Positions 1-45,468 of a stretch of DNA of 45,468 bases are shown here, piece by piece (within the stretch, counting starts at the first letter, position 1; every line of letters starts with the position of its first letter). The DNA is taken from positions 1 to 45,468 of IMG/VR virus record IMGVR_UViG_3300045119_000187; one strand, written 5' to 3'. The notes below the pieces were generated by a model. That model had not been told where the DNA came from. It made no database searches and saw nothing but the letters and a program-made list of their open reading frames with translations. The position numbers were made by a program, and so were the translations under genes. Origin of the DNA: a virus.

Positions 1-1
1 T

Positions 2-754
2 GGGTTCTTCTACAAGATGGTAGATGACAAGGGGAATCGGCCCCCTGAAGAATGGTTGTACGTTCGTCGACAATGGGCCGCATGGTGTCGATGGATCCTA
101 TCCAACAATCGCCGGCAACTAGATTCCGAAAAGCAGGTACGTCAACACCTGGACACGCACCCCGATCATTACCCTGACGGACTCGCGGCGCTCGAAGCGT
201 GGCGCAAGATCCAACCGACTTTCGAGCCCGTCACCGTCCCGGTTTGGGTCGATGAATCTGCGCTCCAATTGGTGGAGTATTGGCTATGCAGCAACCCCTC
301 ATCAATTATTTGGTGCGAGCACATTGCAACGGCAGAAAAGCTTGCCAAGCGAGCTTGCCTAAGTTACTATGGTAAAGGTGGCGTTGACCAATGGGGGCGC
401 CACGTCATGAGCCGGGAGAAAGGAGAGAGTTTCATCGCATCAATGCAGAGTCTCGGCGAAGGTTTCAACCTGCAAAATCATTCTCGAAATTACTTCCTGG
501 GCTTTCCGCCCAACGGAATGCAAACCGAACAAATTCTAGGACGGACTCATAGGTTTGGACAGGAAGCGGATGAAGTTTCGGTTGACGTCCACCTAGGATG
601 TATTGAGCATATCGGAGGATATTGGAAATCCTTGGAAGATGCCCGATATGTCCTAGAAACCACGGGCGCTGAGCAAAAAATTCTATTGGCAGATATGACC
701 GGTATTCCCCAATTAGGGGAAGAACCTACAGGATATCAGTGGCAAAAAACGTAG
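2..754 (+). CDS. SNF2/DEAH-type helicase, C-terminal half (5' end cut by window)
   Basis: This is the second RecA-like domain of a superfamily 2 helicase. The open frame runs in from the first bases of the window, so the gene is truncated here. Residues around nt 445-565 hold GEGFNLQ and a motif VI of the SNF2 kind (QILGRTHRFGQ), which closes the ATPase site with an arginine finger. The N-terminal half, with Walker A and DEAH, is at the other end of the window (44539-45468). The halves are not joined in frame by simple circularisation; roughly a dozen residues appear to be missing. Such helicases in phages usually act in replication or recombination. The TAG stop is also the first unit of a pentamer repeat array. 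Identification is firm; the exact role is inferred. Confidence 0.85.
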   Translation, partial: GFFYKMVDDKGNRPPEEWLYVRRQWAAWCRWILSNNRRQLDSEKQVRQHLDTHPDHYPDGLAALEAWRKIQPTFEPVTVPVWVDESALQLVEYWLCSNPSSIIWCEHIATAEKLAKRACLSYYGKGGVDQWGRHVMSREKGESFIASMQSLGEGFNLQNHSRNYFLGFPPNGMQTEQILGRTHRFGQEADEVSVDVHLGCIEHIGGYWKSLEDARYVLETTGAEQKILLADMTGIPQLGEEPTGYQWQKT

Positions 755-805
755 TTGAGCTGTGCGAAGCCACGCGTAGCGCAGCGTACCGCAGCAAAGC
801 AAAGG
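751..805 (+). repeat. Pentamer (NNAGC) array, upstream copy
   Basis: Eleven consecutive 5-base units, most of the form NNAGC (for example GTAGC, GCAGC, AAAGC), fill the gap between the helicase stop and the ribosome site of the next gene. The first unit contains the TAG stop codon. The register is kept without slips. A five-base period is incompatible with coding selection, so this is non-coding structure. Two similar arrays lie after the next gene. Confidence 0.75.
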
Positions 806-811
806 ACCTTT

Positions 812-1396
812 ATGAAAACGATTGATGTCACAATTCAAGGTACGACTCCACTTCTCTGCTGTAGGTGGAACGAATCCGCCGAGCAAGAAAAGAGCACCCG
901 CCGCACGTTGCAAGAGAAGAAACTCCCGCGAGAGGAAGCGGAGTCCTACGCATATAAGGGACCTGACGGATACGGATTCCCGCTTGCTGCCATCATCCGG
1001 GGGATCTCGGAAGCCGGGAGCAATCACAAGCTTACCGGTTCGCGCAAGTCGGCAAAGTTCGCCGTTATGGGCTCTGTGATTCCGGTAGGGGAATTCGCAT
1101 TGCTCGTTTTGCCCGGGACTGTGACACCTATTGAGTCTTTCGAGGTAGACTCAAGGCGCGTTGTCATCCCTGCAACGAAGGGCGCCATTACCAGGCATCG
1201 CCCGCGTTTCGATGAATGGGCCCTGTCATTCTCCCTTAGGGTGAATGACAAGATCGTCCCTGTCCCGTTCATTGAAAAGCTTCTGAACGAAATGGGAGAG
1301 ACTATCGGAATTGGAGCATTCCGGCCAGCCAAGTGTGGCCCTTTCGGAACGTTCGTCGTAACCCTTTGGAAGGATCAAACCGCGAAAGCGGCGTAG
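812..1396 (+). CDS. Phage protein with RAMP-like glycine-rich C-terminal loop, function unknown
   Basis: A 194-residue protein starting at ATG 812 behind an AAAGGA ribosome site; an upstream TTG at 755 would read through the repeat array and is rejected. The N-terminus has a beta-strand-like start followed by GTTPLL (residues 10-15). Residues 165-181 read IGIGAFRPAKCGPFGTF, a spacing that resembles the G-rich loop of RAMP-fold RNA-binding proteins. I recall similar proteins (a GxTPLLxxR start and a HRPRFDEW-like core) as a common phage family of unknown function next to recombination genes. The fold link is my inference. The gene is bracketed by pentamer repeats and a tRNA-like element. It sits between helicase and ssDNA-binding-like genes, so a nucleic-acid role is plausible. 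Confidence 0.85.
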   Translation: MKTIDVTIQGTTPLLCCRWNESAEQEKSTRRTLQEKKLPREEAESYAYKGPDGYGFPLAAIIRGISEAGSNHKLTGSRKSAKFAVMGSVIPVGEFALLVLPGTVTPIESFEVDSRRVVIPATKGAITRHRPRFDEWALSFSLRVNDKIVPVPFIEKLLNEMGETIGIGAFRPAKCGPFGTFVVTLWKDQTAKAA

Positions 1397-1482
1397 CGCA
1401 GTAGAGCCGAGTTAAGCTCAGCAGAGAACACTGTAGCGTAGCAGAGCAAAGCGTAGCGCAGTAGAGCTCAGCTCAGAAAAGC
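1393..1482 (+). repeat. Pentamer (NNAGC/T) array, downstream copy 1
   Basis: Eighteen units of five bases in one register, 17 of them with AG at positions 3-4 (GTAGC, GCAGT, AGAGC, AAAGC and similar). The first unit contains the TAG stop of the preceding gene, exactly as in the array at 751. The array runs directly into the stem of the structured element at 1481. It has no open frame of its own. Confidence 0.8.
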
Positions 1483-1526
1483 GAATGTCCCGTTAGGGGT
1501 ATACAGGTGCAAGCCCTGGCATTCGC
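1481..1526 (+). ncRNA. tRNA-like three-way RNA element without anticodon arm
   Basis: A 7-bp closing stem (GCGAATG at 1481-1487 with CATTCGC at 1520-1526) encloses two hairpins. One is small (TCCC/GGGG, loop GTTA, 1488-1499). The other has a 4-bp stem (1504-1507 with 1515-1518) and a 7-base loop TGCAAGC. Stem, loop size and loop sequence mimic a tRNA acceptor stem stacked on a T-arm; the loop differs from the T-loop consensus mainly at the second base. There is no anticodon arm and no encoded CCA. It lies in the middle of the pentamer arrays. It may be a structured leader or a processing target; function unknown. Confidence 0.5.
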
Positions 1527-1529
1527 CCG

Positions 1530-1614
1530 AAAGCATAGTGAAGCCATGCTCAGCCCTGCTCAGTTTAGCCGAGCGTCGCGGAGCGAAGTTTAGCATAGAG
1601 AAGCACAGCACAGA
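1530..1614 (+). repeat. Pentamer (NNAGC) array, downstream copy 2
   Basis: Seventeen more five-base units follow the tRNA-like element (AAAGC, GAAGC, TTAGC, CGAGC, GGAGC and similar), ending just before the AAGGAG ribosome site of the next gene. A few units have TG or CG in place of AG. Together with the two other arrays it makes this about 240-base gap almost wholly repeat plus structure. Confidence 0.75.
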
Positions 1615-1634
1615 TCATTTTAAGGAGATCAACC

Positions 1635-2414
1635 ATGGGCGACATTTGGGACGGACTGCCGGGCGCACCGGTATTCGAATTCGGAACGTACCTCAATCCG
1701 GGGCATTACGATGTCCTGATTGATAAGGTATTCACCAAGACAACGCAGAAGAGCGGCGATGGTTTCATCTCAGAAATGCAAATCTTGACCGCTCAAAAGC
1801 GCGTTGAGCCGGAGTATGCAGCGATCGACCCGAGTCCAGTCGGCACCTCCGGAACGTTCTATCTCAAGATGCAAAATCAAAATACGTTCCTTCCTAACTT
1901 GAAGCAATTCTATTGCGGCATCTTCGGAATTGACGTCAACTCACCTGACGGACAACAGTTCAATCAATACCTGTCCGCATTCGCGCGGCGAGTAGTCAGC
2001 GCGGAAAACCTCTTGGGTGGACTCCGCGCGCACGTAGGGACGCGTTACAAGATCATCCAATCCGGTCCGAACCGGGGAAACAACTTCACGGCGCATGATT
2101 GGGCGCCCTACGTGCTCGATTTGAACGATGGGTATAAGACGCCTGATTGGAAAGAATTGCTGGCCCGACCGGTTCCCGCGTTCGCGCAAGTGCCGCAACA
2201 AGCCGCGTGGCCGGCGTACCAGGCTCCGCCGCCCGTCCCTCCGCCCAACGGCGCATGGGCTCCGCCTGGCGCTCCGGCTTGGAATCCGCCCGCGGGTGCT
2301 GTGCAACGCCCGCCCCCTCCGCCCGCACCTCCGGTCAACCCTACGGCAGGATGGCAACGCGCCAACGGATACAGGCTCAACCCTGCGACCAATGCATGGG
2401 AGCTTGACACCTGA
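1635..2414 (+). CDS. Probable ssDNA-binding protein with proline-rich tail
   Basis: A 259-residue protein with a perfect AAGGAG ribosome site 7 bases before ATG. The first ~180 residues form a compact domain like phage single-strand-binding or DUF669-type proteins. The last ~75 residues are low complexity, rich in Pro and Trp (PPPNGAWAPP, PPPPAPP), and end in a small W-containing motif, RLNPATNAWELD. Long disordered tails ending in a docking motif are typical of SSB-like hubs. A similar motif occurs in the Cas4-like nuclease tail at 43165-44349. Its position directly before the DNA polymerase supports a replication role. The binding function is inferred from context and layout. Confidence 0.7.
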   Translation: MGDIWDGLPGAPVFEFGTYLNPGHYDVLIDKVFTKTTQKSGDGFISEMQILTAQKRVEPEYAAIDPSPVGTSGTFYLKMQNQNTFLPNLKQFYCGIFGIDVNSPDGQQFNQYLSAFARRVVSAENLLGGLRAHVGTRYKIIQSGPNRGNNFTAHDWAPYVLDLNDGYKTPDWKELLARPVPAFAQVPQQAAWPAYQAPPPVPPPNGAWAPPGAPAWNPPAGAVQRPPPPPAPPVNPTAGWQRANGYRLNPATNAWELDT

Positions 2415-4267
2415 CCACGGCAGTAGACACCGAAACCCTTCTCTTCCGCCCTGGGATGATGGCCCCTCCGTTGGTGTGTCTCTCCTGGCCTGACGGGGTT
2501 TTGCATCGTACGGATGCCTGGCAAGCGAAAGTGTGCGAGCTCATTCCCGGCGGCATCGTGGGCCATCATTTCGCCTACGATGCCGCCGTTATGTGTGCGA
2601 CCGATCCGGGTATGTGGCCGATTCTAGTGGACGCGTACGAGCGTGACCTAGTGACTGATACGATGTTGAGGCAGAAGCTTCTGGACGTCGCGGCCGGTAT
2701 TAGGTCCTATGAAGACGAGAACGGCAAAGCGATCAAGGTGTCCTATTCCCTGGACGGCGTGGCTCGGCGCCTGTGTGGTATCCAGTTGGACAAGTCGAGC
2801 GTCAGGTTACGCTATCAAGAGCTTTGGGACGTACCGATCTCTCAATGGCATCCCTCATTTTATCACTACGCACGCGACGATGCGAGGGCGACGCAACAAG
2901 TGTGGCAAGCGCAAGAATCCCAAAGCACGTTCCTACAGGACCAATACCGTCAAGCCCGCGCCGCGTTTTGGATTCAGCTCATGGCCGTATGGGGGTTACG
3001 CACAGACTTGAAGGCTATCGAACGACTCGAAAGCAGGGTTCGCGAGGAGCATAACATCTTGGCGGCGGACCTTCTCACCCAAGGTTTGCTAAGGCGAGAG
3101 CGAAAAGGACTCGTCAAAAACATTAAGGTAGTCGCCGAACGGGTTGCGTGGGCCTACAGTTCCACGGGTCGCGAGATTCCCTTGACCCCCAAGGGCAACG
3201 TAGAATGCGACCGCGAGACCTGTCTAACCAGCGGCGACGCGTTGCTCGCTCAATACTCTGCTTTCGGGCGACTGAATACGTTGCTCTCAGGGGACTTGGA
3301 CCGCTCCGGCAACAAGAAAAAGCATCCCCTATGGGAGGGCGTCAACGCGCCGATCCATAGTCGCTTCGATACCATCCTAGAAACGGGACGCACGTCATCC
3401 TCTGCACCCAACGTGCAGAACAAAAGGCGCGATGGTTTCCCCTGTAAGGAACACAAGGCGTTTGACGCCCGATGCGAGAATTGCGTAGGTGTTCGTGAGT
3501 GCTTCGTCCCTCGAGAGGGATTGGTGTACGTCGCGGCGGACTACGGCGGATTGGAGTTGTGCACTCTAGCGCAGACGTGCGTCACCCTGCTAGGTCGCTC
3601 TTCTCTGGCGGACATCCTGAACGCGGATAAGGACCCGCATATGATGGTCGCGGCGGACATCCTCGGATGGTCCTACGAGCAATGCAAGGCGTACAAGGAT
3701 GATCCTGCCTACGCCAAAATGATTGACGATGCCCGACAGACGGGCAAGGTGGCCAACTTCGGTTTCCCCGGTGGACTGGGCGCCAATGCATTGGTTCATT
3801 TCGCTAAACAGACTTACAACGTCACTTTGACGGTGGATGAGGCTAAGGCACTAAAGAATACCTGGTTCCGCATCCTGCCTGAGATGAGGGATTACTTCCA
3901 ACTAATCGATCAGATGACCAAATCCCAGGGGTATATCATCCAACTATTCAGCGGACGATACCGAGGCGGACCAAGTTATACGGCGGCGTGTAATTCGTTC
4001 TTCCAAGGCTTGGGAGCGGACATCGCGAAAGCCGCCGGATGGGAGGTAATGAAACTCTGTTATCGGGAGAATAAGGCACGCATCGTGAATTTCGTGCATG
4101 ATGAGCTGGTAACGGAAGTCCACCCTGATTACGTGCAGGAATGGGCGCCCCTACTAAGCAAGACGATGATCGACGCCGCGAAACCATGGCTACCTGACGT
4201 CAAGATCAAGGTCAGTGTAGCGGCCATGAAGAGGTATTCCAAGGGCGCAAAGGGGTTGACTCTGTGA
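2411..4267 (+). CDS. Family A DNA polymerase with 3'-5' exonuclease domain, CTG start
   Basis: The replicative polymerase, 618 residues. Motif A is DYGGLEL at about residue 377, motif B includes K446 and GKVANFGFPGG, and motif C is VHDEL at about residue 562. The exonuclease motif I DTET is at residues 6-9. It lies upstream of the first ATG (2456), so an ATG start would destroy it. The frame is closed by a stop at 2405-2407, and the only near-cognate start between is CTG at 2411. That CTG overlaps the previous stop as CTGA and has GGGAG about 9 bases before it. Start codon CTG is therefore strongly indicated. The gene ends in a GTGA overlap with the resolvase. Confidence 0.93.
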   Translation: MTTAVDTETLLFRPGMMAPPLVCLSWPDGVLHRTDAWQAKVCELIPGGIVGHHFAYDAAVMCATDPGMWPILVDAYERDLVTDTMLRQKLLDVAAGIRSYEDENGKAIKVSYSLDGVARRLCGIQLDKSSVRLRYQELWDVPISQWHPSFYHYARDDARATQQVWQAQESQSTFLQDQYRQARAAFWIQLMAVWGLRTDLKAIERLESRVREEHNILAADLLTQGLLRRERKGLVKNIKVVAERVAWAYSSTGREIPLTPKGNVECDRETCLTSGDALLAQYSAFGRLNTLLSGDLDRSGNKKKHPLWEGVNAPIHSRFDTILETGRTSSSAPNVQNKRRDGFPCKEHKAFDARCENCVGVRECFVPREGLVYVAADYGGLELCTLAQTCVTLLGRSSLADILNADKDPHMMVAADILGWSYEQCKAYKDDPAYAKMIDDARQTGKVANFGFPGGLGANALVHFAKQTYNVTLTVDEAKALKNTWFRILPEMRDYFQLIDQMTKSQGYIIQLFSGRYRGGPSYTAACNSFFQGLGADIAKAAGWEVMKLCYRENKARIVNFVHDELVTEVHPDYVQEWAPLLSKTMIDAAKPWLPDVKIKVSVAAMKRYSKGAKGLTL

Positions 4268-4695
4268 GCCTGTGGGCATTTGATCCGGGGGCGGATACGG
4301 GCTGGAGTCGTTTTGACGGCGGTTACCTCCGTGCGTGCGGATTGATTCATCCCGGCCGATTCCACCAATTCTCACCATCTGTAGTCTATCAGGACGACAC
4401 CGCAATCATCGAACGCCCGACCCATTATCCGGGAACGGACGCCAACGATTTGATTATCCTCGCCGAGAGGGCTGGACAACTCCAAGGATGGTGCGACGCC
4501 AGGGGTATCAAGTGGGAAATGGTCGAACCCAGGACGTGGAAGGGCTCAGTTCCCAAACCGATCCATAACAAGCGTGTCGAAGCGAAACTCACGCAAGGTG
4601 AGTTATACCTCTTGGACCATTGCGGCTGCGCCAAACGTCAGCGAAACAATGTAGTGGACGCGATCGGTCTCGGCTTGTGGAAGATTAGGCGATGA
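4264..4695 (+). CDS. RuvC-like Holliday junction resolvase
   Basis: A 143-residue RNase H-fold nuclease. The N-terminal strand carries the first catalytic Asp (FDPGADTGW), an acidic residue follows in AIIERP, and the C-terminal helix has NVVDAIGLG with the last acidic residue, the order seen in RuvC-type resolvases. It would resolve branched replication or recombination intermediates before packaging. The GTG start overlaps the polymerase stop, so translation is probably coupled. Confidence 0.8.
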   Translation: MSLWAFDPGADTGWSRFDGGYLRACGLIHPGRFHQFSPSVVYQDDTAIIERPTHYPGTDANDLIILAERAGQLQGWCDARGIKWEMVEPRTWKGSVPKPIHNKRVEAKLTQGELYLLDHCGCAKRQRNNVVDAIGLGLWKIRR

Positions 4696-4925
4696 CAGAC
4701 GAAGCATTCAAAAAGGTTTTAGCTGAAATTCACGAACAGCACGGGTGTTTAGTAGAAAGTCGTGTAGAAATCCGCGCCATCATTGAAGCCGCAATCAAAG
4801 AACGTGACAACGAAATTGCTGTAATGTTGTTTGAGATCTCCACTATGCTCAATTCTCGTCCGGGGAACGATGACATCGTGTCGGCGCTTGATCATTTGGC
4901 AGGTAAATTGTCAGGGGAAGATTAG
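4692..4925 (+). CDS. Small helical protein, unknown
   Basis: A 77-residue acidic protein predicted mostly alpha-helical, without Cys or recognisable motif. ATG overlaps the resolvase stop. I do not recognise the family. Base composition is slightly more AT-rich than in the polymerase. Confidence 0.6.
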   Translation: MTDEAFKKVLAEIHEQHGCLVESRVEIRAIIEAAIKERDNEIAVMLFEISTMLNSRPGNDDIVSALDHLAGKLSGED

Positions 4926-4928
4926 GCG

Positions 4929-5672
4929 ATGACATTCAACTATACCATTAAAGCACATCCAACCAATTATGGTGGAACGTTATTCCGTTCTCGCCTAGAA
5001 GCAAGGTGGGCCGCGTTCTTTGATCTGGCCGGTTGGAAATGGGAATATGAGCCTATCGATTTTGTAGGCTGGACTCCGGATTTTTTGATTAGCTATTATT
5101 GCGGGCATTCAGACTGTGATCCGTATCATAGTCTATATATCGAAGTTAAACCCTATTCTAGTATTGATCAATTCAATGGACATCCTTGTCGTCCAAACGG
5201 ATATTCTATCCACGACGGACCAGGCGCCTTCGGTCTCTCACCTGAAATTACTGAATGGTGTTTGACTCATGGTGCCGGGGGAGGTACTGAGGATGTAACT
5301 TGTCGAGTGGAAGAGTGGGAGAGGTTATGGCGCGAAGCGGGGAACAAAACGCAATGGCAGCACCCATCACAGAAAGTCTTTAGCGGATCTAAAGTTACTC
5401 CGCAACAGATTACTGACTTATTTAGGAAAAATGCTGGTGTTAGTCATGTTAGTGATCGTTGGTATCTTAGCGTAGGTGGAAGTTGCCGCGATTGCGGTAA
5501 TAAGCGCGAAGACGAGCAAGACGAAGAATATTGTGCGTGTCCAGGATCTCCGGTTTTTGAATATCCGTATATTCGTATGCGTGTACCTCGTTGCGGGCTA
5601 TGCGGGGATCCTAAGTGCCCGAAACCCAATCCAGGTTCTAGGGATGCTGCCGAATGTCTGGCGCACAAATGA
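4929..5672 (+). CDS. PD-(D/E)XK-like nuclease with Cys-rich C-terminus
   Basis: A 247-residue protein. The N-terminal third has the pattern FRSRLEARWAAFFD, then YEPIDF, TPDFLI and LYIEVKPY, which is the E...PD...ExK layout of small restriction-endonuclease-fold proteins. The C-terminal third contains two groups of Cys pairs (CRDC, CAC, CGLC, CPKP) that look like zinc ribbons. It could be a phage DNA endonuclease. The three bases between it and the preceding stop indicate the same operon. The middle 80 residues are not recognised. Confidence 0.65.
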   Translation: MTFNYTIKAHPTNYGGTLFRSRLEARWAAFFDLAGWKWEYEPIDFVGWTPDFLISYYCGHSDCDPYHSLYIEVKPYSSIDQFNGHPCRPNGYSIHDGPGAFGLSPEITEWCLTHGAGGGTEDVTCRVEEWERLWREAGNKTQWQHPSQKVFSGSKVTPQQITDLFRKNAGVSHVSDRWYLSVGGSCRDCGNKREDEQDEEYCACPGSPVFEYPYIRMRVPRCGLCGDPKCPKPNPGSRDAAECLAHK

Positions 5673-5893
5673 ATTTCCCCGACTACATTACCCGCCGAAT
5701 GCACGAGACCGGGGAGACCCAAGAGAACTTGCTCCGCCTGGTTCAAGAGCGCATCCGGTCTTACGGAGGGTATATCTCGCGAACAACGCTCATGTCATGT
5801 GCGAACGGAATGAAATTGAGTCTCTACCAGAAAGCTCGTCTAATCTCCGATGCGACGGACGGGGTTGTCAGCGTACAAGAGCTTTGTGAGTAA
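5669..5893 (+). CDS. Small HTH-like regulator candidate
   Basis: A 74-residue protein. The pattern YITRRMHETGETQENLLRL followed by SRTTLMSCANG and LISDATDG resembles a short Cro/XRE helix-turn-helix, so DNA binding is possible. ATG 5669 overlaps the previous stop; an in-frame ATG at 5654 would add five residues. Confidence 0.55.
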   Translation: MNFPDYITRRMHETGETQENLLRLVQERIRSYGGYISRTTLMSCANGMKLSLYQKARLISDATDGVVSVQELCE

Positions 5894-6074
5894 ACGAGGT
5901 TCGCCTGTCCTACGTCCGTTCTTCTGGGTATCAGATATGGGTGTCTACCTCTTGACGGACGCTGACATGTTCCAATGGCTCGCCCTCGGGGTATCTACAG
6001 TTTGGGTCGTATGCGCCGACAATGAAGAGCACGCGCAAAGGATTCTATGCAAATTGACCAAGCAATTATCGTAG
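5886..6074 (+). CDS. Small hypothetical protein
   Basis: A 62-residue product from GTG 5886, overlapping the previous gene by 8 bases and the next by 28. It is rich in aromatic residues (WVSDMGVYLLTDADMF) with a mixed alpha/beta look. Unknown function. Longer upstream starts would overlap the previous gene extensively. Confidence 0.45.
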   Translation: MSKRGSPVLRPFFWVSDMGVYLLTDADMFQWLALGVSTVWVVCADNEEHAQRILCKLTKQLS

Positions 6075-6631
6075 AAGTAGAATCGGAATCTTCTACCTAC
6101 GCTCAGGCCGCGCAGCAAATCCGTAATTGGAATATCGCTACGGATGTTGATTTCGCCCAAGCATCGGAAACCGTCAAACTCGCTAAGGCGAACTTCCGCC
6201 GCTTGGACGACAAGCGCAAAGAATTGACGCAACCCCTTCTCAGGGTGAAGAACGGGATCGACAAATTGTTCCGTCCGGCTCTAGACGCTTTGGAGGATAT
6301 CGAACGCACCCTTAAGAAAGGCTTGGCGGACTACACGTTGGGTCAACAGAGGCTCGCCGCGTCGGTCATGGCTGAGAGCGCCGCCCTGGCGTCACAAGGC
6401 GTCGTCCCTACGGCCATCGTGCCGGAGGTACCCTCCGCGCAAGGGGTGAGCGTTAAAGCGGTTTGGGACCCTATCGTGACGGACCCTGACGCTGTACCTC
6501 GAGAGCTCTGCTCGCCCGACCTGGACAAGATCAGGGCGCGGGGTTGGTACGCCGATACAGTTCATAACCCCCCTCAAGAAATCCCGGGCGTACGTTGGGA
6601 ACTTCGCGGACAGGTAACGGTGAGGAAATGA
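6047..6631 (+). CDS. Coiled-coil phage protein, unknown
   Basis: A 194-residue protein. Residues ~25-100 are strongly helical with heptad-like spacing (DDKRKELTQPLLRVKNGIDKLF). After an Ala/Val/Pro-rich linker a C-terminal segment has conserved-looking WELRGQVTVRK. The general layout is common in phage early regions, but I cannot assign a function. The ATG overlaps the preceding gene. Confidence 0.65.
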   Translation: MQIDQAIIVEVESESSTYAQAAQQIRNWNIATDVDFAQASETVKLAKANFRRLDDKRKELTQPLLRVKNGIDKLFRPALDALEDIERTLKKGLADYTLGQQRLAASVMAESAALASQGVVPTAIVPEVPSAQGVSVKAVWDPIVTDPDAVPRELCSPDLDKIRARGWYADTVHNPPQEIPGVRWELRGQVTVRK

Positions 6632-6981
6632 AATACCATTGCAATGAATTGCACCCGGACACTAAAACGCAGTGTAATCTTGCCCCCAATCATGAGGGAG
6701 ATCACAAGCGCAACGGTTTAGTATGGGGTCGGGTGAAGATGGCAATCATCGGCACCGTTCCTCCGGTTCCTACATGGCACGATCCAATCAACCATCCCAC
6801 CCATTATACCTCCCACCCAAGCGGCGTGGAGTGCATCCAAATCGTTGAGCACATGAATTTCAACCGAGGTAATGCCATCAAATACGTATGGCGCGCCGGG
6901 GAGAAGGGACCTGTAGAAGAGGATTTGCGCAAGGCAATTTGGTACCTCGAGAGGGAGATCAAACGTCTTGTCGATGGTTGA
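6628..6981 (+). CDS. DUF3310-like protein with N-terminal zinc motif
   Basis: A 117-residue protein starting at ATG 6628 in an ATGA overlap. The C-terminal half has the DUF3310 signature: NHPTHYTSHPSGVECIQI, then GNAIKYVWRAG and a final helix LRKAIWYLEREI. Members are widespread in phages and are sometimes called nucleotide-kinase-like without proof. The first 30 residues contain CN...C...H...H, which could bind zinc. Confidence 0.8.
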   Translation: MKYHCNELHPDTKTQCNLAPNHEGDHKRNGLVWGRVKMAIIGTVPPVPTWHDPINHPTHYTSHPSGVECIQIVEHMNFNRGNAIKYVWRAGEKGPVEEDLRKAIWYLEREIKRLVDG

Positions 6982-7210
6982 CCTTCAAGGTTTGCTAGAA
7001 GAATTCGCAGAGCGTTCGGCTTCGCGGCTATACAAGGAAGATTTACAAGGTTTCCGTATTATCTCTTCCCCCTTCGGTCCCCCATCAGAAGGAAAACCCA
7101 CAGCCTGTAAATGCTGTGGTAAGTCTGTAACCCAGCAACCTACAGGGCGTCCGCGTAGTTTCTGTCTCTTATGCGCTAGGGCGCATGGCAAGAAATGTTC
7201 TCACAAGTAG
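6974..7210 (+). CDS. Small zinc-ribbon protein
   Basis: A 78-residue protein whose C-terminal half has CKCCGK and CLLCARAHGKKC, a likely Cys4 zinc ribbon in a basic context. It lies immediately before the large terminase and overlaps it by 16 bases. A DNA-binding accessory role is possible but unproven. Confidence 0.55.
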   Translation: MVDLQGLLEEFAERSASRLYKEDLQGFRIISSPFGPPSEGKPTACKCCGKSVTQQPTGRPRSFCLLCARAHGKKCSHK

Positions 7211-8712
7211 AATCCACGCTCGGAGCCCGGAGTCTTTATGACTTCGTTCGCATGGCTTGGAGCGAACTAGAGCCCGGTCCGTTCGTCCCAAATTGGCATC
7301 TAGAGGAGATTTGCACTCATCTTGAGGCAATGTCCAGGATTGAGATTCGCAACCTGGTAATCAATATCCCGCCGGGTACTCTTAAAAGCCTACTCGTCAA
7401 CGTCTTCTGGCCGGCTTGGGAATGGATCGAACGCGCTCCCACGAAGTTCATTTACTTCTCGTATGACTCTTCTCTCGTCGGCGCTCGCGACGGCGGGAAG
7501 ATGGTCGACTTACTAAATAGTCAGTGGTACAAGGAACGGTGGGGCGTCAAGCTCTTGAGCCCCAATCCCTCATCCTACAACTTTGACAATACCTCGGGGG
7601 GATTCCGTTTCGCATCATCGCCGGGCGCTAAGGGCACCGGTCGCCATGGGAATATCGTAGTCATTGACGATCCGGTCAAACCCCCTGACGAATCGATGAC
7701 GTCAGCCATTACCCTCAAAGCCCTTCAAAGGGTTAGCGCCTGGTGGGGTGGACGCGCTGTCAGCCGTCAAGCGGACCCGAAGACGCATCGACAATTGTTG
7801 ATTATGCAACGGGTCCACCATGGGGACCTTGCGGGGGAGTTTATTGGAGAGGGGTGGACGCTTCTGCGCTTTCCGATGCGCTTTGAATCCTCACTCCGTT
7901 GCTCAACGGCTTGGGGCGGCGACCGTCGCAAGGAAGACGGCGAACTTTTGATCCCTCAGCGCTTCGGGGAACAGGAAGTCAAGTCCCTTGAAAGGGGCAT
8001 GGGCCCAACCATCGCATCGGCGCAATTGCAGCAACGCCCCAACGTCAAAGCCGGAGGTATTTTCAAAAGGGCTTACTGGCAATTCTGGCACTATCAGCCA
8101 GATATCCGAGTCCCTTGCCTATGCGATGAATGCTTCGACAAGGGGTATAATCCCGACTGTCCCAATCGCCCGATGACGGCGTGCGAAGTCCTGCCGGATA
8201 ACGGATACGATTTTACCTCTTGGGATATGGCGTTCAAAGGACTTGACACGTCGGACTTTGTATCCTCCGGGACTTGGCGAGCGATCAGTGGGAAGTATTT
8301 TTTGCTTGACATCGGCAACGAACGCATGGGTTTCGCGGACAGCAAGCGCGCTGTCATGCGACGGGCGATCCGCTGGCCGAGCGCTGGCGTGCACCTGGTA
8401 GAGGACAAGGCCAACGGTCCGGCCGTCGTGGATGAGCTCAAGAGCACGATCCCGGGCCTGGAATTGGTCAACCCGGAAGGTGGCAAGGAAAGCCGTGCCG
8501 CCGCGAGTGAGGCGCCGCTAGCAGATCTCCGAGTCTTTGTCCCGCATCCTGCGCTAGACTCGCTCACCTGGACCTTGCTGCAGCAAGCGGAACAGTTCCC
8601 GAACGCTGTCAACGATGATCTTGTCGACATGATGACCCAAGCGTTGATTCACGTCCGTGCGAAGGGACTCGATATGTTCCACGAAGCAATGGCAGCGGTG
8701 CGACATGCCTAA
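7195..8712 (+). CDS. Terminase large subunit
   Basis: The 505-residue packaging motor ATPase-nuclease. Walker A is IPPGTLKS (K64), Walker B is IVVIDDP (D158-D159), and the C-terminal RNase H-like nuclease begins at FTSWDMAF, with further acidic residues at LVEDKANG and VNDDLVDM. It cuts and translocates concatemeric DNA into proheads through the portal, which is the next gene. No small subunit lies beside it; a candidate is at 36484-37245 on the other strand. Confidence 0.95.
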   Translation: MFSQVESTLGARSLYDFVRMAWSELEPGPFVPNWHLEEICTHLEAMSRIEIRNLVINIPPGTLKSLLVNVFWPAWEWIERAPTKFIYFSYDSSLVGARDGGKMVDLLNSQWYKERWGVKLLSPNPSSYNFDNTSGGFRFASSPGAKGTGRHGNIVVIDDPVKPPDESMTSAITLKALQRVSAWWGGRAVSRQADPKTHRQLLIMQRVHHGDLAGEFIGEGWTLLRFPMRFESSLRCSTAWGGDRRKEDGELLIPQRFGEQEVKSLERGMGPTIASAQLQQRPNVKAGGIFKRAYWQFWHYQPDIRVPCLCDECFDKGYNPDCPNRPMTACEVLPDNGYDFTSWDMAFKGLDTSDFVSSGTWRAISGKYFLLDIGNERMGFADSKRAVMRRAIRWPSAGVHLVEDKANGPAVVDELKSTIPGLELVNPEGGKESRAAASEAPLADLRVFVPHPALDSLTWTLLQQAEQFPNAVNDDLVDMMTQALIHVRAKGLDMFHEAMAAVRHA

Positions 8713-10054
8713 TTACGGCATGGTCCTTAGGGATTACGTGGCTAGCGCCCTACGCGTAGATACTTGGATGAATCCATTTACGGGATTCGGTACCGGGCGA
8801 GACAAGACTACGCAAAGCGTATTCTATCCTGATGAGTTACTCTATCCACCGGCCGCTACGAACCTCTACAATTTCTCGTCCACTGCGCGGAAGATCGTCT
8901 CCCTCATCCCGGAAGAAATGCTCCGGGAAGGGTTTGAAATCAAGTGCGACGATCCACGATTCGCAGAACGGTTGGACGAGAAGTGCGTCGCGTTGGGACT
9001 TGAAGGCGTATTCTTCGACGCCCTATCTTGGGGTCGCTTATACGGCGGCGGGCTTATTTGGGTAGGGCTCAACGATGGCCGGCCCCCTGATTACCCCGTG
9101 GGCAAAGATATCCGAAGCGTCGATTTTCTTGAAGTGTTTGATCCCCGCTTCGCGATGCCGGACGGGATCCACATTAACGATCCGGAGCATTGGCGTCTTT
9201 GGGGTGTCGAAGGTGGAAACGCTAGGGTGCATAGGTCACGCATCTTGCGGTTTGGCGGAGCTCACACCGACGATTTGAGCCGTAGGGGTAATAAAGGATG
9301 GGATTACTCAATCCTTCAAGCCCTTCTTAAGGACATCCAGGCTTTCGACGAAGCATTCCACAGCGCGCATATTATGCTAGGCGACGCGAGCCAAGCGGTT
9401 ATCAAGCTTAAGGGCTTGCTCGCCATGCTCGCGGGCAAGAAACAAGAGGACCTAAGGACGCGAGCAGCCTTGCTGGACATGTCCCGCTCCGTAGCTCGCG
9501 CTCTCTTTCTTGACGAGGGAGAGGATTTCCAAAAGATCGCTACGGTATTTAGTGGCGTCGCCGATGTCTTATCGATGTCGGCCAAGAAATTGTCAGCCGC
9601 TACAGGTATCCCTGTAGCCGTATTGTTAGGCGAAAGCCCCGCGGGACTACAAGCCACGGGCGCAATCGATATCCGAATCTTCTACGACAAAGTAAAAGCA
9701 TCCCGGAAGCGAACCCTAGACAGGCCGCTAAAGGGTCTTCTACGTCTCATCGCTCGAACGATGGGATACGCTGGCGATGTGGATATTGAATGGCCCTCGC
9801 TTTGGCAATCTAGCCCTAAGGAAGAGGCCGACGAGCGTTTGGTCATTGCTCAATCGGACAAGATCTACGAAGACATGGGCGCGTATACCCCCGAGCAAAT
9901 TGCAAAGTCCCGATGGGGCAAGGGCGAATACTCGGCGGATATGGTCTACGATCCTCGCGAAAGTCCGACGTGGGCCGCGCAACCTACTAACGTGACGCAG
10001 GATCCGGTAGGCGGTAAACCGGTAGAGACGGCGCCTAAGCCGTTTGGCAAGTGA
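8705..10054 (+). CDS. Portal protein (DUF1073-like)
   Basis: A 449-residue protein starting at ATG 8705 inside the end of the terminase gene. It follows the DUF1073/anti-CBASS-style portal pattern: early FSSTARKIVSLIPEEMLREG, then SWGRLYGGGLIWVGL, and the late block LLGESPAGLQATGAIDIRIFYDKV. Twelve copies would form the DNA entry ring and connect head to tail. The position directly after terminase supports this. Confidence 0.92.
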   Translation: MPNYGMVLRDYVASALRVDTWMNPFTGFGTGRDKTTQSVFYPDELLYPPAATNLYNFSSTARKIVSLIPEEMLREGFEIKCDDPRFAERLDEKCVALGLEGVFFDALSWGRLYGGGLIWVGLNDGRPPDYPVGKDIRSVDFLEVFDPRFAMPDGIHINDPEHWRLWGVEGGNARVHRSRILRFGGAHTDDLSRRGNKGWDYSILQALLKDIQAFDEAFHSAHIMLGDASQAVIKLKGLLAMLAGKKQEDLRTRAALLDMSRSVARALFLDEGEDFQKIATVFSGVADVLSMSAKKLSAATGIPVAVLLGESPAGLQATGAIDIRIFYDKVKASRKRTLDRPLKGLLRLIARTMGYAGDVDIEWPSLWQSSPKEEADERLVIAQSDKIYEDMGAYTPEQIAKSRWGKGEYSADMVYDPRESPTWAAQPTNVTQDPVGGKPVETAPKPFGK

Positions 10055-10200
10055 ACGAATTAATCAAAGAAGCCAAAGAATTTCTGGCGCGTACCTCTCT
10101 TCCTAAAAGCGAGGGTGCTAAATTAGTCAAAAGGTTAGTCGAGGCATTGGAATACGAAATCAAAAATCAACCTCCGCCGTACTATGGGGCATCCGGATAA
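10051..10200 (+). CDS. Short 49-residue hypothetical protein
   Basis: GTG at 10051 overlaps the portal stop and opens a 49-codon frame ending at TAA 10200. The product begins NELIKEAKEFLARTSLPK and is a charged helix with a Pro/Tyr-rich end. The overlap, charged composition and exact fit between neighbours support a real gene. Function unknown. Confidence 0.55.
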   Translation: MNELIKEAKEFLARTSLPKSEGAKLVKRLVEALEYEIKNQPPPYYGASG

Positions 10201-10206
10201 CTCAGG

Positions 10207-10920
10207 TTGAAACCTCCGATCGGGCTCGCCAAAGAATATTCCGCTTACCTCCGCAAGAGGTATCAACGCATTTCCGAGTCCGTTGACCTAACGCACGGTT
10301 GGGAAACCAACCCTGTCCACGCGTCCGGTACGGTTCCGCGTGCGGACGCGAGCACCTTTGTACATAACGCGATCCAGAAATTGGTGCGTGTCGTCTCGGA
10401 TAATCCTGTCCCCTCCGAACATTTGGAGGGACTCGCGAACGCTGTCGACAAGCGCAACAAGCGGGTTATCGGTATCCCTACGTCGCAACACGCGCCAGGC
10501 GCACCTATCGCCGTATTCCGGGATCGGAATCTGGAGTTGATCAAATCCCTGGATAAGGAAATGATCGATCAATTGCGCGACGTCTTGGAGAACGCGGAGA
10601 AGAACGCTCTCAGGGTCGAAACCCTGCGCGCTCAAATTCAGGAGCGCTTCGACGTCTCTAAGTCTCATGCTGATTTAATCGCTACAGATCAGGTTCTCAA
10701 ACTCAATTCTAATATCACCGAATGGCGTCAAACCTCCGCCGGGATTACTCAATATGAATGGTCCACGTCAGGCGACGAACGCGTGCGACCTATGCACGAC
10801 GAATTAGATGGTACCATTCAGTCATGGTCCGCACCTCCGGTAACGACCAAAGACGGCGATCGGAACCATCCCGGACAGGATATCCGTTGCCGCTGCGTTG
10901 CTATTCCTATCGTACCCTAA
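10207..10920 (+). CDS. Mu F-like head morphogenesis (minor capsid) protein
   Basis: A 237-residue protein with the phage Mu gpF C-terminal signature: VLKLNSNITEWRQTSAGITQYEWSTSGDERVRPMHDELDG in pattern, ending DIRCRCVAIPI. It acts in prohead assembly, often with the portal. The frame is closed by the stop at 10198, and no ATG or GTG occurs near, so TTG 10207 is almost certainly the start. Its end overlaps the antisense gene at 10907-11089. Confidence 0.88.
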   Translation: MKPPIGLAKEYSAYLRKRYQRISESVDLTHGWETNPVHASGTVPRADASTFVHNAIQKLVRVVSDNPVPSEHLEGLANAVDKRNKRVIGIPTSQHAPGAPIAVFRDRNLELIKSLDKEMIDQLRDVLENAEKNALRVETLRAQIQERFDVSKSHADLIATDQVLKLNSNITEWRQTSAGITQYEWSTSGDERVRPMHDELDGTIQSWSAPPVTTKDGDRNHPGQDIRCRCVAIPIVP

Positions 10921-11089
10921 TAGTTCCGAGGCTCAGAAACCCGAACGCTTCTAGCAACCATAGACACACGAACAGAATAACGATCACGCGAATAATCGTT
11001 TTGATCGTATTGTCCAACGGTAGAAGTTGCATCAGGTAGAGAAGCAACCCCACGACTACCAGCACAACCAACAATCCAATGAGCGTCAT
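10907..11089 (-). CDS. Small two-helix membrane protein, antisense in head operon
   Basis: A 60-residue minus-strand gene that fills the only ~200-base gap in the head block. It has two hydrophobic helices (LIGLLVVLVVVGLLLYLMQLL and VIVILFVCLWLLEAFGFLSL in pattern) joined by PLDNTIKTII. This closely resembles the Thivi_2564-type small membrane proteins. The composition is too hydrophobic to be a chance shadow. It converges with the minor head gene by 14 bases and has no clear ribosome site. Holin-like or envelope roles are possible; unknown. Confidence 0.65.
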   Translation of the reverse strand: MTLIGLLVVLVVVGLLLYLMQLLPLDNTIKTIIRVIVILFVCLWLLEAFGFLSLGTIRVR

Positions 11090-11126
11090 GCTTGTTGGAT
11101 GACACCGACCGTGCTAGGCGTTGCAT

Positions 11127-12386
11127 GTGCCCTTCCGCGTCGACTCGACACGCCTTGACGCGTACGAAGTCCAGCCGGATGGCTCCCTTCGGATCGACGC
11201 CTACCCTACGCGCGCAGGCGTCCTGACCTACAAGACCGCGGACGGCGGGACGGTGCGAGAGCTCCGGCCACCCTCCGAAGTCTTCGCGCCGGAGTCGCTG
11301 GCGACGTTGGCGAGTCGAGCCGTAACGGACCTTCACCCTGCGGAAGGACAGGTCACGCTGGCCAACCGTCGGGCTCTAAGCGTTGGGCACGTGGGAGATT
11401 CGGTGGTCCCTCATGAGGACGGCCAACGGGTCAAGACGTCTGTCTATATTTACGACCCTGAAATGATTCGGGCCATTCAAGACGGAACACGCAAAGAATT
11501 ATCCGCGGGATATTACGCCGACACCCTAGATCAGCCCGGAGTATACGAAGGGCAGGGATACGATCGAGTACAGTCTAATATTAAATACAACCATCTAGCT
11601 CTTGGTCCCGAGGGGTGGGGCCGGGCCGGGCCGTCGTGCGCCCTTCGTACAGACGACGCATACTCAGTGCTTGACACGGAGACCACTACACGCGAGCCTG
11701 TGCGCATGGCGCTCCGAATCGATGGCAAAGATTACGACGCGGCGACTCCCGAGGCTCAGGCCGCAATCACTACCCTCGAGAGCGACCGAGAGAAGATCAA
11801 AGGCAACCTCGCTGCCGAGCAAGCCAAGAGCGCGGATCTGTCCAAGCGTTTGGACAGCGCGAACGATCCCAAGCGCTTGACGGAGGCCGTGGCGAAGCGC
11901 GTTCAGCTCTTGGCCGATGTTGCCAAGGGCAATCGCCATTTCATGTCGGACGCCGATGATGCGCCGGACGGCGAAGCAATGTCGACGCAAAGCGCTGTCG
12001 ACATCATGAAAGACGCGATCAAGCGTTGGAACCCCGGCATCAAGATCGAAGGTCAATCCGACGATTTCGTGACGGGGGTTTTCTCCGCCATGATTGCTGA
12101 TTTGCTCGGTGAAGATACCGAGCCCACGCCCACCATGACGGACGCGCTTCCGCCGCCTAAAGCGTCGCCTCCCGAAATGGAATTGAACGGCCGGCCCGGG
12201 GCTACTCCACTCGCGCGCTCGCGGGCCGGGCTCCGTCAGCCCGGGACCATCAAGAGGGACTCCAACGGATACCCCATCGGGTCGGGTAGTCGAACGGATG
12301 CATCGGACGAAGATCCGGAAGCACGTCAGTACAAAGAAAACTCCGAACGGTGGCAGAAGCCCCTTTCGGCTTCCAAGGGAACCTGA
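11127..12386 (+). CDS. DUF2213-like head protein, scaffold/protease candidate
   Basis: A 419-residue protein, start GTG 11127 with AGG 8 bases before (TTG 11121 is an alternative). The first ~190 residues match DUF2213: YKTADGGTVRELRPPSEVF, LHPAEGQVTLANR, KELSAGYYADTLDQPG and NHLALGPEGWGRAG. These proteins are placed as capsid proteases or scaffolds. Residues ~215-300 are helical, like a scaffold core (LESDREKIKGNLAAEQAK), and the C-terminus is disordered. The place before the cement and capsid genes fits a scaffolding protease. Confidence 0.85.
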   Translation: MPFRVDSTRLDAYEVQPDGSLRIDAYPTRAGVLTYKTADGGTVRELRPPSEVFAPESLATLASRAVTDLHPAEGQVTLANRRALSVGHVGDSVVPHEDGQRVKTSVYIYDPEMIRAIQDGTRKELSAGYYADTLDQPGVYEGQGYDRVQSNIKYNHLALGPEGWGRAGPSCALRTDDAYSVLDTETTTREPVRMALRIDGKDYDAATPEAQAAITTLESDREKIKGNLAAEQAKSADLSKRLDSANDPKRLTEAVAKRVQLLADVAKGNRHFMSDADDAPDGEAMSTQSAVDIMKDAIKRWNPGIKIEGQSDDFVTGVFSAMIADLLGEDTEPTPTMTDALPPPKASPPEMELNGRPGATPLARSRAGLRQPGTIKRDSNGYPIGSGSRTDASDEDPEARQYKENSERWQKPLSASKGT

Positions 12387-12389
12387 GAA

Positions 12390-13217
12390 ATGGGAATCGG
12401 AATTTATCCGCAAACGTCCGTTGCTCAGTTCCCGGGGGCTGCGTTCGCCGGTATGCTTGGCGATTCCTGGTTCGGACAGGATATCGAATCCGGGGTGTGT
12501 TCTGAAACGGCCGGGTTCGAAGCGGGAATCGCTGTCATTCAGGACGGCGATCCCGGAGTGCTTCCCGGCAACGCTCAAAAGGTGAAGTTGCCGGTAGACG
12601 CAACTTCGGTGGTGGAAGGTTTCACGATCTTCCGCACTATGAAACAACCGCAAAGCCCCCGCTTCGCGTTGTACGATTCCGTCGGCGTCCTGAAGAAGGG
12701 CCGGATCTGGTGTCTCTGTCAAGCCAACGTCAATCAGGGCGATGATGTTTATGCCTGGTACGCCAGTTCCGGCGGAACCAAGGGCAGCATCCGAAACGAT
12801 GCGGGTAGCACCCAAGCTGTCAAGGTCCGTGGCGCTCGTGTCGTCCGTGGTGGACTCGCCGCCGGTTTCGCGTTGATCGATTTCAATTGGCCCGAGGCTT
12901 CTGCCGATGCCTCGGTTCAGAGCGGCGGCAACTGGAACGTTACGGCTGTCAAGACTTCGGCCTATACCGCTGTCATCGGCGATTTGGTTCTCGTCGACCC
13001 GACGGGCGGAGCATTCACTGTCACGCTGCCTACGGCCGTTGGTGTCTCTGGCCGGTCGATCCGTATCTTCAACAATACAGCTTCGACCACTGCCGTTACC
13101 GTCGCTACGACGTCTTCTCAGACGATCAACGGCGGTGCTACCGCCACCATGAACACCGCGCATGCCGGTAAGGACTTCACGTCCGACGGCGCTAATTGGG
13201 TCATGGTCGAAGCGTGA
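12390..13217 (+). CDS. Structural cement protein with C-terminal decoration domain
   Basis: A 275-residue protein. Residues 1-170 resemble phage structural cement proteins (N-terminal PQTSVAQFPGAAFAGMLGDS, later VLPGNAQKVKLP). The last ~88 residues form a beta-rich domain (GDLVLVDPTGGAFTVTLP, RIFNNTASTTAVTV, SQTINGG, NWVMVEA). The same domain is repeated as the whole of the next gene. It probably sits on the outside of the capsid. Confidence 0.82.
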   Translation: MGIGIYPQTSVAQFPGAAFAGMLGDSWFGQDIESGVCSETAGFEAGIAVIQDGDPGVLPGNAQKVKLPVDATSVVEGFTIFRTMKQPQSPRFALYDSVGVLKKGRIWCLCQANVNQGDDVYAWYASSGGTKGSIRNDAGSTQAVKVRGARVVRGGLAAGFALIDFNWPEASADASVQSGGNWNVTAVKTSAYTAVIGDLVLVDPTGGAFTVTLPTAVGVSGRSIRIFNNTASTTAVTVATTSSQTINGGATATMNTAHAGKDFTSDGANWVMVEA

Positions 13218-13504
13218 TCAATACGGTAGAAGTAACCGGACCGTTTACTGCCGATCATACTGCCAACGTTGGGCAGTTGGTTCAAGTCGACCCGACGGGC
13301 GGAGCGTTTGCAATCAATTTGCCCAATGCGAAGTTTTGCAAAGGGCAATCTGTTCGAGTAGTAAACGTTTCGTCTAGTACCACTGCCGTTACCGTTACGG
13401 CCCGGTTTTCACAAACGATCAACGGAACCGCGACGTTGGCCATGACTACGGCTTACGGCTCCAAAAACTTCACGTCCAACGGCTCCAATTGGCTCGCGTA
13501 CTAA
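13214..13504 (+). CDS. Stand-alone copy of the decoration domain
   Basis: A 96-residue protein from GTG 13214 (GTGA overlap). It is clearly homologous to the C-terminal domain of the gene before it: GQLVQVDPTGGAFAINLP, VVNVSSSTTAVTVT, SQTINGTATLAMTTAYGSK and SNWLAY align almost column by column. This is a tandem duplication that split off one domain, likely a minor head decoration protein. Confidence 0.8.
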   Translation: MINTVEVTGPFTADHTANVGQLVQVDPTGGAFAINLPNAKFCKGQSVRVVNVSSSTTAVTVTARFSQTINGTATLAMTTAYGSKNFTSNGSNWLAY

Positions 13505-13514
13505 GGAACTAGGA

Positions 13515-14507
13515 ATGCACACCCAAGCTTGGCACGTGGACGCGAAAGACCCGCACCTTCTCCGTCACATTGCGGATTCGTGGTACGCCGCGAAAGGTGT
13601 ACGTCTGGACGCTGGCGAAACGGCAGCCATCGCCCGTCAATTGACGTACAACATCAAGCGTCTTTTCGACAAGAAATACCCCGAGCTTCGCGCGCGTGAT
13701 TTTATCCCGGTAAACTACGAAGTCCCGGAAGGCGCGGAAGCTTGGTCGGAGAAGGGCTTTGACTGGGCCGGCATGGCCAAGATCATCGATTCTTTTGCCG
13801 ACGATCTTCCGCTTGTCGACATCATGGCGGAGGAAGTTCTTCACAAGCCGAAGTACGCCGGCGATGCGTATATGTACACCCTCGAGGATCTTGCTCGGCA
13901 AGCGTTCTCGGGTATTCAGGTTGACAATAAGCGCGCGTTCGCCGCGAAGCGTGCTTGGGAAAACCTGGTTGAGCAGTTGGGCGCCATCGGGAACGCAGCG
14001 GCGAATATCCCGGGGTTCCTGACGAACGCCAACGTTACCGTTTTGACGGCTGCGGGTGGCAATATTAATGGCGCATGGGCGACAGCGACGAGTCAACAGA
14101 TTTATTCCGATCTGATGATCATGACGTCCACCATGGTCAGTACGACCAAGGGTGTTTTCAAGCCAGACACCATGTTGCTTCCGATTTCGAGCTACGAAAT
14201 CGTCATGACCAAGCCGTTCTCCGACTTGGATCCAACTCCGGTTGGTATGGTGTTCCTGAAGAACAATCCTCATATCCGCAACATTGATCAATGGGCATTC
14301 TTGGAGACCGCGGACGCGGCCGGTACCGGTCCACGCGCAGTCGTCTACAAGCGTGACTCCGAAATTTTGGAGCTCATGATCATGAAGGAGTTTACTCAAC
14401 TCCCCCCGAAGCAAAAGGCTTTGGCGTTCCTGATTGACTGCTACGGCGTGATCGGTGGAGTTGCGATCCACTATCCTCTCGGTATCGAATACGTGGACGG
14501 CTTGTGA
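13515..14507 (+). CDS. Major capsid protein (DUF2184-like)
   Basis: A 330-residue HK97-fold candidate with an AAGGAACTAGGA ribosome region before ATG. DUF2184-like features are the N-terminal Ile/Arg helix (AIARQLTYNIKRLFDKKYPEL), the mid block AKRAWENLVEQLGAIG, the domain FKPDTMLLPISSYEIV and the end LAFLIDCYGVIGGVAIHYP. It follows the cement proteins, as usual in this phage group. Confidence 0.92.
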   Translation: MHTQAWHVDAKDPHLLRHIADSWYAAKGVRLDAGETAAIARQLTYNIKRLFDKKYPELRARDFIPVNYEVPEGAEAWSEKGFDWAGMAKIIDSFADDLPLVDIMAEEVLHKPKYAGDAYMYTLEDLARQAFSGIQVDNKRAFAAKRAWENLVEQLGAIGNAAANIPGFLTNANVTVLTAAGGNINGAWATATSQQIYSDLMIMTSTMVSTTKGVFKPDTMLLPISSYEIVMTKPFSDLDPTPVGMVFLKNNPHIRNIDQWAFLETADAAGTGPRAVVYKRDSEILELMIMKEFTQLPPKQKALAFLIDCYGVIGGVAIHYPLGIEYVDGL

Positions 14508-14872
14508 TCATCAAAAACGTCTCTAGTCGCCTCCACATTCTTCACGCCGAAAAAGGCGCCGGAAAAGAAATTCGCCTTTCTCCCGGAGCAATGTGCGAAG
14601 TCTCGGACGAGATTGGCCAGAAAATCCTAGGGTCTCCTAGCGGCCGAGTCGGAGAATTGGTCTCCGAAAACATCCCGATGCCCAAAGCAAAGGGCTTGAC
14701 GCTTCGGGCGATGCCTGAAGATGAAGCCATTGCAGCCATCGGGAAATGCGAAGACTCCGAAGCACTCGACCAATGGGCCGCAAACGATGATCGCGACGGC
14801 GTTCTAAAAGCCATCATGATTCGCAAGTCTCAGATCTTGCCGGCCGTCTTTCAGAAAAAGAAGCGTCATTGA
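14504..14872 (+). CDS. Head-tail region hypothetical protein
   Basis: A 122-residue protein beginning at GTG in a GTGA overlap with the capsid gene. The N-terminal part is beta-rich (IKNVSSRLHILHAEKGAGKEIRLSPGAMCEV); the C-terminal part is a helix with basic end (QKKKRH). The place after the capsid gene suggests a head completion or fibre-like accessory, not recognised by motif. Confidence 0.7.
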   Translation: MIIKNVSSRLHILHAEKGAGKEIRLSPGAMCEVSDEIGQKILGSPSGRVGELVSENIPMPKAKGLTLRAMPEDEAIAAIGKCEDSEALDQWAANDDRDGVLKAIMIRKSQILPAVFQKKKRH

Positions 14873-15153
14873 ATCTGGCGACGTTCCGCGTTCAGTATCC
14901 TGAATTCCGCTCGTGTGCGGACCCTGTAGCGCAAGCATTCTTGGACGCCAGCGCTTCAGAACTGAACGACTCGGGATATCTGGATCCCTATTACGACCAA
15001 ATGCATGGTCTCCTGACGGCGCACCAATTGAGTCAGTCTCCCAACGGACAGCAAGCGCGTTTGCAGGTGACTGACAAGGCCGGGAAGACTACGTACTGGA
15101 ATCGCTATTGCCAATTGCGCGAAGAGTTGACCGCGTTTGATAGGGTATTTTGA
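14869..15153 (+). CDS. DUF4054-like head-tail connector
   Basis: A 94-residue protein from TTG 14869 (TTGA overlap). FRVQYPEFRSCADPVAQAFLDASASELN and the central DQMHGLLTAHQLS match the DUF4054 pattern, proteins placed at the head-tail joint like gp6/gp15-type adaptors. At 94 residues it is somewhat shorter than I expect for the family. It would bind below the portal ring. Confidence 0.82.
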   Translation: MNLATFRVQYPEFRSCADPVAQAFLDASASELNDSGYLDPYYDQMHGLLTAHQLSQSPNGQQARLQVTDKAGKTTYWNRYCQLREELTAFDRVF

Positions 15154-15602
15154 GCGTCTCAGATCGTGACAACGGTCTGAAAGCCCTTTTGCAGAGGGTC
15201 AAGGCGTCCAAGCTCCAGATTACCGTGGGCGTTCACGCTGAAGAGGGAGCGGGAACCTACGAAGGTGGCGCTACTGTTGCCGACGTCGCTAGTTACAACG
15301 AATTCGGCACGGAGCGAATCCCGGCCCGTCCGTTCCTGTCTGGTTGGTTCGACGCCAATCAGTCTGCCATTGAGAAGCAACTCCAAAAAGCAGGCGAACG
15401 AATTACCAAAGGACAGGACCCGGAGCAAGCCTTGGATCTGGTTGCTCAGTGGGCCGCTGGACAGGTGCAAAAGGGCATCTCGGCCGGTGTACCTCCGCCG
15501 AACGCTGCGAGCACGGTAGCACGCAAAGGATCTAGCAAACCCTTGATCGGCGAAACCGGGCAACTCCGTAGCAGCATCCGAGGGCGCGTTGGGCACGCTT
15601 AG
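15150..15602 (+). CDS. HK97 gp10-like / tail completion protein candidate
   Basis: A 150-residue protein from TTG 15150 (TTGA overlap). It has a typical connector pattern: KLQITVGVHAEEGAG, VADVASYNEFGTERIPARPFL, a helix with EKQLQKAGERI, and end LIGETGQLRSSIRGRV. This matches head-tail joining proteins that organise tail attachment. Confidence 0.8.
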   Translation: MSVSDRDNGLKALLQRVKASKLQITVGVHAEEGAGTYEGGATVADVASYNEFGTERIPARPFLSGWFDANQSAIEKQLQKAGERITKGQDPEQALDLVAQWAAGQVQKGISAGVPPPNAASTVARKGSSKPLIGETGQLRSSIRGRVGHA

Positions 15603-15606
15603 CACC

Positions 15607-16173
15607 ATGCAAGTGGGCCTCGTGGCCATCGCGGCGACTCTGACGGGGTTGGACGCACAAGACTGCGTATGGGAGCAACGCTCGCGACCATTCATCAATC
15701 CGATCGGCCGCGCAATTTGCTTGATGTCTCTCGGTCCGATTGCGACTCCGTATTCCCAAACGGATGAATTGCGCACGACGTTCGACATCGCACGACCGAC
15801 GAATACTGAGTTTCGGGATACAGCCATTGGACTCCGCAAGATGCCTTGGCGTCTTAAGGTCCAGTGTTTCGAGCAAACGGACACTGAAAATGCTTGGGTC
15901 TATCTCGAGCGTGCAAGGCTCAGGTTTGTGTGGCGCGGGACTTCTGACGCGCTGAATGCGATTGATTGTGGCTTTGCACAAGCAAGTCAAGTATTTGATC
16001 TGTCGGTTCCGGTTGACGAACACATGACGAGCATGGCTGCGATTGACGTTACACTGATCGCCAAACTCGAAGAAACCGATCCGACCGGCTACGGATACAT
16101 CCAGACGATTACCGGAACTAGCACTCTGCTACCGGGCGATCCTGTCCCCTATGAATTGGACCTTCCCTCATGA
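15607..16173 (+). CDS. Tail terminator/neck protein (LIC_12616-like)
   Basis: A 188-residue protein; ATG 15607 is preferred over TTG 15589, which overlaps the previous gene. It carries FINPIGRAICLMSLGPIATP, then a central region of beta strands ending in SMAAIDVTLIAKLEE. Similar proteins follow the gp10-like gene in this phage group and cap the tail or form the neck. The stop overlaps the sheath ATG. Confidence 0.68.
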   Translation: MQVGLVAIAATLTGLDAQDCVWEQRSRPFINPIGRAICLMSLGPIATPYSQTDELRTTFDIARPTNTEFRDTAIGLRKMPWRLKVQCFEQTDTENAWVYLERARLRFVWRGTSDALNAIDCGFAQASQVFDLSVPVDEHMTSMAAIDVTLIAKLEETDPTGYGYIQTITGTSTLLPGDPVPYELDLPS

Positions 16174-17546
16174 GTCTTGAAACCAGCGTTGTCAGCGTCA
16201 CGATTACTCGTGCGACGCTTTTCCCGACGCGTCAGGGATTCGGGATTCCGTTGCTGCTCGCGTATCACACCCGTACGCCGAACCTGATTGACTATTATAC
16301 GTCTCTTCAGGGAATGATCGATGATGGTTTTTTTGTAACTGATACGGCCTATCGTATGGCCGTCGTGGCATTCTCTCAGAACCCGCACCCTACTAAGGTT
16401 GTAATCGGGCGACGGACGCATTCAACGATTATGATCGTCAAAATTCTTCCCAAGAATTTGACGGTTGGATTTACGTACTCTCTTACATACGTTGACGCTA
16501 CCGGTCTCGCGACGGATATCTCATACGTAGTCCAGACTTCTGACACGGCGGTTATCATCGGGACCGCTCTTCAGGTTGCGATCGATGCTCTCGCGTCGTC
16601 TAGTGCGGCCGTGAATGGTTCTACCGGTGAGGTTACGATTACGGCCTCCACTACCGGTGTACCGTTCAATCTCAAAAATCTTCCGTATCTCACTGATCTT
16701 CACGTCGTCCGTACGGACGCAGCGAATAACATCGTCAACGACTATAATGCGTGCAAAGCCGTTGACGGTTCGACCTGGTACGGCGTCGCAATCGACAGCA
16801 ATTGTGAAGCGGAAATCGAAGCACTCGCCGCGCAGATCGAAACGGAAAAGAAACTTTTCATTTACGAGACGTCGGATAGTGATTGCGCGGATAACGCCGT
16901 CTCTTCCGACGTCATGTCAGATCTCAAAACGAGCAATTACGCTCGAACGGCTGGCATCTTCGCACAACGCGAAATTGCTTCGTACCGTTCGGTTGGTTGG
17001 TTGTCCAAAGGTCTCGCAGGCGGCGCACAGAACCCCGGGGGAACTTCGTGGTCGTTCCTCGGGCTTAACGGGGTTGCCGTCGACACCCTCATTTCAGAGG
17101 GTAGCTTGGCTAAGATCATCGCTAAGCGCGGCAACGTTTACGTCAACATGGGCGGACTCGCGCAGACGTACTCTGATCTTGTCGCAGACAACGAACATAT
17201 CGATTTGATCGTCGGAACGGACTGGCTTTACTACAGCCTGTTGACGGATGTACTCGGCCTGTTCTATACGGCCGCGAACAATAATTCGAAGTTGCCCTAT
17301 ACGGACTCGGGCGCCGCTATGATCCAGACTGCCGTTCTCGCGCGTCTCAACTCCGCTACCCCGAGCGGCAAGGGCCAGCAAGCAACGTTTTTGGCGGACC
17401 TTCCGGCGCCTACGTGCACAGTGCCCAAGGTCGCCACGGTTGACCCGGCGGTTCGCGCCGATCGTCAGTTGCCTGACGTGAAGTTTACCGCGACGCTCGC
17501 GGGAGCAATCAACAGTGTCGTTATCTCAGGAACGTTGAGCGTCTAA
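16170..17546 (+). CDS. Tail sheath protein (DUF3383-like)
   Basis: A 458-residue protein with DUF3383 layout: N-terminal VVSVTITRATLFPTRQGFGIPLLL, central NDYNACKAVDGSTWYGVAI, AQIETEKKLFIYETSD and TSNYARTAGIF, then the C-terminal AAMIQTAVLARLNSAT. It is the contractile sheath that surrounds the tube and drives DNA injection. The tube gene follows by one base, the standard pair. Confidence 0.9.
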   Translation: MSLETSVVSVTITRATLFPTRQGFGIPLLLAYHTRTPNLIDYYTSLQGMIDDGFFVTDTAYRMAVVAFSQNPHPTKVVIGRRTHSTIMIVKILPKNLTVGFTYSLTYVDATGLATDISYVVQTSDTAVIIGTALQVAIDALASSSAAVNGSTGEVTITASTTGVPFNLKNLPYLTDLHVVRTDAANNIVNDYNACKAVDGSTWYGVAIDSNCEAEIEALAAQIETEKKLFIYETSDSDCADNAVSSDVMSDLKTSNYARTAGIFAQREIASYRSVGWLSKGLAGGAQNPGGTSWSFLGLNGVAVDTLISEGSLAKIIAKRGNVYVNMGGLAQTYSDLVADNEHIDLIVGTDWLYYSLLTDVLGLFYTAANNNSKLPYTDSGAAMIQTAVLARLNSATPSGKGQQATFLADLPAPTCTVPKVATVDPAVRADRQLPDVKFTATLAGAINSVVISGTLSV

Positions 17547-17547
17547 T

Positions 17548-17982
17548 ATGGGAGCCTACGATCTCGCAAACGTCAAGGTTAATTTTCTCGGGTTGGATCT
17601 TTCCAATCCCGGAGCGGGTTCGCAAGGGTTCTGCAAAATCACCAAAGTCGATCCAACGTATGACACCCAAGCGGGCGTTGACGGATTCGCTATCTTCTGG
17701 AAAAAGGGCAACAAGATCTACGATATTGAGTTGACCCTCAATCAAGGATCGGCCGCCAATGCTGCGTTGTCCGCCATTCACAACGTGGACAAGAAAACCC
17801 CCGGCGGTGCAGGTGTCGGTCCGTTCGGCGTCGCCGACTTGAACGGTACAAGCCTTTTCGTGGCGGCGCAATGCCGCATTCTAACGGACCCAGAAGCAGA
17901 GTTTTCTAACGAACCCAAAGACAGGGTTTGGAAGCTCCGATGCATTGACGGTGAGGAAATCGTCGGGGGTGTCGGAGCGTAA
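17548..17982 (+). CDS. Tail tube protein (DUF3277-like)
   Basis: A 144-residue protein following the sheath. It has the beta-barrel tube pattern: YDLANVKVNFLGLDL, VDPTYDTQAGVDGFAIFWKK, IYDIELTLNQGSAANAALSAIH and a C-terminal strand VWKLRCIDGEEIVGG. The hexameric rings form the inner tube. A strong terminator follows the gene, which fits high expression of tube and sheath. Confidence 0.88.
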   Translation: MGAYDLANVKVNFLGLDLSNPGAGSQGFCKITKVDPTYDTQAGVDGFAIFWKKGNKIYDIELTLNQGSAANAALSAIHNVDKKTPGGAGVGPFGVADLNGTSLFVAAQCRILTDPEAEFSNEPKDRVWKLRCIDGEEIVGGVGA

Positions 17983-18055
17983 GAGCTGCGGCGCCAGTTG
18001 GCTGATCATGCTGGCGCGTTGGCAAGCCCACGGGCAAGGCGCAGAAAGCCCACAA

Positions 18056-18085
18056 GGGCGCTTGGATGGTCCAAGCGCCCTTTTT
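18056..18085 (+). terminator. Rho-independent terminator after tail tube
   Basis: An 11-bp perfect stem (GGGCGCTTGGA with TCCAAGCGCCC) with a 3-base loop TGG, followed directly by TTTTT. A weaker hairpin (GCGCCAG/CTGGCGC) lies at 17991-18017. It would separate abundant head/sheath/tube transcripts from the lower-dose chaperone and tape-measure genes. Confidence 0.93.
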
Positions 18086-18086
18086 C

Positions 18087-18095
18087 TGTTATGGT
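18087..18095 (+). promoter_or_regulatory. Possible extended -10 promoter, leaderless start
   Basis: TG-T-TATGGT fits an extended -10 element right after the terminator, with no good -35. The predicted transcription start (seven bases after the hexamer) is exactly the A of the chaperone ATG at 18102. This would give a leaderless mRNA. No ribosome site is visible before that ATG. Weak alone, but it repeats the geometry seen at 35005-35040. Confidence 0.35.
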
Positions 18096-18101
18096 CTAGC
18101 A

Positions 18102-18533
18102 ATGCGTGAAACCAAAACCCTCTCCCTCGGCCCATCCAACTACCAAGTGACCCAGTTGGGCGCGCTAGCAGGTAGCAAAGTCCTTTTGCGCGCCGGGCGC
18201 TTGGTAGGGTCTGCAATCACCGGCCGGCAAGACGTAGAATCTTTCTTGCGTGAGATTCTCGGGGGTATCTCCGACGAAGATCTAGACTTCGTACGCAACG
18301 AATTTGCCAAAAATACCGTAATCCTTCAAACGCTGGCGGACAACAAGCAATCGATTATCAAGCTCCCGATGGCCGAGAACCTAGATGATCACTTCGCCAA
18401 TCGTTACGGCGATATGATTCGATGGCTTGTATTCTGTTTCAAATTCAACTTTGAAAGTTTTTTAGCCGAGGTGGGGGATCTTCTCCCCCAAGGCGCGGCA
18501 ACGGCGAAGGGGTCCGAATCCCCAACCACGTGA
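18102..18533 (+). CDS. Tail assembly chaperone, short form
   Basis: A 143-residue protein between tube and tape measure, the place of lambda G-type chaperones. It begins MRETKTLSLGPSNYQVTQLGALAG and has a helical core (DVESFLREILGGISDEDLDFV, FANRYGDMIRWLVFCFKFNFE in pattern). A start at 18066 would run into the terminator stem and is rejected. The 3' part carries a -1 frameshift signal at 18458 that would fuse it to the next frame. It should bind the tape-measure protein and recruit tube subunits. Confidence 0.82.
   Translation: MRETKTLSLGPSNYQVTQLGALAGSKVLLRAGRLVGSAITGRQDVESFLREILGGISDEDLDFVRNEFAKNTVILQTLADNKQSIIKLPMAENLDDHFANRYGDMIRWLVFCFKFNFESFLAEVGDLLPQGAATAKGSESPTT
18458..18490 (+). promoter_or_regulatory. 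Programmed -1 ribosomal frameshift signal
   Basis: The heptamer T-TTT-TTA is in the correct phase of the chaperone frame (codons AGT TTT TTA). Seven bases later comes a 7-bp hairpin (TGGGGGA/TCCCCCA, loop TCTTC, 18472-18490). The -1 frame stays open from here to the stop at 18676. Slippery site, spacer and stem all have textbook geometry, and tail chaperones of this position commonly need such a shift. Confidence 0.88.
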
Positions 18534-18676
18534 ACGGTTTCTTTTGGCGTCTTGTCGTGAGTGATTTTCTGAGCTCTAGTCTGATTGAGATCCACGAGCA
18601 GTGGAGTTATGCCGACGCTCTAGACGCGCATGACATGCTAGACGCTATCGAAACCAAGATGGCTCAGAAACCGTAA
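18464..18676 (+). CDS. Tail assembly chaperone, frameshift extension (GT-like)
   Basis: This -1 frame adds 70 residues to the first 121 of the chaperone, giving about 191 residues. The added part ends in a helical segment IHEQWSYADALDAHDMLD. A separate start would have to be GTG 18530 without a ribosome site, so synthesis by frameshift is more likely. The stop overlaps the tape-measure ATG. The long form would link the tape-measure protein to tube subunits during assembly. Confidence 0.75.
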   Translation, partial: SRGGGSSPPRRGNGEGVRIPNHVNGFFWRLVVSDFLSSSLIEIHEQWSYADALDAHDMLDAIETKMAQKP

Positions 18677-20223
18677 TGGCCCTCCGCGAAATCCTGGCCA
18701 AGTTTGGATTTGAAGTTGACGGGAAAGCTCTAGATACAGCTAACGTCAAGATCAATAGCGTCATTGGCAACCTTACCAATCTCAAGGGTGCATTTACTGG
18801 CGCGCTTGCTGGAGTAGGGCTTGGGTTTCTCAAAGGTCAGATTGACGAACTAGCATCCGAAAGCGGAGCCTTAAACAAGGCTGCTATCAAGGCCGGAGTC
18901 GGGTTCGAACAATTCCAGCGCCTACAGTACCAAACCGGACTCAGTACCGAGCAGCTAACCGCCACGTTCAAGAATTTGCAGCTAGGAATCGCGGCGGCGC
19001 AGGGGGCATCCGACAGCGCCGAATCCAGCATGGTGGACCTTGCCGAGGGTGGTCTAGACAAGATTGGCAAGAAAAAGGCAGGGGAGGCAATCAAAGCCCT
19101 TGGCGTTGAACTGACAGACGCCAACGGTAAGGCCCTGTCCAATGCCGAAGTCTTTGGAGACGTAGCCGTAGCACTGTCCAAAATCCAAGACCCATCTAAA
19201 CGAGCGGCAACGGCTCAACAGGTATTTGGACGTAGCAGTCAAGACATTCTCCCGCTACTCCAAAAGAGTCCGGAAGCAATCGCCAAGCTAGGCGAGGAAT
19301 TCGATCTATTCGGAGGAATCACAGAAGAAAACCGGAAGACCCTAGCCGAATACGGTAAAGAGCAAAAGCGTTTAAGCCTCGCCTCTAACGCCTTGCGTAT
19401 TTCTATTCTGTCGGCTCTGACTCCGGCTTTGACCTTTCTATTCCAGAAGTTCAACAATGGGATTACTTGGATCAAAAAGAACGTAAACACAACGCAACTC
19501 TTGACCGCCGGTTTCGCCGTTCTGACTACGGCCGTAGTCGCCTTTGGTTCCGCCAGTGCTGCGGCAGCGATTAGGGCTGTAGCGGGTTGGGCCGCTGTCG
19601 CGCTACCGATCATCGTCGCGACACTTCTAATCGATGATTTGATCCATTTCTTCAAGGGCGACGCTAAGACCGCTACAGAAGATTTCATCGTCCTCCTATT
19701 CGGACAAGAAGCGGCCGATTCATGGATCGCACAAGTTCGTAAAGACCTTCACGCGTTCATTGAAGATATTACGGGTGCCAAAGACAAACTTGCAGAACTG
19801 AAAGAATTCTTTGACTTTCTGAATAAAAGGGGTGCCGCTACCAACGCGGAGGGCGGGAGCGTTGACGTTGCTGTAGCTTCCCGTGGACTCAATCGCAAAG
19901 CAGTAGGCGCGCGCGGGGCGGCCACACGTGCAAGCGCGGAAGCCGGAATCGAAGGTGGACAGGGCACGCGAGCGGACATCTATGGCCCGACCTTGGAACA
20001 GGGAGGCAAGTCCCTTTATCAGCCGCAACCTACCACGATTGCCGTTCCTGCCGCTGCTAAGGGTGTCAATCAAACGATTGACGTCAAGAATACTACCAAT
20101 GTCGTTCAGAATATCACCGGGAACGACGCACAAGACGCAGCGGATCAATCGGTCGAAGGCATCAAAAAGCAAGCGGAGAAAGACCGCCGAGCTACCCAAG
20201 CCGCGCTTACGGTGCGTAAATGA
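18676..20223 (+). CDS. Tape measure protein
   Basis: A 515-residue, mostly helical protein in the standard place after the chaperone pair. Residues ~30-55 are Gly/Ala/Leu-rich, the middle has FKNLQLGIAAAQGASDS and QQVFGRSSQDILPLL, typical of tape-measure proteins, and two hydrophobic stretches lie at ~275-325. The C-terminus is disordered and Gln/Ala-rich. It sets tail length and may enter the envelope at injection. The short length predicts a short contractile tail. Confidence 0.9.
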   Translation: MALREILAKFGFEVDGKALDTANVKINSVIGNLTNLKGAFTGALAGVGLGFLKGQIDELASESGALNKAAIKAGVGFEQFQRLQYQTGLSTEQLTATFKNLQLGIAAAQGASDSAESSMVDLAEGGLDKIGKKKAGEAIKALGVELTDANGKALSNAEVFGDVAVALSKIQDPSKRAATAQQVFGRSSQDILPLLQKSPEAIAKLGEEFDLFGGITEENRKTLAEYGKEQKRLSLASNALRISILSALTPALTFLFQKFNNGITWIKKNVNTTQLLTAGFAVLTTAVVAFGSASAAAAIRAVAGWAAVALPIIVATLLIDDLIHFFKGDAKTATEDFIVLLFGQEAADSWIAQVRKDLHAFIEDITGAKDKLAELKEFFDFLNKRGAATNAEGGSVDVAVASRGLNRKAVGARGAATRASAEAGIEGGQGTRADIYGPTLEQGGKSLYQPQPTTIAVPAAAKGVNQTIDVKNTTNVVQNITGNDAQDAADQSVEGIKKQAEKDRRATQAALTVRK

Positions 20224-20909
20224 CCGTTCCGGTTATCATGCCGGATCCGTTGTCGTTCGTGCTACCGTTTACGTTTGACATTGTCACCAACGAATCCCAC
20301 GAAGCGACGGCCGAGCCTACGGAATTCCCGGTTGAACTGGGCGCTAATATCACGGACCATATCAAAATCAACCCCGAAAAATATACGGTTACAGGTATCG
20401 TTAGCGAAATCCCCAATAACGGAACTCCGATCCCTGTAGTGCTTGACATCCCTATTTATACTCCCTTCCCTAGCATCGGGGCTGGATTGGCGGCCGCCGC
20501 GCAAGCTATCTTCGGTCCGCCGCCACCTATTGTAGTCATCCCGGAACAGTTCCCGATCCCTGTAGATCCTATCAAGGATATGCACGATATCCTGCTATTC
20601 CTAAAAGACTCTAAGACCCTGTGTAGCGTAACGACTACCACTGTCGACTATACAGACATGGCGATCACTTCCGTTGCAATGTCTAAGAAGGATGACGAGG
20701 GCAAAGCAGAGTTTACCGTCATCTTCGAACATATCGTTACTGTGTCCAGTGAAACTGTTGCGGCACCTAAGCCAACAATTCCGGCCGGTGCTCCTAAGGC
20801 TTCCGGGGGCGCTCAGACTCCGCCCGCCGCTACAGACGCGGATAAGGCCTCATTCCTAAAAACCATTAAAGATAAAGTCGTAGCCGGAGTAGCTAACCCA
20901 TTCGGCTAA
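20220..20909 (+). CDS. Baseplate protein, Dit-like
   Basis: A 229-residue protein. VLPFTFDIVTNESHEATAEPTEFPVELG resembles the N-terminal domain of Dit-like baseplate proteins, followed by a Pro-rich linker and then MAITSVAMSKKDDEGKAEFTVIFEHI. The tail is disordered (PAGAPKASGGAQTPPAATD). It should sit at the tube tip below the tape measure. Confidence 0.78.
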   Translation: MTVPVIMPDPLSFVLPFTFDIVTNESHEATAEPTEFPVELGANITDHIKINPEKYTVTGIVSEIPNNGTPIPVVLDIPIYTPFPSIGAGLAAAAQAIFGPPPPIVVIPEQFPIPVDPIKDMHDILLFLKDSKTLCSVTTTTVDYTDMAITSVAMSKKDDEGKAEFTVIFEHIVTVSSETVAAPKPTIPAGAPKASGGAQTPPAATDADKASFLKTIKDKVVAGVANPFG

Positions 20910-20956
20910 ATCCAGATATTTCCTTCAAGATTCCTATCCCTAATCCGGGGACACCC

Positions 20957-21232
20957 TTGTTTGACGAACGGGTGACCTTGAACGGTATTGATTACATCCT
21001 TCGTTTCGATTGGCATCAACGCGAAGAACGTTGGTACCTCGACATTCAGGACGCCAGCGGAAATGTAATCACGGCCGGTATCAAATTGGTTTCGTCATGG
21101 CTCTTGTACTCTCGAGAAACACTCCCCCAAGCCCCGCAAGGAAACTTCGGCATTGTGGACCCTGACAGTCTACCTCCGCAATTGGCGGACTTCGGACTTA
21201 GGTCCTTTCTTCTCTTCTGGCCAGCCGCTTGA
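20957..21232 (+). CDS. Baseplate plug-like protein (start uncertain)
   Basis: A protein of about 91 residues from TTG 20957. Core LNGIDYILRFDWHQREERWYLDIQDASGNVI matches small phage baseplate plug proteins (DUF6983-like). The same frame is open upstream to 20897 and reads ISFKIPIPNPGTPLFDERVTLNG, which looks like the usual N-terminus of the family. No ATG, GTG or TTG lies there, only ATT (20900, 20918, 20930) and ATC (20936). A GGAG at 20886-20889 would serve ATT 20900. The gene is therefore probably longer than the TTG call. Confidence 0.75.
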   Translation: MFDERVTLNGIDYILRFDWHQREERWYLDIQDASGNVITAGIKLVSSWLLYSRETLPQAPQGNFGIVDPDSLPPQLADFGLRSFLLFWPAA

Positions 21233-22056
21233 CCCTTTACGGACGAGACTACGCAATTACTGTGGCCCCGTTCGGGAGTCCGGTAGGCATCAAGATTACC
21301 GGTCTAAAGTGCGTATTCAGCGTCAAGAAAAATCTTAAGTCCCATCCTAATACTGTTGACTTGAAGATTTACAATTTGAATGAGACCAATCGCCTAAGCA
21401 TTCAGGCCATGCCGAGCGCCACCATTCAGATTGACGCGGGCTACGTAGGTGGACAGTCGTCTACGATCTTCATGGGTGACGTACGCACACACAATACCGT
21501 CCGAGAAGGTGCGAACCTGGTAACCGACATGGGCGCGGGGGACGGTGAAAAAGCTATTCAGCACGCGCGCATTGTTCAGAGTTTCCACAAGGGTTCGACC
21601 CTTCCACAGATCTTGACGGCGCTCGTTACGGCGCTTGGCGTGGACCCGGGGAACACCGGTCAAGCCATTGCGAAACTGACGCCATTTGGTTCTATGTTCA
21701 CCATGGGAACTGTTCTAAGCGGCTCCGCCTCTCGAGAGATGACACGCGTACTTTCCAGCGTTGGATACAATTGGAGCGTGCAAAACGGCAAGCTTCAAAT
21801 TCTGGCTATCAAAGATATCGTGGCCGGAGTAGCACTGTCGTTAACGCCGTTCACCGGATTGCTAGATAGTCCGACCATCGATAAAGACGGATACCTTAAT
21901 TGCAAATGCTTGATGATTCCTGACGTGTTCCCGGGCCGTCTTTGCGTCCTGACATCTGAATCGTTGCAGGGACAATACCGCATCGAAGAAACTACGCACG
22001 CGGGCGACACACATGGGCAAGATTGGACCATCGAAATCAAGGCTAAACCTTACTAA
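21229..22056 (+). CDS. Baseplate hub protein (gp27/gpD-like)
   Basis: A 275-residue protein from TTG 21229. The strand-rich N-terminus KITGLKCVFSVKKNLKSHPNTVDLKIYNLNE and later SASREMTRVLSSVGYNWSVQNGKLQIL match baseplate hubs of Mu-like and T4-like phages. The end RIEETTHAGDTHGQDWTIEIKA is the typical last domain. The hub carries the spike encoded by the next gene. Confidence 0.88.
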   Translation: MTLYGRDYAITVAPFGSPVGIKITGLKCVFSVKKNLKSHPNTVDLKIYNLNETNRLSIQAMPSATIQIDAGYVGGQSSTIFMGDVRTHNTVREGANLVTDMGAGDGEKAIQHARIVQSFHKGSTLPQILTALVTALGVDPGNTGQAIAKLTPFGSMFTMGTVLSGSASREMTRVLSSVGYNWSVQNGKLQILAIKDIVAGVALSLTPFTGLLDSPTIDKDGYLNCKCLMIPDVFPGRLCVLTSESLQGQYRIEETTHAGDTHGQDWTIEIKAKPY

Positions 22057-22724
22057 TGGGTGTCAACCCTACCGAAGCGGATCTAATCTCGGAAGCCATT
22101 ACTAGCAGGCTTCTAGATTTGCATGGTCCAACTATCGGAATCGTTCAAACGTTCTATCCCGCTGGCGTTGGACAAGCGCCAGCCGTGGACGTGCTACCAG
22201 TCGTGCAAAGGGCCATCCCGACCGACGACGGGACCGCGGAGCCTGAGCCTTTTCCGGTGCTTCCCAACGTGCCTTTGGTGTACCCTCAGGGTGGAGGGTG
22301 CTCTATCACGTGGGCGCTTGTGCCCGGGGATAGTGTCCTGATCGTTGTCCTCATGCTGGACGTGATGCAATGGCGCTTGACCAGTGCTCCTATCGTCGCC
22401 CCGACGACGGACCAGGGGATGCACCACATTGCGCACTGCGTCGCAATCCCGGGCATCGTAGCCGACTTGGGGACCCCGATGCCCAACCCGTCGGCGTCCC
22501 TGACGATCGCGGCGAATGGGTCCAGCTTGGCGCTGGACGGCTCCGCGCCCGGAGTCGCGACGCTCGACGCGGGGACCATCAAGCTCGGCGCTGGCGCCGT
22601 CAACGCGGCGGCGGATGCGACCAAGGTGGGGATCCAACTGACGGCCATCGCAACAGCCATCGGAGCTCTCGGTGGGTCCTACAGCCCCGGGAGCGTCGCG
22701 GCCGGTAAGGTCAAAGTCGAATGA
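22056..22724 (+). CDS. Membrane-puncturing spike (Gp138-like)
   Basis: A 222-residue protein. The N-terminal OB-like domain has GPTIGIVQTFYPAGVGQAPAVDVLPVVQR and YPQGGGCSITWALVPGDSVLI, the Gp138 N-terminal pattern. The C-terminal part is beta-repeat-like (SLTIAANGSSLALD, ATLDAGTIKLGAG) and forms the spike shaft. It punctures the outer membrane. The 3' half is GC-rich, like the next gene. Confidence 0.88.
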   Translation: MGVNPTEADLISEAITSRLLDLHGPTIGIVQTFYPAGVGQAPAVDVLPVVQRAIPTDDGTAEPEPFPVLPNVPLVYPQGGGCSITWALVPGDSVLIVVLMLDVMQWRLTSAPIVAPTTDQGMHHIAHCVAIPGIVADLGTPMPNPSASLTIAANGSSLALDGSAPGVATLDAGTIKLGAGAVNAAADATKVGIQLTAIATAIGALGGSYSPGSVAAGKVKVE

Positions 22725-25700
22725 TTAAACTCGGCGCTCAAACGGCCGGTATCATGCTCAAAACCCCCGACGGGGATTTGAGCGCTATTTCGTTGTTGGA
22801 CACCAACCCTATTTCCCCGGTGTCTCGTCAGTGGTCTATTTCATTCTGGCCTGATAATCTAGTTAGCGCCCCGACCGTTACCAACGCGACAAGCAACCCT
22901 GCGACCTTTACCCCCCCGCAAGCTGGGGAATGGTACGTTGTAAGGTTGATTCGTACGTTGCTTGTTGGATCTACAACTGAAGAACTTCCGATTTGCATTC
23001 CGGATTCTACCGGGTCTTATGCTCTCCCTCCGCCCGGGATTCCGGCAGATACGGACCCGACCAAAACCATCGTCAACCTAAACGACGATGCCAAAATCGT
23101 TGGGTGGAGCGGGGGCGCAAGGGCTGGACTTCCGGGGTTATCAGGGGCTATTAGAGCAGCATTGACCGCTACTATGGTCCCTCCAGCTAGCACTGCCGTT
23201 CCTGGCACGCAAAGCGTTGTGCATTTTCGTAGGACGTCCGGACAGCCGTTTGACGTCAAAGAATACGGCGCGCTAGGTAATGATACTGCGGATGATTTTA
23301 CCGCCGTCCAGTCCACTTTCGCGGCGTCCAACGATGTCAAGTATTCAGCCGCTACAGCTTACAAAATTGGAACGACCGGAACGCTAGGCGGCACCGGTAA
23401 GACGCACCATTTCGCGCGCGGGGCAAAGGTCCACGTGACAGGTGTGGGCGTCGTCCTGACCATCGATGGCGCGATCGACGCTCCGCATGATCAGCAGATT
23501 TTCCAGGTCGACGGCGGCGCATCGCTTGTATGGGGGCCCAACGCGCCGCGCGAGGTGCACGCCGCATGGTTCGGCGCGACCTGTGCGGGCGGAAGTCAGG
23601 ACGACGCGCCCGGGATCAATCTAGCGATTGCCGCGATGGCACAAAACCAGGGTCGCGGCGGTATTGTCAACGTCAATACCATCGGGACCGGACAATATCA
23701 GATCAAGTCGCAAATCAAGATCGGCGCAAGCGGCGGGAGTCAGGATTATCAAGGTGTTCGTCTCCAAGGCGAGATGAATCTAATCACGGGGCAACCCTTG
23801 ACGACGTTCGTATGCGCCGCCGAGTTGCACTCTGGCAATGCCGTCGTCCTTATGACGAATTGCGCTGATTGTGGTCTCGACTCCGTATCGATTGATTGCA
23901 ACGGCTTCGCCGATCACGCCTTTCAGTGCCGCTCCGAATCGCTCTCCGGCAGCGGGTGGGGAGCGTCGCACCGGAATTACTACTCGCGCGGCAACGTCGC
24001 ACACGCGCGCATTTACGGAATCCTGAACGGCGAATACGCCATCAAGCCGACGATCACGGCATCGAGCGCAACCTTTGTCGCGGCCGGGCATCCGTTCGTG
24101 GGCGGCGAGCAGGTCTACTTTCGGCAACGCGTCGCGGGCGTGGACACGATGCCGGGCGGCTTCTCGGTCGACGCCTACTATCTCGTGCAAAACGTCGTCC
24201 CCGGCGTGAGCTTCGAACTCGGCCCCTCAGGTGGCGGCGCGTCGATCACCCCAACCGGCACGTTCTCGACGCATCTCTATCTGCACGCGCAGGACTTCGG
24301 CGACACCTCGCAATTCGAGGTTGATCTCGTCCAATTCCGGGATGGTGGGCTCCAGGATTATTTCCAGAGCTCAGTCGAATCGCTCGGATGCACGCTCCGC
24401 CATTGCTTGGGGCAGAGCAATGGCTTTATCCCTGCCGCCGTGCAGGTGAGCTCGTTCAACGGCGGGACGAACGTCGTCACGCTGGCGAGCGGTACGATCA
24501 CGGACGGCGACCTGCTGACGTTCGTGCGCAACGGGTCGGCTGACGTGATCCCGAGCGGCCTTGCAGAGGACACGATCTACGTCGCGCGCGATTCGTCGGG
24601 CGCGACCTGCAAGCTCGCCGCGACCGTCGGCGGCATCGTGGTTCCGCTGGGAACCATCGGCACAACCGGAACCGTCTGGTCCAACAAGATCATTCCGCCG
24701 TTCTACTTCGCCGGTGGCTACGGCGGCACGCTCGTACTCGAAGAGTGCACCGCGGCCGGCTATTACGAGGACCTTTTCGTGAGCGGGCAGCCGTCGAGCG
24801 CCGGGATGGGACTCACCGCGCGCTCGTTCCAGTCGCAATCGTGGCGCATGGCGCACGTGACGAACGAGGGACGGACCCTCTTCCCGCAAGCGGGTGGGTT
24901 CGCGTTACTCAACTGCCAGCACGCGACGATCGTCGGCGGAGGCATCGTCAGCGGTTCTCGCGCTTCGGTGATCTGGGATCTGGCGTCGGCGAACACGACG
25001 AACCTCGTCGTTCTCGGCGGGAGCTGCAATCGCGACCTCTTCAACAAGAACTCGTCGACGGCCGCTATTTCGGTGCTCAATACGAACCTCTACGCGTACG
25101 GCGGAGGTGGCGGGACCGACTTCCAAGCGACGATGCGCGGCACGCTGAACGCGACGTCGTTTTGGAGCGAAAGCGGCGTCTACAAGACGGTGGCGCGCAA
25201 CCTATCGACTATCGGGCCCGCCACGATCGGCGATGGCACGAGCATCGTCACGCTCGACGCGCATTCGGGAAACTACGTGAACGTCAAGGCGATCGACGTC
25301 TACGCCGACGTCACCGCCTGGCACATGCGGCAAGTCGGCGGCGCGGCGCTCGCCGACTGGACCAATCCGGGTGGCGCTGGAGTCGTGCAACTCGAATCGT
25401 TCGGCTCTCTGACGCTCAAGGGCGACAACGGGGCGACTGTCGACGCGGGAACGGGAGGGTTCCTCGGTAAGTCGAACTCGATCACGTGGTGCGACTCGAA
25501 TGCGAACCTTCTCTTGCACGCGCCGAACGGAGCGCTTTTCGAGCTCGGTACGGCCGACGGCAACGGCACCGGTTACTTTTCCTGCGCGACGCTCAACATC
25601 CGGCACGGGACGGGCGCAGCACACACGTCGTTCACGCAAGGGTCGACGTCCAGCGACTCAACGTGGACTTGTGCGCTGAACCTTCAAGTCGTCGCCGGCA

Positions 25701-25903
25701 GCATCAAACAAACGATCAGCGGGCACGACCGGTTCCTGGTCGATTCCGGCGGACAGGTCGCACTCTTCGGCGGGAGCACCGGACCGAAGCCGACGATCAC
25801 GGGCGTGCTCTCCTCGGTGACCGACGCGAACGCCAAAGCCGTGCTGACCTCGATCATCGCCGCCCTCGTCCAGATCGACGCGGCGATCAACGGGACGACA
25901 TGA
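22721..25903 (+). CDS. Tailspike with pectate-lyase-like beta-helix, probable receptor binding
   Basis: A 1060-residue protein, the largest in the window. After a ~175-residue attachment region comes FDVKEYGALGNDTADDFTAVQ, the standard opening of pectate-lyase-superfamily beta-helices in tailspikes. Many Gly/Ser/Thr-rich turns follow. The C-terminus is a helical trimerisation-like segment (NAKAVLTSIIAALVQIDAAI). By eye the DNA is ordinary up to about 23400 and then clearly GC-richer to the stop, with different codon preferences, suggesting a swapped receptor-binding domain. Depolymerase activity is possible but no active site was identified. Confidence 0.85.
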   Translation: MIKLGAQTAGIMLKTPDGDLSAISLLDTNPISPVSRQWSISFWPDNLVSAPTVTNATSNPATFTPPQAGEWYVVRLIRTLLVGSTTEELPICIPDSTGSYALPPPGIPADTDPTKTIVNLNDDAKIVGWSGGARAGLPGLSGAIRAALTATMVPPASTAVPGTQSVVHFRRTSGQPFDVKEYGALGNDTADDFTAVQSTFAASNDVKYSAATAYKIGTTGTLGGTGKTHHFARGAKVHVTGVGVVLTIDGAIDAPHDQQIFQVDGGASLVWGPNAPREVHAAWFGATCAGGSQDDAPGINLAIAAMAQNQGRGGIVNVNTIGTGQYQIKSQIKIGASGGSQDYQGVRLQGEMNLITGQPLTTFVCAAELHSGNAVVLMTNCADCGLDSVSIDCNGFADHAFQCRSESLSGSGWGASHRNYYSRGNVAHARIYGILNGEYAIKPTITASSATFVAAGHPFVGGEQVYFRQRVAGVDTMPGGFSVDAYYLVQNVVPGVSFELGPSGGGASITPTGTFSTHLYLHAQDFGDTSQFEVDLVQFRDGGLQDYFQSSVESLGCTLRHCLGQSNGFIPAAVQVSSFNGGTNVVTLASGTITDGDLLTFVRNGSADVIPSGLAEDTIYVARDSSGATCKLAATVGGIVVPLGTIGTTGTVWSNKIIPPFYFAGGYGGTLVLEECTAAGYYEDLFVSGQPSSAGMGLTARSFQSQSWRMAHVTNEGRTLFPQAGGFALLNCQHATIVGGGIVSGSRASVIWDLASANTTNLVVLGGSCNRDLFNKNSSTAAISVLNTNLYAYGGGGGTDFQATMRGTLNATSFWSESGVYKTVARNLSTIGPATIGDGTSIVTLDAHSGNYVNVKAIDVYADVTAWHMRQVGGAALADWTNPGGAGVVQLESFGSLTLKGDNGATVDAGTGGFLGKSNSITWCDSNANLLLHAPNGALFELGTADGNGTGYFSCATLNIRHGTGAAHTSFTQGSTSSDSTWTCALNLQVVAGSIKQTISGHDRFLVDSGGQVALFGGSTGPKPTITGVLSSVTDANAKAVLTSIIAALVQIDAAINGTT

Positions 25904-26601
25904 GGCGAGATTTTGGATTCGGTTTCGGTTCGCCGCATGGTGTATGGTCACCTAGCAAAATTGGCTCGTCGCTAGTTGAATGGCTTGCGCCGGATTCGAT
26001 GGTGGTTGCGACCGGGCATGTAACCTCATGGGCCGACAAAAGCGGATCGGGAGTAACTGTAGCAGAGGCTACAAACCCCCCTGCTATTGGGGCCGGGCAT
26101 ATCAACGGGTATGCATTCGCAGCCTTCGATACCAACATGGTACTAGGCGCAGCGGCGCAACTCTTTACAACGTCCTACACAATTGCAGCGGTACTCCGTC
26201 CGAGGGCAGCGGGCGGCGGTCCGATGTTGACCGATGGTAACGGAACGACCGGGGTTGAATTGCTCGAAAGCGCAAATCGCATCGTGCAACATAACAATAT
26301 TGCAGATCTGTCGGACGGCGCACTAGTACAGTCTTGGGAATTGTGGGTTGCTCGCTGTACTACCGCGCCACTGACTACCCTACAGGTCAACGGAACCGAT
26401 AAGCCTCTATCTCCAAATTCCTCTCCCTTCACGGCACCCGCGGCCGGATCTAAATTCACACTTGGAGGCCGCTGGAACGGTGCTTCATACACGGTATTTG
26501 CTAACGTAGATATCGCCGAAGTCCTGATTTGCAACGCTGCGCTAGACGATACCACTACAACCAAACTGACGTCCTATCTACGCGGGAAATACGGATTATG
26601 A
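25900..26601 (+). CDS. LamG/concanavalin-like lectin domain tail protein
   Basis: A 233-residue protein from ATG 25900 (ATGA overlap). It has the LamG-like layout: LVEWLAPDSMVVATGHVTSWADKSGSG, then TSYTIAAVLRPRA, LGGRWNGASYTVFANVDIAEVLICNAAL and the end LTSYLRGKYGL. Such domains bind sugars on host surfaces. The GC content returns to the phage average. It probably decorates the spike or baseplate. Confidence 0.8.
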   Translation: MRRDFGFGFGSPHGVWSPSKIGSSLVEWLAPDSMVVATGHVTSWADKSGSGVTVAEATNPPAIGAGHINGYAFAAFDTNMVLGAAAQLFTTSYTIAAVLRPRAAGGGPMLTDGNGTTGVELLESANRIVQHNNIADLSDGALVQSWELWVARCTTAPLTTLQVNGTDKPLSPNSSPFTAPAAGSKFTLGGRWNGASYTVFANVDIAEVLICNAALDDTTTTKLTSYLRGKYGL

Positions 26602-26831
26602 AACAGAAGAATTTTTCCGCGAGCGATTCGGTCAAGATTGTTACGGCTTGCGGCTTCCAACCGGATTTGATCTACTTCGGTACTGGCGGTACCGTAGCAT
26701 ATACTACCTCCGCCGGAGATACCGTAACCACTACTGTTGGCGACGGACAGTGGTGGCCAGCGGATGATATTGTCCTTGTAAAAGTAACCGGTAGCGCAGG
26801 CATTGCGGATATGGTTGGCTATCAAGAATGA
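26598..26831 (+). CDS. Small beta-rich tail protein
   Basis: A 77-residue protein from ATG 26598. It is beta-rich with aromatic and Gly residues (LIYFGTGGTVAYTTSAGD). Its place between lectin-like and wedge genes suggests a tail component. Family not recognised. Confidence 0.65.
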   Translation: MKQKNFSASDSVKIVTACGFQPDLIYFGTGGTVAYTTSAGDTVTTTVGDGQWWPADDIVLVKVTGSAGIADMVGYQE

Positions 26832-27307
26832 TTTCGTTCGGTCTCGGCGTCTATGGTGGTGGAGTATTCGGTGGCGGAGGTTCGTCCGGCCCGTCATCTG
26901 CTGCAACGGTCCTTTCCGCTACCGGCTACGCCGCTACAGTAGCATTCGACCCTGCGACCAATGACGTTCACTTTTCTAGTCTCCAAATCGCCAAAGGTGA
27001 CGATGCAATCGCCCAAAAGGTGCGTCAAGTATTGGGCTTCTGGCTAGGCGAATGGTTCTTAGATATCCGGCTCGGGATTCCCTACTTGCGTGAATCGGGC
27101 GGTATCATCTTCGGTTTCAAGAATCCTAATATTCCGGCCATCAAAAGTGTTTTCCGTAAGGCTCTATTGAAGGTCCAGCAAATCAACCAAGTCCAATCGT
27201 TAGACTTGACGCTAGACCGGCCGAGCCGTCAAGGGTCTCTTGATTTTGTAGCTATTCTAGATGACGGGCGCACCCTAACCGCGAAAGACGAGCCTTTCAT
27301 TGTCTGA
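26828..27307 (+). CDS. Baseplate wedge protein (gp25/DUF2634-like)
   Basis: A 159-residue protein. A Gly-rich start is followed by QKVRQVLGFWLGEWFLDIRLGIPYL and IKSVFRKALLKVQQINQVQSLDLTLDR, matching the W-family wedge proteins that precede baseplate J. It would start sheath assembly from the baseplate. Confidence 0.85.
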   Translation: MISFGLGVYGGGVFGGGGSSGPSSAATVLSATGYAATVAFDPATNDVHFSSLQIAKGDDAIAQKVRQVLGFWLGEWFLDIRLGIPYLRESGGIIFGFKNPNIPAIKSVFRKALLKVQQINQVQSLDLTLDRPSRQGSLDFVAILDDGRTLTAKDEPFIV

Positions 27308-28526
27308 CGTCGTAACGGCCAATGGTCTCTCGATTCCCACGATCGAAGATCTGCTTACTGACATTGGCAATGATTTGCGCGCGACCATTGACGCCAACCT
27401 CGATACGGACCCTGATTCTCCCATGGGTCAAATCAATGGCATCATGGCGGAGCGTTTGCGCCTTCTATGGGAATTGGTCTCAGTAGCCTACAACGCTCTA
27501 GACCCTGACGCGTGCGAAGACTTTCTACTTGACGCCACGTCAGCCATTACGGGGACCATTCGAGGTGCGGCGACACCTAGCACCGTCGTGCTCTCTCTGA
27601 ATCTGGACGCGACGACTACCGTAGCCGCTGGCGCCCTTGTGAGCGTCCTAGGGGAGCCTACCAAGGTATTCCGCCTTGACGCCGATGTGACTAGCGTCGG
27701 TGCTGGCAACTACCCCGGCAACGCTACTTGCACGGTCTCAGGCCGGACCGTAGCGAACGCCGGAACGCTAACGGTGATTCAGAGTCCAACTACAGGTTGG
27801 AACGCTGTTACCAACGCCCGCGACGCTATCCTAGGACAGGAACGGGATACCGATCCTGAACTACGGGTAAGGCGTGTCAACGAATTGGAAGCGTCCGGCG
27901 CCGGAACCGTGGACACCATCCGCGCTAAGGTTCTGCAAATCACCAATGATGATGGTAGCAAACCGGTACTCGACGCCGTAACTGAGGAGAACACCGGCGA
28001 CTATATCAACGCGTTCGGTATCCCGGCGCATTCAGTCGAAACGGTTATCTGGGATGACCTAGGACAGAACGCACCGAACGATTCCGTAGCGCAAGCAATC
28101 TGGGATACCAAGGGTGCGGGGATTACCGCATTCGGGAACACGTCCGGGACCGCTACCGACAAGCAAGGCAATCCGCAAAACGTTGCGTTCTCGCGCTGCG
28201 CCATCATTAACGGAAAGATGGCTATCACAGTAGAAACAAACGTAGCGCGCCCGGACGACTACGCCGGGGATGCCGCTCTCAAGGCGGCATTGGTCGCTCA
28301 AGTCGAAATTAAAGCAGTGCTCGGCGTAACCGAAGTCCGAGCTACACACTACGTAGCAGCGGCGCAAGGCGCTGGACTCGGCGTTCTAGATGTTACCAAT
28401 TTACAGATTGGCAACGTGCTATCTTCGTTCGGTGCCAATATGCAAAACTTCGACGTCCCATTTCGAACTAAGTTTCTATTGGATACGAGTAACATTACCG
28501 TTACCCGTGTCCAGGTCACTCCGTGA
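27300..28526 (+). CDS. Baseplate J-like protein
   Basis: A 408-residue protein from TTG 27300. IPTIEDLLTDIGNDLRATIDANLDTDPDSPMGQINGIMAERL, DTDPELRVRRVNELEASGAGTVDTIRA and the C-terminal VLGVTEVRATHY are classic for J/gp6-like wedge proteins. Together with the preceding wedge protein it builds the baseplate. The stop overlaps the response-regulator GTG. Confidence 0.93.
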   Translation: MSDVVTANGLSIPTIEDLLTDIGNDLRATIDANLDTDPDSPMGQINGIMAERLRLLWELVSVAYNALDPDACEDFLLDATSAITGTIRGAATPSTVVLSLNLDATTTVAAGALVSVLGEPTKVFRLDADVTSVGAGNYPGNATCTVSGRTVANAGTLTVIQSPTTGWNAVTNARDAILGQERDTDPELRVRRVNELEASGAGTVDTIRAKVLQITNDDGSKPVLDAVTEENTGDYINAFGIPAHSVETVIWDDLGQNAPNDSVAQAIWDTKGAGITAFGNTSGTATDKQGNPQNVAFSRCAIINGKMAITVETNVARPDDYAGDAALKAALVAQVEIKAVLGVTEVRATHYVAAAQGAGLGVLDVTNLQIGNVLSSFGANMQNFDVPFRTKFLLDTSNITVTRVQVTP

Positions 28527-28876
28527 TCTTGATCGTGGACGACAGCGAACCGACACGACGCTGGCTCTCGCGCTTGCTAAAGACGCTAGGCGAGGATTCG
28601 ATCAATGCTGCGAACGGCAACGATGCGATCACGCTGCTGGAATGCTTCGCGGTCGAGATAGCGCTAGTTGATTTCACAATGCCGCGCGGGGGCCCCGAAC
28701 TTCTACGACGCATCAAGGAACATTGGGACATCCCGGTCATTCTCGTGACAGGCTGGCACCCCGAAGCAGTCGAGGGTTTGAATTATGACGGATATCTCTT
28801 CAAGCCGGTTGACCAAGCAGATCTCCGAATCGAACTCGCGCGAGTTCGGAAGCAACATCCCAGCAAACGCCCCTGA
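28523..28876 (+). CDS. Stand-alone CheY-like response regulator receiver
   Basis: A 117-residue single receiver domain, starting at GTG (GTGA overlap with baseplate J). All phosphorylation residues are present: acidic pair D6-D7, phosphoacceptor D50 (LVDFTMP), T76 (LVTG) and K94 (LFKPVD). It would be phosphorylated by a host histidine kinase and change partner binding; no output domain is attached. No kinase is present in the window. A receiver inside a tail/lysis operon is very unusual. The following gene starts inside its 3' end. Confidence 0.92.
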   Translation: MILIVDDSEPTRRWLSRLLKTLGEDSINAANGNDAITLLECFAVEIALVDFTMPRGGPELLRRIKEHWDIPVILVTGWHPEAVEGLNYDGYLFKPVDQADLRIELARVRKQHPSKRP

Positions 28877-29474
28877 CTGGGCCAAGGCCCTGGCGCAATA
28901 CAACCACCAGCGCTTTGACAAGATCGAAGGATCTCTTGAGAGCATGTCGGAACTGGTTGGGCGCGTCATGGGCTTTACCATGCAAACCAAACAGATCGGC
29001 GAGGGTGTCAAGGAACTTGCCGAAGTAACGGCCGCACGCGTTCAGGCCTTCATGTCGTCGCAAGACAAATCAGATGATATCACGAAAAAGGATATCGATA
29101 TCCTTCGCAAGCAAATGCGAACGCTCCGTCGTGATGGTGTATTTGACCGGAGTAGCCACCCGGACGGGATTACGACAGACCAGCGCAACGCTATCACGGC
29201 AGCAGAAGCCGGTAAGATCGCACATGAAGCCGACGAACGCCGCGAGCGAGAGCGTGAAGTACGCGAGCTCAAAGAAGAGATCCAAGTCATGAAAGCAGCT
29301 TCTCTCGTAAAAGAAGCCGCAGCCGAAAAGACGCGAGACCGTCTACTTGATAAGATTCTGATTCCGATCATGACCGGAATTGTGCTAATCGTCGTGTCTG
29401 TATACGCTACGTGGCGAATGACTAGGCCCGCGGTCCAATTCGAAATGAAGGAAGCGCCTCACAATGCGAAGTGA
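28785..29474 (+). CDS. Coiled-coil protein with one C-terminal membrane helix
   Basis: A 229-residue protein. ATG 28785 overlaps the receiver gene by 92 bases but has a good ribosome site (GAGGG, 8 bases before). The region to ~residue 180 is helical and highly charged (ERREREREVRELKEEIQVMK), then comes one hydrophobic helix (ILIPIMTGIVLIVVSVYATW) and a short tail. The layout resembles a spanin-like or envelope-anchored scaffold. The overlap couples it to the receiver, which may be its partner. Confidence 0.75.
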   Translation: MTDISSSRLTKQISESNSREFGSNIPANAPDWAKALAQYNHQRFDKIEGSLESMSELVGRVMGFTMQTKQIGEGVKELAEVTAARVQAFMSSQDKSDDITKKDIDILRKQMRTLRRDGVFDRSSHPDGITTDQRNAITAAEAGKIAHEADERREREREVRELKEEIQVMKAASLVKEAAAEKTRDRLLDKILIPIMTGIVLIVVSVYATWRMTRPAVQFEMKEAPHNAK

Positions 29475-29739
29475 ACCCTTGTTGATTGTCGGCGGTATTG
29501 CTCTTGTGCTCGCGGTCGTATGTGCGATCGGCCTGAACGTGACGCACACTCCGGTGTCGATGGTCGAAGCGATCTTGACCGCGGCCGTGCCTATCATCGG
29601 CCTGGTTCTAACTGGACGCACGCAAACATTCTCCCAAAAGACCACGGAAAACCTCGTGGCTAACGCGTTGTCAATCATCCCTCCGCCTGTAGCAGAGACG
29701 CGCGAGCTTGCGCAAACTCTTGTCAAGGATGCAAAATGA
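29464..29739 (+). CDS. Two-helix membrane protein, holin candidate
   Basis: A 91-residue protein with two hydrophobic helices (LLIVGGIALVLAVVCAIGL and MVEAILTAAVPIIGLVLTG) and a soluble C-terminus. Size and topology fit a class II holin, and it lies just before a lipoprotein, a protease and a lysozyme. Function inferred from topology and context. Confidence 0.65.
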   Translation: MRSEPLLIVGGIALVLAVVCAIGLNVTHTPVSMVEAILTAAVPIIGLVLTGRTQTFSQKTTENLVANALSIIPPPVAETRELAQTLVKDAK

Positions 29740-30020
29740 AACTCGGATTGATTGCTTTGCTGATTGCCATTCCCTCCTGTACCCCCACCACAGGAGCAAT
29801 CACCGGCGACATCTTGACGGGGTTGTGTGACGTAGGTTTCGTCGCACTCGGCGCACCCGGGGCTATGCCTATTTGCGCGGACATCAATACGATCGAGCAA
29901 ATGATCGCGAATCGAAACAAGACTACGGCCGGCGCGGGTGTCGTCGCCCCGATGACGCAAACTGACCTCTACATGATGGTCAAAGCTTCCGGTCAGTACA
30001 AGCCGGCGAGGGTCAAGTAA
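29736..30020 (+). CDS. Small lipoprotein, outer spanin candidate
   Basis: A 94-residue protein with a signal peptide and lipobox-like end (MKLGLIALLIAIPSC), so the mature lipoprotein would begin at Cys15. The mature part has two more Cys and a helix (INTIEQMIANRNK). It lies in the lysis-like block and could be an o-spanin with the coiled-coil protein at 28785 as partner. This pairing is inference. Confidence 0.7.
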   Translation: MKLGLIALLIAIPSCTPTTGAITGDILTGLCDVGFVALGAPGAMPICADINTIEQMIANRNKTTAGAGVVAPMTQTDLYMMVKASGQYKPARVK

Positions 30021-30021
30021 C

Positions 30022-30687
30022 ATGCTCCGTATGCATACTCCCGAAATCAAGATCGGTGGCAAGCGACTTGGCCGTAACGTATCTCATGATCCGCGCTCTC
30101 GTGAGTTCCCGGTCAAGATGTCCGACGAAATCAAAACCGTTGAATGGCAACGCGAGGTTCCGGTTTTCAATCAGGGCGACATCGGCTCGTGTACTGGCAA
30201 CGCATGCGCCGGTGCTCTAAGCACGCTTCCGTTTGGTAAGAAATTCTCCGAACGTGACGCATTGGCGCTCTATTCAGCGGCCACCCATAAAGATCGGATT
30301 CGGGGTATCTACCCCCCGAACGACACCGGTAGCAGCGGTCTTGCGGTCATGAAAGCCGCAAAGTCTCTCGGCTACATTTCGAGTTATACACACGCATTCA
30401 GTTTCGAGCACATGTTGCATGGTCTCATGTCTGGGCCGGGCATCGTCGGCATTTCATGGTTGACCGGATGCGACAACCCGGACCGAGATGGGCTCGTCAA
30501 GTATGATGGCGCTATGCGTGGGGGACATGAAATCGAAGTGTTCAAAGTTGACGTTGAAAAGCAGTTGATCGGTTTCTGGAATTCGTGGGGTGCTGATTGG
30601 GGAGCTAACGGTGCGTTCTTTATGTCGTGGGAGGATTGCGCTTCCGCTCTCAGCAATCGAGGGGATGCTACCTTTCCCATTGCATGA
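30022..30687 (+). CDS. Papain-like cysteine protease (C1 family)
   Basis: A 221-residue protein. Oxyanion Gln51, nucleophile Cys57 (NQGDIGSCTGNA), His169 (GGHEI) and Asn187 (FWNSWG) give the full papain set in order. No signal peptide is seen. Phages rarely carry C1 proteases; possible targets are host envelope proteins or peptide crosslinks. It lies between lipoprotein and lysozyme genes, so a role in lysis or in virion entry is plausible. Confidence 0.9.
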   Translation: MLRMHTPEIKIGGKRLGRNVSHDPRSREFPVKMSDEIKTVEWQREVPVFNQGDIGSCTGNACAGALSTLPFGKKFSERDALALYSAATHKDRIRGIYPPNDTGSSGLAVMKAAKSLGYISSYTHAFSFEHMLHGLMSGPGIVGISWLTGCDNPDRDGLVKYDGAMRGGHEIEVFKVDVEKQLIGFWNSWGADWGANGAFFMSWEDCASALSNRGDATFPIA

Positions 30688-30938
30688 CCCCTCCGCCCGG
30701 ACCTAAAACGACTGATCAACGTCAAGCCCAAACGATTGCGCTTGCAATTATTGACAAATTAGAAACAATGGCCGAGCAAGCCAGTGCCGACGGAAGATCT
30801 ACAGTAGGTAGCGGAGTATCTCTAGCTATTGAAGGCAAGATGTTGATTTCCGCGACCCCGATTGATTGGTCTCTTTTGTTGGATTGGAATCGTCGCGCAT
30901 GTGATTGGCTCATGAGGAATAGGCAGGTAAAACCATGA
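30684..30938 (+). CDS. Small hypothetical protein in lysis block
   Basis: An 84-residue protein from ATG 30684 (ATGA overlap with the protease). It has a helix (QAQTIALAIIDKLETMAEQ) and a W-rich end. No signal peptide or membrane helix. Unknown function. Confidence 0.6.
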   Translation: MTPPPGPKTTDQRQAQTIALAIIDKLETMAEQASADGRSTVGSGVSLAIEGKMLISATPIDWSLLLDWNRRACDWLMRNRQVKP

Positions 30939-31750
30939 GGCTACTCCGAAACTCCGAAGTAACGCCCGAAATGGCTAAATGGGCTTGGGCCGTTGGCGCT
31001 AGCCTTCATTGGCAAGTCGGAGCTACCGAGGCACACACGTTCGGAAGTCTGAACGTGCTTGCTAAGGTCGAAGTCCACCACGACTCGACTGCTAGCAATC
31101 CAATTCCACATGACCATCCAGGAGTAACTCTCTACCAGTCAGACGCCGCGCCGCCCGAGGTAGTCCCGACGCATGAAACGTTGCCGGAAGGCATTGACGT
31201 CAACGGACAGGACGTAGACTGGTCGCAAGTCATGACGTCCGGACGTTCATTCGCCTTCATCAAAGCAACGGAAGGTGTCACTTGGACTAGCGGACGCATG
31301 GTCCAGCACTTCGACGGCGCGGGAGGTGTAGGGTTCAAGCGCGGCGCATATCACTACTTCCGCGCGCGTGACGGCGCGGAGCAAGTGGATCATTTCCTGT
31401 CGACCATCGACGGACACGATTGGGAATTGCCGCCGGTGCTTGATATTGAAGTAGCGGACGGACAACTGTTGTCCGTAGTGGCGGACCGAATCGCGGCATG
31501 CATTGAGGCCATGCCGAAAGACTTTCTAGTCTACACCATGCCGGGTTTCTGGAATGGTCTCCCTCTCGAGGTAGCGCAATTGGGCGAAGCACGCCTATGG
31601 GTCGCGACTTGGGGTCCTCGTTGGCTCGCTTGCAAGAATCTACCTTCACCGGTCATCTGGCAGTATAGCGCTACGGCTTCAGTACCCGGGTTCCAAGGCC
31701 ACGCGGACGTCAATCGTGTTCTAGATTTGGATTGGTGGAACACGCTTTGA
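30935..31750 (+). CDS. GH25-like lysozyme (endolysin or tail lysozyme)
   Basis: A 271-residue protein. From residue ~85 it is a GH25 muramidase: GIDVNGQDVDW (D88), SFAFIKATEG, GAYHYFRAR, PPVLDIE (D170, E172) and WQYS near the end. The first 84 residues begin with WAWAVGASLHWQVGATEAH and are not part of GH25. They may be an attachment domain. It cleaves peptidoglycan glycan strands. No signal peptide, so release would need a holin. Confidence 0.9.
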   Translation: MRLLRNSEVTPEMAKWAWAVGASLHWQVGATEAHTFGSLNVLAKVEVHHDSTASNPIPHDHPGVTLYQSDAAPPEVVPTHETLPEGIDVNGQDVDWSQVMTSGRSFAFIKATEGVTWTSGRMVQHFDGAGGVGFKRGAYHYFRARDGAEQVDHFLSTIDGHDWELPPVLDIEVADGQLLSVVADRIAACIEAMPKDFLVYTMPGFWNGLPLEVAQLGEARLWVATWGPRWLACKNLPSPVIWQYSATASVPGFQGHADVNRVLDLDWWNTL

Positions 31751-32322
31751 TTGAGCGCATCGACAACCACGTCGAACAAGGCCTCGCGCGGCTCATCTCT
31801 CAGTATCAGAACGCCGTCCAGTTCAAGCTTTGGATCTCGGTATATCTCCGACAAATTCAACGCATCGAAGATGGTATTTGGGAAGTAATCTACGCTCGCA
31901 ATATTGACAGCGGTATTGGTGTACAGCTTGATCTGATTGGCAAGATTTTGAACCGGGCGCGCGGAGGATTGTCAGACGATGATTACCGCATCGCACTGCG
32001 CGCGGAGATTGCAATCCTCCGAAGTACCGGAACGGCGAACGACCTAGAGACCGTCGGCAATCTGAGTCTACCATCCGGATATACGTTCACGTTGACTGAT
32101 GAAGGTAACGCCGCGTTGCTCGTACAGATTGATCAACAGGTGCTTTTCAGCGCGACGACGTTTCTCGAGAATCTCATCCGCGCCAAACAAGGCGGCGTTA
32201 AACTCTTGTTCGAGTACAGCACCAACGCCCCGGGAACTGATTTCACTTGGACCGACGGACCGGGCTGGGATGACGGACTTTCTAACGTAGGTGGCTTGAT
32301 GGTTTCGGTGCAAGGTGTTTAG
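31732..32322 (+). CDS. Tail terminus protein (DUF2612-like)
   Basis: A 196-residue protein with DUF2612 features: YLRQIQRIEDGIWEVIYARNIDSGIGVQLDLIGKILNRARGG and DDYRIALRAEIAILRSTGTANDLE. These follow baseplate J in this phage group and connect fibres to the baseplate. Here the pair is separated by ~3.2 kb of receiver and lysis genes, which may be a later insertion. Confidence 0.88.
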   Translation: MVEHALIERIDNHVEQGLARLISQYQNAVQFKLWISVYLRQIQRIEDGIWEVIYARNIDSGIGVQLDLIGKILNRARGGLSDDDYRIALRAEIAILRSTGTANDLETVGNLSLPSGYTFTLTDEGNAALLVQIDQQVLFSATTFLENLIRAKQGGVKLLFEYSTNAPGTDFTWTDGPGWDDGLSNVGGLMVSVQGV

Positions 32323-33490
32323 GCCCCTAGGACAGTTTCCGGATTGGGCGGACCATTCTTCTAGTACACCATACCCGGGGCCTGGAGTAGGATTCACACC
32401 AGGAACCCAAGACCCAGGGTTGGCGAACCTTGCTATCCGCGCATACATTCGTGACTGGGCCATCGTACGTGACGCATACGAAGTAATGAATTGGGGACCT
32501 AGCAAAACGGTCCCTGTCAATAACTTCGCCTTCGGTGTAGATTGTTTTTCGTATGATCCAATCCGCAAGATCTGGTTCTTCGGAGGCATCCACAATGTAG
32601 ACCATTCAATCGGTCAACTCTCCTATTCGTACGATAGTGGCAACACGTGGGCGCAAGTTGGGACGGGCGGCGGAGGATTGCCGCTTCGCCACAGCGGAGG
32701 AGATATTACAGCCTACTATCAGAATTGCGTAAGCGACGACGGCCGTTATCTAACATGGTTGACGAGCGGCTCAGGCATCTTGCTGCCTTCGTTCCCGTAT
32801 CTGAACGCCAATGCTGGCGCTTGGTCCGCTAGTTCAGCGTTTCCGGGCGGCATTATTCAACATGTCTTTTGGGCACAGAACGACAATCGTTTTATCGCTG
32901 TCGGTCTCTCCACTGGCGGGACCATTCTAAAGGCTTGGTCCGTAGACGTAGACACTGATACATGGGACGTCTTGGCGTTGCCCGGCGCAGTCATTTCGGC
33001 AAACATGTTCGGCGCGTCGTCTCCGGGCGATCGCATCGTCGCGAGCGCGACCCAGTTGTGGCGCACCGGAAGCGTATCTAGCGCGTTCTATTCCGTGAAG
33101 GTCCCATGGTTGAACCTGACCGGACTCTCGTGGTGTCCCGAGTCGTTCGTTTTCGTCGCAATTGCTGACGGTAAACTGTGGGTGTCGCCTAACGGCGTAG
33201 TTTGGTCTCAGGTAATTACTGGATTCGAGAGCGCGGGGGCTCTAGGCGGCGCGGTCAATGGCCTAGGGGATATTGTGGTCGCCACGTTCCGACAGAATAA
33301 TCCTGACGGCATTATCACCGACCATCTATTGATTGGTACTAATTCTTTGCGTGAATGGCAAATCATCCAGCATCCGCAATCATTCGCGTCGGGTGCATAT
33401 CCGACTTTCGGAATCTACCGAGCAAGGGACAAGCTGGCCATGTTGAACAATAATACCAACTGCGGTATTCGAGCGAGTATGAGCGTATGA
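32315..33490 (+). CDS. Tail fibre, propeller-like, copy 1
   Basis: A 391-residue protein from GTG 32315. The N-terminus (FPDWADHSSSTPYPGPG) is an attachment segment. The rest has BNR/sialidase-like units such as YSYDSGNTWAQVG and LWVSPNGVVWSQVI, so a beta-propeller is likely. It shares layout with the next gene, suggesting duplication. A receptor-binding fibre is probable. Confidence 0.75.
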   Translation: MFRPLGQFPDWADHSSSTPYPGPGVGFTPGTQDPGLANLAIRAYIRDWAIVRDAYEVMNWGPSKTVPVNNFAFGVDCFSYDPIRKIWFFGGIHNVDHSIGQLSYSYDSGNTWAQVGTGGGGLPLRHSGGDITAYYQNCVSDDGRYLTWLTSGSGILLPSFPYLNANAGAWSASSAFPGGIIQHVFWAQNDNRFIAVGLSTGGTILKAWSVDVDTDTWDVLALPGAVISANMFGASSPGDRIVASATQLWRTGSVSSAFYSVKVPWLNLTGLSWCPESFVFVAIADGKLWVSPNGVVWSQVITGFESAGALGGAVNGLGDIVVATFRQNNPDGIITDHLLIGTNSLREWQIIQHPQSFASGAYPTFGIYRARDKLAMLNNNTNCGIRASMSV

Positions 33491-34806
33491 GGCCGGGAGG
33501 TTCTGTTCCTGTTTGGGCCGCTACCGCCAACTACTCGGCCGGTGCGTTCCCGTGGTCTAGCACGCCGACCAAGGTAGACCCTGGAAGCGTCTTAACCACG
33601 CAAGGGTTCGCGCCGTCGACGCGTCTACCCGCGCAGGTAATGAATTGGATTTTGAACGCGCAAGGGATCTGGGTATCGTATCACGATACCATCGAAGCGC
33701 GTAATTGGAGTGATCCTGTTATTCCGCAGGGCGCTAGCCACGATCTTGCTAATCTGTTGCAGGATAATTGCGCCTGTTACGAAGCTGATAACCATAAGTT
33801 GTTTATCGCCGGACAAGACCAAACGGACGACAGCAAGCCTCGCGTCTTGCGTTCTAGCAATGGGGAGCTTTGGACAGACGACGGCGCACCCATGAACACC
33901 GGCGCGGGTGAGACGTACCAAATCTGTTACGGCCCCGGTAATGGCTTGTTCGCTTGGATCTCCCAAGGCGCCGGACAAGTGTACGCGCGTCGTGGGCTAG
34001 ACGGGGTTTGGAACGGACATTTTACGTTGGCCAATGCGCAAAAGACGTACGCCATGCGATGGTTCGCTCCACTTGGTGGATGGGTTGGCGCGGGCGTGGT
34101 CTCCGGACCGCATGTCGGCGTGTTCACGCGCGTTCCCGCCGGTACTTCCGGCAACTCCGGGACGTTGGCTACGCCGAGCCTCCCTGGTTCGTCAAGCGTA
34201 ACTCTGTCGGGGTTTATTGCTCCGCTGATTGATACTAACGGAACGTCGTCTATTGTCATCGCAGCACCTTCACCCGTCGGCGGAGACGCCAACGTCTGGT
34301 ATTCCACGGACGCCGTTACCTGGACCCACGTCGTTTTGACCGGCTCGGGACAGCCCGCAGCCGGACTCGTTTGGAATCCGGGCGATCAACTATATTATTT
34401 GTTGATTCAGTCTAGCGGTAACGCCATTTGCTACACTTCGCCCACAGGCGCGGTGTGGACGTTGGCTAGCACGAATACAGGTTTCGCGTTCTCGCGCTCT
34501 CGAGCGGAACACTTGATCGACACGAGCCGTGCTGTAGTCCCCACGGCGGCTCTGGGCGGTGTCGTGGTCGCGAGCGCTCAGGTCACGACCCCAGACTCCC
34601 AAATTGTTGGGTTGCTGGCCATCGGCCGAAACAAGGGTCAGGATTGGGATGTCATCCAGCAAGTCAACGTGACCTCAACAGAGGTGGGCACGTCCTCTAG
34701 CCTCTCGGCTTTACAGGCCGTCGACAATCGCCTCGTGAGCGTGCGGGATGACGACGTGGCCGGGTCTCACGGGACGGCGTTGAGCTACTGCCAGCGCCTA
34801 CTGTAG
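33487..34806 (+). CDS. Tail fibre, propeller-like, copy 2
   Basis: A 439-residue protein from ATG 33487 (ATGA overlap). The N-terminus (VPVWAATANYSAGAFPW, then PAQVMNWILNAQG) parallels copy 1. Propeller units include NGELWTDDG, WYSTDAVTWTHV and SPTGAVWTLAS. It is the last gene of the late operon. The pair may give two receptor specificities. Confidence 0.75.
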   Translation: MRPGGSVPVWAATANYSAGAFPWSSTPTKVDPGSVLTTQGFAPSTRLPAQVMNWILNAQGIWVSYHDTIEARNWSDPVIPQGASHDLANLLQDNCACYEADNHKLFIAGQDQTDDSKPRVLRSSNGELWTDDGAPMNTGAGETYQICYGPGNGLFAWISQGAGQVYARRGLDGVWNGHFTLANAQKTYAMRWFAPLGGWVGAGVVSGPHVGVFTRVPAGTSGNSGTLATPSLPGSSSVTLSGFIAPLIDTNGTSSIVIAAPSPVGGDANVWYSTDAVTWTHVVLTGSGQPAAGLVWNPGDQLYYLLIQSSGNAICYTSPTGAVWTLASTNTGFAFSRSRAEHLIDTSRAVVPTAALGGVVVASAQVTTPDSQIVGLLAIGRNKGQDWDVIQQVNVTSTEVGTSSSLSALQAVDNRLVSVRDDDVAGSHGTALSYCQRLL

Positions 34807-35004
34807 GGCACGGAGCACCATCGCGAGGGGGAGCTCCCGGATCGCCCGGTAGATGAGCTCCGCGGCGCTGTCAGAGTCGTTCGGGATTCGCGAATCCCGA
34901 ATCTCGGCCGGGCGTCGTCGTGTCGTCTCGCATGCTTAGGTGAACGGCCCGAGCGTCCAAGACTTGAGGCGGAGAAGTATTTTCGAAAAAAGTGATTTCG
35001 GGGG
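34807..35004. other. Intergenic region after late genes
   Basis: About 200 bases without a convincing gene. It holds a GAGCTC...GAGCTC pair and the 22-base palindrome at 34880, then an AT-richer stretch leading to the promoter at 35005. No classical terminator with a T tract is seen here. Confidence 0.6.
34880..34901. promoter_or_regulatory. 22-bp perfect palindrome, operator or terminator candidate
   Basis: Half-site TTCGGGATTCG followed immediately by its exact reverse complement. As RNA it would be a 9-bp stem with a CGCG loop, but no T tract follows on either strand. As DNA it is an ideal dimer-binding operator about 100 bases upstream of the promoter at 35005. Confidence 0.6.
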
Positions 35005-35033
35005 TTGCAAAGGAATTAGAGGGGCCGTAATAT
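35005..35033 (+). promoter_or_regulatory. Sigma70-like promoter of leaderless type
   Basis: TTGCAA, a 17-base spacer, then TAATAT. The expected transcription start (35040) is the A of the next gene's ATG, so the mRNA would have no leader. AGGGG lies only two bases before ATG, too close for a normal ribosome site and probably part of the initially melted promoter. Confidence 0.75.
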
Positions 35034-35039
35034 AGGGGT

Positions 35040-35267
35040 ATGAAGAACGCGGACGACAGGTTCATGGTCGAGGCGAACAAGAATGGCCAATTGCTCCTCG
35101 CGCGCGGCCGCAAGGGTTCGGTCCTCGTAAATCGGGAACTCGCGTGGTCGTTCGCGCAAGAATATATCGCTCGCGGCGCGCAAGTCGTGAACGTGTCGCG
35201 TCAAGGTAAGATCGTCTGGTCCAACATCCCGAGCAACATCGGTCGCGAGCAAGTCTCTTCCTACTGA
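35040..35267 (+). CDS. Small basic protein, unknown
   Basis: A 75-residue basic protein with alternating strand and helix (QLLLARGRKGSVLVNRELAWSFAQEYI). ATG 35040 coincides with the predicted transcription start. Possibly an early protein that acts on host functions; family not recognised. First gene of a GC-rich accessory cluster. Confidence 0.65.
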   Translation: MKNADDRFMVEANKNGQLLLARGRKGSVLVNRELAWSFAQEYIARGAQVVNVSRQGKIVWSNIPSNIGREQVSSY

Positions 35268-35323
35268 CCCGCCTCTCCGCCGCCACGGCCCGCACCCTAC
35301 CCAGGGCCGGGCCTTCGGGCGTT

Positions 35324-35638
35324 GTGAAAACTCTACTCCCCGTCCTGTTCCTGCTCTGCCTCGCCGGATGCGTCGTCTCCCCGGCGCCCGGCTACGAAGG
35401 CTCCACTGATGCACCCATCGCGCAAGACCCCGAGCCTTGGCGCGCGTGCGTTCTGGACCGGCCCGTGTGCGTCGAAGCCGTCTATTGCGACGCGGACGCT
35501 CTCGAGAACGATCCGCGCTGCTACACCTACGCCGAGGGAGCGTGCGCCGTGCGTCCGGTGCCACGGGGCGAACAGTGCCTGGACGTGGACCGGTCGTCCG
35601 GGGTTGGGCACTGCGACGGCCAAGGGGTGTGCCGATGA
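35324..35638 (+). CDS. Cys-rich lipoprotein, possible exclusion or conversion factor
   Basis: A 104-residue protein from GTG 35324. Signal peptide and lipobox LLCLAGC are clear, with acylated Cys18 followed by VV, so the mature protein may go to the outer membrane. The mature part has eight Cys (ending GVGHCDGQGVCR), probably disulphide-bonded. Such small phage lipoproteins can block superinfection; this is inference. Confidence 0.75.
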   Translation: MKTLLPVLFLLCLAGCVVSPAPGYEGSTDAPIAQDPEPWRACVLDRPVCVEAVYCDADALENDPRCYTYAEGACAVRPVPRGEQCLDVDRSSGVGHCDGQGVCR

Positions 35639-35865
35639 AGAATTGTTGTCACGATCCAGATTGTGCCGGGGGTGTGATCTGCGGCCCGCCGAGCGACCGG
35701 CGCAGCGAAATTCTAGAGTACCGGGCGATGCACTACGAAGCCGCCCGAGCGGTCCTAGAACGCATCGCCCGAGACGCCGACCAGCAAACGCGCGCTACCC
35801 TCTTGACCGTCGCCCTTGAAATGGGCGAAACCGCCGTCAAGTGGTGGCAAGCCGCGTTGACCTAG
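35635..35865 (+). CDS. Small helical protein with N-terminal Cys cluster
   Basis: A 76-residue protein from ATG 35635 (ATGA overlap with the lipoprotein). The first 17 residues have CC...C...C and the rest is one or two helices (YEAARAVLERIARDADQQTRA). Unknown. It converges tail-to-tail with the minus gene at 35862. Confidence 0.6.
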   Translation: MKNCCHDPDCAGGVICGPPSDRRSEILEYRAMHYEAARAVLERIARDADQQTRATLLTVALEMGETAVKWWQAALT

Positions 35866-36014
35866 GCGGCTCGAGCCCGGAACATGGGCTCGAGCCGGAC
35901 ATCGTTGGCCGGAACCGGAAGCGTCCGGAGCCACGGAGCCATGCGAAGGATCGCAGGGACGTGCTCGGTCCGGACCGTGTACCGCTGAACGCCAAAAACA
36001 AGGGTGGTATACAT
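35862..36014 (-). CDS. Small 50-residue minus-strand protein
   Basis: The product starts MYTTLVFGVQRYTVRTEHV and ends in a basic helix. It has a very good ribosome site (GAGGG, 7 bases before ATG 36014). Its stop overlaps the stop of the plus gene by four bases. An upstream in-frame ATG at 36065 lacks a ribosome site and would overlap the promoter at 36060. Function unknown. Confidence 0.6.
   Translation of the reverse strand: MYTTLVFGVQRYTVRTEHVPAILRMAPWLRTLPVPANDVRLEPMFRARAA
35868..35896. terminator. Hairpin between convergent genes
   Basis: An 11-bp perfect inverted repeat (GGCTCGAGCCC with GGGCTCGAGCC) with a 7-base loop. It lies right after the plus-strand stop and inside the last codons of the minus gene. 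There is no T tract, so it may be a factor-assisted terminator, mRNA-protecting structure or protein site. Confidence 0.5.
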
Positions 36015-36059
36015 CTTCGTTCCCTCACTGAGAGAAGATGTAGCACCCGAAGAATTGAC

Positions 36060-36088
36060 TTGCAACTCTTAAACGATTGTCCTAGATT
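36060..36088 (+). promoter_or_regulatory. Sigma70-like promoter (TTGCAA-17-TAGATT)
   Basis: TTGCAA at 36060-36065, 17 bases, then TAGATT at 36083-36088; expected start ~36095, leader ~38 bases with AGGA before ATG 36133. TTGCAA is its own reverse complement. On the minus strand TACATC lies 17 bases away, so a weak divergent promoter for the 50-residue gene may share this -35. Confidence 0.65.
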
Positions 36089-36132
36089 ACCTGAATCAAC
36101 CCGCGCCATTGGCGCCGCAAAGGAAACTCCCC

Positions 36133-36396
36133 ATGAACGCAGAAAAGCTCGCAGCCGTCAACTCCGCCAAAAAGGGTGTCGAGGGCAAGTTGGCCCAGAT
36201 CCACGCCGCTCGAGAGGCCATCAAGGGCCTTGAGGTGGATGCCGCCCCGTCGATCGAAGCTCTCGTCAAGGCAGCCGGTCGCCCCGGCCCCTTCAAGATC
36301 TCCAACGGCAACGGCGGACAGGTGATCGTCAACTTCCGCAAGCACCCGGACGGCTCCGGCCGGTACGTCATGACCGAGCAGGAGGAAGCGATCTAG
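36133..36396 (+). CDS. Small Lys/Ala-rich protein
   Basis: An 87-residue protein with its own promoter and terminator, so a one-gene unit. The first half is helical (EKLAAVNSAKKGVEGKLAQI), the second half has strands (GGQVIVNFRKHPDGSGRYVM). It could bind nucleic acid given its charge, but I do not recognise it. AGGA lies 8 bases before ATG. Confidence 0.7.
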   Translation: MNAEKLAAVNSAKKGVEGKLAQIHAAREAIKGLEVDAAPSIEALVKAAGRPGPFKISNGNGGQVIVNFRKHPDGSGRYVMTEQEEAI

Positions 36397-36420
36397 TCGT
36401 TCGACATCTCCCGAGTAGGC

Positions 36421-36461
36421 GAAAGCCCCTGGCACTCCCGAGCCAGGGGCTTTCTGTTTTT
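36421..36461 (+). terminator. Strong Rho-independent terminator
   Basis: A 13-bp stem (GAAAGCCCCTGGC with GCCAGGGGCTTTC), an 8-base loop, then TGTTTTT. It ends the accessory cluster just before the convergent terminase-like gene. Confidence 0.92.
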
Positions 36462-36469
36462 CTACAGCC

Positions 36470-36483
36470 GTTTCACGTGAAAC
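36470..36483. promoter_or_regulatory. parS-like palindrome (ParB-binding site candidate)
   Basis: GTTTCACGTGAAAC, a perfect 14-bp palindrome, matches the inner 14 of 16 bases of the chromosomal parS consensus TGTTTCACGTGAAACA; only the outermost pair differs. It touches the stop codon of the minus gene. I found no second copy in the window. A ParB-like protein is encoded at 41695-42771. It may bind host ParB, phage ParB, or both. Confidence 0.65.
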
Positions 36484-37245
36484 CTAGCCAACGGCTTTGA
36501 TCATCAATTCTCGCCAAAGCCTCAATTCTTCGACCGAGAATTTGCTAAGGTCGAATTCTTCCTTAGTCTTTTCTACCTCAGGAATAGCGGCGGCCGCACG
36601 TTCGACTGTCGTCCCCACTTGGACATAGCGCAGGATATCCCGGGGTTCGAGGCGCATTACTTCGTTGGCATCTGATTGCTCGGCCAACTTGTTGAGCTCA
36701 CGTTCGGCGACCTTTTGGACCTTTCGAGCCAACTGGCCATGACGACGGGCGATAGACTCAATTTCGTCTTCGATCGCAGCTCGGCGTAAGGTATTCAGGT
36801 GCGCATCCCATTTGGCGCACCTGTCGTCCCATCGGCCCGAGTAGGCCCACGCCCGCAATAGGCTGGGCTGGTGGTTTGGGTGCATTTTCGCAAGGCGTTC
36901 GATCTTGCGGGGTGCGTTCATCCCAAAACAGTAGTCCTGGAAGATCGCCCACGGAGCGTCCGAGTCCCAAGCTTGACGCTCCCAAGGGTTCCCGAGATAG
37001 ACCGATGAATCAGAAGGATGCACTACCCGCCTTGCGTCGAGCGTAAGAGCGAAAAGGCATTGGCGCAAGGGGTATTTGGATCTGGCCGTCCAAAACTGTT
37101 CAGGTAAGGCAATGAAGGTTAACGCGCCGGACGATGACAATTGCCGGGCCGCGTTAATTATTGGATTAAAATCTGCTCGCCGAAGATTAAATAGGTAGTT
37201 TTTACACCTACAAGGTAAGATATTGCACTGCAACATGAGTCGCAT
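36484..37245 (-). CDS. Terminase small subunit candidate
   Basis: The C-terminal ~165 residues resemble HTH-containing small terminases: NPWERQAWDSDAPWAIFQDYCFG, PRKIERLAKMHPNHQPSLLRAWAYSGRWDDRCAKWDAHL in pattern, then a long helix and LEPRDILRYVQVGTTVERAA. These bind packaging sites. Three starts are possible: ATG 37245, ATG 37236 (AGAGGG nine bases before) and GTG 37023 (AAGG before), the last giving a usual family length of 179 residues. Unusually it is on the strand opposite TerL, about 28 kb away. Confidence 0.68.
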   Translation of the reverse strand: MRLMLQCNILPCRCKNYLFNLRRADFNPIINAARQLSSSGALTFIALPEQFWTARSKYPLRQCLFALTLDARRVVHPSDSSVYLGNPWERQAWDSDAPWAIFQDYCFGMNAPRKIERLAKMHPNHQPSLLRAWAYSGRWDDRCAKWDAHLNTLRRAAIEDEIESIARRHGQLARKVQKVAERELNKLAEQSDANEVMRLEPRDILRYVQVGTTVERAAAAIPEVEKTKEEFDLSKFSVEELRLWRELMIKAVG

Positions 37246-37516
37246 CCCTCTAAGTACATGTATTTGTTAAATAAAACATCAAAATCCGCTATGACAGATA
37301 TTTGGCCATTTTTCTAGCTAGTCTAAGCCTTTTTCTGAAACATTTCGTATTTTTATCCTATTAATGACAACTCTCCACTCTAAAAAAAATAGACAGCGAA
37401 CGACATTAGGTAGGATAAACAATACAAAAATGTAGTATAAATACAACAGAGGCTACTTTTGTACCTCTATAGTAGAACCCCCCGTCATTGTCATTCCGGG
37501 CCGTCTGTCATGTTCA
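37246..37516. other. AT-rich divergent control region
   Basis: About 270 bases, the most AT-rich part of the window, between divergent genes. It contains A/T tracts (for example A8 at 37382-37389), TATAAA at 37436 and TATAGT at 37468 as -10-like hexamers without good -35 partners, and TACATGTA near 37254. It may hold early promoters, regulator sites or a replication origin; I cannot assign which. Confidence 0.55.
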
Positions 37517-37801
37517 GTGGGCCCGCGGAGCGTCTACAAATTCTTGACAAGCCGACACGTCACGTGCGAACGTCTGCACGTGCTTCCCGACTGCCTCGCC
37601 GATGCCACGCCAACCGAGCTAGGCGCCTCGCTACGAGCCTTGCGCCTCGCCAGCGGCCTCTCACCGGCTGACATCGCAAGCGCGCTTAGGGTGACCGTGG
37701 CGACGGTCTACCGATGGGAACTAGGGCTAGGCGAGCCCACGCTTCGTCGTGCAGCTATCCTATTCCGATTATACGGTATTCGTGAAATTCACATTCGCTA
37801 A
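37517..37801 (+). CDS. XRE-type helix-turn-helix regulator
   Basis: A protein of up to 94 residues. The HTH is clear: LGASLRALRLASGLSPADIASALRVTVATVYRWELG in pattern. The start is uncertain: GTG 37517 or an internal GTG at about 37580. It is the first plus-strand gene after the control region and overlaps the primase gene, so it probably regulates the early operon. ACGT-containing repeats in its 5' end could be its operator. Confidence 0.75.
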   Translation: MGPRSVYKFLTSRHVTCERLHVLPDCLADATPTELGASLRALRLASGLSPADIASALRVTVATVYRWELGLGEPTLRRAAILFRLYGIREIHIR

Positions 37802-40061
37802 CGATTACCGTACCACTACGAATTGGACCACGGTCGAATTGACGTGGGATCAATTGTGCGACCAATTCAGGCAACATGTAGAATTTGCCAACAAAATGGG
37901 TTATTGGTGTTTTGCTCCAATTGAGTTAAAGCAAACTCCGGGGCGCAAAGTTGCTGAGAACGTAGGCCAGGTTTGGGCTTGGGTCGGAGACTTCGACGAT
38001 ATCACCGAAGAACAGGCCACACATATTTTTAAAGAAATCAAACCTTACGCTCACATTATTTATACTACTTACGGACATTTCAACGGACGCAAAAAGGACA
38101 ATACCCCTAAGACCATTCGCATCCGGGTTATCCTTCCGTATTCCCGACCCGTCCAGCCTTCAGATCACAAACGTACATATCTCGCCGGATGTAATTGGCT
38201 CGGTTCCTCTGCTGACGAGAAATGCGCCGGAGTCCAGTTCTATTTCTACGGCCCTTCTCATGCCCCAGGCGCTAAATTCCTTCCAGTATTCATCAATCAA
38301 GGGCAATTCCTAAATCCGTCAATTCTCCGTGGGCAGCCTGTAACCAAAGAAGCACTGCGTTACACCGCACAACGCTGGAAACGCCGCAAGGATCCTACCC
38401 TCGGGGTTGCCCTAACCTCTGTAATTAACGGTGAACCCTACGCAGATGAGGGTCAGCGCGATGACATGGCCTATGCGCTGGCTGATGCGTTGGCCGGTAC
38501 GTTTCCGAATGCCAATCCAGAAGCACTAGCCTCACATTTCGCCGCTAGCACGGCGCTAATGGGTTCTGATGCGCCCGATATTCTCGAGAAACTGGACCGT
38601 TGTTTTAAAAAAAAAGGAGAAACCCCGGACTTTCGGCGAAAGCAAGTGCGAGATTACTTCCTTCGTAATGAAGAACCCGGCCGCGACGATCCCTGGACTG
38701 TAGATGAATTAGAAGAAATCCAACGTCAAGGTCCGTGGATTGTTAACGTTGGGTCCAAATATTACTTCCTAACCCCTAATGGCTACTCTAGGGGTTACCT
38801 TAGTGAGGAAGCCAGTAATTCAGCACATCAGCATTTAGCCGCTACAGATATTCCTTTGTTAGATAATAGCGGCAAATATATTCCTTTGACTGGTCTAGTA
38901 CGTAGTCACGGGACTAGTGCCAAACACATGATTTATGATATGACCGCTCAAAAGAGCGCATACGATGTAACTACGGGCATCTTTACAGAAGCATCTAGCC
39001 CGTTAAGGGTGCTGACTCCTTACTATTCCAATGCGGTTAATGAATGGCTAATCTGTGCATTCAAAGATAGAGCGGAATTGGCCAATCGTTGGCTTGCTCT
39101 ACTCCCTGAAATTGATAAGACATGTTCGGCACTTCTAATTACAGGGCACCCGGGCGCAGGTAAAACGCTTTTCGCTCATGCGTGCGCGCGTCTTTGGACA
39201 GAATACGCCCCCACGTCACTTCTGCAAATCTTGGGTAATTTCAACGCATCCCTTGCATCATGTCCCTTAATTCTAGCGGATGAAATGATCCCGGAAGGTG
39301 CACAAGGTCGCCCCAAAACTCGGGAGTTACGGGAATTGATTGGGACCCGTCAACGTGTACTTTCCAAAAAAAGGGAATTGGAATCCTCCTTAGTGGGTGC
39401 TGTGCGCGTAATCATTACCGCAAATTCAGAAAGCATTCTGCAAATCAGCGAGTCACTTACACAAGATGACTCGGCAGCAATTGCAGAACGTATTATTCAC
39501 CTACCTATTCACGAAGATGGCCGGACGTATTTACACAAGTTAGGTCAAGACAGGGTAGCTATGTTCGTACAGAATGACGAGTTAGCCTCACATGCCCTAT
39601 GGCTCAACAAAAATCACCAATTCGAACGCGTAGGTAGGTTCCAAATCAAAGCACCAGATACGAAGCTTTTGGAAATGCTAACCGTATGCTCCGGTGTACG
39701 TTCCTTAATTTGTCGATGGTGCATTACCTACCTGTCTAAGTATCAAAGCAATCCGGTATTTTCTTCCAAAGCGATTGTTCAGAAAAATAATCTATACGTC
39801 AATGCCGGGGATATTCTAGACGCGTGGAAATTAATCATGGGGGATAATGGTTGGCCCCCTAAAATTGAGGAAGTAGCGGAAGCCTTGCGCGGTCTATCTC
39901 GGCCTAGCAGTAAACGCAACAGCATGAAACGTTACCGCGAAGTAAACATGTCCTGTTTACAAACATGGGCCGAGAAGATGGATCATGATTTCGCGGAACG
40001 CTTTGCAAACGGACCTCCAGTATTCGAGGATACGTATTATGTAGATAGGAACGTAAGCTAG
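37782..40061 (+). CDS. Primase-helicase (DUF5906/D5-like ATPase)
   Basis: A 759-residue protein, GTG 37782 preferred (longer starts run into the regulator). The N-terminal third looks like a primase-polymerase domain (WAWVGDFDDITEEQA, HIIYTTYGH, TIRIRVILPYSRP). The C-terminal half is a AAA+/SF3-type helicase with Walker A GHPGAGKT, Walker B ILADEM and sensor-like VRVIITANSE. It would unwind and prime phage DNA. A run of nine A at 38607-38615 lies between the domains. Confidence 0.85.
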   Translation: MKFTFANDYRTTTNWTTVELTWDQLCDQFRQHVEFANKMGYWCFAPIELKQTPGRKVAENVGQVWAWVGDFDDITEEQATHIFKEIKPYAHIIYTTYGHFNGRKKDNTPKTIRIRVILPYSRPVQPSDHKRTYLAGCNWLGSSADEKCAGVQFYFYGPSHAPGAKFLPVFINQGQFLNPSILRGQPVTKEALRYTAQRWKRRKDPTLGVALTSVINGEPYADEGQRDDMAYALADALAGTFPNANPEALASHFAASTALMGSDAPDILEKLDRCFKKKGETPDFRRKQVRDYFLRNEEPGRDDPWTVDELEEIQRQGPWIVNVGSKYYFLTPNGYSRGYLSEEASNSAHQHLAATDIPLLDNSGKYIPLTGLVRSHGTSAKHMIYDMTAQKSAYDVTTGIFTEASSPLRVLTPYYSNAVNEWLICAFKDRAELANRWLALLPEIDKTCSALLITGHPGAGKTLFAHACARLWTEYAPTSLLQILGNFNASLASCPLILADEMIPEGAQGRPKTRELRELIGTRQRVLSKKRELESSLVGAVRVIITANSESILQISESLTQDDSAAIAERIIHLPIHEDGRTYLHKLGQDRVAMFVQNDELASHALWLNKNHQFERVGRFQIKAPDTKLLEMLTVCSGVRSLICRWCITYLSKYQSNPVFSSKAIVQKNNLYVNAGDILDAWKLIMGDNGWPPKIEEVAEALRGLSRPSSKRNSMKRYREVNMSCLQTWAEKMDHDFAERFANGPPVFEDTYYVDRNVS

Positions 40062-40795
40062 TGCTTATGGCATTAGCCAACAGTACTCGGCGTCGAGGTT
40101 GCGATGTAGAACGTTCAGACGGCCCGTTCACTTGCCCGGTATGTAAAGGTTTGGTTATTGTCAAAAAGGGAGCTTTCAAGATTCACCATTTCGCCCACGT
40201 ACCCCCGTATATTTGTAAATACGGGGAGGGTGAAACGGAAGAACATAGGCTAACCAAAATTGGAATTTACGAAGCATTACTGAATAGGGGTATTCAAGCA
40301 TATTTAGAGCCTACTCTAACCGGATGTAGGCCGGATGTTTTAGCCGACATCGGAGGGCCGGTAGCTATCGAGGTACAGGCATCTTGTCTACCATTGGACG
40401 AATTAGCTGCCCGTACATATCATTATCATTCAGTATATGGGACGGCGGTTTTTTGGTTAAGCACACATAAAGATGCTCTATATGATAAACTTTTTTCGCC
40501 TAAACAATATGAGAAATATCTACATGCATTATATTTTGGCAAGGTCTATTATTGGGAAAAAGGTTTAGAAATCCTTCCGGTCAAATATGAAGATTACATG
40601 CTATATGTAGAAGGATCTGATTATACAGAACGGATGGGAATTATGGGAGACTACTGGAAAAGGTCAAAACGTTGGAGGAAGCCAAAGTTTAATCCTGTGG
40701 TTAATTTAGTATCTGATTTTCGAGCGATTCGCCGCAACGGTTGGCAAGGCGGTAAATACATCATTCCCGAATGTACGATTTGGAGTGTACCGTGA
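40061..40795 (+). CDS. CoiA-like nuclease
   Basis: A 244-residue protein from GTG 40061. The order C25-C28 zinc pair, HHFAH (42-46), TEEHRLTK (E61-H62-K66), E83, RPDVLAD (D92) and IEVQAS (E104-Q106) is that of CoiA-type PD-(D/E)XK proteins, known from natural transformation. In a phage it may process DNA ends during recombination. The DNA is more AT-rich than the neighbours. The C-terminal 120 residues are not recognised. Confidence 0.82.
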   Translation: MLMALANSTRRRGCDVERSDGPFTCPVCKGLVIVKKGAFKIHHFAHVPPYICKYGEGETEEHRLTKIGIYEALLNRGIQAYLEPTLTGCRPDVLADIGGPVAIEVQASCLPLDELAARTYHYHSVYGTAVFWLSTHKDALYDKLFSPKQYEKYLHALYFGKVYYWEKGLEILPVKYEDYMLYVEGSDYTERMGIMGDYWKRSKRWRKPKFNPVVNLVSDFRAIRRNGWQGGKYIIPECTIWSVP

Positions 40796-41112
40796 TCGAC
40801 ACCCTCGCCCGAGCGGCCTTTGAAGCGTACTACACAGGCTTTTCTGTGGAAAAGTTGGGCTCTCCGTACGGTAGTGGGAAACCTACAACGTGGGACAACA
40901 TGGCACCTGAGCTCAAAGATCACTGGCGCAGGGTCGCCCGGGCGGTGCTCCGGGCCAAGGATGATTTGGGTAAAGAGCGCAAATACTCCCCTACGCAAAT
41001 CTTGCAAGGCCTCGTAAATCCCGACAAACCCAAATCATCAATCATTTCCAAAACTACGCCGAGTGTCAAATTAGACCCACGACTCCAAAGTCATACCCCG
41101 TCCAAGCGTTAA
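40792..41112 (+). CDS. Small hypothetical protein
   Basis: A 106-residue protein from GTG 40792 (GTGA overlap). It starts MIDTLARAAFEAYY and contains WDNMAPELKDHWRRVARAVL, a pattern frequent in small phage early proteins of unknown role; the C-terminus is basic and disordered. A weak terminator overlaps its stop. Confidence 0.65.
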   Translation: MIDTLARAAFEAYYTGFSVEKLGSPYGSGKPTTWDNMAPELKDHWRRVARAVLRAKDDLGKERKYSPTQILQGLVNPDKPKSSIISKTTPSVKLDPRLQSHTPSKR

Positions 41113-41120
41113 CGCTTTTT
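41104..41120 (+). terminator. Weak intrinsic terminator
   Basis: AAGCG-TTAA-CGCTT followed by TTT, overlapping the TAA stop. A short stem, but it is directly followed by a promoter at 41140, which supports a unit boundary. Confidence 0.5.
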
Positions 41121-41139
41121 CTCGCGGCCCCAAGCGCAC

Positions 41140-41168
41140 TTGACTTGTGGCACGAAGCTCGCTAGAGT
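41140..41168 (+). promoter_or_regulatory. Sigma70-like promoter, near-leaderless
   Basis: TTGACT, a 17-base spacer, then TAGAGT. The predicted start at ~41175 leaves about two bases before ATG 41177. Like the site at 35005 it ends in GGGTATG, so both genes probably have leaderless mRNA. Confidence 0.7.
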
Positions 41169-41176
41169 GATTGGGT

Positions 41177-41362
41177 ATGACGAACGAAATCACCGAAGCC
41201 GATCGCGCCGTCGCCCGCCGGGTCATCCGGAGGGAGGACTTGAGGAAGATCCGTACTGAGACAGAGCGAATCGAGTTGTGGGTGGGGACGGCCTACAACG
41301 CCGCCTGCCTCTCCGCCGCACAGGGCCGCGCCTATGCGAAGGCGCTCCGGGGTGCGAAGTGA
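41177..41362 (+). CDS. Small helical protein, unknown
   Basis: A 61-residue helical, charged protein (TEADRAVARRVIRREDLRKI). ATG 41177 is favoured by the promoter; a TTG six bases earlier lies upstream of the predicted transcription start. High GC. First gene of a unit leading to the ParB-like gene. Confidence 0.6.
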   Translation: MTNEITEADRAVARRVIRREDLRKIRTETERIELWVGTAYNAACLSAAQGRAYAKALRGAK

Positions 41363-41520
41363 CCACCTCGCTTCTCCTCTCCCGTTGGGCCCTCGCCTAC
41401 CGCAGGGCCCAACGCTTGGCGTCCCTCTCCCCGGGTCGAGCGGCCCGGGTCGCGCACCCTGTGGTCAAGCGCTACGCCCGGGCGGTGTACTTCGCAGCGA
41501 TTAGGGAAGGGGTAATTTGA
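41359..41520 (+). CDS. Small basic protein, unknown
   Basis: A 53-residue Arg/Ala-rich protein from GTG 41359 (GTGA overlap), beginning MTTSLLLSRWALAYRRAQRL. It may form an amphipathic helix. High GC. Function unknown. Confidence 0.5.
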   Translation: MTTSLLLSRWALAYRRAQRLASLSPGRAARVAHPVVKRYARAVYFAAIREGVI

Positions 41521-41708
41521 GCCAGCTCAAACTAATCGCCCGTACCTCTAAATCACGGGCCCACAGGGAAGGCGAACCGGATGACTTGATCATCTTAGAT
41601 ATCCCCCTAGGCCCAATCATTATCAAAGTAATTGTCAACGTACCATTCGACGGGCAAGAGGAAATCCCTTGCTACGTACATATCAAGGTGAATCATGGCA
41701 GCGACTGA
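41517..41708 (+). CDS. Small beta-rich protein, unknown
   Basis: A 63-residue protein from TTG 41517 (TTGA overlap). It is strand-rich (LIILDIPLGPIIIKVIVNV). It overlaps the ParB-like gene by 14 bases. Not recognised. Confidence 0.5.
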   Translation: MSQLKLIARTSKSRAHREGEPDDLIILDIPLGPIIIKVIVNVPFDGQEEIPCYVHIKVNHGSD

Positions 41709-42771
41709 AGAACGGCTCAACGGCTCATTTGAGCGCCCGGAAAACCTCCTTATCGTCGGGCTGGACGTCATTCCGGGCGCGGCAGGAAATAAGGACGCGG
41801 ACGATTTGTTGGACGAGGACCGACTCGACGGCCCGGGAGAGGGACTCATTGAGTCGATTATGACCCATGGGGTTAAAATCCCTGTCATGGTGCGAGTCCG
41901 ACGGTTCGGCAAAAGCGACAGGTGTTATATCGTAATCGACGGTCGCCAGCGAGTACAGGCGGCCCGCAAGGCCGACGCCAAGTTGCGCGCCAAGGGTGAC
42001 GATAAAGGTGTATTGGTCCCCTACGTGATCAAAGACGGCGATCAATCCACAGTCATTATCGCCAACGAATGGCGCCGAGATGATCCTATTTGGGTCAAGG
42101 CCAAAAAGGCCATTATGTTGGAACGCCGAGGTTTCGAATTGTCCGAAATCCTAAGCTCATTCTCCGACGGGCAGGGCCACACCATTTCGAAGCAGACGCT
42201 CGGGAACTGGAAATCCCTCCTGCGCGTCACGCCCGAGATCATGGATCGTATCAAGTCGGGTGAGCTCAGTGTCACGATCGGTTACGAATTGGGCAAATTG
42301 AAGCCTGACGATCAACTCAAAGCGTTGAGCCATGTGCAGGAGAAGCAAGGATCGCTCTCGGGGTCCAACGGGGTAGCGAACGTCAAGGCAGCGGCGTCTA
42401 TCCCCTCCGCCCCCAAGAGTGCTCCTGAGACCGTCTCAGGGATGAGCAATGGTCAAGTGGTAGTCGGCCCGGCCCCGAAGTCCAACAAGCCCGATCCTGC
42501 CCTCGCCCCTCGCCGGGAGCACGTCGCCCCTGCCACGCCTGAGCCCGTCATCGTCAAAGACGCTCGCCTGTCGTCGCGCTACCTGGAGACCATGGCGGAA
42601 GTCCTGGCAGCAAGCGACAAGGAACCCCACGAGAACGACGAACAAAAGTTGGCGTACGCGGTATTCGCGTTCGCGAGCGGCCGGGAAGGTGTCGAATCAT
42701 TGAGTGAGTTTGATTGGCTGTACAAGCTCGCCAAGCGTTACGCACCCAAGAAAAAGAAGGGTGCGTCATGA
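41695..42771 (+). CDS. ParB-like DNA-binding protein
   Basis: A 358-residue protein. Residues 15-130 form a ParB/sulfiredoxin-like domain with IVIDGRQRVQAARK (81-92), close to the GERRxRA nucleotide box but with changes. A KorB/ParB-type HTH follows at ~160-176 (HTISKQTLGNWKSLL). The C-terminus is a disordered linker and a helical end. No ParA is present, so it may act in replication, transcription or DNA condensation rather than classic partition. A parS-like site is at 36470. Confidence 0.85.
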   Translation: MAATEERLNGSFERPENLLIVGLDVIPGAAGNKDADDLLDEDRLDGPGEGLIESIMTHGVKIPVMVRVRRFGKSDRCYIVIDGRQRVQAARKADAKLRAKGDDKGVLVPYVIKDGDQSTVIIANEWRRDDPIWVKAKKAIMLERRGFELSEILSSFSDGQGHTISKQTLGNWKSLLRVTPEIMDRIKSGELSVTIGYELGKLKPDDQLKALSHVQEKQGSLSGSNGVANVKAAASIPSAPKSAPETVSGMSNGQVVVGPAPKSNKPDPALAPRREHVAPATPEPVIVKDARLSSRYLETMAEVLAASDKEPHENDEQKLAYAVFAFASGREGVESLSEFDWLYKLAKRYAPKKKKGAS

Positions 42772-42977
42772 CCTCTGAACGCACCATTCGTCTCGGTCAA
42801 GCTATCGTTAATCACATGAACGTGCTGCCTGGTACGCGAGGCATGCTCGAGGTCTATGAGATGATCGAGCAAGCGATTGCAGAAGAACGCGAGGCGTGCG
42901 CGCAAGTAGCGGATAACAACTGGGCCGACACTACAGCGGCTAGGGGTATCGCTAAGGCTATCAGGGCCCGCAAGTGA
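42768..42977 (+). CDS. Small helical protein
   Basis: A 69-residue helical, acidic protein (EVYEMIEQAIAEEREACAQVAD) from ATG 42768 in an ATGA overlap. This kind of protein is frequent in phage early operons; no function known. Confidence 0.6.
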   Translation: MTSERTIRLGQAIVNHMNVLPGTRGMLEVYEMIEQAIAEEREACAQVADNNWADTTAARGIAKAIRARK

Positions 42978-43168
42978 GTTTCGCCTTTCTGCAATCATTC
43001 ATGGCGCGACACCCGACGCTCACTCTATACGTCACGTTTCAGAGTTACGTTTGGTCGGTACACCTTCACGCCGCGGACGGTGAGTGCCTTCTACATGTCG
43101 AAGGCGAGCACATCGAAAGCACCCTGTCTCTTGTGCTAGGGGCGCTACAGAATGCGGAGTTGAATTGA
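42974..43168 (+). CDS. Small mixed alpha/beta protein
   Basis: A 64-residue protein from GTG 42974 (GTGA overlap). Strands YVTFQSYVWSVHLHAADGECLLHVEG are followed by a helix. Its stop overlaps the TTG start of the nuclease gene. Unknown. Confidence 0.55.
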   Translation: MSFAFLQSFMARHPTLTLYVTFQSYVWSVHLHAADGECLLHVEGEHIESTLSLVLGALQNAELN

Positions 43169-44349
43169 AAGAGTGTGGTTGCCCCGACACCGTACACTCC
43201 CCGTCGGCCATTGAGAGCTACATTACTTGTCCACGCCGATGGGGTTGGCGCAAGATTGCCCTGCTCCCGGACGAGACAAGCGATATTCTCGAATTCGGCA
43301 AAGCGTTACATAAGCAAATCGAATTGTACCTCACGACCGGTCAACCGTTGGACTTGACGAGCAAACCAGGTCTCGCGGCTATGGCAGGACTTCACCTGCT
43401 ACCTCAGCCTAAGACACCAGGGATGCAAGTCGAAAAGCATTTCCGCGTCGGACCGTTTCACGGGTATAAAGATATTGATCTACCCGGTGAAGTATTGGAC
43501 CACAAGACTACTTCCGATATTGACAAATGGTCTAAGACGCCTGACGAACTTGTCACCAATATTCAGGCAGCGATCTACGCACTGGACGCTATGGGGCTAG
43601 GGGAAACCGCACGTTTGCGTTGGGTCTACTATCATCGCAATCCCCCATTCAAGGCTAAGGCGGTAGACCGAATCGTTACAGTGGACGAAATCCGCCCTAC
43701 AATTGTAAGGGCCAAGAGTGCATGCGATGAAATGAATTCAGCGCTAACCAAGCGCTTGCACGTCCTACAACTCCCTTTCAACCCCTCCGCTTGTTACCTG
43801 TACAATCGCCCGTGTCCGTATATCACGCACTGTAATATTACCCCTGAAGAAAGGCTCGCAGCTATGACCATGAATCCGATGCAACAGGCTTTCTTGGCGT
43901 CCCTCCCCGGAGGGGGCCAAGGTCCGGCCGTCAACCCCCCGAACCATGCGCCGGGCGCGTACCCTCCGCCTGGCGCACAGTTGGACCCCACGGGCAAGCT
44001 GTGGTGGGACCCGACCCCGGGCGCTGACGGCCCCGGCAGTCCAGGTAAGTGGCGTGACGTCGTGGCGCAAGCCGCACCTCCGCCGCCCCCTCCCCCGGCT
44101 CCGCCCCCTCCGCCGCCCGTCCAACAAGCCGCGCCGCCCCCTCCGCCCCCTCCTGCTCAGCAATTGGCGCTCGCGCCGCCTCCGCCGCCGATCCCTCAGG
44201 TCAACGGGACGGCGAACGCCGCTCCTACACCTGATGACGAAAACCCCGGGGAGTTGATCGCGAGCGGACTCGAATTGATCGCCAACGGGATTCGCTTGCT
44301 CTTGTCGACTCCCGCGAAGCGCGGACCGGGAAGGCCGCGGAAGTCATGA
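43165..44349 (+). CDS. Cas4-like Fe-S PD-(D/E)XK nuclease with proline-rich tail
   Basis: A 394-residue protein from TTG 43165. C22 (TCPRRW) and C210, C217, C223 match the 4Fe-4S cysteines of Cas4/AddB-like nucleases. The catalytic set is H49, D103/D105, D112 and K114 (EVLDHKT), followed by the QxxxY-like NIQAAIYAL. From ~245 on it is disordered with long proline runs and a motif QLDPTGKLWWDP, similar to the tail of the ssDNA-binding-like protein. It ends in an AT-hook-like KRGPGRPRKS. Likely a 5'-3' recombination exonuclease. Confidence 0.88.
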   Translation: MKECGCPDTVHSPSAIESYITCPRRWGWRKIALLPDETSDILEFGKALHKQIELYLTTGQPLDLTSKPGLAAMAGLHLLPQPKTPGMQVEKHFRVGPFHGYKDIDLPGEVLDHKTTSDIDKWSKTPDELVTNIQAAIYALDAMGLGETARLRWVYYHRNPPFKAKAVDRIVTVDEIRPTIVRAKSACDEMNSALTKRLHVLQLPFNPSACYLYNRPCPYITHCNITPEERLAAMTMNPMQQAFLASLPGGGQGPAVNPPNHAPGAYPPPGAQLDPTGKLWWDPTPGADGPGSPGKWRDVVAQAAPPPPPPPAPPPPPPVQQAAPPPPPPPAQQLALAPPPPPIPQVNGTANAAPTPDDENPGELIASGLELIANGIRLLLSTPAKRGPGRPRKS

Positions 44350-44516
44350 GCGACGAAGACGCAGAAGACGCAAAGGCTCGCGTCATGAATCGAATCTCGG
44401 AAGTGATCGAAACGCTCACTCCTGAAGATGCACAAAGCTTCCTGGCCATCTTGCACGCGGACGTCGAAGATTTGATGTCTGTGCATGAGGAAGAACACCC
44501 CGAGTTGTACGAGTAG
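44346..44516 (+). CDS. Short acidic protein, 56 residues
   Basis: ATG 44346 overlaps the nuclease stop (ATGA) and opens a 56-codon frame. The product is acidic and helical (EDAQSFLAILHADVEDLM). DNA-mimic or regulatory roles are possible, but nothing is proven. It lies between nuclease and helicase genes. Confidence 0.6.
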   Translation: MSDEDAEDAKARVMNRISEVIETLTPEDAQSFLAILHADVEDLMSVHEEEHPELYE

Positions 44517-44538
44517 CGTCCCGCATATAGGGAATTAG

Positions 44539-45468
44539 ATGATCCACACTGTCCCTCATACCAGGGACTTCACGCGCATCCTGTCACTCCCAAGGCGCAC
44601 GCCTGAGATCTCTCAGGCGTTCGTCGATGCCTTGACCCTTTCTCTGAAACGGCCGGGAGGACAGCAATCCTTCCGGCCTGTTCAGGCACAAGCGCTTCAA
44701 GAGTTATGGGAGCGTCGCGGATTGTTCGCTCCCATGAGAGTGGGCGCAGGCAAAACCCTGATTACCCTCTTAGCTGCTTACGTCTTGCAGTGCATGCGCC
44801 CTTTGCTCTTGGTACCAGCCAAGCTCAAAGAGAAGACGCGACGCGAGCAACGCCTACTCGCACAGCATTGGTTGATTCCGAATTTCATCCGCATCGAATC
44901 CTACGAATTGTTGGGAAGGTCTCAGGCGGCGGAACTTCTCGAACGGTACAAACCGGACATCATCATCGCAGATGAAGCACACAAAATTAAGCAGCCCAAA
45001 GCAGCCGTCACGAAACGCGTTATGCGCTATATGGTTGACCATCCGGAGACGTATTTCATTGCGCTCAGCGGGACGATTACCAAACGCAGTCTAAGGGATT
45101 ACTGGCACCTAATCCGTTGGGCCCTAAAGCCGGCCCACGTCCCGCTCCCCAATAGTTGGAGCGAACTTGAGATGTGGTCCAACGCTTTGGACGTGCACGT
45201 AGATGAGGATAAGCGTGCTCTCCCGGGCGCGTTGACGCTCTTGGCCGATGTACCCAAACATGTAGCGTACGCATCGATCGAGCACGTGCGTGAAGGGTTT
45301 CGCAAACGCTTGACTGAAACGAGCGGCGTAGTGCTCGCGCTCAACGCTCAGGATTGCGACGCCTCAATCTCTATCGAGGGCAAACCCCTAGACGGACTGT
45401 GTAGAGCCGAATTCGAACAACTGCGAACCAAATGGGAAACCCCCGATGGGTGGCCATTGACCGAAGCT
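44539..45468 (+). CDS. SNF2/DEAH-type helicase, N-terminal half (3' end cut by window)
   Basis: The first 310 residues of the helicase. FRPVQAQALQELWERRG is a Q-motif-like start, MRVGAGKT is Walker A, DEAH (IIADEAHKIK) is Walker B, and LSGT (ALSGTITKR) is motif III. The frame is open to the window end (PDGWPLTEA). The C-terminal half starts at nt 2 of the window. Preceded by the 56-residue acidic gene. Confidence 0.88.
   Translation, partial: MIHTVPHTRDFTRILSLPRRTPEISQAFVDALTLSLKRPGGQQSFRPVQAQALQELWERRGLFAPMRVGAGKTLITLLAAYVLQCMRPLLLVPAKLKEKTRREQRLLAQHWLIPNFIRIESYELLGRSQAAELLERYKPDIIIADEAHKIKQPKAAVTKRVMRYMVDHPETYFIALSGTITKRSLRDYWHLIRWALKPAHVPLPNSWSELEMWSNALDVHVDEDKRALPGALTLLADVPKHVAYASIEHVREGFRKRLTETSGVVLALNAQDCDASISIEGKPLDGLCRAEFEQLRTKWETPDGWPLTEA

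Follow-up and report, generated by a model that had tools for sequence, protein, structure and literature searches.

Gene organization of the receiver locus

The window, the whole 45,468-base viral record analyzed here, holds a single receiver gene, which lies between a baseplate gene and a run of lysis-type genes. Its only close relative is a sister phage (IMGVR_UViG_3300047316_000145, locus L002), so the window lineage comprises two members. The region contains the following features:

27300..28526, plus strand: baseplate J/wedge protein, directly upstream of the receiver (PF04865, E 3.2e-10; phrog_6 baseplate wedge, E 4.1e-37)
28523..28876, plus strand: stand-alone receiver domain protein, GTG start, 117 aa (PF00072)
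Receiver residues: D6-D7, 28538-28543; D50, the phospho-acceptor, 28670-28672; T76, 28748-28750; K94, 28802-28804
28772..28776, plus strand: GAGGG, Shine-Dalgarno-like, 8 bases before the 28785 ATG and inside the receiver's shortened α4-β5 region
28785..29474, plus strand: 229-aa all-helical protein with one C-terminal transmembrane (TM) segment (residues 191-209), by helix/TM prediction; conserved in L002
29464..29739, plus strand: 91-aa protein with two TM segments by hydropathy; holin-like by topology only, no Pfam or PHROG match
29736..30020, plus strand: 94-aa predicted lipoprotein, lipobox IPSC; conserved in L002 (omega 0.13)
30022..30687, plus strand: papain-like cysteine peptidase (phrog_16701 peptidase, E 3.2e-48)
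30684..30938, plus strand: 84-aa protein, open reading frame only, no family match
30935..31750, plus strand: GH25 endolysin (PF01183, E 7.7e-27; phrog_291 endolysin)
31732..32322, plus strand: DUF2612 baseplate protein (PF11041, E 1e-6)

From J through the DUF2612 gene, neighboring genes overlap or nearly abut throughout. A reading made from the sequence only had placed the receiver in a tail/lysis operon, and J upstream together with the papain-like lysin and GH25 endolysin downstream bears this out. The 30022 product is 49% identical to gp26 of Arthrobacter phage Mufasa8, and its relatives in actinophages (Mufasa8, GMA2) carry the annotation cysteine protease or putative lysin and have lysin A, membrane proteins, or a holin as neighbors; in Gordonia phage GMA2, the relative Orf38, a "putative lysin", adjoins a putative holin. 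The product of gene 28785 has no convincing Pfam or PHROG family, no relatives were found in named phages, and its AlphaFold model (pLDDT 50) is too poor for use. Its earlier description as a coiled coil therefore holds as far as an all-helical protein with one C-terminal TM segment, and no further.

In phages whose J is 34-45% identical to that of the window (gene order in L006-L009), a DUF2612-type gene follows J directly or after one unrelated gene, and a search throughout their records found no receiver. The absence of the block from these distant relatives indicates that the receiver and lysis-type genes were inserted between baseplate genes. The receiver opens this block and is followed by the helical membrane protein, the two-TM protein, the lipoprotein, the papain-like lysin, and the GH25 endolysin. 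Neither a histidine kinase ATPase domain (PF02518, HATPase_c) nor an Hpt domain (PF01627) was found in the window or sister record, either of which may be incomplete; a complete phage-borne two-component system was set aside on this ground. A scan for sigma-70 promoters and terminators gave no promoter-like site, and terminator-like sites were no more numerous than expected by chance.

Four further features lie elsewhere in the window. A terminase-small-subunit-like gene (36484-37245, minus strand; phrog_6299, E 1.5e-8) is located ~28 kb from the large terminase gene (7195-8712). An AGC-rich repeat (family D1) recurs in six degenerate copies at 758-804 and 1415-1603, between and around early genes. 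A 67-base direct repeat, 72% identical, occurs in two consecutive genes (12964-13030 and 13257-13323) and is probably due to domain duplication in a virion surface protein. A predicted cysteine-rich lipoprotein with a signal peptide, possibly host-derived or an exclusion gene, is encoded at 35324-35638, downstream of the tail genes.

The product is a complete receiver

Gene 28523-28876 encodes a complete, intact stand-alone receiver under selection, reading MILIVDDSEPTRRW...ALVDFTMP...ILVTGW...GYLFKP. It matches PF00072 (Response_reg) with an E value of 7.5e-15 and 55.5 bits against a curated cut-off of 30.2. D6, D7, D50, T76, and K94 are all present here and in the sister phage; profile, sequence, and fold model thus agree with the sequence-only reading, which had called the receiver complete from these residues. 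Loss of D50 was looked for in relatives; L002, the single close one, retains D50. Y91, which occupies the position of CheY Y106, is likewise kept in both phages.

An AlphaFold2 model of the receiver (38 receivers aligned) has a pLDDT of 93.5 and follows the usual (β/α)5 order. The best Foldseek match in the PDB is CheY (E 1.1e-8, TM 0.87), and RR468, CpxR, MicA, and Spo0F fit the fold about as well. Because RR468, CpxR, and Spo0F follow so closely, the label "CheY" denotes a receiver here, not chemotaxis. Sequence identity is ~30% to CheY, RR468, and CpxR. The profile score, the five catalytic positions, and the (β/α)5 fold place the protein in PF00072; its 117 residues make up a receiver only, with no C-terminal DNA-binding domain, which separates it from PhoB/OmpR-type regulators.

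A search for close cellular homologues found none, the best being ~37-38% identical and cyanobacterial; recent transfer from a bacterium was set aside for this reason. An artefact or a frame-shifted tail of J is excluded, since the receiver has its own frame, Pfam match, and selection. Phage genes on both sides and the same site in the sister phage exclude host contamination or a prophage junction.

Gene overlaps and selection

The TGA stop codon of J and the GTG start codon of the receiver share the sequence GTGA (28523-28526), and the ATG of gene 28785 lies inside the receiver gene, leaving 92 bases common to both. Coupling to J and the 92-base overlap had been proposed from the sequence; both overlaps are real and recur in L002, where the Shine-Dalgarno-like stretch at the same place reads GAAGGG. 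Window and L002 proteins are 78% identical for the receiver, 75% for J, and 76% for the 28785 product, so the receiver has been in place for about the same time as its neighbors.

Outside the overlap, the receiver has an omega (dN/dS) of 0.079, with 43 of 62 differences between window and L002 at third positions, and selection on it is at the level of its neighbors. Within the 92-base overlap, the 28785 frame is constrained (omega 0.11), and the last 30 receiver codons vary in their own frame. The 28785 start is therefore real, the C-terminal part of the receiver gives way to it, and a wrong start for 28785 can be dismissed. The overlap with J suggests that the receiver is made with J through translational coupling. 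Both tight overlaps have persisted although synonymous divergence is nearly saturated, which favors a gene integrated into the operon.

A shortened α4 region

The spacing between T76 and K94 is 18 residues in the window receiver and its sister only, among 38 aligned receivers; elsewhere it is 22, bar a few (19, 20, 20, 24, and 24). In the AlphaFold2 model, α4 is reduced to four residues (80-83), and the α4 region is the shortest of the 38 receivers compared. The missing α4 turn coincides with the GAGGG and ATG of gene 28785 (28764-28804). From this position just before the ribosome-binding site and start codon, we infer that dual coding may have shaped the shortened α4-β5 region of the receiver.

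Receivers in other phages

A search for similarly placed receivers in other phages, proposed with the sequence-only reading, found them in Alteromonas phages. The authors of V22 and A5 (PMC7289586, PMC10579305) and of R8W (PMC8228385) label the CheY-like or PhoB genes of these phages class II auxiliary metabolic gene (AMG) or PhoB, the published readings being auxiliary metabolic genes or low-phosphate adaptation.

Most stand-alone receivers of these unrelated marine Alteromonas phages occupy a lysis cassette and have a small membrane-anchored helical protein as neighbor. V22, A5, and two IMG/VR relatives share one order: a helical protein with a hydrophobic N-terminus, the receiver, an Rz-like spanin overlapping the receiver, and a two-TM protein. 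The spanin has an Rz1-like lipoprotein nested in it wherever this was examined, and A5 has an endolysin after the two-TM protein. H4/4 and R8W share the order class II holin, one-TM protein, receiver, and membrane protein. R9Y1 and four IMG/VR relatives have a one-TM protein, the receiver, and a lysozyme (GH108 in R9Y1). XX1924 and PB15 encode an XhlA-like, C-terminally anchored helical protein (phrog_937 hemolysin, E 1.2e-12), the receiver, and a GTA-type 3TM holin, which in PB15 is separated from the receiver by an M15 peptidase; nothing of this receiver family was found in IMG/VR. Nearly all of these versions retain the active site.

V19 combines a one-TM protein with a degenerate receiver beside a two-TM protein. 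This receiver (L058:5937-6389) falls just under the Pfam cut-off, has lost the phospho-Asp and Lys, and lies on the strand opposite to most of its neighbors; it may reflect decay or phosphate-free use. The "phoP" of Stenotrophomonas phage Bhz63 was left out of the comparison because it is longer, a PhoP-like regulator of 239 aa with a PRK11100-type protein after it. Most tblastn matches labelled "phage" (Acinetobacter MD-2021a; OR84xxxx records of Listeria, Salmonella, and Staphylococcus; MT83xxxx fecal records) resemble bacterial DNA or lack annotation and were not counted.

In a maximum-likelihood tree (INDEPENDENCE), nine Alteromonas-phage-type receivers form one clade (99/94) and the window pair lies elsewhere (100/100); deep branches are weak, the sequences short, and the sampling small. 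The separation implies that lysis siting probably arose at least twice, and two recruitments probably fit the sequences better than one. The Alteromonas phages share a host genus, so those examples are not fully independent of one another. As a control, viral contigs were scanned with a generic receiver consensus, giving nine loci, none of which (0/9) lies in an evident lysis cassette. Phage receivers are therefore not generally tied to lysis, whereas a subset is. In two viral contigs, L075/L076 (around 1321-1683 and 3492-3854), the same stand-alone receiver precedes an apparent T4-type ssDNA-binding protein region, a position that has nothing to do with lysis.

We propose a grouping of lysis-cassette receivers. 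The window receiver lies in a run of lysis genes (papain-like lysin and GH25 endolysin, with 29464 a holin by topology only) and adjoins a small membrane-anchored helical protein (28785, TM 191-209). Common descent is not part of the likeness, since the 99/94 clade excludes the window pair, although deep branches are weak.

A candidate phospho-switch on lysis and its alternatives

We favor, at a probability of roughly 0.4, a late-expressed, putatively phosphorylatable receiver that tunes lysis, with a host kinase or acetyl phosphate as its phosphate donor. Overlapping genes would tie its synthesis to that of J and the lysis proteins. Because the phage encodes no kinase, D50 would take phosphate from a host histidine kinase or from a small donor such as acetyl phosphate. 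Phosphorylation would alter binding of the receiver to the membrane-anchored helical 28785 protein, or to the two-TM protein after it, and the altered binding would advance or delay holin triggering according to host state. Within this chain, we infer the phosphorylation, the partner, and the direction of the effect. The intact site and fold, selection at the level of the neighbors, the fixed place at the head of the lysis-type block, and comparable siting in unrelated phages favor this reading. Of the earlier suggestion that the phage reads a host signal to time lysis or alter chemotaxis, the lysis-linked half is thus favored by the intact, selected receiver, its late operon, and similarly placed phage receivers, and the chemotaxis half finds no specific support. 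Against tuning of lysis stand the viral receivers outside lysis cassettes (L070, L071, and L075/L076), the V19 cassette receiver without phospho-Asp and Lys, and a window lineage of only two members. Accessory genes are common at the tail-fiber/lysis junction, so a position there need not by itself signify function; lysis cassettes routinely contain small membrane-anchored helical proteins, whose adjacency to a receiver may be incidental.

The main rival remains close to a lysis switch: an abundant late receiver would act as a phosphate sink or decoy, draining or blocking host kinases of envelope stress, motility, or development without touching a lysis protein. A receiver with no output domain in a phage with no kinase suits such a role, and PIT4 of Pseudomonas phage LSL4, which binds the host kinases FleS, PilS, and PA2882 (PMC10714779), is a precedent in target, not in fold. 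PIT4 acts early, however; for taking over the host, late expression is badly timed, and a sink leaves the recurrent siting inside lysis cassettes unexplained; we regard it as possible but on balance doubtful. Next comes a moron-type accessory gene that serves host fitness in general and lies at an insertion-tolerant tail/lysis junction, as in the published AMG or PhoB-like readings of V22, A5, and R8W (PMC7289586, PMC10579305, PMC8228385). J relatives lacking the gene and viral receivers sited elsewhere agree with this, but the conserved tight overlaps on both sides indicate operon integration. A PhoB-like role, moreover, does not fit the window, R8W, and H4/4 proteins, which are too short (117 and 153 aa) for a DNA-binding domain. 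We judge this explanation unlikely.

The very short α4 region and the V19 receiver, an example of active-site loss in a cassette receiver, would suit a phosphorylation-independent use of the fold, as a factor in tail or lysis assembly. Retention of D6, D7, D50, T76, K94, and Y91 in both phages, and of the active site in nearly all Alteromonas-phage versions, makes this quite improbable. Least likely is that the receiver mimics CheY to act on the flagellar motor or on chemotaxis. Its best fold match is CheY and Y91 stands at the Y106 position, but the likeness is that of any receiver, with RR468, CpxR, MicA, and Spo0F matching about equally. The α4 region is part of the motor-binding face of CheY (α4-β5-α5); a T76-K94 spacing of 18 residues, against 22 nearly everywhere, and a four-residue α4 point to an altered face, which would make FliM binding doubtful.

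Returning to the lysis switch, we raise more tentatively the broader idea that unrelated phage families recruited receivers at least twice as lysis phospho-switches acting via a membrane-anchored helical partner, with the host phosphorelay or acetyl phosphate setting the lysis clock. This wider claim is somewhat doubtful. Phage stand-alone receivers as such are already known; until now they were classed as auxiliary metabolic genes, with no mechanism attached. The present analysis adds a second, unrelated lineage outside Alteromonas phages, the double overlap, the shortened α4, and the link between receivers and lysis cassettes. Literature searches on two-component signaling and lysis control, receivers and lysis timing, and phage-encoded response regulators, which covered subscription literature thinly, returned no published case. 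Should receivers be part of the lysis module, a host phospho-signal could act directly on the timing of lysis. Such a switch would link two-component signaling to lysis control and is testable in the cultured Alteromonas phages V22, R8W, R9Y1, and PB15.

Comparison with known systems

The window receiver shares the full active site and fold of the single-domain regulators CheY and Spo0F (PF00072). Unlike them, it is phage-borne, has no cognate kinase encoded with it, and spaces T76 and K94 by 18 residues rather than about 22. PIT4 is also a phage protein aimed at host two-component systems, but it is early, binds kinases, and is not described as a receiver (PMC10714779).

The nearest parallels are the receivers of Alteromonas phages V22 (gp30), A5 (gp11), R8W (gp48), H4/4 (gp44), R9Y1-3, XX1924, and PB15. 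Like the window receiver, these stand alone in the late tail/lysis region and adjoin genes for a small membrane-anchored helical protein and for an endolysin, holin, or spanin; the papers on V22, A5, and R8W present their versions as AMG or PhoB and draw no link to lysis. The window receiver belongs to a separate lineage, about 20-25% identical, and precedes its helical partner with a 92-base overlap and a short α4, whereas the Alteromonas-phage receivers follow theirs. The 28785 protein, though twice as long and without a PHROG or Pfam match of its own, has the same layout of a helical cytoplasmic part and a C-terminal TM segment as the XhlA-type proteins (phrog_937 hemolysin) of XX1924 and PB15.
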